A stretch of 37,613 nucleotides of DNA from the NCBI GenBank assembly GCA_003248125.1, contig QJXZ01000212.1, positions 1 through 37,613 on the forward strand, given 5' to 3'. Origin of the DNA: Gammaproteobacteria bacterium. Its GTDB lineage: Bacteria; Pseudomonadota; Gammaproteobacteria; Pseudomonadales; Azotimanducaceae. The notes beneath the pieces are model-generated. The model was not told where the DNA came from. It saw nothing but the letters and a program-made list of their open reading frames with translations, and did no database searches. The first letter of the stretch is position 1, and every line of letters starts with the position of its first letter. The position numbers and the translations under genes were made by a program. Shown one piece after another: positions 1 through 37,613 of this stretch.

Positions 1-46
1 CACGCCGGAGGAGGCTGCTGCACGCCTTCGCGCGGTGGTCAGCTGA
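1..46 (+). CDS. 3' end of an unidentified gene (partial)
   Basis: The first 46 bases read in one frame (codons from base 2) as TPEEAAARLRAVVS followed by TGA. The composition is ordinary for coding sequence here, with an Ala/Arg-rich helical tail. The stop overlaps by eight bases the stop of the convergent HAD gene, a normal tail-to-tail arrangement. Fifteen codons are too few to assign a family, and the frame could also be open by chance. Confidence 0.35.
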   Translation, partial: TPEEAAARLRAVVS

Positions 47-677
47 GGTCGACCACCGCGGCTAGGTCGTCCAGTGCTTGCTGTTCGGTGACCACCTTGA
101 TGGTCGTCATGCCGAGTTCGCGAGCCGGCTTGAGGTTTACGCCTAGGTCGTCGAGATAGACGGCCTGCGAAGGTTCGATCGCCAGTGCGTCGCATGCCTG
201 CAGATAGAACTTCGGGTTCGGCTTGCGTATGCCAACTTTGCTCGACTCGAGGATGTAGTCGAACAGGCCCATCACCGACTGCACGGCGTTGGCGCGTTCG
301 CTGGTGCGGGCCATTCCTGGTCCTTGGCCAGAGCGAACGTTGTTGGTGAGGCAGCCGACGCGATAGCGTGTCTTGCAGCGCCGCAAAGCTTCGACCATTC
401 GCGGTCGAAGATCGCCCGAAAGCAACTCGAGCACAGCACGACCTTCGATGGCGTGGCCAAGCGCTCGGCTCTCCGCCTCGAAGGCGCGATCGAACTCTTC
501 GACGCTGATCTGACTGGACTCCAGCCGTGCCCATGCATTGCGCTCGGGGTTCGTGGCATTGACCGTACGAATGAAGTCTCGCGGTATGCCGCGCTCTGCC
601 TCGAATCGATTGAAGGCCTCGAACGGGCTGGTGGTCAGTACACCACCGAAATCCCAGAGCACCGCACGTATCTTCAT
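39..677 (-). CDS. HAD-superfamily hydrolase, epoxide-hydrolase-N-like phosphatase
   Basis: A 212-residue haloacid-dehalogenase-fold hydrolase of subfamily IA. Motif I near the N-terminus is DFGGVL, motif II is the LTNN segment near residue 111, motif III is the lysine in the KVGIRKPNP stretch near 150, and motif IV is the acidic pair in LDDLGVN near 177. This motif set matches the sEH-N/ACAD10-like branch, whose members are phosphatases of poorly known substrate; the first aspartate of motif I would be the nucleophile. The length is normal for a compact cap-C1 HAD enzyme. It starts 15 bases after the stop of the upstream SDR gene on the same strand, so the two are probably co-transcribed. The substrate cannot be read from sequence. 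Confidence 0.85.
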   Translation of the reverse strand: MKIRAVLWDFGGVLTTSPFEAFNRFEAERGIPRDFIRTVNATNPERNAWARLESSQISVEEFDRAFEAESRALGHAIEGRAVLELLSGDLRPRMVEALRRCKTRYRVGCLTNNVRSGQGPGMARTSERANAVQSVMGLFDYILESSKVGIRKPNPKFYLQACDALAIEPSQAVYLDDLGVNLKPARELGMTTIKVVTEQQALDDLAAVVDLS

Positions 678-692
678 TTCATTCCTCTCACA

Positions 693-1475
693 TCAGTATG
701 CGTAGTAGCCGCCGTCGATGAGAAAGGTGTCCGCGGTGTGATAGGCGCTCGCGTCGCTCATGATATAGACTGCGATACCGGCGAAGTCCTCGGGGCGGCC
801 CCAGCGCCGGGTAGGTATCCGCTTCATTACGTTGTCGACGAATTTCTGATACGCAAACGCACCTTCGGTCATCGCAGTCTCGATCCAGCCCGGCAGAATC
901 GTATGTGCCGTCACACCGTAGCGCGCATATTCGACTGCTAATGCCTTGATCATCGAAATCATTGCACCCTTCGTAGCGGCGTAGTGCTCACCGCGAGCTT
1001 GACCCGATATTGCGGCAAGGCTCGCAGTTGCGATCAACCTGCCGCCGGGATCGCCATGGGCTGCGCGTTCACGCATGTGACCCGCGGCGTGACGAAAGGT
1101 GTGATAAACGCCGTCCAGGTTCACTCCCATTACGCGCCGCCATTCCTCGAACGGCATTTCGTCGAACGCCGTAGCGCGCCCCCCAATTCCAGCGTTGGCA
1201 AAGCAGCCATCGATGCGGCCATGCGCCTCTAGGGTGGCTGCGAATGCCGCAGCTACCTGCTCGGCATCGGCGACGTCGCAGCGGTGCGCAGTGACATGCG
1301 AACCGTGCGCCGATAGATTCGCGAGCGCGGCGGTGTTCTTCTCCGTATTGGTGCCCCAGATTGCCACCTCGGCGCCCGCTTCGACCAGGCCCTTCGCCAT
1401 ACCAAGACCGATGCCACCGTTACCGCCGGTGATGAGGGCAACCTTGCCGCTCAGATCGAACAGTGGGCTACTCAC
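693..1475 (-). CDS. Short-chain dehydrogenase/reductase (SDR)
   Basis: A 260-residue classical SDR, expected to be a soluble NAD(P)-dependent oxidoreductase. The cofactor-binding glycine motif TGGNGGIG lies near residue 16, NAG near 94-96 follows the fourth strand, and the catalytic Tyr-Lys pair is in YAATK near residue 165, with the catalytic serine in TASLAA just before it. The C-terminus ends in FLIDGGYYAY, typical of the family. The start is GTG, preceded at about ten bases by GAGGA. It appears to be the first gene of a two-gene unit with the HAD phosphatase downstream. An acidic residue after the second strand is not obvious, so cofactor preference (NADH or NADPH) is unclear. The substrate is unknown; many relatives act on sugars or hydroxy acids. 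Confidence 0.9.
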   Translation of the reverse strand: MSSPLFDLSGKVALITGGNGGIGLGMAKGLVEAGAEVAIWGTNTEKNTAALANLSAHGSHVTAHRCDVADAEQVAAAFAATLEAHGRIDGCFANAGIGGRATAFDEMPFEEWRRVMGVNLDGVYHTFRHAAGHMRERAAHGDPGGRLIATASLAAISGQARGEHYAATKGAMISMIKALAVEYARYGVTAHTILPGWIETAMTEGAFAYQKFVDNVMKRIPTRRWGRPEDFAGIAVYIMSDASAYHTADTFLIDGGYYAY

Positions 1476-1807
1476 AGTCGAGCATTCCTCGTCGTTGATC
1501 TCGTGTTAGTGTTGGCCCGCTGTCAGCTGGGCAATGCAATGCAGTCGCGCATGGTAATGGAATATGCGGGCCAACGTCAGAGGTCGACGTCTCTGCGCGT
1601 CACACGGCATCCACGCCTGCGTCGTGCCACGGAGGCGTATCGCAAGGCGTGCTTGATGTTGGTGCCGGTATGGGGAACGGTGCTGTCATCGCGGCAGGTG
1701 CGCCTTGGTCCGCGACGATGATCGCTGGTCTGTTCGCCACGTTCCTGAGCTTCACCTTCTTGGATGAACGTGGTGCGCCGCGTGCGTGATCCACGCCGGA
1801 GTCGTCG
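1476..1807. other. Spacer between divergent SDR genes, no confident gene
   Basis: This 332-base region separates two divergent SDR genes and must hold both promoters. I see no convincing -35/-10 pair. A plus-strand frame stays open from about 1499 to a TGA at 1787-1789 and its last 50 codons have a hydrophobic stretch, but it has no good start. A minus-strand frame with a GTG near 1763 begins faintly like fumarylacetoacetate-hydrolase-family proteins, then loses resemblance. Either could be debris of a former gene; neither is called. Confidence 0.4.
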
Positions 1808-2593
1808 ATGGATATAGAAGGTGGCGTCGCCATCGTTACGGGTTCCTCTTCTGGCGTCGGAGCGGCGTGCGCTCGCCAACTCGCGGAACGGGGATGCCAC
1901 GTGGTCATCAACTATTCGAGCAACGAAGCTGGCGCTCGTGCGACCGAGGAAGCCTGTGCGGTGTTCGGTGTCGAGACCGAGATCGTCAAGGCGAATGTGG
2001 CTGACGACGGGGATTGTCGGCGGATGGCCGCGGTCGCGACCGAACGTTGGGGCAGAATCGACGCGCTGATCAACAATGCGGGAACGACGAAGTTTTGCGC
2101 GCATGGCGATCTCGAGGGCTTGAGCAAGCGCGATTTCCTAGACATCTATGCGGTCAACACCGTCGGTGCCTTTCAGATGACGCGCGCCGTCGAGCCCGCC
2201 ATGAAGCGCGGCGGCCGCGGCAGCATCGTCAACGTGGCATCGATCGCTGCCATCATGGGTGTTGGCAGCTCCATCGCCTATGCCGCATCCAAAGGCGCGC
2301 TCGTCACGATGACCCTGTCTTTGGCCCGCGCGCTCGGCCCGCAGATTCGGGTCAATGCGGTATGTCCGGGATTCATTCAGGGCGAGTGGCTTCGCGACGG
2401 GATGGGCGCCGACAACTACGAGCGCACGAAGCGTCTATTGGAAGAGTCGACCCCACTCAAGCTCACGACGACCCCGGATACGGTTGCCGAGGCGATCATG
2501 TACTTTGTGGTCGGTGGCGACGTGATCACCGGCGAGACCTTGATCCTGGACGGTGGAATGCACCTGAATACCGCGCCACTGACGAGGCGATGA
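1808..2593 (+). CDS. Short-chain dehydrogenase/reductase (FabG-like)
   Basis: A 261-residue SDR resembling 3-oxoacyl-ACP reductase-type enzymes. TGSSSGVG near residue 11 binds the dinucleotide, and a basic/polar turn after the second strand (NYSSNE) is compatible with NADPH. NNAG follows strand four, the catalytic serine is in NVASIAA, and the active-site pair is YAASK. The C-terminus carries the ILDGGMHL signature. CGGAG six bases before the ATG supports the start. It is transcribed away from the other SDR and ends 15 bases before the convergent phoU stop. The FabG-like label describes fold and likely chemistry only; there is no fatty-acid operon around it, so a catabolic ketoreductase role is as likely. 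Confidence 0.88.
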   Translation: MDIEGGVAIVTGSSSGVGAACARQLAERGCHVVINYSSNEAGARATEEACAVFGVETEIVKANVADDGDCRRMAAVATERWGRIDALINNAGTTKFCAHGDLEGLSKRDFLDIYAVNTVGAFQMTRAVEPAMKRGGRGSIVNVASIAAIMGVGSSIAYAASKGALVTMTLSLARALGPQIRVNAVCPGFIQGEWLRDGMGADNYERTKRLLEESTPLKLTTTPDTVAEAIMYFVVGGDVITGETLILDGGMHLNTAPLTRR

Positions 2594-2608
2594 ACCGGCG
2601 ACGCCCCG

Positions 2609-3298
2609 TTATTGATCCTCGAGACTTCCTTTCGGCAGGTGCCGAATGTCCTTACCCTTGACGAGGTACAGCACGTACTCCGCGATGTTCTTTGCGTGAT
2701 CGCCGATGCGTTCCAATGCGCGGGCAGCCCAGATGGCGGCAAGCGTCTGCGGCACCGTCTCGGGGTGCTGTGTCATCTGTTTCGACAGATTGGCCAGCGC
2801 ATCGTGGTAGGCATCGTCCACGGCTTTGTCGGCGGCGATCTGATCGAGCGCCGCTTGCGTGTCGAGGCGAGCGACTGCATCGAGCGCCGAGGAGACTGTC
2901 TTCGATACCAACTCGTAGATGCGCCTGACCTCTTCGTACCGCGACCGTGGCAGCTCGTGGCCCGATGCGCCGATCGCCATGCGCGCGATGCGGTCTGCTT
3001 CGTCGCCGATGCGTTCCAGATCGGTACTCGCCTTCATGATGGTGACCAACAGCCGCAGGTCGCCGGCCGCGGGTTGTCGACGGGCGATGGTATGTATGCA
3101 CTGCTCGTCCAGGCTCACTTCGTAGCGGTTTACCTCGTGGTCGCGCTTGCGCACACGGTCGCCGAGCGCGGAATCGTGCGTAACGAGGGCTTGCATGGCG
3201 TCGCGCAGCTGCTGCTCGACCAGGCCGCCCATCTCCATGAATTGGCGGCGCACGGTCTCGAGTTCGGCATCGAATTGTTCGGAAATGTGGCGACTCAC
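2609..3298 (-). CDS. phoU: Phosphate signalling protein PhoU
   Basis: A 229-residue cytoplasmic helical protein made of two PhoU three-helix repeats. It mediates inhibition of PhoR by the Pst transporter when phosphate is plentiful. Each repeat has the family's metal-binding E/DxxxD-type signature: LERIGDEADR in the first half and LERIGDHAKNIAEY in the second. The start is GTG at 3296-3298, with a strong GAGGAGGA ribosome site just upstream. The frame stays open further upstream, but that stretch lies inside pstB and is Arg/His-rich shadow sequence. It is the last gene of the phosphate operon, 20 bases after pstB, and converges with the SDR gene. Confidence 0.95.
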   Translation of the reverse strand: MSRHISEQFDAELETVRRQFMEMGGLVEQQLRDAMQALVTHDSALGDRVRKRDHEVNRYEVSLDEQCIHTIARRQPAAGDLRLLVTIMKASTDLERIGDEADRIARMAIGASGHELPRSRYEEVRRIYELVSKTVSSALDAVARLDTQAALDQIAADKAVDDAYHDALANLSKQMTQHPETVPQTLAAIWAARALERIGDHAKNIAEYVLYLVKGKDIRHLPKGSLEDQ

Positions 3299-3318
3299 AG
3301 AATCCTCCTCTGCGCGCG

Positions 3319-4164
3319 TCAGCCGTACCGGCCGGTGATGTAGTCCTCGGTGCGTTTCTGCGCCGGATTGGTGAACACCGTGTCCGTCGCATCGAACTCT
3401 ACAAGCTCCCCCAGGTACAAGAAAGCCGTGTAGTCGGACACGCGTGCCGCCTGCTGCATGTTGTGCGTGACGATCACGATCGTGTAGTCGGCCTTCAGTT
3501 GATGTATGAGCTCCTCGATCTTGAGCGTCGAGATTGGATCGAGCGCCGACGCCGGCTCGTCCAACAGGAGTACATGTGGCTGCACCGCAATGGCACGCGC
3601 GATGACCAGCCTCTGCTGCTGGCCGCCGGATAGACCCAGCGCGGTTTCCTTGAGGCGATCTTTGACTTCTTCCCAAAGCGCCGCACTTTTCAGTGCCCAT
3701 TCCACGCGGTCATCCATCTCCGTGCGCGGAATGTTGTCGCCCAGACGCAATCCGTACGCCACGTTCTCGTAGACCGACTTGGGAAACGGGTTGGGGCGTT
3801 GGAAGACCATGCCGACCCGGCGCCGGAGCTGAGCGACATCGAGGTCGCGATCATTGATGTTGATCCCTTCGAGCAGAATTCGGCCCGTGATATGAACTCC
3901 GTCGATCAGATCGTTCATGCGATTGAAGCAACGCAGCAGCGTGGACTTGCCACACCCGGACGGACCGATGAATGCGGTAACGCGCTTCTGCGGAATGACC
4001 AGCGATATGGCCTTTAGGGCCTGCGATTCGCCGTAATACAGGGACAGGTTGTCGACTTCGACACTGACCTCCTCGTCGGCCAGTTTCAATCCGACGCCGG
4101 TGCCGTCGTCCGCTGGCATGGTGACGAAGCTACGTCGCGCGGGATCGGTGTCTCGTTCGCTCAT
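3319..4164 (-). CDS. pstB: Phosphate ABC transporter ATP-binding protein PstB
   Basis: The ATPase of the high-affinity phosphate importer, at the inner face of the membrane. Walker [10 protein letters not shown] is at about residues 67-75, the Q-loop lies in [11 protein letters not shown] (the PNPFP run is a PstB hallmark), the ABC signature is LSGGQQQR, Walker B is VLLLDEP followed by the D-loop SALD, and the switch histidine is in VTHNMQQA. The reading frame has two ATGs nine bases apart. The second, at 4162-4164, is chosen because AGAAGG lies nine bases upstream of it but directly abuts the first. The N-terminus has about 30 residues of extra leader before the core, a common variation. The stop of pstA lies just upstream, so the genes are coupled. 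Confidence 0.97.
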
Positions 4165-4169
4165 GGAAA

Positions 4170-5834
4170 TCATCCTTCTAGCGACTTGTAGCGCGCCTCG
4201 AGTCGGTTGCGCAGCATGATGGCGGTGAGATTGAGCACGATGATGATGAGCACGAGCAACAGTGCGGTGGCGTACACGAGCGGCCGTGCCGCCTCGACGT
4301 TGGGACTCTGAAATCCGACGTCGTAGATGTGAAAGCCGAGGTGCATGAATTTGCGGTCCAGATGCAGAAACGGGAAATCGCCGTCGAGCGGCAACGTCGG
4401 CGCTAGCTTCACGACGCCCACCAGCATGAGTGGCGCGACCTCCCCGGCAGCACGCGCAATGGCCAATATCACGCCGGTCAAGATGGAGGGGCTTGCCATT
4501 GGCAGCATCACACGAAACAACGTCTCGGCTTTGGTTGCACCGAGCGCGAGGCTGCCTTCGCGAATCGCACGCGGAATGCGCGCCAAGCCTTCCTCAGTGG
4601 AGACGATGACCACCGGCACGGTCAGCAGTGCTAGCGTGAGCGATGCCCACAACAGGCCGGGCGTGCCGAAGGTCGGCGCCGGTAGCGCCTCGGGAAACAG
4701 CAACTCGTCGATCGCACCGCCGACGAAGTAGACGAAGAATCCGAGCCCAAAGACGCCATAGACGATCGACGGCACGCCAGCCAGGTTGTTGACGGCGATC
4801 CTGATCAGACGCACGAATGCCCCTTGCCGGGCGTACTCGCGTAGATAAACCGCGGCGATGACGCCGAACGGTGTTACCAGCACGGACATCAAGAGCACCA
4901 TCATCACGGTGCCGAAGATGGCGGGAAAGATTCCGCCTTCCGTGTTTGCCTCGCGCGGTGGGTCGCTCAAGAAGATCCACAAGCTTTGGCCATAGTGTGC
5001 GAGCTTGGCGCCGATCCCCATGGTGTTTGGTTGCCACGCCCGAAGGGCATCCCCGAAGTTGATCTCGGTGGTCGTGCCATCTGCCAAGCGCACGCTGAAT
5101 ACATCGCGTCGCAGCGCCTGCTGTCGGTCTCGTAGTCGACTCTCGGCCGCTGCGTATCGCACCGTCAGTTCCGCTTCCCGCGCATCGAGGCCGCTGCTTG
5201 ACGCGCCGCTCGCGCCGCCACGCAGCGCCGCTCGACGCCGTTCGAGACGCAAGCGTTCGAGTTCACTGTTGATAGTTTTGATTATGCCGCTCTCGATGGC
5301 CGCAATCTCGTCACGTAGCGTCGTGGCACGCTCGAGGCCTCGCTTCAGTACGGTGAACGCCTCGTTCGTGGTCGTTTCGCCGTCGAAGCGCACCCACTGT
5401 AGCTGGCCGTAGACGTTGCCCCATTCAGTGCGCTCGATTACCAATGCATCTATTGGTGATGCTTGGGTGACGATGTCGTGGGCGTTGATCCAACGGAAAT
5501 CCGGTGGTGCCTCCCGGCGGTTGCCGGTTTTCAGCAGCCGTCGTTCGACGAACTCCCCTAGCCCTTCGCCCTGGACGCCCGGATTCGCTTCGAGGAACTG
5601 GTGCAATGGCACCGTCTCATGGTCCACCCACTCGCCGAGCAGTGGTGCGTCGCGACCGGCAACGTTCACTTCCTGCACTGCTGCGGGCCAGAAGTGAGCA
5701 AGCCCTTGCGCACCGATCAGCATCAGCAAGCCGAGCACGGCCGAGATGCTCACGCCGACTGCGGCGGCATTGAGCCAGATCCAGGGCTCGCCGCTCGCCA
5801 TCCATCCCCTACGCGCCTGTCCGGCACTGTTCAT
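4170..5834 (-). CDS. pstA: Phosphate ABC transporter permease PstA (long form)
   Basis: An inner-membrane permease subunit of 554 residues, about twice the size of E. coli PstA. A first membrane segment (about 24-45) is followed by a periplasmic insertion of roughly 240 residues. That insertion includes a charged coiled-coil-like stretch around 185-240 rich in Leu/Arg/Glu. The conserved permease core with the remaining membrane helices follows, and the EAA-loop region is [21 protein letters not shown] near residue 430. Long PstA proteins of this kind are known in gammaproteobacteria. The ATG at 5832-5834 overlaps the pstC stop in a TGATG arrangement, indicating translational coupling; a GTG one codon earlier is possible. 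Confidence 0.93.
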
Positions 5835-8023
5835 CACAAGCTCCCGTACCGCGTCCGTAGGCGCTGGCGGACGAGCTCGGCCACGGTGTTGAACACGAAC
5901 GTGATGGCGAACAACACGAGGGCTGCAAGGAACAGAACGCGGTAGTGGGTACTACCGACTTCGGATTCCGGCAATTCGACGGCGATGTTGGCGCTGAATG
6001 TGCGCATGCCCTGGAAAATGTTTAAGTCCATGACCGCGGTATTGCCAGTGGCCATCAGCACGATCATCGTCTCGCCGACTGCACGTCCCATGCCGATCAT
6101 CACTGCAGAGAATATGCCGGGGCTCGCCGTCAGCAGTACCACCCGCACCAGCGTTTGCCACCAGGTTGCACCGAGTGCGAGGGAACCGTTGATGAGGTGT
6201 CGAGGGACGCCGTAGATCGCTTCTTCGGCAATCGAGAAGATGGTCGGAATGACGGCCAACCCCATGGCGATTCCCACCACCAAGGAATTGCGCTGATCGA
6301 ACTCGAGCTCGAGCTCTGCGAGCATCCACGCCTTCGCGTCGCCGTCGAACAGCAGCCGCTCGAGCACGGGACCCGCGGCAAACCCGAGCCAAATCGAAAT
6401 TGCGAGCACGGGCACGGCAATTGCCCCATACCAACCGTCGCAAGCCCGCCGAATCGTTGCGGGCGCGAAACGCCATAGCCACGCGAACAGCATGAAAGCA
6501 GCAGGCAGTGTCGCAAGCGTGAACATTGCCCCGACCAGGTTCGCTTCGAGCAGCGGGGCCAGCCAGAGACCGGCGAGGAACCCGAGGATGACGGTCGGTA
6601 GTGCAGCCATGACCTCGATGCCGGGCTTCACCCAGCGTCGCATCGCCGGTGCCATGAAATACGCCGTGTAGATCGCGCCCATGATGGCGACAGGCATAGC
6701 GAACAACATGGCGTAGAACGCTGCTTTGAGCGTACCGAAGGCGAGTGGAGTCAACGAAAATTTCGGCTCGAAGGCATTGTCGGCGGCCGATGACTGCCAG
6801 CTCAACACTGGTTCCGTGTAGCCCTCGTACCATACCTTGGTCCATAGGGCAGCCGCCGACACATCGGGATGCGGGTTGTCGATGGCATACACCCACATCG
6901 TGTCGCCGGTGGCGAGCAACAACCGATCGGCACGCGGTGAAAGCGCGGCGACGTCCACGGAGGGCGTGCCGTCCGTATCCAGCTGGGCTCGTGCCGTAAT
7001 ACGGTGCGCCGTGGTGTGTGCGAGTTCGAGTGTGAGATCTTGGTCTAGTACCGCGAAGCCTTTGCGGCGCGCTTCGGCTAGTAACATGAGTGGCGCTGCA
7101 TCGAGTTCGAAATCGCGCGCGGCGACCATCCGGTAGCCGAACTCGTCGCGCACCATGAACCATTGTGTAACGCGCTGCTCGTCGTCGGCGACCAACAGCG
7201 ACAGTCGGCCAACCAACGGCTCGAGCGCAAGCATCGCATGTCCTTCCGGTACCAGGCGGCCACGAAAGGCGGTCTGTGGGGCGCTCGGTACCCGGATGTC
7301 CCACACCTCGATCACACCGTCGTCGGCAATCAGATAGAGCCATTGCCCGCGGGCACCGAACAGGACCCGGTCGAAGGCCGTTTCGAGTTGGTGGATGTAG
7401 GTTCTGCCGAACTCGAGCGGATAGCCGGGCTCCGCGTCGGTAAAACTCATCAAAGTCAATTGCTCGGCGGCGGACAGTGTCGCGATCGTCACCGTCGAGT
7501 CCGTGCGATGCACATCGAACGACCCTGTACCAGTCAGCGCGAGGGGTTCGCGCTCGAAGGGCCAATCGACGCGCGGCGTAACGGTGCGTTGCCCAGCCGG
7601 GAAGCTCACTGCATAGGCAGCGTCGAAGAAGAAGAGGCCCGCCGCGGTGCGCACGACGTAACGATTGCCGCCTGGAAAGACCCGCTGGGCATCGAGGATT
7701 GGCGTGTTGCTGATGGCTTCCGACGTGATCGCGGCGCCGGTCTCGAGGTCGAAGAAACGGACGACGCCCGTCTCGGATAGCGCGAGACCGATCTCGGAAT
7801 TGTCGTCGATGTCCACCAGCACCGGCGCGGCACCGCTACGGTCGTGATGCGCGAGGGGTTCCACGTCAGCGGGCCAGAACAGCGGCGCCACGACCCACAC
7901 CAGGTAGAAGAAGATCAGCGCAATGGCCGCAATCACCGCCGCACCGCCGAAGCGAACCACCTGGGTAGTGACGACGTTGACGCCCCGTCGACGGGGCGAA
8001 AGGCGGCCGATTGCGTGCTTCAC
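5834..8023 (-). CDS. pstC: Phosphate ABC transporter permease PstC (long form)
   Basis: A 729-residue permease. After one N-terminal membrane helix (FFYLVWVVAPLFW near residue 45) comes a periplasmic domain of about 370 residues. It has repeated beta-rich stretches, such as DNSEIGLALSETGVVRFFD, that suggest a beta-propeller-like fold. The transport core then resumes near residue 430 with several helices and the EAA loop around [18 protein letters not shown]. Short PstC proteins lack this domain; the long form is known in gammaproteobacteria. The GTG start at 8021-8023 is chosen because GAAGGA lies six bases upstream and it leaves an 11-base gap after pstS. A longer frame would run into pstS. 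The extra domain may contact PstS or outer-envelope factors, which is inference. Confidence 0.92.
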   Translation of the reverse strand: MKHAIGRLSPRRRGVNVVTTQVVRFGGAAVIAAIALIFFYLVWVVAPLFWPADVEPLAHHDRSGAAPVLVDIDDNSEIGLALSETGVVRFFDLETGAAITSEAISNTPILDAQRVFPGGNRYVVRTAAGLFFFDAAYAVSFPAGQRTVTPRVDWPFEREPLALTGTGSFDVHRTDSTVTIATLSAAEQLTLMSFTDAEPGYPLEFGRTYIHQLETAFDRVLFGARGQWLYLIADDGVIEVWDIRVPSAPQTAFRGRLVPEGHAMLALEPLVGRLSLLVADDEQRVTQWFMVRDEFGYRMVAARDFELDAAPLMLLAEARRKGFAVLDQDLTLELAHTTAHRITARAQLDTDGTPSVDVAALSPRADRLLLATGDTMWVYAIDNPHPDVSAAALWTKVWYEGYTEPVLSWQSSAADNAFEPKFSLTPLAFGTLKAAFYAMLFAMPVAIMGAIYTAYFMAPAMRRWVKPGIEVMAALPTVILGFLAGLWLAPLLEANLVGAMFTLATLPAAFMLFAWLWRFAPATIRRACDGWYGAIAVPVLAISIWLGFAAGPVLERLLFDGDAKAWMLAELELEFDQRNSLVVGIAMGLAVIPTIFSIAEEAIYGVPRHLINGSLALGATWWQTLVRVVLLTASPGIFSAVMIGMGRAVGETMIVLMATGNTAVMDLNIFQGMRTFSANIAVELPESEVGSTHYRVLFLAALVLFAITFVFNTVAELVRQRLRTRYGSL

Positions 8024-8033
8024 ACCAATTCCT

Positions 8034-8993
8034 TCAATCGAGCTTACGCAGCTCGCGGCTGGCAAGATGTACCGGCAAAGGGATGTAGCCATCCTTCACC
8101 ACTACCTCTTGACCCGTGCGCGACAGCACGAGCTTGATGAATTCCGCCTCGATTGGCAGCAGCGCCGAGCCGGGTTTCTTGTTGACGTAGACGTAGAGGT
8201 ACCGCGACAGGGGGTATTCGCCGCTGATTGCGTTCTCGGCGGTTGCCTCGATGGCGGGCGTATCGTCACGCAAAGCCAACGGTAACGCACGTACGCCGGA
8301 AGTCTTGTAGCCGATGCCCGAGTAGCCGATGCCATTCAAGGAAGAGGTCACGGCTTGCACCACCGACGCGGAACCGGGCTGCTCGTTGACCGTATTCTTG
8401 TAGTCGCCGCCGCACAGTGCCACGTCTTTGAAGTATCCGTACGTACCCGACACCGAGTTGCGACCGAAGAGTTGTACGGGACGGTCGAGCCAGGATCCTG
8501 TCAAACCGACGTCGCCCCAGACCTTGACGTCGGCTGCTTCGCCGCAGCGGCGGGTGACGGAGAATATGGCGTCGACCATCGGAATACTCAGCGACGTAAT
8601 TGGGTTGTCCTTGTGGACGTACACCGCGAGCGCGTCGATCGCGACGCGAATCGCAGTTGGCTTGTAGCCATGGCGCGTTTCGAATGCCTCGATTTCCTTG
8701 TCTTTCATCGCCCGGCTCATGGGCCCGAAGTTGGCAGTGCCTTCCGTCAAGGCTGGCGGGGCTGTCGACGAACCGGCGGCCTGGACTTGGATGTTGACGT
8801 TGGGGTATTCGCGCTTGAAGGCCTCGGTCCACATCGTCATGAGGTTGGCGAGCGTGTCCGAGCCCACGCTCGATAGGTTGCCCGACACGCCACTGACGCG
8901 TTCGTAGGCGGGAAGGTCCTCAGTCGCGTTCGCCTGCAAGGCAGGGTTCGCGAGACAGACCAAGGCAGTCAAGATGGAGAGATACCGTTTCAT
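8034..8993 (-). CDS. pstS: Periplasmic phosphate-binding protein PstS
   Basis: A 319-residue substrate-binding protein with a classical signal peptide ([20 protein letters not shown], then ANA, likely cleaved there). Family signatures are GSDTLANLM near the mature N-terminus, the phosphate-contacting [14 protein letters not shown] region, and [13 protein letters not shown] in the second lobe. It delivers inorganic phosphate to PstCAB. The ATG at 8991-8993 has AAGGAG five bases upstream and overlaps the phoR stop as ATGA, so pstS is translated directly behind the sensor kinase. That coupling is notable because PstS is normally needed in large excess over the kinase. Confidence 0.95.
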
Positions 8994-10309
8994 GCGAGCT
9001 CCTTGTGTTCGGAACGAGTGATCGTGAGGCGGGCGGGGAAGTTGCATGAGAATCGGCTCCCACTACCCAGTCTGCTTTCGACTTCGAGCGTGCTGTCGTG
9101 GCGCTTCAGCACGTGCTTGGTGATGGCGAGCCCGAGCCCGGTACCGCCGCGCACGCGGCTGCTGGCGAGATCGACTCGATAAAAACGTTCGGTGATGCGA
9201 GATATGTGTTCCGCGGCTATGCCAACGCCGTGGTCGCGGACGCTAAAGTGCGCCGTGCCGCCGTCGCCTGGCTGCCATGTGATGTCGATGGCACCACCAT
9301 CAGGGCTGTAGCGCACGGCATTGGTAATGAGGTTCGCAAAGGCGCTGTAGAGCTCCGAACGCAGGCCGCGTATGAGCAGTGTGCGATCGATGTCCAGGTT
9401 GAATTTGTGCCGCCCACCGGACAGCTGCTTGGCATCGGTCACGATATCGGTGATCAATGCGCCTACGTCGATCGGTGCCAAGTCGTCGAGGGCGGGTGTC
9501 GGGCTCGACTCGAGGCGCGTCAACAACAGCAGGTCGTCCACCAGTGCCTTCATCCGATTCGCAGGTGCGCGCATCCGATCGACCAGCGCGCGGCGCTCGT
9601 CGGCATCGAGCTGCGGGTCTTCCATTGCTTCGAGATACCCGAGGATGACGGTCAACGGCGTGCGCAACTCATGGGAGACATTGGCGACGAAATCCTGCCG
9701 CATGGATAGCAGCCGATTGAGCTGCGTAATGTCGCGTACGAGTACGAGATAACGGCGCGAATCGATCTCTATCCGGCGCATTTCGAGGTTGCGACTCGGG
9801 TATCGCGGCAACACGAGTTCCACGAGGTCGCTGCCGCCGCGGCTAGACAACAACGCCGTCACCGCGGGATGCCGTAGCAGCGACACGAGGTTGTTGCCGC
9901 GATCGCGCGTCGTCAGCCCGAGCAACGCTTGTGCAGCGACGTTGTAGGCTTCGATTTCGCCACTAGTACGGACTACCACGGCGGCATCGGGCAACGCCTC
10001 TGCAAGCGCGGTGAGGCTGCGCAGCTCAGCGATCAGTCGAGCACTGCGGCTGCGGCTGCCGCGGATCGCACGATAGAGGCGTGCGGTCGGCACCTGCCAG
10101 GCATCGGTTCGGTTGTCGGGCCGCGACAGTGGATGCACCGCCCAACGCGCAAAACGGACGAACTCCCGGCCATGCACCGTGAGCCAGATGGCGAGCGCGC
10201 CGAATCCGGCGTAACCCCACAGGCCGGTCAGCAACCCGAACAGAAGCGCAGCCGCAAGCAGAATCGCGATGCGCAGCCACTCACCACGTAGCCACGCACT
10301 ATCGATCAC
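8990..10309 (-). CDS. phoR: Phosphate-regulon sensor histidine kinase PhoR
   Basis: A 439-residue membrane kinase. Two closely spaced hydrophobic helices (about 13-45) anchor it with almost no periplasmic loop, as in E. coli PhoR, consistent with sensing through Pst/PhoU rather than an external ligand. A PAS domain covers about 95-195, and the phospho-accepting histidine is H213 in [12 protein letters not shown]. The ATPase domain shows the N box ([10 protein letters not shown]), the G1 box (VRDHGVGI) and the G2 box ([11 protein letters not shown]). The GTG start overlaps the end of phoB by 11 bases. The product phosphorylates PhoB when phosphate is scarce. Confidence 0.95.
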
Positions 10310-11060
10310 GGGCCACCGCGACGAATCGATAACCGATGCCGCGCACGGTCTCGATCACCCAGTCCCGGCCGTGGGCAGCAAGCGCGCGCCGGAGACGTAG
10401 GACATGGACATCGACGGTGCGATCTTCGACATCCGCAGCACGACCCCATACACGATCGAGCAGGGTGGCACGATCGAATGCGCGTCCGGGACTGCGCATG
10501 AGCAACTCGAGTAAGCGGAACTCCGTGGGTCCGAGCCGCACGGTCTGGCCGTCGACCTGCACGCGATGACGCGCGGTATCGATCTCGATGCCGTTGCCCT
10601 CGATGCGGCCCTCGGCGGCAAATCCCGCGCGTCGCATCAATGCCTTGACGCGCGCCACCAGCTCGCGCGGCGAAAATGGTTTGGTCACGTAATCGTCGAT
10701 GCCGGAGGCGAAGCTCTTCAGCTTGTCGGCCTCTTCGCCGCGGGCGGTCAGCATGATGAGCGGCAGGTCGCGAGTCTGCGGTTCGCGGCGCAGCCGATGG
10801 GCGAGGTCGACGCCGCTCATGCCGGGTAGCATCCAATCGATGATCACGAGGGCTGGCGCCGGCCCATCCAAGCGCGCGACGGCCGCCTCTGCGGAGCCGA
10901 CCGCCGCCACGGTGAATCCGGCCCGTTCGAGGGTGAACACGACGAGTTCCCTGACGTCGGGCTCGTCCTCGACGACCAAGATGGTGCTGCCGGCCACGGC
11001 GCTGAACGTCGGATCCGCCCATTGCGGACGGATTGAACGCTCCTGGTGTGACAATTTCAT
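10299..11060 (-). CDS. phoB: Phosphate-regulon response regulator PhoB
   Basis: An OmpR/PhoB-family transcription factor with a receiver domain and a winged-helix DNA-binding domain. In the longest form (253 residues) the acidic pocket is VVEDE near 29-33, the phospho-accepting aspartate is D75 in IIDWMLPG, and the conserved lysine is in YVTKPFS. The effector half has the LGPTEFRLLELL and VRGIGYRF signatures. The first 21 residues exceed the usual N-terminus; aligned to E. coli PhoB, translation would begin at the GTG at 10995-10997. The PHO-box-like sequence covering the upstream ATG also favours that shorter form, though no good ribosome site supports either. It heads the operon and probably activates it. 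Confidence 0.94.
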   Translation of the reverse strand: MKLSHQERSIRPQWADPTFSAVAGSTILVVEDEPDVRELVVFTLERAGFTVAAVGSAEAAVARLDGPAPALVIIDWMLPGMSGVDLAHRLRREPQTRDLPLIMLTARGEEADKLKSFASGIDDYVTKPFSPRELVARVKALMRRAGFAAEGRIEGNGIEIDTARHRVQVDGQTVRLGPTEFRLLELLMRSPGRAFDRATLLDRVWGRAADVEDRTVDVHVLRLRRALAAHGRDWVIETVRGIGYRFVAVARDR

Positions 11061-11072
11061 GAATTATGACAC
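11045..11072 (-). promoter_or_regulatory. PHO-box-like sequence at the head of the phosphate operon
   Basis: Read on the minus strand, the site contains GTGTCATAATTCATGAAAT. Its first half matches the E. coli PHO-box consensus half-site (CTGTCATAA) at all but one position, and its second half is degenerate. A further TGTCA follows 18 bases after the first. It lies directly before or over the upstream start codon of phoB, where PhoB autoregulation would be expected. The direct-repeat spacing is not the perfect 11-base period, so this remains a candidate. Confidence 0.45.
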
Positions 11073-11500
11073 TGCCTCGGCGCGGACGCGTACCGTGCCA
11101 CCGCTCCAAACTCGAGCCACGTCGTCAACTGCACGGCCCGCAGGCAAGCGGCAGCGCCGCCTTGACGATCGCGTTCTGATCACGTTGGTAGCCCAGTTGC
11201 ACCTTCGCGGTGCAGAGCAGATCGCCGCCTTCGACCCGCCCCTTGCCGCGCTCGATGTTACCGAGCGCGCTCTGCCGGTCGACGCCGCGATCCGGCATGC
11301 CGACAGTATCGAGTTCAGGACCGAGCAAACGGCGGCGGGTGCTGCGAAACCGAAGCATCATCATCTTCTCTGGTTTCGTTGAAGACGCGCGGCAGTGTCG
11401 GGATCGATTGTTACGTTTTGATGACGCCGGGGGGGTTGAGTGCTGGCCGGGCCCCGTCCGCTGCATTACCCTCGCGTTGTTCCGTCACAGGAGGGGCCCC
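11073..11500. other. Spacer between phoB and dienelactone hydrolase, no confident gene
   Basis: This region of about 430 bases lies between two divergent genes. A minus-strand frame ending near 11125 is open for roughly 110 codons. From an ATG triplet near 11361 it reads as a 79-residue basic protein ending in LACGPCS with acceptable codon use. It has no ribosome site and no family I recognise, and it would sit upstream of phoB on the same strand. The phosphate operon promoter should also lie here. No clear hairpin terminator is seen. Confidence 0.35.
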
Positions 11501-12169
11501 ATGGGTGAGCACGTGCAACTACGGGCGAGCGATGGCTTCACACTGGGCGCCTATCGCGCTCGCCCAGCGGGTCAGCCGAAGGCGGGCGTGGTGGTGATCC
11601 AGGAGATATTCGGGGTCAATGACCACATTCGGGCCGTTACCGACGGTTACGCTGCCGCCGGCTACGCGGCTGTCGCGCCGCAGATTTTCGATCGCGTGGA
11701 ACGTAACGTCGAACTCGGCTACGGTCCCGACGACATGGCGCGCGGGGTATCGATTGCGCGCGGCAAGCTCAAACTCGACGCCACCATGCTCGATCTGCAG
11801 GCGGCGATCGACGATGCGGCGAGATTCGGCAAGGTCGGCGTGGTCGGCTACTGCTTCGGCGGCCTCCTGACCTGGCTTGCCGCCTGTGAACTAAAGGGTG
11901 TCGCGGCCGCGTCCGCGTACTATGGTGGGGGCATCGCCGCACAGCTCGGCCGCCAACCGAGTTGCCCTGTCATCATGCACTTCGGTGAGCGCGATGCGCA
12001 CATACCGATGAGTGACGTCGAGAAGGTCAAGGCAGTGCAGCCAGCCGTGACAGTGCACGTCTACGCCGCCGATCACGGTTTCAATTGCGACCACCGCGAC
12101 AGCTTCGATGCAAGCGCCGCCGAGCTCGCGCGCAAGCGCACGCTCGAGCTGTTCGAGCGGACGCTTTAG
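11501..12169 (+). CDS. Dienelactone hydrolase family protein
   Basis: A 222-residue alpha/beta-hydrolase of the dienelactone hydrolase family, predicted cytoplasmic. The unusual cysteine nucleophile sits in GYCFGG near residue 116. The acid is the aspartate of GERDAHIP near 165, and the histidine is in ADHGFNCDHR near 195, giving the Cys-Asp-His triad of the family. IQEIFGVNDHIR near the N-terminus is another family hallmark. The ATG is preceded seven bases upstream by AGGAGG; the frame is open further upstream but lacks coding character there. The archetype opens the lactone ring in chlorocatechol breakdown, but many homologues act on other esters, and no catechol pathway genes are nearby. 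Confidence 0.9.
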   Translation: MGEHVQLRASDGFTLGAYRARPAGQPKAGVVVIQEIFGVNDHIRAVTDGYAAAGYAAVAPQIFDRVERNVELGYGPDDMARGVSIARGKLKLDATMLDLQAAIDDAARFGKVGVVGYCFGGLLTWLAACELKGVAAASAYYGGGIAAQLGRQPSCPVIMHFGERDAHIPMSDVEKVKAVQPAVTVHVYAADHGFNCDHRDSFDASAAELARKRTLELFERTL

Positions 12170-12195
12170 AACGCTCGCTCGCGGGCAGAGTTACC

Positions 12196-12224
12196 TTGAC
12201 AACATCCGACCGTTTGTTGATGCT
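12196..12224 (+). promoter_or_regulatory. Candidate promoter for the TonB operon
   Basis: A perfect -35 hexamer TTGACA at 12196-12201 is followed after 17 bases by GATGCT, a weak -10 (three of six matches). It lies about 300 bases upstream of the first gene of the TonB operon and overlaps the first of two 13-base direct repeats. The rest of the 12170-12504 spacer is GC-rich and shows no gene. Confidence 0.35.
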
Positions 12225-12242
12225 TCGAGCCGTTTGTTGATG
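12210..12242 (+). repeat. Two 13-bp direct repeats, 20-bp period (operator candidate)
   Basis: The sequence CCGTTTGTTGATG occurs at 12210-12222 and again, identically, at 12230-12242. A period of 20 bases is close to two helical turns, so both copies present the same DNA face. They overlap and follow the candidate -10 region downstream of a perfect TTGACA, a typical place for a repressor operator. The protein that would bind is not identifiable from the window. Confidence 0.55.
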
Positions 12243-12504
12243 GGGCGGGGCGTCTTCGGCGCCAGCGTCGGGCGGCTTCGAGTGCGAGTCCAGCGTAGAT
12301 TCGGCTGCGAGCAGTACCGCGGACGAACGTGAGTCGCGGCACACGTGGAAGGAGCGTGTGGCACGGACAGCGTCGGCTGCTGCATCGTCTGCCGAAGCAG
12401 ATCTCTCTCGATCGACGCGCACCGAGTTCACCTCACCCCTACCGTGGCATATTGGTCGTTGCCAACGTCGGAACTGTCGGAAATCCACTCACAAGGGAAG
12501 TCGT

Positions 12505-13290
12505 ATGAAAGTAAAGCGGATTCATAGGCTGTCGGCGCCCATGCTGCTTGCAGCATGTGTGGCGATCGGGACAGCACCAGCCGTGAGTGGGGCGACGCTC
12601 AACGACATATTCAAGGTAGCGGAGCGCGTAAACGCGCAAGCAAAGCAATCGCAGGCGCGCGTCGATGCGCTGACCGAGGAAACCCGCAAGCTGCTCGCAG
12701 AGTACAAAACGGTGTTGAAGGAGATCGAGGGCTTGCAGGTCTACAACCGCCAGCTCGAAAAGCAGGTCGGTAATCAAGAGAAGGAGATGGGCGACCTCTC
12801 CACAGCAATCGACCAAGTCACCATCATCGAGCGACAAATCACGCCACTCATGCTGCGCATGATCGATGGCCTCGATCAATTCGTGCAGCTCGACTTACCG
12901 TTCCTGCTCAAGGAGCGCAACGACCGCATCGATCGACTGCGAGAGATGATGGAGCGCGCCGACGTCGCAGCGTCCGAGAAATTCAGTCAGATCTTGCGCG
13001 CTTACCAGATCGAGAACGAGTACGGCCGCACAATGGAGGCCTACACCGACGAAGTCTCGCTAGAGGGTGAAACGCGCGTGGTCGACGTGTTGAAGGTTGG
13101 CCGCATCGCGCTCGTGTATCAGACGCAAGATGGCGAAGAGACGGGCGCGTGGGATGCCGGACAGAAAGCTTGGGTAGAACTCGATGACGAGTTCACCACG
13201 CCAGTCCGCAACGGCATTCGGATGGCACGCAAGCAGTTGTCCGTTGACATGCTGACACTACCGATTACCGCTCCGGGAGCCGCACAATGA
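12505..13290 (+). CDS. DUF3450 family periplasmic coiled-coil protein of the TonB operon
   Basis: A 261-residue exported protein: a signal peptide of about 29 residues ends at VSGA. A long coiled coil follows from roughly 35 to 155, with heptad-like Leu/Ile and many Glu/Lys/Arg. A small beta-rich domain (about 185-225) contains VVDVLKVGRIALVYQ. This is the DUF3450 architecture, found next to TonB2-type systems in Vibrio, Shewanella and relatives; its precise role is not established. The ATG has AAGGGA about seven bases upstream. Its stop overlaps the next start as ATGA, so it is coupled to the long ExbB gene. The small domain resembles a segment of that neighbour. Confidence 0.88.
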   Translation: MKVKRIHRLSAPMLLAACVAIGTAPAVSGATLNDIFKVAERVNAQAKQSQARVDALTEETRKLLAEYKTVLKEIEGLQVYNRQLEKQVGNQEKEMGDLSTAIDQVTIIERQITPLMLRMIDGLDQFVQLDLPFLLKERNDRIDRLREMMERADVAASEKFSQILRAYQIENEYGRTMEAYTDEVSLEGETRVVDVLKVGRIALVYQTQDGEETGAWDAGQKAWVELDDEFTTPVRNGIRMARKQLSVDMLTLPITAPGAAQ

Positions 13291-14762
13291 AATCGATCGC
13301 AAAGATTCTGGCCCCCGCAGTCACTGGTCTCGCGCTCTCGTTCGGCGCGCTCACAGGGGTCGCCGAGGAAGCGGCTTCGCCGCCGAGCGATTTGACGGTC
13401 AACAAGGCTAACAGTCTCGATGAGCTGCTGAGACTGGTCGAGGAACGCCGTGTCGTGGAATCCCGCGAGCACACCGCACGTGAGCAGGAATTCCGCCGTG
13501 ACAAGGATGCCCAATCGCGCTTGCTCGGCAACGCCAGAGCGCAGCGGACGCGAGAAGAGCAACGTAGCGAACGTTTGGAAACTCAGTTCGAAGAGAACGA
13601 AATTCGCATTGGCGACCTGCAGGAACAGCTCAACAAGCGCTTGGGCTCGCTGCGTGAACTGTTCGGCGTCCTGCAGCAAGTCGCGGGCGATACGCGCGGA
13701 CTGTTCGAAGGATCGATCATCTCCGCCGAATATCCGAATCGCGGTGAGTGGTTGGGCGAGCTCGCCGCCAAGATGGGTACGGCGAGCAAGCTGGCCACCA
13801 TCGAAGAGATGGAACAGCTGTGGTTCGAACTGCAACGCGAGATGACGGAATCCGGCAAAGTGACCCGTTTCCCGTCGACGGTCACTCTCACCAACGGCGA
13901 GAAGCTCGAGACCGACGTCATTCGAGTCGGTGCGTTCAACTTGGTCGCCGACGGCCAATACATCAACTTCTCGCCGGAAGTGCAGGCACTCGTCGAGATC
14001 GCCCGCCAACCAGCATCCCGCTACACCAACACCGCGGAGGATCTCGAGGACGCCGACCCAGGCGAGCTGGTGGCGTTCGCGGTCGATCCGACCCGCGGTT
14101 CGCTGCTCTCGCTGCTCATACAGGCAGCCACGTTCGGCGAGCAGGCGGGCACGCCATTCGGCGGCATCATCAAGGGTGAGTGCTACTTACCGTTCTGCGA
14201 CGGGCAAGGCGGTCCGGTCGGCTCGGTGATCATCCTGGCGGGTATCATCGGCGTGCTGCTCGCGCTCGAGCGGTTGTTCACGCTGTCCGTCATCGGTGGC
14301 AAGGTCAATTCGCAGAAGAAGTCTTCGACCGCGGACGAAGGCAACCCGCTTGGTCGCGTCTTGAAGGTCTATGAGGCCAACAAGTCGGTCGACGTCGAAA
14401 CGCTGGAGTTGAAGCTCTCCGAGGCCATCCTGGCGGAAACACCGAAGCTGACCCGGAACATCACGCTCATTCAGGTCATCTCGGTGGTTGCACCGCTCTT
14501 GGGCCTGCTCGGCACGGTCATCGGTATGATCCTGACGTTCCAGGCGATCACGCTGTTCGGCACCGGCGACCCGAAGACGATGGCAGGCGGTATCTCGACC
14601 GCGCTCGTAACGACGGTGGAGGGACTCGTAGTGGCCATTCCCACGGTGCTGCTGCATGCGATCGTCAACGCCCGCTCCAAGTCCATCATTCACGTGCTGG
14701 AGGAGCAGTCGGCAGGGCTGATCGCGGAAGCGGCGGAAGAGAGCGGCAAGGCACTCGGCTGA
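13287..14762 (+). CDS. ttpC: TtpC-like long MotA/TolQ/ExbB proton-channel protein
   Basis: A 491-residue relative of ExbB with a large exported N-terminal extension. After a signal peptide (about 1-26) comes a coiled coil (40-125), then a small domain around 195-225 (GEKLETDVIRVGAFNLV). The ExbB-like membrane core has helices near 311-330, 397-418 and 438-460, with the family signature around PLLGLLGTVIGM. This matches TtpC, the fourth component of Vibrio TonB2 systems that couples the inner-membrane motor to TonB. Two cysteines (about 299 and 304) just before the first core helix could form a periplasmic disulfide. It overlaps the DUF3450 gene and is followed within four bases by exbB. Confidence 0.9.
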   Translation: MKSIAKILAPAVTGLALSFGALTGVAEEAASPPSDLTVNKANSLDELLRLVEERRVVESREHTAREQEFRRDKDAQSRLLGNARAQRTREEQRSERLETQFEENEIRIGDLQEQLNKRLGSLRELFGVLQQVAGDTRGLFEGSIISAEYPNRGEWLGELAAKMGTASKLATIEEMEQLWFELQREMTESGKVTRFPSTVTLTNGEKLETDVIRVGAFNLVADGQYINFSPEVQALVEIARQPASRYTNTAEDLEDADPGELVAFAVDPTRGSLLSLLIQAATFGEQAGTPFGGIIKGECYLPFCDGQGGPVGSVIILAGIIGVLLALERLFTLSVIGGKVNSQKKSSTADEGNPLGRVLKVYEANKSVDVETLELKLSEAILAETPKLTRNITLIQVISVVAPLLGLLGTVIGMILTFQAITLFGTGDPKTMAGGISTALVTTVEGLVVAIPTVLLHAIVNARSKSIIHVLEEQSAGLIAEAAEESGKALG

Positions 14763-14766
14763 AGTC

Positions 14767-15285
14767 ATGTTCCACGACTTCTACATCGCCATCAGCTCGT
14801 TCTTGGACCAGGGCGGCAACGTGCTGTATTTCATTGGCGCGCTGACGTTCTTCATGTGGACGATGATCTTCGAGCGCGCCTGGTTTTTCCTCAGCGAGCG
14901 CAAGGCCATGGTGGCGTTTGCCACCGACAAGTGGGAGAGCCGTCCGGAGCGCCGCTCCTGGAGTGCGCACCAAATTCGCGAAGCCCTCATTTCGCAAGCG
15001 GCGGAACAAATTACCGGATCGCTACCGCTCATCAACACTTGTGTTGCGCTCTGTCCGCTGCTGGGTCTGCTTGGTACGGTGACTGGGATGATCGCGGTTT
15101 TCGAAGCGATGGCCACCCAAGGGGGCAACGCGCGTTCGATGGCAGCCGGCGTTTCAATGGCGACGATCCCGACGATGGCTGGCATGATCGCGTCCCTGTC
15201 GGGTCTGCTGGGCACGACGATTTTGAAACGAAAGGTGGATTTCGAGATCGAACTCTTCGAGGATCACCTGACCATGGATCACTGA
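14767..15285 (+). CDS. exbB: ExbB-type proton-channel subunit (MotA/TolQ/ExbB family)
   Basis: A 172-residue inner-membrane protein with three predicted helices: near residues 15-38 (VLYFIGALTFFMWTMIFERA), 90-112 and 125-150. The signature CPLLGLLGTVTGMIAVFEAM marks the ExbB/TolQ channel family. With ExbD it would form the proton-motive-force-driven motor that energises TonB. Its short form is typical of ExbB2 of four-component systems, where the long TtpC-like protein is encoded beside it. It starts four bases after that gene and ends one base before exbD. Confidence 0.92.
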   Translation: MFHDFYIAISSFLDQGGNVLYFIGALTFFMWTMIFERAWFFLSERKAMVAFATDKWESRPERRSWSAHQIREALISQAAEQITGSLPLINTCVALCPLLGLLGTVTGMIAVFEAMATQGGNARSMAAGVSMATIPTMAGMIASLSGLLGTTILKRKVDFEIELFEDHLTMDH

Positions 15286-15286
15286 C

Positions 15287-15685
15287 ATGGCACGCCGACA
15301 CGCCCGCACCGACGAGCAATTGGACATCAACCTGACGCCGATGCTCGACGTCGTGTTCATCATGTTGATCTTCTTCATCGTCACGGCAACGTTCATCAAA
15401 CAAGCTGGCATCGAGGTATTGCGACCTGATGCACTGACCGCTGTGCAGAAGCCCACCGTCAGCGTGTTGGTCGCGATCAGTCCGACGGGCGAGATCTACA
15501 TCGACAAGAAGAAGGTGGATCCCAATGCCGTCCGCGCCCACATCGAGCGTATTCATGCCGAGAATCCCAAGGGTGGCCTCGTGGTGCAGGCCGACCGCAA
15601 GTCGACCAACGAGAAGCTGATGGCCGTGCTGGAAGCAGCACGCGCCGCAGGCATCACCGAGGTCGCGGTGGCAACCGAGAGTTAG
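15287..15685 (+). CDS. exbD: ExbD-type biopolymer transport protein
   Basis: A 132-residue protein with a short cytoplasmic N-terminus, one membrane helix (about 22-42) and a periplasmic domain. The conserved proton-carrying aspartate lies at the start of the helix in NLTPMLDVVFIMLIFF. The periplasmic part ends in a VVQADRKS stretch, as in ExbD/TolR proteins. It is the stator-like partner of ExbB. The gene begins one base after exbB, so the two are surely co-translated. Confidence 0.94.
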   Translation: MARRHARTDEQLDINLTPMLDVVFIMLIFFIVTATFIKQAGIEVLRPDALTAVQKPTVSVLVAISPTGEIYIDKKKVDPNAVRAHIERIHAENPKGGLVVQADRKSTNEKLMAVLEAARAAGITEVAVATES

Positions 15686-15700
15686 AGGAGGGCGAGGCAG

Positions 15701-16306
15701 ATGCTGCAACGCTACGCAATCGGAGTGGTGCTCGGTGGCATGGTCACGATGGCCCTGTTCTTTCTCATGCAAGCCCTGATCAAGAGCGACCGAAGTCCGT
15801 TCACCGACAATGTGGTGGGCAAGATCGTCGATTTCGTGCGGCTCGAAGAGGATGAGAATCTACAGCTAAAGACGCGCAAACCGAAACCGCCGCCGCCGCC
15901 CGACGAGCCGCCTCCCGATATGCCCAAGCCGACCTTTGATCAGTCGACGGCAACCATGGGCATCGCGATCGGTAGCGTGAATCCGAACATCGACCTCAAC
16001 ATGCAGGGCACCGGTGGCTTCTCATCCGACGGCGAATACCTGCCTATCGTGAAAGTGGCACCCGTATATCCGCGCCGCGCACAGACCCGCGGTATCGAAG
16101 GCTACGTGTTGCTCGAGTTCATCGTTACCGAGACTGGCGCGGTGCGCGATCCGGTCGTTATCGAAGCGCAGCCGCCGGGGATCTTCGATCGAGCGGCGAT
16201 GCAAGCAGCACTCAAGTTCAAGTACAAGCCCAAGGTCGTCGACGGCCAGCCGGTCGAGGTCGCGGGCGTGCGCAATCTCATTAAATTCGAGCTGTCCGAG
16301 GGCTAG
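15701..16306 (+). CDS. tonB: TonB family protein
   Basis: A 201-residue energy-transducing protein. An N-terminal membrane anchor (about 5-26) is followed by a short Pro-rich segment (KPKPPPPPDEPPPDMPKP, about residues 61-78) and a C-terminal TonB domain from about 108. The domain is recognisable by YPRRAQTRGIEGYVLLEF and the KFKYKPKVVDGQPVEV ending. The linker is much shorter than in E. coli TonB, as in TonB2 proteins; in Vibrio the TtpC protein is thought to compensate for that reach. It sits 15 bases after exbD, with GAGGAGGGCGAGG upstream as a ribosome site. Confidence 0.92.
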   Translation: MLQRYAIGVVLGGMVTMALFFLMQALIKSDRSPFTDNVVGKIVDFVRLEEDENLQLKTRKPKPPPPPDEPPPDMPKPTFDQSTATMGIAIGSVNPNIDLNMQGTGGFSSDGEYLPIVKVAPVYPRRAQTRGIEGYVLLEFIVTETGAVRDPVVIEAQPPGIFDRAAMQAALKFKYKPKVVDGQPVEVAGVRNLIKFELSEG

Positions 16307-16325
16307 CGCGTTGGCAGGTGCCGAG

Positions 16326-17660
16326 ATGCTGAAACAGTCGATCCAATCCATCGCGTTGGCCGCGCTCGTCGTGATGCTCGCGCCGCTCGCGGCCGACGTC
16401 GTCGCGCCAGGCAAGTATGCCAGTGCTCAAGCGGCCGAAGAGGAGTCGCAGCGGCCGGCCAAGACCCGTCGCATTCCGACCATGAGCGAGCGCACCTACA
16501 AGAAACTTTCCGAAGTGCAGCTCTCGATCGATGCCAAGAATTATCAGGGTGCCATCAGCATCTTGAACGACATGGTCAACGACAAGGGACTGAACGGCAA
16601 CGAGCGTGGGCAGATCCACAACATGTTCGCCTATGCCTATTTCAGCATGGAGAACTACGACCGCGCGATCTACCACTACGAGCAGGTGGTTGCCCAAGGT
16701 GAGGACATCCCGGAGGGCCTCGAAGTCGGCACGATCTACAGCTTGGCGCAACTCTACTTCGTCACCGACAAATACCAGAAGGCGCTCGACTACATGCGAC
16801 TGTGGCTGAGCAAAGCCACCAACCCGGGCCCCGAGCCACACATCTTCATGGGCCAGGTCTACTACCAAATGAAGGACTGGCCGAACGCGATCGTGCAGAT
16901 CGAGAAGGGCATCGAGATCGCTCGTGAGCGTGGGACTGCAGTCAAGGAGAATTGGTGGCAATTGCTTCGCTACCTCTACTTCGAACGCGAGAACTGGCCG
17001 AAGGTGCTAGAGATTCTGGAAATATTGGTGCGTGATTTCCCGAAGCGTGAGTACTGGATTCAGTTGGCTGGCGTCTACGGCCAGGAAGGCATGGAAAAGA
17101 AGCAGCTGTACGCGATGGAAGCTGCTCACGCTGGTAAGTTTCTCACCACTGAATCGGACATCGTCAGCTACGCCGGGCTCTTGATGCAGGAGGAAGTGCC
17201 GTATCGAGCTGCCAAGTATCTTGCGAAGGGCATCAAGGACGGTATTGTCAAAGACACCTCGAAGAATCTACAGAGCCTCGGCCAGGCCTGGCAGGTGGCC
17301 CAGGAAGTCGACGAGGCGATCCCCGTGCTCGAAAAGGCCGCCTCGAAATCCGACGACGGCGACATCTATGCGCGCCTTGCGCAGCTGTACCTCGAAAAGG
17401 ATGACTACGGTCGGTGTGTGACGGCAGCCGACGGCGCGCTCCGTAAGGGCGGTTTGAAGAAGGTTCAGAACACCTACATCGTCCGGGGTATGTGTCTCTA
17501 CAACGACGACAAGCTCAACTCGGCGAGAGACGCCTTCGCCGAGGGCGGCCGGCTGGCGCGAGCCGCGCGTGACTCGAGCAACGAGCGCATCTGCATGCAG
17601 TGGGTCACGTACATCGATCGCGAGAAGCTGCGCCGCGAGCAGATCGCCAAGTCGATCTAA
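16326..17660 (+). CDS. Exported TPR-repeat protein of the TonB operon
   Basis: A 444-residue protein with a signal peptide (hydrophobic core IALAALVVMLAPLAA, likely cleaved near SAQA-A). It is built of helical pairs typical of tetratricopeptide repeats, for example NEVxxx-like MFAYAYFSMENYDRAIYHYE and IYARLAQLYLEKDDYG. Homologous TPR proteins follow tonB2 in Vibrio and Shewanella clusters and probably act in the periplasm as an assembly or docking factor; the function is not settled. The ATG at 16326 is chosen over an in-frame TTG 15 bases earlier because the signal peptide then begins directly. It is 12 bases upstream of riboflavin synthase. Confidence 0.88.
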   Translation: MLKQSIQSIALAALVVMLAPLAADVVAPGKYASAQAAEEESQRPAKTRRIPTMSERTYKKLSEVQLSIDAKNYQGAISILNDMVNDKGLNGNERGQIHNMFAYAYFSMENYDRAIYHYEQVVAQGEDIPEGLEVGTIYSLAQLYFVTDKYQKALDYMRLWLSKATNPGPEPHIFMGQVYYQMKDWPNAIVQIEKGIEIARERGTAVKENWWQLLRYLYFERENWPKVLEILEILVRDFPKREYWIQLAGVYGQEGMEKKQLYAMEAAHAGKFLTTESDIVSYAGLLMQEEVPYRAAKYLAKGIKDGIVKDTSKNLQSLGQAWQVAQEVDEAIPVLEKAASKSDDGDIYARLAQLYLEKDDYGRCVTAADGALRKGGLKKVQNTYIVRGMCLYNDDKLNSARDAFAEGGRLARAARDSSNERICMQWVTYIDREKLRREQIAKSI

Positions 17661-17672
17661 GTCGCCCGAACC

Positions 17673-18314
17673 ATGTACACGGGAATTGTTCAGGGCCTAC
17701 GGCCCGTGCTCGGTATCCAAAGCGCGGGCGGCGTAAGGCGCTTCGAGATCGATCTCGGAACCCTGGCCGACGACCTGGAAATCGGCGGGTCGGTGGCGGT
17801 GAACGGTGTGTGTCTTACCGCCACTGAGATCTCCGACGGCCACGTTGCATTCGATGTGATTCCGGAATCGCTAGCGCGTAGCAACCTGGGCAGCGTGTCG
17901 GTCGGAGATCTCGTCAACATCGAACGGTCGATGAAATACGGTACCGAAATCGGCGGCCATATCTTGTCGGGCCACATTGCGTGCACCGCGCGCATCGAAC
18001 GCATACAGGCCGACGACGGCCAGCGAACGCTGTCCCTTGCGATTCCCGAATCTTGGATGCGCTATCTCATGCATAAAGGATTCGTTGCGCTCGACGGCGC
18101 GAGTATCACGATTGCCACCGTTGATCGCGCACGCAACGAGATTGGCGTCAGCCTGATCCCGGAGACGCTCGCACGAACCACTCTCGGTCGCTACGTGGTG
18201 GGTGATCGGGTGAATGTCGAAGTCGACGCGCAGACGCAGGCTGTGGTCGACACAGTCGAACGGCTCATGGGTGATGCGGACTGGCGGCGCCGGAGCGGCC
18301 TCGCCGCCAATTGA
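17673..18314 (+). CDS. ribE: Riboflavin synthase, alpha chain
   Basis: A 213-residue enzyme that dismutates two molecules of 6,7-dimethyl-8-ribityllumazine into riboflavin. The N-terminal MYTGIVQ and the VNGVCLT segment are diagnostic. Two lumazine-binding barrels are visible, about 1-97 and 98-195, with the paired sequences SLARSNLGSV and TLARTTLGRY marking the repeat. The length is normal. It follows the TPR gene by 12 bases, so it is probably read from the TonB operon; no FMN riboswitch is seen. It converges with the DUF1631 gene 38 bases downstream. The other riboflavin genes are not in this window. Confidence 0.95.
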   Translation: MYTGIVQGLRPVLGIQSAGGVRRFEIDLGTLADDLEIGGSVAVNGVCLTATEISDGHVAFDVIPESLARSNLGSVSVGDLVNIERSMKYGTEIGGHILSGHIACTARIERIQADDGQRTLSLAIPESWMRYLMHKGFVALDGASITIATVDRARNEIGVSLIPETLARTTLGRYVVGDRVNVEVDAQTQAVVDTVERLMGDADWRRRSGLAAN

Positions 18315-18352
18315 GCGACACGACGCCGCGACCAAGCACGTCGCTAGTGCGA

Positions 18353-20560
18353 CTAGCGGTGCATCTTGCGCAGGCTGCCGATCACCGCCTCCAAAGCACG
18401 ATCGAAGACCTGCGATTCGTCCAAGATCGTCAGCGCCTTGCTCTCGAGTTCGGTTGCAAGTTCCATTCGATTGCGTTCGGCAACCTTCATGCCGCGTCGA
18501 TTGACGAAGATGTACTTGTTGCCCGGTTGTATGATCGCTGCCAATTTGCAGCGGATCCGTTCGTCTAGATCGTTGTTCATCTCGACCCACACGCCTTCGG
18601 TCAGGCGATTGATCTGACGAACTAATTCGGGTGCGGGGTCGGGATCGGCCAACGACAACCGATCATCCGCACTCGATAGCACGATCTCCTCCATCACGGG
18701 CAGCGTGTCTTGCTCGTCATGCGCATTTCGGACGTCGTCCTCTAGGAAGGCCCGATCGCCGTCGCTGATAATCTCGAGGCATCGCTGTAGCGCGCTGATC
18801 TGCGTCTCGATGTCGCCCTGGGGAAGGCCGAGATCGCGCATTCCCGCCTCGATACGTCCGAGCAGCAGGGGGGTTTCACGCTCGCGGCGTTCCACTTCAC
18901 CGATGTCTTCGAGCGGTTGCGCGCTCCAAAGCAGATCGTCGAAGACGGTCAGTGCTTCGATCCACTCCATACTGTCGGTGCCGTGGCGTACGCACAGATA
19001 CACGAGCACGCGGCTCATCGTGTCGCTGATGAAGCGACCGATTTCTTCTGGCAATCGCAGCCCGCTCGCCTTCTGATTGACCAACCGTTCGACTGCTTGT
19101 TTGGCAGCGATGGTCTTCAATTTGCCGGATTCGGACTCCTTGACACGCTGCTCCACGATTTGCGCGCGATGCCGATCACGATTGACGAAAGTGCGTAGCT
19201 CCGATACTAGCGACTCGAACAGCGTCGGATCGTCCTCGAAGTTGTTGAGCACGCGCAACACGACCGATTCGATCTTGTTGTACAGCGCATCGCGCTTGAG
19301 TTCAGCACTGGAGCTCCAGCCAATACCGGCGCTCGACAGCTCGTTCAAGAGCTGTCGTGCCGGGTGACTCGGCTTGCCGAAGAAGCTCTTGTCGATGACC
19401 GCGACTTTGAGTATCGGGATCTGCAGCCGCGCGATCAGGGCCTTCATTGGAATCGCGAGGTTGCGGTCGTTGAGGATGAAGTCGAACAGCATGCCGATCA
19501 CGTTGACAGTGTCTTCGTCGGCTCGGTTCATGCTGCCCGCTGTTTGTTCGGCCGGATTAACGGCGCGCGTGATCACGAGTTGGCGAAGATCGACGCGGGC
19601 GGGCGGTTGATCAATGTCGATCGGCACCGCGGAGATGTCGGTTTGCGCCGCCGACAGCGCCGTCATGAGGTCGGTCGTGGAGATCAGGGGCCCCGTGACC
19701 TGCGGTGCCGAATTGCCGTGGCCGCCACCCGTGCCGGCCAGCAACTGTTGAAGCAGCGCAAAACCGCCGTCCGACGACGTTGCCCCGATCGAGGTCGCGG
19801 CCTGTTCGGATTGGGATTGCCCTGCGCGGGGCTGAGAGCGACGGGATTGCGTCTTCTTGACCGACGTGCGTAGATCCGCGAGCACACCGGCTTCGGCCAT
19901 CAGCCGATTGGCTTCATCGTATGTGGCAGCAAGCTGCTCCATCACGTGGCGTTCGAACAGCTTGAGCAGAATGATGCGCACCTTGATGTCGAGCACCAGA
20001 TCATCCATGGCGGCGACGAAGCAGTCTGCGATGCGCTGCGGGCCCAGTGGGTTGCTGCGTTCGGTCACGGTGGTTGTGCACACAGAGTCGATACGGCGTG
20101 TGAGCTGCATGACCGGAATTGAGAACTGACTGGTGATCTTCGAGACGATGCCGGCAACCGCCACCGACATCTCGAGGTCGTCATTCTTCATCAGCGCCAT
20201 CGAATCGGCGTCGGCGTCTTGTTCCGGATCTGCCGATTTATCGAGCAACGCGTCGAAGCCTGCCGCGATGTGCTGGACGAAGCTCGCGATCATCTGCTTG
20301 CGCCGTAAGCGTAGCTCGCGCATGGAGTCGAAATACATGTTCTGGTCGGCATCGTTGCGCGAACGGTCGGCCATCTCGAACAATGCGTCGTCGACGTTGT
20401 TGAACAGCCCCTGCACGAGATCGGTCAACGCCTTTTTCGCGCTCTGGCGTACCGTGTGCATGATGGGTGCGAGCGCGTGTGCGCCGCGTCCGGCAGCATC
20501 CTCCACCGCGCTCAAATGAACGACCTTCGGTGATCGGGTCACGACCTGTGTCTCCCACAT
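18353..20560 (-). CDS. DUF1631 family protein
   Basis: A 735-residue soluble, highly charged, mostly helical protein of the DUF1631 family, widespread in gamma- and betaproteobacteria. Family-like stretches include VQGLFNNVDDALFEMAD near residue 50, LLELSS-type LLNELSSAGIGWSS near 405, and a C-terminal PGNKYIFVNRRGMKVAERNR near 695 that looks like a PilZ-type beta segment. No catalytic motif is evident. A low-complexity Gln/Ser-rich linker lies near 235-265. The ATG lacks a clear ribosome site; a GTG six codons later has GGGAG nine bases upstream and may be the true start. The biochemical role of the family is not established. Confidence 0.8.
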   Translation of the reverse strand: MWETQVVTRSPKVVHLSAVEDAAGRGAHALAPIMHTVRQSAKKALTDLVQGLFNNVDDALFEMADRSRNDADQNMYFDSMRELRLRRKQMIASFVQHIAAGFDALLDKSADPEQDADADSMALMKNDDLEMSVAVAGIVSKITSQFSIPVMQLTRRIDSVCTTTVTERSNPLGPQRIADCFVAAMDDLVLDIKVRIILLKLFERHVMEQLAATYDEANRLMAEAGVLADLRTSVKKTQSRRSQPRAGQSQSEQAATSIGATSSDGGFALLQQLLAGTGGGHGNSAPQVTGPLISTTDLMTALSAAQTDISAVPIDIDQPPARVDLRQLVITRAVNPAEQTAGSMNRADEDTVNVIGMLFDFILNDRNLAIPMKALIARLQIPILKVAVIDKSFFGKPSHPARQLLNELSSAGIGWSSSAELKRDALYNKIESVVLRVLNNFEDDPTLFESLVSELRTFVNRDRHRAQIVEQRVKESESGKLKTIAAKQAVERLVNQKASGLRLPEEIGRFISDTMSRVLVYLCVRHGTDSMEWIEALTVFDDLLWSAQPLEDIGEVERRERETPLLLGRIEAGMRDLGLPQGDIETQISALQRCLEIISDGDRAFLEDDVRNAHDEQDTLPVMEEIVLSSADDRLSLADPDPAPELVRQINRLTEGVWVEMNNDLDERIRCKLAAIIQPGNKYIFVNRRGMKVAERNRMELATELESKALTILDESQVFDRALEAVIGSLRKMHR

Positions 20561-20752
20561 CTATGCGCGGGATTACAACATCATCACGGCGCGCTCGACG
20601 CGACGTTGATTCAGCGCACAGCGTGACTGCCATCACAAATCGAGGGCTGGATCCAAGCCACGAACAGAGTGTTACACGGTCGGTGAAAGGCGCGTGCGGT
20701 CCGCTTTGGCCGGGCGAGTGGCTGCTAGGTACGAGGCGCTAAGGACGATCCT

Positions 20753-21211
20753 CTAGCGAGCACCCGCTTGGGCGTGGTACTCGCGCCAGTCGAGAATGTC
20801 CGTGGCGGCGCCCGACTTGAGCTGCACACCCACCGCCCATTCCTCGCCTTCGGGCATTGGCCTCACCCAACGTACTTCGCCGGCAAGGAAGAATTTTCCA
20901 GGCCGACTGCGCACGTCGACCCATAAGTCGAGCAGAGTGCCCTGAGGCAAGCTGGTGTTGGTACGAAATTGAATACCGCCGACCGACAGGTTCATCGCGG
21001 TGCACGATACCGTAGTGCCGACCAGATCGGGGTCGGCCGCGGCGAGCACGACTTGGACGAACAGGCGGTCATCGCTCTCGACGCGTGCATGCATGCGCTT
21101 CTCGTCACGCAGCCGCGACGGGCGAGGGGCGGAACCGGGCAGACCCACGCCCCGATTGCGCATCCGTTCCCGCACACTGTTCAACTCGATCACGTTGTCT
21201 GCTCTCGTCAT
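20753..21211 (-). CDS. PilZ domain protein
   Basis: A 152-residue protein with a PilZ-like domain, a fold that often binds cyclic di-GMP. The basic segment RDEKRMHARVESDDR near residue 38 corresponds to the RxxxR region. The NLSVGGIQF stretch near 82 matches the D/NxSxxG motif, and the typical WVRPMPEGEEWAVGVQ stretch follows near 120. In the first motif the second arginine is displaced, so binding of the nucleotide is uncertain. The ATG at 21209-21211 is favoured over in-frame GTG/TTG codons up to 21241; no strong ribosome site decides. It lies 192 bases upstream of DUF1631 on the same strand. Confidence 0.75.
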   Translation of the reverse strand: MTRADNVIELNSVRERMRNRGVGLPGSAPRPSRLRDEKRMHARVESDDRLFVQVVLAAADPDLVGTTVSCTAMNLSVGGIQFRTNTSLPQGTLLDLWVDVRSRPGKFFLAGEVRWVRPMPEGEEWAVGVQLKSGAATDILDWREYHAQAGAR

Positions 21212-21324
21212 GTTCGTCGGCACTGTCAGTATCGCTCGCAATCACGCGCGAAGGTCGACGGCTCGCAAAGCTGAAGCGAGATTCGTGCCAGCCTATCGAT
21301 TTCTTTATTTTTCATAAAGTTACA

Positions 21325-21432
21325 CTGAGTATTTGATACTCGGCCTCGGTTCCTTCGCCCCAAAGGGCGGCCCCTGCCAATAGCGGGTGGGCCGCATCCG
21401 GTAGGGATGTGACGATAATTTTCACCATCGTC
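21325..21432 (+). promoter_or_regulatory. Hairpin-rich leader upstream of pyrF
   Basis: Five potential stems lie in a row. CTGAGTAT pairs with ATACTCGG across TTG (21325-21343, one G-T pair). CGCCC pairs with GGGCG (21356-21369), GGCCC with GGGCC (21369-21393), CATCC with GGATG (21395-21409), and GACGAT with ATCGTC (21411-21432). The second and third share a base at 21369. A TATACT hexamer at 21435-21440 could be a -10 with no good -35. The region precedes pyrF and follows the divergent PilZ gene, so it may be a structured leader or a small RNA. It matches no riboswitch class I recognise. Confidence 0.3.
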
Positions 21433-21467
21433 GATATACTCCCTCGGAAGCATCATACGCATCCCCT

Positions 21468-22307
21468 GTGAGTCGTCGACCGCCCTTTCCGCAACAGTTG
21501 GTAAATGCCTGGGCGGCGCAATCCTCGCTGCTGTGTGTGGGGCTCGACCCCATTCCCGAGCGTTTTCCGAACGGCGTCAGCCGCGATCCCGCCGGCTGCT
21601 TCGAATTCTGTCGGCGTATCGCTGACGCGGTGGCTGACTCGGTGTGCGCGTTCAAGCCGCAATTCGCACACTTCGCCGCCCTCGGTGCCGAACGCGAGCT
21701 AGCCGAGCTCATTGCCTACTTACACGATCGTCACCCGCACGTGCCGGTGATCCTGGATGCCAAGCGCGGTGATATCGGCAGCACCGCGGAACGCTACGCG
21801 CAAGAAGCGTTCGTTCGTTACGACGCCGATGCGATCACTGTAAACCCGTTCCTAGGACCCGAGAGTCTGGCGCCGTTTCTTGCTTGGCAGGATCGCGGTG
21901 TCGTGGTCTTGTGCCGCACCAGCAACCCGGACAGTGCCTGGCTGCAGGGCAGTGGTTCGGATACGGCGCCTGCGTATCTCAAAATCGCGGCAGCGGCAGC
22001 GGAATGGAATCGGCATGGCAACGTCATGCTGGTCACCGGCGCGACCTATCCAAAAGAGCTTGGTCGCATACGCGCGGTCGCGCCCAATGTGACGCTTCTG
22101 GTACCGGGTCTTGGCAGCCAAGGCGGCGATTTGCGCGCATCGCTCGCCGCCGGCCTCGATAGCCGAGGACGCGGCTTGGTATTCAACGTTGCTCGCGAAG
22201 TCCTCTATGCCGCCGAGGACGAAACCTTCGAGGCAGCCGCACGCAACGCAGCAGCGATGTGGCGCGAACGCATCGAACTTTGCCGCGCCGATGTACGGGG
22301 TCTGTGA
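21468..22307 (+). CDS. pyrF: Orotidine-5'-phosphate decarboxylase, long type-2 form
   Basis: A 279-residue enzyme that decarboxylates OMP to UMP, the last step of pyrimidine synthesis. The active-site signature DAKRGDIGSTAERYA near residue 93 contains the Lys and paired Asp of the family in the type-2 form. LCVGLDPIPERFP near the start and VTVNPFLG-like AITVNPFLGPESL near 122 are further hallmarks; VPGLGSQGGD near 212 marks the phosphate site. The length (about 275) matches type-2 enzymes rather than the roughly 235-residue E. coli form. The start is GTG without a clear ribosome site; TTG or later starts seem less likely because MSRRPPFPQQL fits the family's N-terminus. Confidence 0.93.
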   Translation: MSRRPPFPQQLVNAWAAQSSLLCVGLDPIPERFPNGVSRDPAGCFEFCRRIADAVADSVCAFKPQFAHFAALGAERELAELIAYLHDRHPHVPVILDAKRGDIGSTAERYAQEAFVRYDADAITVNPFLGPESLAPFLAWQDRGVVVLCRTSNPDSAWLQGSGSDTAPAYLKIAAAAAEWNRHGNVMLVTGATYPKELGRIRAVAPNVTLLVPGLGSQGGDLRASLAAGLDSRGRGLVFNVAREVLYAAEDETFEAAARNAAAMWRERIELCRADVRGL

Positions 22308-22627
22308 AGATTGTCCGCTAACCATCTGAATAAAAACAATATCCGGACCCAGTGCCACGTGCACAGGTGGTTACAAACCACTAGCCGCGCGCAGACCCTG
22401 TGCTGCGTTACACTAGCCGTTGCTTCCGGAAGCATTGGCGCGAGTCGAGTGAACGACTCGTCGCAACCATCACCGTGCGCAGGGAGTCGCGAGCAGTAGA
22501 AGACCGACTTCCGGGCGTGGCATAACGCACCCGACCGATGGGGGGTCGCGGGCAACCACGCGGCGTAGTTCGCGCACCTTCAGCGCGAGTCGCGCAAAAG
22601 CCGAACGTCCAAGAGGAGTCGCACGGG
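22308..22627. other. Spacer with inverted repeats between pyrF and the histidine kinase
   Basis: No gene is seen in 320 bases, but symmetry is dense. There is a GTGGTT/AACCAC hairpin with loop ACA at 22367-22381, a perfect 12-base palindrome GCTTCCGGAAGC at 22422-22433, and a seven-base stem CGAGTCG/CGACTCG with a six-base loop at 22441-22460. CACTAGCCG occurs twice, at 22379-22387 and 22411-22419. This could be an operator region for the kinase gene or a small RNA. No uridine run follows the hairpins, so a simple terminator is unlikely. Confidence 0.4.
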
Positions 22628-24466
22628 TTGACGCCTGACGCCGTTTTGAGTCGTTACCTCGATTTGGTGGCCGGCCGTGAGGTCGAGCCAGCGGCACTCT
22701 ATCGCCTGCTCGCCATCGATGCGGATCTGTTGTATCGCTGGGTTTCGACCTTGGGCTGTGCCACCACGCCTGCCGCGATTCAGTCCGCACTTGCGGCACT
22801 GCCGCGCGGATCGCGGGCCGGATTCGCGCGTGCGCAAGTATGGTCGGTGGTGCCACTCGGCGGCGGCGTGAGGCTCGGTCTCGATCAATGGCGGGCGGTC
22901 TTGGTCGCATCGTGCCTGGCTGAAGTGTTGGTGGTTGGCCTCGACGGCGTCGATGCCGACGCGACCCGGTTGCGCGTGCTGCTGGCGGGGTCGGGTGTAC
23001 AAATCGAATCCGATCCGCTGATGGCGGAACTGGCGACCTTTCGCGGCGTCGACCCGGCGCTGCTCGTCGATGCGCACCCGGTGCTGCGTGCATTTGCAGT
23101 CTCCGAAGCACTCGAGCACCACGGCCGCGCGCAAGCTGCTGGACTTGCGCTCGAGCTGTTCGCCATCGAGGAAACGGCGTTTGCAGACTGCATGCAACGC
23201 GCCGAAGCCCGCGCCGGTGCGCTGATCGATGCTGCCGGCGTTACGTTGGAGACGGCCGAAGGGTGGTTCGAGCCGCTATGGATTCAGGCGCAAGTGGCGG
23301 CCTTTTCGATGGTCATGGGCCGCGAATCGGACGTTCCAGCACTGGAGCGCCTGGGTGCCCAGGTCGCTCGTGCGCTATTCAATCACGAGCCACGTGTGTT
23401 CCTGCTCAACACACAGCAGAGTGTCCTCGAGGGTACCGGTAGCGACGACCTCGCCGTGCTGCGTTTAGCAGTTGCCACGTCTCCGAGTCGCGTCGCGAGT
23501 GCCGTGCGCAGCGGCGAGGATACGGTCATCGAAGAGAGCGCAGAGTCGACCGTCGCTGACCGACAGATCCTTCGTCGGCTGGGCACAGACACCGCAATCG
23601 TCAGCGTGCTGCGCGACGTCGACACAGTGCTGGGCGCGCTGGTGTTCCGTTCGAGCGAAGAAGATTCGAGTCAATCCGTAGCTCTGATGGCTGGATTCGC
23701 GGCCGAATTGGGCCATTGGATGGGCGCCCTGCGGCGCAACGCAATGGCCGTGCGTAAGGGCCTCGATGCGTATCGTGCGCAGCACGAGAAGCGGCTGCGC
23801 GAGATCGTGCACGAAGCCAACAACCCGCTCTCGATCGTGCACAACTACTTGCACATCCTCGAGCTGCGCTTGAAGGACTACCCGGAGACCCACGAACCCC
23901 TCCGTCTGATTGCAGCAGAAGTGCGCCGCGCCGGCACGATCATTCGCAAAGCGACCGAATTTCCCGCACCGCAGCCGGTAGCGGCGGATACCGCCTTGCC
24001 ACGTAGAGCAGAGATCGACGTGAACGCTGTTGCGCGGGCAGTAACGGAGTTGGTCGGTGCGAGCGCCATGCGCGCGGGCATTACGGTGAACGTCACGGGT
24101 GAGGAAGGGGCGCTGACGATCAGGTCGGACCGCGATCGCCTGATGCAGGTGCTCACCAATCTCACCCGCAATGCGGTCGAAGCAATGGCTGCCGGCGGGC
24201 AACTCACGATCGAAACCCGCCGTGGCGTGTATCGCGCCGGTAAGGCTGGCGTCGAGATCATCGTTCGCGACGACGGCCCGGGACTACCCGCCGCCGTGCT
24301 CGATCGTATCTACGACCCGAAGGCCAGCAGCAAAGGCGGCGAGCATGCAGGACTGGGTCTGCACATCAGTGCACGGGTCGTCGATGAACTAGGTGGTGCC
24401 ATGGATGTACGAACCGCTCCTGGAAAGGGCACCGAATTTTCGATCTTTCTCCCCGACTCGGTCTAG
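22628..24466 (+). CDS. Soluble sensor histidine kinase with HDOD-like and GAF-like N-terminal regions
   Basis: A 612-residue kinase without membrane helices. Residues 1-200 are helical and resemble a degenerate HDOD domain (VLSRYLDLVAGREVEPAALY). A region around 255-375 looks GAF-like. The phospho-accepting histidine is about H395 in REIVHEANNPLSIVHNYL, followed by the ATPase domain with N box LTNLTRNAVEAM, G1 VRDDGPGLP and G2 GLGLHIS. The TTG start at 22628 is chosen because GAGGAG lies nine bases upstream; the frame is open for 30 codons more but those look non-coding. No receiver domain or adjacent response regulator is present; the nearest regulator is the UvrY-like gene 2.7 kb away. Domain calls in the N-terminal half are tentative. 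Confidence 0.82.
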   Translation: MTPDAVLSRYLDLVAGREVEPAALYRLLAIDADLLYRWVSTLGCATTPAAIQSALAALPRGSRAGFARAQVWSVVPLGGGVRLGLDQWRAVLVASCLAEVLVVGLDGVDADATRLRVLLAGSGVQIESDPLMAELATFRGVDPALLVDAHPVLRAFAVSEALEHHGRAQAAGLALELFAIEETAFADCMQRAEARAGALIDAAGVTLETAEGWFEPLWIQAQVAAFSMVMGRESDVPALERLGAQVARALFNHEPRVFLLNTQQSVLEGTGSDDLAVLRLAVATSPSRVASAVRSGEDTVIEESAESTVADRQILRRLGTDTAIVSVLRDVDTVLGALVFRSSEEDSSQSVALMAGFAAELGHWMGALRRNAMAVRKGLDAYRAQHEKRLREIVHEANNPLSIVHNYLHILELRLKDYPETHEPLRLIAAEVRRAGTIIRKATEFPAPQPVAADTALPRRAEIDVNAVARAVTELVGASAMRAGITVNVTGEEGALTIRSDRDRLMQVLTNLTRNAVEAMAAGGQLTIETRRGVYRAGKAGVEIIVRDDGPGLPAAVLDRIYDPKASSKGGEHAGLGLHISARVVDELGGAMDVRTAPGKGTEFSIFLPDSV

Positions 24467-24481
24467 CACCCGCGCCACGTA

Positions 24482-25639
24482 TCACGCGTGGTCGCGGATC
24501 ATGTTGCGCGCAATCAGCGTCTGCTGAATCTGGCTGGTGCCTTCGTAAATCCGAAACAGGCGCACGTCGCGGTAGAACCGTTCGATGCCGTACTCCTCCA
24601 TGTAACCTGCGCCACCGAAGATCTGTACGGCGCGATCGGCGACGCGGCCAACCATCTCGGATGCGAACAGCTTGCAGCAAGCGGCCCATGTCGTGACGCG
24701 TTCACCGCCGTCGCGCCGGCGGGCGGCATCGAGCACCATGCATTGGGCCGCATACGCCTCGGTGCGGCTGTCCGCGAGCATCGCCTGGATCAACTGAAAC
24801 TCGGCGATGGGTTGGCCGAACTGCTTGCGCTCCATCGCGTAGCTCAGGCTGTCGCTAATTAATCGTTCGGCACAGCCCACGGCCAACGCGCTGATGTGTA
24901 ACCGGCCCCTGTCGAGCGTTTTCATGGCGGTCGCAAAACCCTTGTTCAGCAGTTCACGACCGCCAAGCAAGGCATCTTCCCGGACCCAGCAATCGTCGAA
25001 CACAACGTCGCAGACATGCGCACCCTGCTGCCCCATCTTGCGGTTGGGTTTGCCGAGCACGATACCCTTCGTGTCGGCGTCGATCAGGAATGCCGATACG
25101 CCGGCGGCTCCGGTTGTGTTCGGATCGGTCCGCGCGAAGACCGTGAACAGATTTGCCTGGGGCGCGTTCGTGATGAAGCGCTTGGTGCCATTGATCAAGA
25201 AGCCGCCATTATGGGGCCGCGCTGCCGTGGTCAACGATCCGGCATCGGAACCCGCGTCTGGTTCGGTGAGCGCGAAACTGCCGATCAACTCGCCGCTCGC
25301 GAGCCCCGGCAGGTAGCGACGCTTCTGCGCCTCGGTGCCGTCCATCACGAGACCTTGTGAGCCGATCCCGTTGTTGGTACCGATCACCGATCGAAACGCC
25401 GGCGACGTCCACCCGAGTTCCATGACCACCCGACACTCCTCCTCTGTGCCTAGGCCAAGGCCGCCGTAGCTCTCTGGGACGGTGAGGCCAAACAAACCGA
25501 GCTCGCGCATCTGCGCGACGATGCGCTCGGGAATTCGATCTTCTCGCGCGACCTGCGATTCGAGCGGCACCAGCTCGGTGCGCACGAACCGGCGGACCGT
25601 ATCCAGCAATTGCGTCAACGTCGTCGCATCGAGCGCCAT
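24482..25639 (-). CDS. Acyl-CoA dehydrogenase
   Basis: A 385-residue FAD enzyme that introduces the alpha-beta double bond into acyl-CoA. FAD/substrate signatures are [14 protein letters not shown] near residue 122, KRFITNAP near 155, and the C-terminal catalytic segment [11 protein letters not shown], where the glutamate of YEGTS is the expected base as in short-chain enzymes. [16 protein letters not shown] before it is typical. The length is normal for the short/medium-chain group. The start has GGAGAG six bases upstream. Chain-length specificity cannot be read. It is divergent from a glutaryl-CoA dehydrogenase-like gene with 125 bases between. Confidence 0.92.
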
Positions 25640-25764
25640 GGCAACTCTCCGAGAACACCTGGCGACAGTCTACGAAGTGGCTCAGGGGCGCGCCACGTTG
25701 CGAGGCTGGGCGCCCTCCATTAGCCTTCGCGGCGCCCAACCACGCCAACCAGGGAGCACCCGCA

Positions 25765-26952
25765 GTGGCACAAGCGCGCGCAAATTTCGTCTGGGACGAT
25801 CCTTTTCTGCTCGATGACGAACTGTCGACCGATGAACGTCTGGTGCGCGACACTGCGCGCGAGTATGCCCAAGAAAAGCTGTTTCCCCGTGTCCTCAGCG
25901 CCAATCGCGAGGAGCGCTTCGATCGCGAGATCATGAATGAATTCGGCGCCCTGGGAATGCTCGGCGCGACGCTGCCCGGCAAATACGGTTGCGCCGAAGT
26001 GAATTACGTCTGTTATGGCCTGATGGCGCGTGAGGTGGAGCGCGTCGACTCGGGCTATCGCTCGGCCATGAGTGTGCAGTCGTCTCTCGTCATGCATCCG
26101 ATCCATGCCTACGGCACTGAGGAGCAGCGTCAGAAGTACCTGCCAAAGCTCGCGACGGGCGAGTTCGTGGGCTGCTTCGGGCTCACAGAGCCGGATCATG
26201 GCTCCGATCCGGGCAGCATGGTGACGCGCGCCGAACGCGTTGCCGACGGCTACAAGCTAAACGGCGCGAAAATGTGGATCACCAACTCGCCGATCGCCGA
26301 CATCGCCGTCGTATGGGCGAAGCTCGACGGCGAGATTCGGGGTTTCATTGTCGAACGCGGTACGAAAGGATTCAGCACACCCAAAATCGAAGGCAAGATG
26401 AGTCTGCGTGCGTCTGTCACCGGCGAAATCGTACTCGACGATGCCATCGTGCCGGAATCGAACCTGTTGCCGAACGTCAAAGGATTGGGCGGCCCATTCG
26501 GTTGTTTGAATCGTGCCCGCTATGGAATCGCTTGGGGAGCCATGGGTGCTGCAGAGTTCTGCTGGCATGCGGCCCGCAGCTACACCCTCGATCGCAAGCA
26601 GTTCGGCCGTCCGCTCGCCGCGAACCAACTCATTCAGAAGAAGCTCGCCGACATGCAGACCGAGATCGCGCTCGGTCTATCGGGCGCGCTGCGTATGGGG
26701 CGCCTCATGGACGACGGGAGGTTGCCGGTCGAGGTAATCTCGCTCATGAAGCGTAACAACTGCGGCAAGGCACTCGACATTGCTCGCATGGCGCGCGACA
26801 TGCATGGCGGCAACGGAATCTCTGATGAGTTCCACGTGATTCGCCACGTGATGAACCTCGAAACCGTCAACACCTACGAAGGCACACACGACATCCATGC
26901 GTTGATTCTGGGGCGCGCGCAGACGGGGTTGCAGGCCTTCACGGGCGATTGA
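25765..26952 (+). CDS. gcdH: Glutaryl-CoA dehydrogenase-like acyl-CoA dehydrogenase
   Basis: A 395-residue flavoenzyme. The combination [18 protein letters not shown] near residue 88, [11 protein letters not shown] just after, [15 protein letters not shown] near 138 and the C-terminal [17 protein letters not shown] is characteristic of glutaryl-CoA dehydrogenase. This enzyme oxidatively decarboxylates glutaryl-CoA to crotonyl-CoA in lysine, tryptophan and benzoate breakdown. The glutamate of YEGTHD is the catalytic base. The start is GTG with GGGAG nine bases upstream. No other genes of the pathway are adjacent, and the ETF acceptor is not in the window. A closely related acyl-CoA dehydrogenase is an alternative, but the match is strong. 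Confidence 0.9.
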
Positions 26953-27154
26953 CTCGACTGCCTCGTGCGTCGTCGGCGGGCGTATCGTCGAGCAGATGAC
27001 TGCATTTGGTTGATGGCGCCACAGCATCACACGGTGGAGGTTTCCTGGAATTCTGCGAGCCGGTCGCCGCCGTGCCTTGCTGGGCCGAGACCACTGACCT
27101 AACGTCTTACCCTCGATCGTGCCGGCGATCTGACGGGCTCATTAAGGGGGAGAC

Positions 27155-27802
27155 ATGACGATTCGGGTTCTGGTGGTAGACGATCACAGACTGGTGAGAC
27201 TCGCTCTGGCGCGCATGGTTGCCAAAGCATCGGGGATCGAGGTGGTCGGTGAAGCCGAATCCGGAGAGTCAGCAGTCGCACACTGTCGCACACTCGGCCC
27301 CGACGTAGTGCTTATGGACCTGCGCATGCCCGGCATCGGTGGCCTCGAGGCGACCCGTCGCATCATCAGACTCGAACTCGGAATCCGCGTGCTCGTGGTC
27401 TCGGCACTGGATGAAGAGCCATTCCCCGCCCAAGCGATGCGCGCCGGGGCCGCCGGATTCGTCACCAAGGGAGCATCCGCCGAGGATCTCGAGCGCGCGA
27501 TCCGTCGTGTTTTCGTCGGCCAGAAATTCATTTCCGAGCCGGTAGCACAACAGCTCGCCATGCGCGCGTTCGAACCCGAGATGGTCTCACCCTTCGACCA
27601 GCTTTCGAACCGCGAGATGCAGATCACGATGATGGTGGTCAACTGCCAGCGGGTGCAGCAAATCTCGCGAGACCTGCACTTGAGCCCGAAGACGGTGAAT
27701 AGTTACCGATACCGCATCTTCGAGAAGCTACACGTCGGCAGCGACGTGGAACTCGCACTGTTGGCGGTACGTCATGGCGTGGTCGACGTCAGACGCGCGT
27801 GA
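27155..27802 (+). CDS. uvrY: UvrY/GacA-family response regulator
   Basis: A 215-residue two-component regulator: a receiver domain with the acidic pocket at D9-D10 and phospho-accepting D55 in LMDLRMPGIGGLEATR, the lysine in FVTKGA, then a LuxR-type helix-turn-helix (ISRDLHLSPKTVNSYRYRIF). These segments correspond closely to E. coli UvrY, whose partner is BarA and which switches on small RNAs antagonising CsrA. The neighbour downstream is uvrC, as in E. coli and pseudomonads (gacA-uvrC). GGGGAG precedes the ATG. No BarA/GacS homologue is in the window; the HDOD-like kinase upstream is not of that type. Confidence 0.93.
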   Translation: MTIRVLVVDDHRLVRLALARMVAKASGIEVVGEAESGESAVAHCRTLGPDVVLMDLRMPGIGGLEATRRIIRLELGIRVLVVSALDEEPFPAQAMRAGAAGFVTKGASAEDLERAIRRVFVGQKFISEPVAQQLAMRAFEPEMVSPFDQLSNREMQITMMVVNCQRVQQISRDLHLSPKTVNSYRYRIFEKLHVGSDVELALLAVRHGVVDVRRA

Positions 27803-27853
27803 CGTTGGCTGCCGATACCCATCGATGCCATCGGGTACTGCTACCATGCCGCG

Positions 27854-29686
27854 ATGGAGCAGCGCGCGCACGAATTCGATGCTGAAGCCTTTCTTCGGGG
27901 CCTGACCACCCGCCCTGGCGTGTATCGCATGCTCGACGGCGATCGCACGCTCCTCTACGTCGGCAAGGCACGCAATCTCAAGAGCCGGGTGACGAGCTAC
28001 TTCCGCGCCTCGGGGTTGTCCGCAAAGACCATGGCTCTTGTCACTCGCATCGCGGACATCGAAGTCACGGTGACGGCGAGCGAAACCGAAGCGCTATTGC
28101 TCGAGCAGAGCCTCATCAAGGCACATCGACCGCCGTACAACATCGTGCTGAGGGACGACAAGTCGTATCCCTACATCCATCTCACCGACCACCAAGACTT
28201 TCCGCGACTGACGTTCCATCGCGGCGCGAAGCGCAAGACCGGTCGCTACTTCGGGCCCTTTCCCAGCGCGCACGCCGTGCGTGATAGCTTGAACATCCTG
28301 CAGAAGCTATTCCACATTCGACAGTGCGAAGACAGCTTTTTCAAGAACCGTTCCCGCCCATGCCTGCAACACCAAATCGATCGATGTTCTGCCCCCTGCG
28401 TGGGACTCATCGAACCCGGCGCCTATGCGGAGGACGTGCGGCACGCCGTGATGTTCCTGGAAGGACGCAACCAGGCGATCCTCGATGAATTCAAAGCGGC
28501 AATGGAAACGGCGTCGGCGCGGCTCGACTTTGAGCGCGCGGCACGGTTTCGCGACCAGATCGTGCACTTGCGTAAGGTTCAGGAACAGCAGTCGGTGCAC
28601 GCGGCATCAGGCGATGTGGACGCGTTCGCAGTCGCGCAAGCGTCTGGCGCCTCCTGCGTGCAGGGCTTGTTCGTGCGCGGCGGACGGCTACTCGGCCATC
28701 GCACTTGGTTTCCGAAGAACGAGCTTGCACTCGCCGAAGGCGAGTTGCTGGATGCCTTCCTCGCGCAGTACTACTTCGGTGGTATCGAGCGCGAAATACC
28801 GAAGTCGGTATTGGTGAACGCACCGATGTCGGGTCGAGATGTGCTGGCTGCAGCGCTTTCCGATCGTAGCGGGCGCAACGTCGAGGTTTCTCATTCCGTG
28901 CGTGGTCAACGTGCGCGCTGGGTCGAGATGGTGACCGAAAACGCGCTCCTCGGTCTGGATGCGTACCTCGCGGACAAACAAAACGTGCTGGCACGCTTCG
29001 TCGATTTGCAGGATTCGCTCGGGCTCGACGATCTACCATCGCGGCTCGAGTGCTTCGACATCAGCCATACCGGCGGTGAAGCGACCGTCGCGTCGTGTGT
29101 CGTGTTCGACGCCAGCGGACCGCTGAAATCCGACTATCGGCGCTTCAACATCGGCACCGCGGCAGCCGGTGACGACTACGGCGCGATGCGAGAGGCGCTG
29201 CGACGACGCTACGCGCGACTCAAGGCGGGGGAGGGTGTGCTCCCCGATATCCTGGTGATCGACGGTGGCGCCGGACAGATGAACGAAGCCGTTCGCGTAC
29301 TCGAAGATCTGCAGATCGAAGGCGTGACGGTGCTGGCGATCGCGAAGGGCGCGAGCCGCAAACCGGGCCTCGAAACCCTTCTGATGGCGGGACGGGGAGA
29401 GGTCGAGCTGGCCGCACAGGGCGCCGCGATGCATCTGCTCCAGCACATCCGCGACGAGGCCCATCGCTTTGCGATTACGGGGCATCGGCAGCGCCGCAGC
29501 CGCGCTCGGCAGGCGTCGGAGCTGGAAGGGATCGGTGGCATCGGGCCGAAGAAACGGCGCGAGCTGTTGCGCCATTTTGGCAGCATGGCGGGCATTCGGG
29601 GCGCGAGTCGCGACGAGATCGCCAAGGTGCCCGGCATCAGCCGCAAGCTCGCGGACGATATCTATGCAGCGCTACACGGCGACTGA
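27854..29686 (+). CDS. uvrC: Excinuclease ABC subunit C
   Basis: A 610-residue nuclease of nucleotide excision repair that makes both incisions around a lesion in complex with UvrB. The N-terminal GIY-YIG domain begins at about residue 17 (RPGVYRMLDGDRTLLYVGKARNL) and makes the 3' cut. A UVR motif lies near 205-240 for UvrB contact. The RNase H-like half, about 375-540, contains the conserved CFDISHTGG segment, the VIDGG stretch and the H-bearing DEAHRFAITGHR segment. Helix-hairpin-helix motifs close the protein (IGPKKRRELLRHFGS and IAKVPGISRKLADDI). The length equals the family norm. It follows uvrY by 51 bases. Confidence 0.97.
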   Translation: MEQRAHEFDAEAFLRGLTTRPGVYRMLDGDRTLLYVGKARNLKSRVTSYFRASGLSAKTMALVTRIADIEVTVTASETEALLLEQSLIKAHRPPYNIVLRDDKSYPYIHLTDHQDFPRLTFHRGAKRKTGRYFGPFPSAHAVRDSLNILQKLFHIRQCEDSFFKNRSRPCLQHQIDRCSAPCVGLIEPGAYAEDVRHAVMFLEGRNQAILDEFKAAMETASARLDFERAARFRDQIVHLRKVQEQQSVHAASGDVDAFAVAQASGASCVQGLFVRGGRLLGHRTWFPKNELALAEGELLDAFLAQYYFGGIEREIPKSVLVNAPMSGRDVLAAALSDRSGRNVEVSHSVRGQRARWVEMVTENALLGLDAYLADKQNVLARFVDLQDSLGLDDLPSRLECFDISHTGGEATVASCVVFDASGPLKSDYRRFNIGTAAAGDDYGAMREALRRRYARLKAGEGVLPDILVIDGGAGQMNEAVRVLEDLQIEGVTVLAIAKGASRKPGLETLLMAGRGEVELAAQGAAMHLLQHIRDEAHRFAITGHRQRRSRARQASELEGIGGIGPKKRRELLRHFGSMAGIRGASRDEIAKVPGISRKLADDIYAALHGD

Positions 29687-29728
29687 GCGCAGCCCGTACA
29701 ATACCCGCTTGCAAGCTCTGCTGATGCC

Positions 29729-30289
29729 ATGAATCTGCCGACGCTGCTGACGGTACTTCGCATCGCCATGATTCCGGTGTTCGTCGTGGTCTATCTCGTG
29801 CCCGGTCGATGGACGCAGATCACGGCCGCCGGGCTGTTCGCCGTGGCAGCCGCAACCGATTGGCTGGACGGATACTTGGCGCGCCGACTCGGTCAGACAA
29901 CGCGCTTCGGCGCATTCCTCGATCCAATCGCCGACAAGCTCATCGTGGTCACTGCGGTGGTACTGCTAACGGCAGACCATCGCAGCATCTACTTCACGTT
30001 ACCGGCGCTGGTGATCGTCGGTCGCGAACTCGTCATCACCGCGCTGCGCGAGTGGATGGCAGCCATGAACGCGCGTGGTCTCATTAAGGTTACACCTCTC
30101 GCCAAGTTCAAGACCGGCGTGCAAATCGCGGCGCTGATAGTGCTATTGGCATTCCCGCCGACGTCGGCGTTGCCCTTGGTCGTGCTCGGCTATGGTCTTC
30201 TGTATCTCGCCGCGGGCCTCACGCTGATCTCGATGATTTCGTACTTGCGAATGGCGTGGCCCGTGCTCCGCCGCGGACTCGAGCAGTGA
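29729..30289 (+). CDS. pgsA: CDP-diacylglycerol--glycerol-3-phosphate 3-phosphatidyltransferase
   Basis: A 186-residue inner-membrane enzyme that makes phosphatidylglycerol phosphate, the committed step toward phosphatidylglycerol and cardiolipin. The CDP-alcohol phosphatidyltransferase motif (D-G-x2-A-R-x8-G-x3-D-x3-D) is present from residue 49 (DWLDGYLARRLGQ through FGAFLDPIADK), with all three conserved aspartates. About four to six hydrophobic helices are seen, starting with the N-terminal MNLPTLLTVLRIAMIPVF. It lies 42 bases after uvrC; both the gene order and the tRNAs that follow match E. coli. Confidence 0.96.
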   Translation: MNLPTLLTVLRIAMIPVFVVVYLVPGRWTQITAAGLFAVAAATDWLDGYLARRLGQTTRFGAFLDPIADKLIVVTAVVLLTADHRSIYFTLPALVIVGRELVITALREWMAAMNARGLIKVTPLAKFKTGVQIAALIVLLAFPPTSALPLVVLGYGLLYLAAGLTLISMISYLRMAWPVLRRGLEQ

Positions 30290-30314
30290 TACAACGGCAC
30301 GACAGCGTCCTGTG

Positions 30315-30341
30315 TTGAGGTCACCGACGATCGAGTAGAAT
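30315..30341 (+). promoter_or_regulatory. Candidate stable-RNA promoter for the tRNA-Cys/tRNA-Leu pair
   Basis: TTGAGG at 30315-30320 and TAGAAT at 30336-30341 form a -35/-10 pair with 15 bases between, shorter than optimal. A GC-rich stretch (CCGCGCTCCC) lies between the -10 and the tRNA-Cys start at 30352, as in stringently controlled tRNA promoters. Confidence 0.4.
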
Positions 30342-30351
30342 CCGCGCTCCC

Positions 30352-30425
30352 GGCTGGGTGGCAGAGTGGTCATGCCCGCGACTGCAACTCGCGTTACATC
30401 GGTTCGATTCCGTTCCCAGCCTCCA
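30352..30425 (+). tRNA. tRNA-Cys (anticodon GCA)
   Basis: The seven-base acceptor stem GGCTGGG pairs fully with CCCAGCC. The anticodon stem CGCGA/TCGCG encloses the loop CTGCAAC with anticodon GCA, decoding UGC/UGU. The T arm contains GGTTCGATTCC. The discriminator is T and the CCA end is encoded. It sits after pgsA, as cysT does in E. coli. Confidence 0.97.
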
Positions 30426-30436
30426 ACACCGCACCC

Positions 30437-30523
30437 GCCCGGGTGGTGAAACTGGTAGACACAAGGGACTTAAAATCCCTCGACCGCAAGGTTGTGCGGG
30501 TTCGAGTCCCGCCCCGGGCACCA
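30437..30523 (+). tRNA. tRNA-Leu (anticodon TAA)
   Basis: A class II tRNA of 87 bases with acceptor stem GCCCGGG/CCCGGGC, D arm with GGTAGAC, and anticodon stem AGGGA/TCCCT around CTTAAAA (anticodon TAA). The long variable arm is CGACCGCAAGGTTGT-like, the T arm is GTTCGAGTCCC, and ACCA is encoded. It lies 11 bases after tRNA-Cys, equivalent to E. coli leuZ; the glyW gene that precedes cysT in E. coli is absent. Confidence 0.97.
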
Positions 30524-30672
30524 ATCGAAACGGCCAGTCAACTCATCTTTCCAGAATCGTACGGACTCTCGTCAACGCGCCGACGGTGAGTGTGCTCGGC
30601 AAATCGGCTTGCGGATTGGATGAAGGGGGCGGACATTGTGCTGACGGCCGAGGGGCGGCGGGCTCGCCGCGC

Positions 30673-30827
30673 GTGACCCTGGTTGGACAGGCTGGCGCGG
30701 CGGTGCAGGAGTGTCGCGGTTTGCTGGACCGGTGGGTCGCGCCTGATGCGCCGATCGAGCGGACCGAAGATGCACTGGCGAAGCGAGCGGGGAGGTGCTG
30801 CGCGAATTGAAGGCGAATCGTTGGTGA
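30673..30827 (+). pseudogene. Decayed gene tail with frameshift, upstream of the flavin oxidase
   Basis: From 30673 a frame with strong G/C third-position bias reads VTLVGQAGAAVQE and on to ALAKRAG. Near the four-G run at 30789-30792 the coding character moves to another frame that reads EVLRELKANRW and stops with TGA three bases before the next ATG. The joined tail looks like a normal gene end in an operon, so I read it as a frameshifted remnant. Upstream to about 30540 the sequence is GC-rich without a convincing start. The family is not recognised. Together with 30524-30672 this fills the gap after the tRNAs. Confidence 0.4.
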
Positions 30828-30829
30828 CA

Positions 30830-31960
30830 ATGAGCTACGACGTGATCGTTATCGGCCTTGGCGTCATGGGCGTGTCGGCGTGTCGCGCGCTAGCGAAGCG
30901 CGAGCTGCGGGTGCTGGGGTTGGAACAGTTCGAGCTGTGTCACGACCGTGGCAGTTCGCACGGGCGGTCGCGTGTGATTCGCAAGGCGTATTTCGAAGAC
31001 CCGCGGTACGTGCCGCTCTTGCATGCGACGTATGACCTGTGGCGCGAGCTGGAGACGGCATCGGCCGAGACGATCATTCACTATGCGGGCTGTTTGAATC
31101 TCGGCCCGGCGTACCATGAGTGCGTGCAGGGGGCGCGGCAGAGCGCGGAGGAGCATGGGCTTTCCTACGAAGCGCTGAGCGCCGCGGACGTGCGGGCGCG
31201 CTGGCCGGTGCTAGCGCCCAACGAATCGGACATCGGCATCTATGAGACGGACGCGGGCTTCGTCGTACCGGAGCGGTGCGTGCGTCTGCTGGCGGATGAT
31301 GCGATTCGCGCCGGGGCAACGATGCATGAGCGCGAACCGGTGCGAGGTTGGACCGCGGCAAACGCAAGCGCAACCGTAACGACGGACGCGGCGACCTACG
31401 AGTGCAAGCACGTTGTCATCACGCGCGGGGCCTGGCTGAGCGACGAGGCGATTGCGCGCCAGGGGAAAATCCCACTCACGGTCGAGCGCCAGGTGCAGCT
31501 CTGGTTTCGCCCGCCACGAATCGAGCGCTTTGGCATTGGTGGCGTGCCGAGCTTCGTACACTTTGTCGGGGATCGCGCCTACTACGGCATCCCGGCGTCG
31601 AGCGAGGGGTTGTTCAAGACGGCGCGGCATCACGGCGGCGAGGCGACCCATCCCGATCGGATTCGCCGCGTAGTAACCGATGCCGATGTCGCGGACGTGC
31701 GGGACTTTCTGAAGAAACACATTCCCGATGCTGACGGAGAGCCGGTCGCGTCCGAGGTGTGCATGTACACCAATACGCCGGACGACCACTTCGTGATCGA
31801 TCGGCATCCGGCGCATGAGAATGTCGTCATCGCCGGCGGCTTCTCGGGACACGGGTTCAAATTCGGGCCGGTCGTCGGTGAGATCGTGGCTGATCTGATT
31901 ACGAACAACCGCACGAATCACGCGATCGAGTTGTTTTCGCTGGGTCGGTTTGCGCGGTAG
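30830..31960 (+). CDS. Monomeric sarcosine oxidase / N-methyltryptophan oxidase-like flavoenzyme
   Basis: A 376-residue FAD-dependent amine oxidase of the MSOX/MTOX family, oxidising N-methyl amino acids to give formaldehyde, hydrogen peroxide and the free amino acid. The dinucleotide-binding motif is VIGLGVMGVSACRAL at residues 7-21. GSSHGRSRVIRKAYFED near 41-57 is the family's conserved segment. Cys311 in SEVCMYTNTPDDHFVID corresponds to the cysteine that carries covalent FAD in monomeric sarcosine oxidase. FSGHGFKFGPVVGE near the C-terminus is also diagnostic. The ATG at 30830 is preferred over a longer frame; a GTG two codons earlier is possible. Both neighbours in the apparent operon are broken. 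Confidence 0.88.
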   Translation: MSYDVIVIGLGVMGVSACRALAKRELRVLGLEQFELCHDRGSSHGRSRVIRKAYFEDPRYVPLLHATYDLWRELETASAETIIHYAGCLNLGPAYHECVQGARQSAEEHGLSYEALSAADVRARWPVLAPNESDIGIYETDAGFVVPERCVRLLADDAIRAGATMHEREPVRGWTAANASATVTTDAATYECKHVVITRGAWLSDEAIARQGKIPLTVERQVQLWFRPPRIERFGIGGVPSFVHFVGDRAYYGIPASSEGLFKTARHHGGEATHPDRIRRVVTDADVADVRDFLKKHIPDADGEPVASEVCMYTNTPDDHFVIDRHPAHENVVIAGGFSGHGFKFGPVVGEIVADLITNNRTNHAIELFSLGRFAR

Positions 31961-31961
31961 G

Positions 31962-32190
31962 AGGAACGAACTGGCGGCTTCCGCCGACGGCTATCTGAAG
32001 CAGATGCTGAAGACGGATGCGTTTCATCGCACGAAGATGGGCGGCCTGAATTTCGACCCAACGCGCGACGCGATCGAGGCGCTGGCGCTGACAACCAAGG
32101 AAGAGCTGCTCGCCGACCAGCGGGACCACCCACACCGCTACGATGAAGTGGTGCGTGCGGATGCGCGAGCCGAGTTTCCCCATCTGCTGA
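31962..32190 (+). pseudogene. N-terminal fragment of a phenylacetate-CoA-ligase-like adenylate-forming enzyme
   Basis: Directly after the flavin oxidase stop, with AGGAGG at the junction, a frame with strong coding bias reads QMLKTDAFHRTKMGGLNFDP and then LALTTKEELLADQRDHP. This pattern (short helical start, then a TTKxELxxDQxxHP block) is the N-terminal region of phenylacetate-CoA ligase-like enzymes, where an ATP-binding SGTTG loop should follow. Here, after about 70 residues near position 32190, the sequence turns into the antisense of an NfeD-like gene. No proper start codon is visible. It is thus truncated at least at its 3' end and cannot be functional. Confidence 0.5.
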
Positions 32191-32509
32191 CGCCGAGCGT
32201 CAGGCCGTCGCGCGACGTCACCTCGACGGTGTCACCTGTGCTCAGATCGTCGGCGCCACAGGCAAGCCAAATCTCACCGCGGAGCTGCACTTGCAGCTGA
32301 CCGTGGTCGTTGCTGACGACTCTACCGTGGGTACCGACGATCAAGTCCGGATCCATCGCCCGCGGCGTACGCATCATGCGCAGCGCCATGTAGTACACCG
32401 CGCCGGTGACGACGGCTATGACGCCGTAGATCTCGGCCGCGAGCGGCAACGGCAGCAGCCACCAGATGGGGAGTGCGATCAGAGGTAACACTAAGAGGAC
32501 GTGGCACAT
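32138..32509 (-). CDS. NfeD-like membrane protein, C-terminus possibly replaced
   Basis: A 123-residue protein with two hydrophobic helices (about 3-24 and 27-45) followed by an OB-fold-like beta domain (GTHGRVVSNDHGQLQVQLRGE, then LSTGDTVEVTSRDGLTLGV). This is the NfeD C-terminal domain, usually working with stomatin-like or ClpP-class membrane proteases. The natural NfeD end comes soon after LTLGV; the last 16 residues (SRWGNSARASARTTSS) are encoded by antisense of the adenylate-forming-enzyme fragment, so the end looks newly acquired at a deletion junction. No ribosome site is obvious, and no stomatin partner is adjacent. It may still be expressed. Confidence 0.55.
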   Translation of the reverse strand: MCHVLLVLPLIALPIWWLLPLPLAAEIYGVIAVVTGAVYYMALRMMRTPRAMDPDLIVGTHGRVVSNDHGQLQVQLRGEIWLACGADDLSTGDTVEVTSRDGLTLGVSRWGNSARASARTTSS

Positions 32510-32528
32510 CGCCAGCCGGTCAGCTTCG

Positions 32529-32714
32529 CTAGTTGTTCGGCTGATCCAGCCGCTGCTTCTCCTGCATGTGCTGAATCATCTGATTCATCATGCCTCACAT
32601 TGTCGCTATGCGTTGCCGCATATTCGGCATCGTATTCGTCTGCTGGCCGGTCGAACCGCCGCAGTGACCACCAGCCTTCATGTCACCCGATTGGCCGCCG
32701 ATCATGCCGTGCAT
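32529..32714 (-). pseudogene. Methionine-rich small protein gene interrupted by an in-frame TGA
   Basis: On the minus strand from an ATG at 32714 the frame reads MHGMIGGQSGDMKAGGHCGG and on to MRQRIATM, then TGA at 32595-32597. It then continues in the same frame with GMMNQMIQHMQEKQRLDQPN and ends at TAG (32529-32531). Both parts are rich in Met, Gln and His in the manner of small periplasmic metal-related proteins, so they look like one former gene with a nonsense change. No signal peptide is visible in frame upstream, so the 5' end is probably also lost. The stretch from 32715 to 32905 holds nothing recognisable. Confidence 0.45.
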
Positions 32715-32905
32715 CTTCTGCGCGACGATGGTTATCGATCGCCACGTATGGGTACCTCTTCTGTCGGTGATTTCACGGCTGCGCAATATCGAGTTGGAAC
32801 GCAGAGTGTTGCAATTGTTCCAAACGATCCCTTCTAGCAGATCGATCAAGCCGTCCCGCGGAACCGCGTGCGTGCCATTGAGCACGTCACGACATGTCGC
32901 GTCGT

Positions 32906-33391
32906 TCAGCGCCCGATCGAGTAGGTGCCCTCGAATCTGGCGATCGATTTGCCATCGTCGAACTCGGCGAGGTTCGTGGTCGTGCCGCTGCCTCGCAGCC
33001 CTGCCAATTGACCAACGCCGCCGAGGTTCTCCCACGTGACGGTGCCATCAGGGAGCAGTTCCAGCGCAATCCACCAGACGTCGCCACGCGCGCTTATGCC
33101 ATCACAAGATCCTCTGCCCCCGACCGGCTCATCATTCGCCGTGAACACGTACGTGGCGAAGCAGTCCTGGCTAGCTAGGTGAATCGGGTTACTAGGATCG
33201 TCAGTGACGACGGTCACGCTGAATCGCAGTCGCCGCACGACGTTGCCGTTGGCCAATGGAATCGCTTGCAGAACTTCTTGGGTGCCATTCACATATCCCG
33301 CTACCGGCTCGTCGGCCCTGACGCCACACGCAGCGGTGAGTAGGCAACCCATTAGGAGCCCACCCGTTGCCTTGGAATTGGAAACCAGCAC
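32906..33391 (-). CDS. Small exported protein of unknown function
   Basis: About 161 residues from a GTG at 33389-33391, chosen because a GGAGGGGG ribosome site lies about six bases upstream. The N-terminus is a signal peptide (GGLLMGCLLTAACGVRA). It could be cleaved after VRA by signal peptidase I or processed as a lipoprotein at one of two imperfect lipobox cysteines. The mature part is beta-rich, with two cysteines about 19 residues apart (QDCF and GSCDG). It ends in a Gly/Thr-rich region (GGVGQLAGLRGSGTTTN, then FEGTYSI) faintly like allene-oxide-cyclase-type barrels. The function is unknown. It is divergent from the TIR-domain receptor, 149 bases apart. Confidence 0.68.
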   Translation of the reverse strand: MLVSNSKATGGLLMGCLLTAACGVRADEPVAGYVNGTQEVLQAIPLANGNVVRRLRFSVTVVTDDPSNPIHLASQDCFATYVFTANDEPVGGRGSCDGISARGDVWWIALELLPDGTVTWENLGGVGQLAGLRGSGTTTNLAEFDDGKSIARFEGTYSIGR

Positions 33392-33493
33392 TTCCCCCTC
33401 CCATGAATTCAATGCGCGCCAAAGTATAGGCCCGAGGCTCCGGTGGGTGCGACCCCCGTGGCAGGCTGAGTTCGCCCACAGCGTGCCGTGATC

Positions 33494-33522
33494 TTGATGT
33501 TCGGGTTTCGTAGACTTACAGA
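33494..33522 (+). promoter_or_regulatory. Candidate promoter of the TIR-TolB-TPR gene
   Basis: TTGATG at 33494-33499 and TACAGA at 33517-33522 are separated by 17 bases; the -35 is good and the -10 weak. Transcription would begin about ten bases before the GGAGGGG ribosome site of the TIR gene. Confidence 0.3.
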
Positions 33523-33540
33523 TACGTACTGGAGGGGTAC

Positions 33541-35505
33541 GTGAGCATACCTTTCGCTGCCTACGCCGGTGACGAGCCTTATGTCTTCGTCTGCTATGCG
33601 CATGACGATTCGGCAGCTGTCTATTCGGAGATCGGACGGCTGCACGATGCGGGCATCAACGTCTGGTATGACGAAGGCATATCGCCTGGGCGCGAATGGA
33701 CTCAGGAACTCGCAGATGCCATCGATGGTGCGTCTCACGTTCTATTCTTCGTATCGCGCGCCTCAGCCGCCTCGCACAATTGCCGCAACGAGATTCAGTA
33801 CGCGTCGACGCGGGACAAACAGATTGTCGCGGTTCATCTCGAGCCCACGGAACTTCCGGGCGGATTGGAACTGTCGATCGGGCTCAAGCAGGCAATTCTC
33901 AAACACGAGATGACCGATGGCGACTTCCACCGAAAGTTGACCTCCGCGCTCGGTTTATCGGCTAGAGCAACTGACGTGCCGCACCTCGAGATGGAGAGAC
34001 GACTGCCACGCTGGCCCTGGGTACTGGGCGCCGGCGGCCTCATTGCTTCGGTGTTTGCGCTGTTGTGGCTGACAAGCGATGGCCAGGACCCAGTTCAACG
34101 GCCCACGATCGCAGTGCTACCGTTTGAAAATTTGAGCAACGACGTCGGGCAGGAGTATTTCAGCGACGGAATTGCGGAGGACATCCTGCAAGGGCTCGCG
34201 CGCAACCCGTCATTGGAAGTACGGGCTCGCACGTCATCGTTCTCCTTCAAGCGTAAGTTGCTCGACGCCGCCGACATCGCTGAGCAATTGCACGTTCGCT
34301 ACCTCGTCAACGGCAGTGTGCGCAAAGTTGGCAACGACGTGCGGGTCGTCGCTCGCCTAACGGATGCCGAGCGGCAAGTCGACATCTGGAACGACCGTTA
34401 TGACCGTACGTTGGCCGATGTGTTCGCGGTGATGGACGAGATCACGGCTTCGGTTCTCGATCGACTAAACGTGCACTTCGCTGCCGAGCCCAGGCGACAG
34501 CGCGATCCGCGTGCTTATGCGGCCTATCTGCAGGGCCGGTACCATCTGAATCGGCTGGAGCTGAGAGACGCAATCGTGGATCTCGAGCGGGCAGTGGACC
34601 TCGATCCAAGTAATGCTGATGCGTTCGCCGCGCTCGCGCAGATTTGGGCGACCTCTGACTACATGGGCCTCGCAAACTCGGAGGAACGTACGTTATCGCA
34701 GCGCTACGTCGACAAAGCGCTTGCGCTCGATGAGGATCACGCCAATGCCCGAGGCCTCGCGTCGAGCGGGTTGAGGGCGGGCGCGGCGATCGAGGAACTG
34801 GATCGACTCATCCGACAGTTTCCGAACGACCCAGAGATTTACTTCTACTACAGCGAGAGGTTACGCCAGATTGGACGAACCGACGTCGAGATCGCAGTGC
34901 TCGAACAGCGAACGATCATCGATCCCTTGTCGCCGCTCGCTTATCAACAGTTGGGATATGCACGACAGTTTTCCGGTGACTACGACGGGGCGCTAGTCGA
35001 GTACAAAAAAGCGGAGCGCCTTGGCTTGCCGGTGCCCCTGGACCTGTCGCTCGTTTGGCTGGCCGTAGGCGACCTGGCGGCACTGGAAGTGGAACTGGCG
35101 CGCCCGCTGTCGGATTGGAGAAGCAGTCTCTGGCGAGATTTGATGGCGGCGGAGGCATTTCGCGTCCGCGGCGACGTGGGTCGGATGGAGCAGGCAATCG
35201 CCGAGTTCGAGCCCTCTCTGTCGGCGTCGAGGTCGCTCGGGCCGTCAAACTTGGTGCGGTCATGGATAGCCATGTTGAGGGGTGACTTCGAACGAGCCGT
35301 TATGTATTACCGTTCCGCCCTCGTTCACGGTGAGGAAGCGGCGCTGGACGACATTCAAGGCTCGCGTGGCATGCGAGCACGTTATCCCGAGTTCTTCGCT
35401 GATCCTGGTTACGCCGCGATGCTAGACGAGTTCGGCTTGGACCCCGAGACGATCTCGACAATTACGGTTCCGCCGCTGCCGTTCACGACACCCGAGCGAC
35501 ATTGA
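33541..35505 (+). CDS. TIR domain / transmembrane / TolB-like / TPR protein
   Basis: A 654-residue membrane protein. Residues 13-130 form a TIR domain (YVFVCYAHDDS, then WYDEGISPGREW and SHNCRNEIQYA). E84 in the last segment is at the place of the catalytic glutamate of NAD-cleaving TIR domains. One helix at about 159-178 (PWVLGAGGLIASVFALLWLT) crosses the membrane. Residues 188-310 are a TolB-N/FlgO-like domain (PTIAVLPFENLS, DGIAEDILQGLARN, YLVNGSVRKVG), and from about 323 to 600 there are TPR-like helical repeats. The TM-TolB-TPR tail is known from proteins whose cytoplasmic head is an adenylate cyclase or CadC-like DNA-binding domain; here the head is TIR. GTG start with GGAGGGG upstream. 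No partner effector is in the same operon. Ligand and output are unknown. Confidence 0.88.
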   Translation: MSIPFAAYAGDEPYVFVCYAHDDSAAVYSEIGRLHDAGINVWYDEGISPGREWTQELADAIDGASHVLFFVSRASAASHNCRNEIQYASTRDKQIVAVHLEPTELPGGLELSIGLKQAILKHEMTDGDFHRKLTSALGLSARATDVPHLEMERRLPRWPWVLGAGGLIASVFALLWLTSDGQDPVQRPTIAVLPFENLSNDVGQEYFSDGIAEDILQGLARNPSLEVRARTSSFSFKRKLLDAADIAEQLHVRYLVNGSVRKVGNDVRVVARLTDAERQVDIWNDRYDRTLADVFAVMDEITASVLDRLNVHFAAEPRRQRDPRAYAAYLQGRYHLNRLELRDAIVDLERAVDLDPSNADAFAALAQIWATSDYMGLANSEERTLSQRYVDKALALDEDHANARGLASSGLRAGAAIEELDRLIRQFPNDPEIYFYYSERLRQIGRTDVEIAVLEQRTIIDPLSPLAYQQLGYARQFSGDYDGALVEYKKAERLGLPVPLDLSLVWLAVGDLAALEVELARPLSDWRSSLWRDLMAAEAFRVRGDVGRMEQAIAEFEPSLSASRSLGPSNLVRSWIAMLRGDFERAVMYYRSALVHGEEAALDDIQGSRGMRARYPEFFADPGYAAMLDEFGLDPETISTITVPPLPFTTPERH

Positions 35506-35590
35506 GAGATTCTCCTCTGGAATTTGCGCTTACGCTTCTGCCCTCGGCCGGGAGCCCGTGCCTCCGGCGCTGCGGTAACATAGAAGCCAT

Positions 35591-35676
35591 GCCCAGGTGT
35601 TGGAACTGGTAGACAGGCAGGATTTAGGTTCCTGTGTCCTCGTGACGTGTGGGTTCGAGTCCCACCCTGGGCACCA
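35591..35676 (+). tRNA. tRNA-Leu (anticodon TAG)
   Basis: A class II tRNA of 86 bases with acceptor stem GCCCAGG/CCTGGGC. The anticodon stem CAGGA/TCCTG surrounds TTTAGGT (anticodon TAG, decoding CUA-type codons). It has a long variable arm, the T arm GGTTCGAGTCCC and an encoded ACCA end. It stands alone and marks the change to lower-GC sequence downstream, as expected of a tRNA used as an integration site, though no integrase or second att copy is in the window. Confidence 0.96.
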
Positions 35677-36095
35677 AAAACGGACGACAGGGTCGCAGAC
35701 GCCCGGCCCGGACTACGCGGGCTTACTGGATCTGGTGAGCTAGAGCCTGAGGCTTCGCCTCGAAAAGTACCTTCAGGAGGAATATCCCACCCCAAAAACA
35801 TCGGCACACTGCCAACGTCTGCTCCGGGTCGACATTGGGATCGTAGATCGCTACGTCGAGAGCATGCTCGCACAAGGGTTGTGATAGCCGCCCAAGCTTC
35901 GTGTAGCTTCAGCTGCGCGCTCGCCTTCGCAAGCGTTCGCTGCAGCAAGGTGTTAACCGCACCCAGACGAGGACGCGGCTTTGAAAATGCGCCCATCAAT
36001 CCGACGAGGCAATGCTGGCAAGTTGCCATCATCTGGTGCGGTCCACTTTCGGTTAATCACGGACATGAGACATGCAACCGATCGTTAGTGAAAAC
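35677..36095. other. Spacer after tRNA-Leu(UAG), no confident gene
   Basis: This stretch of about 420 bases shows no gene I can support. A minus-strand frame starting near 36032 (MMATCQHCLVGLMGAF) is open but continues through the tRNA, has no ribosome site and matches no family. I searched by eye for a second copy of the tRNA 3' end as an att site and saw none here. Confidence 0.4.
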
Positions 36096-37097
36096 TCAAA
36101 CTTTCGCCTCGATTACAGAAAATCCTGACGGCAACGACACGACATCCGTCATGCACATGCCCGAATCCTCTAGCAGACGCGAGAAATCGTCCTCGCGACG
36201 AGCGCTACCGTTCGTAAATGCCAATACCAACAGGTCGTTCAGTGCTCCCATGAGCGATGATGACAACGTCTCCATGATTAGTAACCGACCTGCATCAGAA
36301 AGTGATGCCCTGCAGTTGCGGAGAATCCTGCACACGTCTTCGTCGGACCAATCCATTAACACGCGTTTCAAGATGATTGTGTCTGCGCGAAACGGAAGTG
36401 ATTCGAGCATGTTCACGTCAACCACCTGGCACCGGTCGAGGAGGTTCGCGGTTCCCAGTACTTGACGTGCCTCTTCGGCGACTGCCGGCAAATCGGCAAG
36501 CACGCCTCGCTTGTCGGGGTATTGGCTGAGAATCTCGCGCAAGAACGTACCATTGCCGCCTCCAACATCTGCGATGGTCTTTGCTGACGAGAAGTCGATA
36601 CGGTTCAATACGCGGAGTTCTCTACGTGTTGCAGCCGCCAGGGCTGAATTTAGGATTGCTGCATCGTCGGGGTGTTCGGTCATGTATCCGTAAAAGTCAT
36701 CCATGCACGGGTAGCCGGTTCGTATGCATTCCGTCAGCCGACCAACACCATCACGACTCCAATCACTCGCATCCATTACAACAAAATCTCGGACGGAATC
36801 GGGAACGCCACTGCGCAGGACCTCAGATATCTCGGACTGGCTGAAGCACAACGGTTCAACCTCTTCAAATACCCCTACGATTGCAAGGCACCGCAGCAGT
36901 CGCAAGAGCGATACGCGGTCTGCACCAGTCTCCTCTGCGAGAACATCGACGGTCCGTGGACCGTCCGCGAGGTAATCCGCCAGATTCAGTTGTACAGCCA
37001 CCATGATCGCGTTCGATATGAGGCGAGCACGAGTCAATCCGATTACGACATCCGCCGCTGTATCCCCTTCGAAAAGTGAGTCAACATTTGCTCTCAT
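36096..37097 (-). CDS. O-methyltransferase-family protein with altered catalytic residue
   Basis: A 333-residue protein of the plant-type/CrtF-like O-methyltransferase family: a winged-helix dimerisation domain (about 20-100) and a Rossmann SAM-binding domain. The SAM loop is IADVGGGNG at about 175-183, and LADLPAV near 200-206 is the usual second motif. The catalytic region reads LKRVLMDWSDEDV: where family enzymes have His-Asp-Trp, position 248 is Met (codon at 36354-36356). Without the general-base histidine it may not be an ordinary O-methyltransferase; related proteins that hydroxylate or decarboxylate are known. GC content and codon use are lower than in the rest of the window, suggesting transfer. 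Start ATG has only a weak ribosome site. Confidence 0.82.
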   Translation of the reverse strand: MRANVDSLFEGDTAADVVIGLTRARLISNAIMVAVQLNLADYLADGPRTVDVLAEETGADRVSLLRLLRCLAIVGVFEEVEPLCFSQSEISEVLRSGVPDSVRDFVVMDASDWSRDGVGRLTECIRTGYPCMDDFYGYMTEHPDDAAILNSALAAATRRELRVLNRIDFSSAKTIADVGGGNGTFLREILSQYPDKRGVLADLPAVAEEARQVLGTANLLDRCQVVDVNMLESLPFRADTIILKRVLMDWSDEDVCRILRNCRASLSDAGRLLIMETLSSSLMGALNDLLVLAFTNGSARREDDFSRLLEDSGMCMTDVVSLPSGFSVIEAKV

Positions 37098-37333
37098 GTT
37101 GCATCCGCCAGGTTGTTTGTGAGTTTTGACATTAAACGGCCGCTTTCTTTGCAGAGTGCTCGATAACAGATGTGCTGGTTAGAGGTGAGGCAATCTCAGT
37201 TTCCTTGCTAACGACCGAATTCGGGTTGGGACAGACATTGGTCCGTGTTGCGCGTTGGACGTCCGGTTTTGGCCATTAGCTGCCCTTCGTCCTATCGAAT
37301 AATATCCCCATTGGCTTCATCGGGAGGGCGACG

Positions 37334-37613
37334 ATGGTTGATTGGGAAGCGATCGGGGCTATTGGCGAGCTAGTCTCGGCAGTGGCTGTCGTCTCTACGC
37401 TGATCTACCTGGGAAGACAACTTCACTCGACGGCGAAACAACAGAAACTGGAAGGTCATCGTTCCATCAGCGAGGAGTTCAATCGAATCAACGAAGTTTG
37501 GCTAGACATAGAAAAATCAGGAATGTTGATCCGGGCGTGGTCAAATTGGGAGACCGCGACAGCTCAAGAACAGCCCCTCGCCTGGGTGTTCTTCACAAAG
37601 GTGTTAAACCATC
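37334..37613 (+). CDS. Small membrane-anchored protein of unknown function (5' part)
   Basis: The frame starts with ATG after GGGAGG and runs off the window after 93 codons. Residues 6-27 form one hydrophobic helix (IGAIGELVSAVAVVSTLIYL), followed by a polar helical region (GRQLHSTAKQQKLEGHRSIS, then EEFNRINEVW). This N-terminal helix plus helical cytoplasmic part resembles an uncharacterised family common in marine bacteria; no function is known. It is divergent from the methyltransferase gene, with 236 bases between, and shares its lower GC content. Confidence 0.75.
   Translation, partial: MVDWEAIGAIGELVSAVAVVSTLIYLGRQLHSTAKQQKLEGHRSISEEFNRINEVWLDIEKSGMLIRAWSNWETATAQEQPLAWVFFTKVLNH

Follow-up and report, generated by a model that had tools for sequence, protein, structure and literature searches.

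Layout of the locus

The window, by which the whole stretch of 37,613 nucleotides under analysis is meant, is contig 26 of a 4.24 Mb genome assembly that consists of 383 contigs and carries 4.55% contamination. Positions 30830..31960 of its plus strand are occupied by an intact gene for an FAD-dependent amine oxidase of the N-methyl-L-tryptophan oxidase / monomeric sarcosine oxidase type, whose product matches the N-methyl-L-tryptophan oxidase model NF008425 with E 2.7e-123 over profile positions 2-376 of 377, and covers the Pfam model DAO from end to end (1-353 of 353). Directly after the oxidase stop codon (31958-31960) a coding-like stretch starts on the same strand. Its first part, 54 codons at 31971..32132 with the matched portion at 31995-32132, is coding-like in frame and seems to be the stump of a PaaK-type adenylate-forming ligase gene. 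The stretch meets, 3′ end against 3′ end, a minus-strand open reading frame of 123 amino acids at 32138..32509 for a short NfeD-like, probable membrane protein, with its stop codon at 32138-32140, and frame-wise coding scores follow the plus phase to about 32190 and the minus phase from there to 32509.

Within the NfeD-like frame, two predicted helices (residues 3-18 and 21-46; 32372..32503, minus strand), hydrophobic by eye and placed by a single-sequence structural model, form the N-terminus and may be a membrane anchor, and an essentially complete NfeD OB-type domain follows at residues 55-107 (32189..32347, minus strand). What lies between this domain and the ligase stump, at 32133..32188, is a breakpoint interval of uncertain origin, which is coding-like in the ligase frame of the plus strand, has no ligase homology, and encodes on its minus strand residues 108-123 of the NfeD frame plus the stop. 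The C-terminal tail made of these residues (32141..32188, minus strand) is therefore either native to NfeD or the antisense of plus-strand coding DNA.

A Shine-Dalgarno-like aggagg, so named by its resemblance to the consensus, overlaps the oxidase stop at 31959..31964 of the plus strand, and an in-frame CTG (31971-31973) sits 6 bases behind it; of the listed in-frame starts the nearest, a TTG at 31950, still falls within the terminal part of the oxidase gene.

Further upstream, at 27155-30523, open frames read by eye as uvrY-like, uvrC and pgsA are followed by tRNA-Cys and tRNA-Leu, with the oxidase gene coming after them; uvrY-uvrC-pgsA-tRNA is also the gene order of E. coli. From tRNA-Leu to the oxidase gene (30524-30830) there is no consistently coding-like frame, and the open frame at 30358-30810 has no Pfam match; this region is perhaps decayed. 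The region upstream of the NfeD frame (32510-32880) also has no consistently coding-like frame, and a Met-rich minus-strand stretch there, interrupted by an in-frame stop, matches nothing in plasmids or Pfam. Beyond it, 33541-35505 encodes a protein with an N-terminal TIR domain and TPR repeats, and a tRNA-Leu (tag) precedes the contig end at 35591-37613, where GC drops to 0.51-0.55 past about 36000 and an O-methyltransferase gene lies on the minus strand (36096-37097). The tetranucleotides of 34313-37613 stand at the 94th percentile of 47 chunks of the genome, and this end could be an island at the tRNA.

Identity of the plus-strand fragment

The likeness to ligases resides in residues 12-57 of the plus-strand frame at window:31962-32198 (i.e., 31995-32132). 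An 8-residue pattern scanned through the genome_contigs collection returned 292 stretches, three of which encode a relative of the fragment, and all three relatives are PaaK-type ligases of planctomycete assemblies, with 41-45% identity from residue 12-15 to residue 57. Since these three were found using the fragment itself, a more independent profile test was made, in which 139 genomes of the planctomycete phylum were searched with the C-terminal part of one of the ligases (L018). Forty-three of the genomes matched, and the profile was built from the N-termini of 27 of the 30 loci fetched, L083, L085 and L090 being dropped as genes found by the fragment itself; the query, too, comes from a fragment-found gene, and it is only the collected N-termini that are independent of the fragment. 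Of the window's 702 open frames, the fragment scores best against this 27-member profile (22.9 bits, E 3.7e-6); none of 5000 shuffles reaches its score, the best attaining 12.4 bits. A profile drawn more broadly, from 29 class-level ligases, gives a much weaker match (11.1 bits, E 0.012), which two of 5000 shuffles exceed, and pairwise tblastn of the fragment against the 29 class-level ligase loci gives no match at E 0.1. No Pfam model matches the fragment, and in NCBIfam only RNase Y-type models do, at the chance level of E 0.11-0.26.

The initial annotation had taken the fragment for an N-terminal piece of an adenylate-forming enzyme, and the profile result upholds this: the fragment is likely, though not certain, to be the N-terminal part of a PaaK-type (phenylacetate-CoA-ligase-like) enzyme. 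That it is a piece of something else, such as RNase Y, seems improbable. Hits of the fragment in six genomes comprise three ligases (one of them the L018 gene), one match judged to be chance (L081) and two proteins that we take by eye, without comparison to a library, to be RNase Y (L080 and L082). The latter two match residues 30-74/75 at 54% and 50% identity, thus reaching beyond the end of the ligase homology. This match, however, depends on a gap of three residues and has the lower score (16.4 and 14.1 bits, as against 17.6-20.8 bits in comparisons with four single ligases). In NCBIfam it does not rise above chance (E 0.11), and it offers no account of the first 29 residues of the fragment.

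If the fragment is what the ligases suggest, very little of the enzyme is left. Both full relatives that were scanned have an AMP-binding and an AMP-binding_C_2 domain, and both are matched by phenylacetate-CoA ligase PaaK models. In L018, a protein of 428 residues, the AMP-binding match begins at residue 96, whereas the piece kept in the window corresponds to a stretch ending at about residue 77; the stump therefore cannot be an enzyme. Both the AMP-binding core, from the TSGTTG motif onward, and AMP-binding_C_2 are absent from the fragment, as judged by Pfam. Compared with the PaaK-type family (L018, L027/L057, L078 and L079), with which it shares the N-terminal block 'TTKEELLADQ..HP', most closely so in L018-L020, the window keeps about 54 residues out of about 430-480, and nothing of the AMP-binding domain. 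The stump may also be without its first ~20 residues, for only 17 residues separate its CTG (31971) from the F of 'DAFH', compared to 35-42 in the relatives L018, L057, L058 and L079 when counted from start codons chosen by eye. A frameshift after residue 57 was considered and rejected, as the other two plus frames show, by eye, no ligase-like continuation.

The NfeD-like gene and the position of the join

On the other side of the junction, the NfeD domain is essentially complete and the gene not clearly broken. Pfam NfeD (PF01957) matches with E 7.9e-11 and 42.4 bits, against a cut-off of 29.1, over positions 2-55 of 57, and the solved NfeD homologues PDB 2exd (E 0.0012) and 3wwv (E 0.0095) align to residue 109. 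Past the aligned part, 11 of 14 fetched NfeD relatives carry 1-18 unconserved residues (of the other three loci, L009 and L014 stop inside the aligned range, and L006 has no tblastn match), all these relatives being about 27-41% identical and thus too distant to tell whether they show the shorter, unextended end. The single-sequence model, of moderate confidence (mean pLDDT 69, pTM 0.36), gives the two helices, five strands to residue 110 and a further strand at 113-120; the corresponding domain is described, in the part of PMC11222466 that deals with it, as a five-stranded, OB-fold-like barrel. The initial annotation had seen here two broken genes joined head-on, each deprived of its 3′ part. 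The ligase gene is indeed clearly broken and the 3′ ends do meet, but the loss of the NfeD 3′ part does not agree with a domain that is complete in Pfam and in the structural alignments, nor with relatives whose additional residues are few. What NfeD may have lost is at most the stop codon together with a few unconserved residues at its very end, and it would presumably still be functional. The two solved homologues are short NfeD proteins, of the kind that partners stomatin in an operon, and resemble the window protein in the OB-type domain; the latter has, in addition, helices at its N-terminus and continues for another 14 residues. Of the seven open frames scanned with Pfam, none was recognised as a stomatin or flotillin gene.

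The position at which the two genes were joined depends on which evidence is followed. The codon of the last residue in common with ligases finishes at 32132, and the NfeD stop codon follows 5 bases on; the ligase alignments end at residue 57-60 (32132-32141), and the residues after the match fit the ligase columns no better than chance would allow (1779 of 5000 shuffles are as good). A codon model trained on 105 open frames of this genome (45,832 codons) leads elsewhere. Read in the ligase frame, 32133-32189 scores 0.28 per codon, which is higher than 66% of 525 coding windows; 2.1% of 525 antisense windows reach this value. The NfeD tail scores -0.26 per codon, and values this low occur in 0.95% of 105 gene tails and in 34% of 525 antisense windows. 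The codon change-point from plus to minus is best placed at 32189-32191 (95% range about 32166-32207), and the fit worsens by 8.4 natural-log units if the strand switch is forced to 32140, just past the NfeD stop. About 57 bases hence separate the end of homology from the codon switch. The breakpoint could lie anywhere within about 32133-32190, the codon answer being 32190 and the homology answer 32133-32137, and the 16 to 19 codons involved are too few to decide.

The two placements of the join are weighed here against each other, on odds separate from those of the best explanation of the junction as a whole. A join at about 32133-32137 comes close to an even chance. It would leave NfeD wholly native, its tail and its stop at 32138-32140 included, and it takes the end of the ligase homology at face value, the plus frame reading HRYDEVVRADARAEFPHLL from there on; the 11 relatives, too, have unconserved residues past the aligned part. 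What it has to set aside is the codon statistics, with a tail as low as the lowest 0.95% of gene tails. A join at about 32190 is a somewhat more doubtful candidate, in which the plus strand would be coding to 32188, and NfeD would have lost its stop and last few residues, to end in 16 residues from the opposite strand of the stump. The change-point and the cost of moving it speak for this placement, as does the NfeD tail (RWGNSARASARTTSS), which scores antisense-like, and so does the end of the NfeD domain match at 32189. Its difficulty lies in the residues past the ligase match, which carry no ligase signal where the relatives have a conserved P[YF]G...TSGT stretch. Besides, unconserved gene tails can be compositionally odd, and the NfeD stop is only 5 bases from the end of the ligase homology. 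This last proximity allows a native NfeD end, and with a native stop at 32138-32140 NfeD would be intact.

The last 14-16 residues of NfeD are thus possibly its own and possibly acquired from the antisense of the stump. The switch near 32190 that had initially been read from the sequence is borne out by the codon change-point and at odds with the homology, which ends at 32132 and gives way to shuffle-like residues. Similarly, the derivation of the last 16 NfeD residues from the enzyme fragment agrees with codon statistics and finds no echo in homology, so that a new C-terminus is possible and nothing firmer. The stronger version, namely that a working short NfeD swapped its natural end for about 16 residues encoded on the strand opposite a dead ligase gene, in a recent birth of a C-terminus from antisense coding DNA, we regard as unlikely.

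Origin of the junction

An ordinary pseudogene stump, i.e., a truncated PaaK-type ligase gene lying against a convergent and essentially complete NfeD gene, is probably what the window holds. A PaaK-type adenylate-forming ligase gene would once have stood behind the oxidase gene, and the anatomy of the locus makes a deletion or illegitimate recombination the likeliest cause of its truncation. Such an event would have removed all but about 54 ligase codons, including the whole AMP-binding domain, and would at the same time have set the convergent short NfeD gene, essentially complete, against the cut. The fragment and the 701-base junction region occur in one copy each in the genome. With the remainder of the L018 ligase as query, no loose close ligase remainder was detected in the own assembly: there are 11 matches at E <= 10, the best with 31% identity and E 1.1e-10 in a 564-residue open frame, and since all 11 lie in long open frames (467-1235 residues) none looks like a loose remainder. 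A ligase fragment with no AMP-binding domain and no close remainder in its genome is probably a dead stump.

The initial annotation ascribed the junction to a deletion or rearrangement of two convergent genes, which stands as a fair reading of a truncated ligase next to a convergent NfeD, although the parental arrangement occurs in none of the genomes sampled. It had also pointed to relatives with an intact ligase behind the oxidase gene, and such relatives did not turn up: an oxidase-like frame accompanies the ligase in none of the 74 fetched ligase loci (about 61 different ligase genes, the rest being repeats or not ligases), and a ligase-like frame is found in none of the 13 loci of oxidase relatives, with flanks of mostly 1.5 kb in both sets. 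A conserved oxidase-ligase operon is therefore set aside, the pair being present in no locus sampled, and the parental order is unproven. Nor do the oxidase relatives reveal it, as only 14 of 206 genomes of the family, the own one included, pass E 1e-60, and the other 13 are at 35-43% identity. In single-sequence searches, the fragment itself appears only in its own genome among 97 relatives and among 398 genomes of the phylum, two sets that overlap; 43 pattern stretches in viral contigs contain none of its relatives, and plasmids gave no match to it. The DNA of 31950-33480, compared with the 206 family genomes, finds besides its own only matches of 31-39 bases in five genomes. Two of these lie within the stump (L023 and L024), where tblastn of the fragment gives a best E of 0.56 for the former and nothing for the latter, whose DNA was read by eye.

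The join could also be the work of the assembler or of binning, two unrelated pieces having been put together, which we consider hardly likely. The assembly is fragmented and contaminated to the degree given above, and the right flank (32220-37520) differs from the left by 0.266 in tetranucleotide composition, more than 12 of 13 adjacent pairs in the genome. Part of this difference, however, comes from the low-GC end: 32220-35520 stands at the 83rd percentile of the 47 chunks, within the range of the genome, as against the 94th for 34313-37613. The junction region has no second copy, and the 13-base inverted repeat ending at 32189 is of a kind that chance provides (28 of 60 shuffles have one). 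The frequency of such repeats in shuffles, together with the contiguity of the NfeD N-terminus with its domain, also led us to reject a repeat-mediated inversion at this point.

Most likely, then, the junction is what commonplace loss of chromosomal DNA leaves behind in a bacterium and does not represent a gene of a new kind; gene stumps of this sort are common. Its practical importance is for annotation, as a gene caller could report a plus-strand frame of 116 aa (31950-32300) composed partly of ligase stump and partly of antisense NfeD, along with an NfeD of 123 aa that has a perhaps acquired tail. If the tail was truly acquired, the locus offers a small example of the birth of a C-terminus; otherwise, it is routine genome decay.

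Two known phenomena come close to what is seen here. Liu et al. 2004 (PMC522871) put the background level of candidate pseudogenes at 1-5% for most prokaryotes and regard a large fraction of these as failed transfers. The truncated pseudogenes described there resemble the stump in being a homologous piece of a gene between intact genes with the rest gone, whereas here a convergent gene lies with its 3′ end directly against the stump, and the cut may have altered that end as well. The other is C-terminal extension via stop codon loss in yeast and fly, which Andreatta et al. 2015 (PMC4494051) describe, with extensions still polymorphic and with one putative fusion that proved to be an assembly error. 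If NfeD did gain a new tail, it would belong to this class, with the difference that none of the relatives sampled here is both close and unextended and that the added DNA would come from the strand opposite a broken gene.
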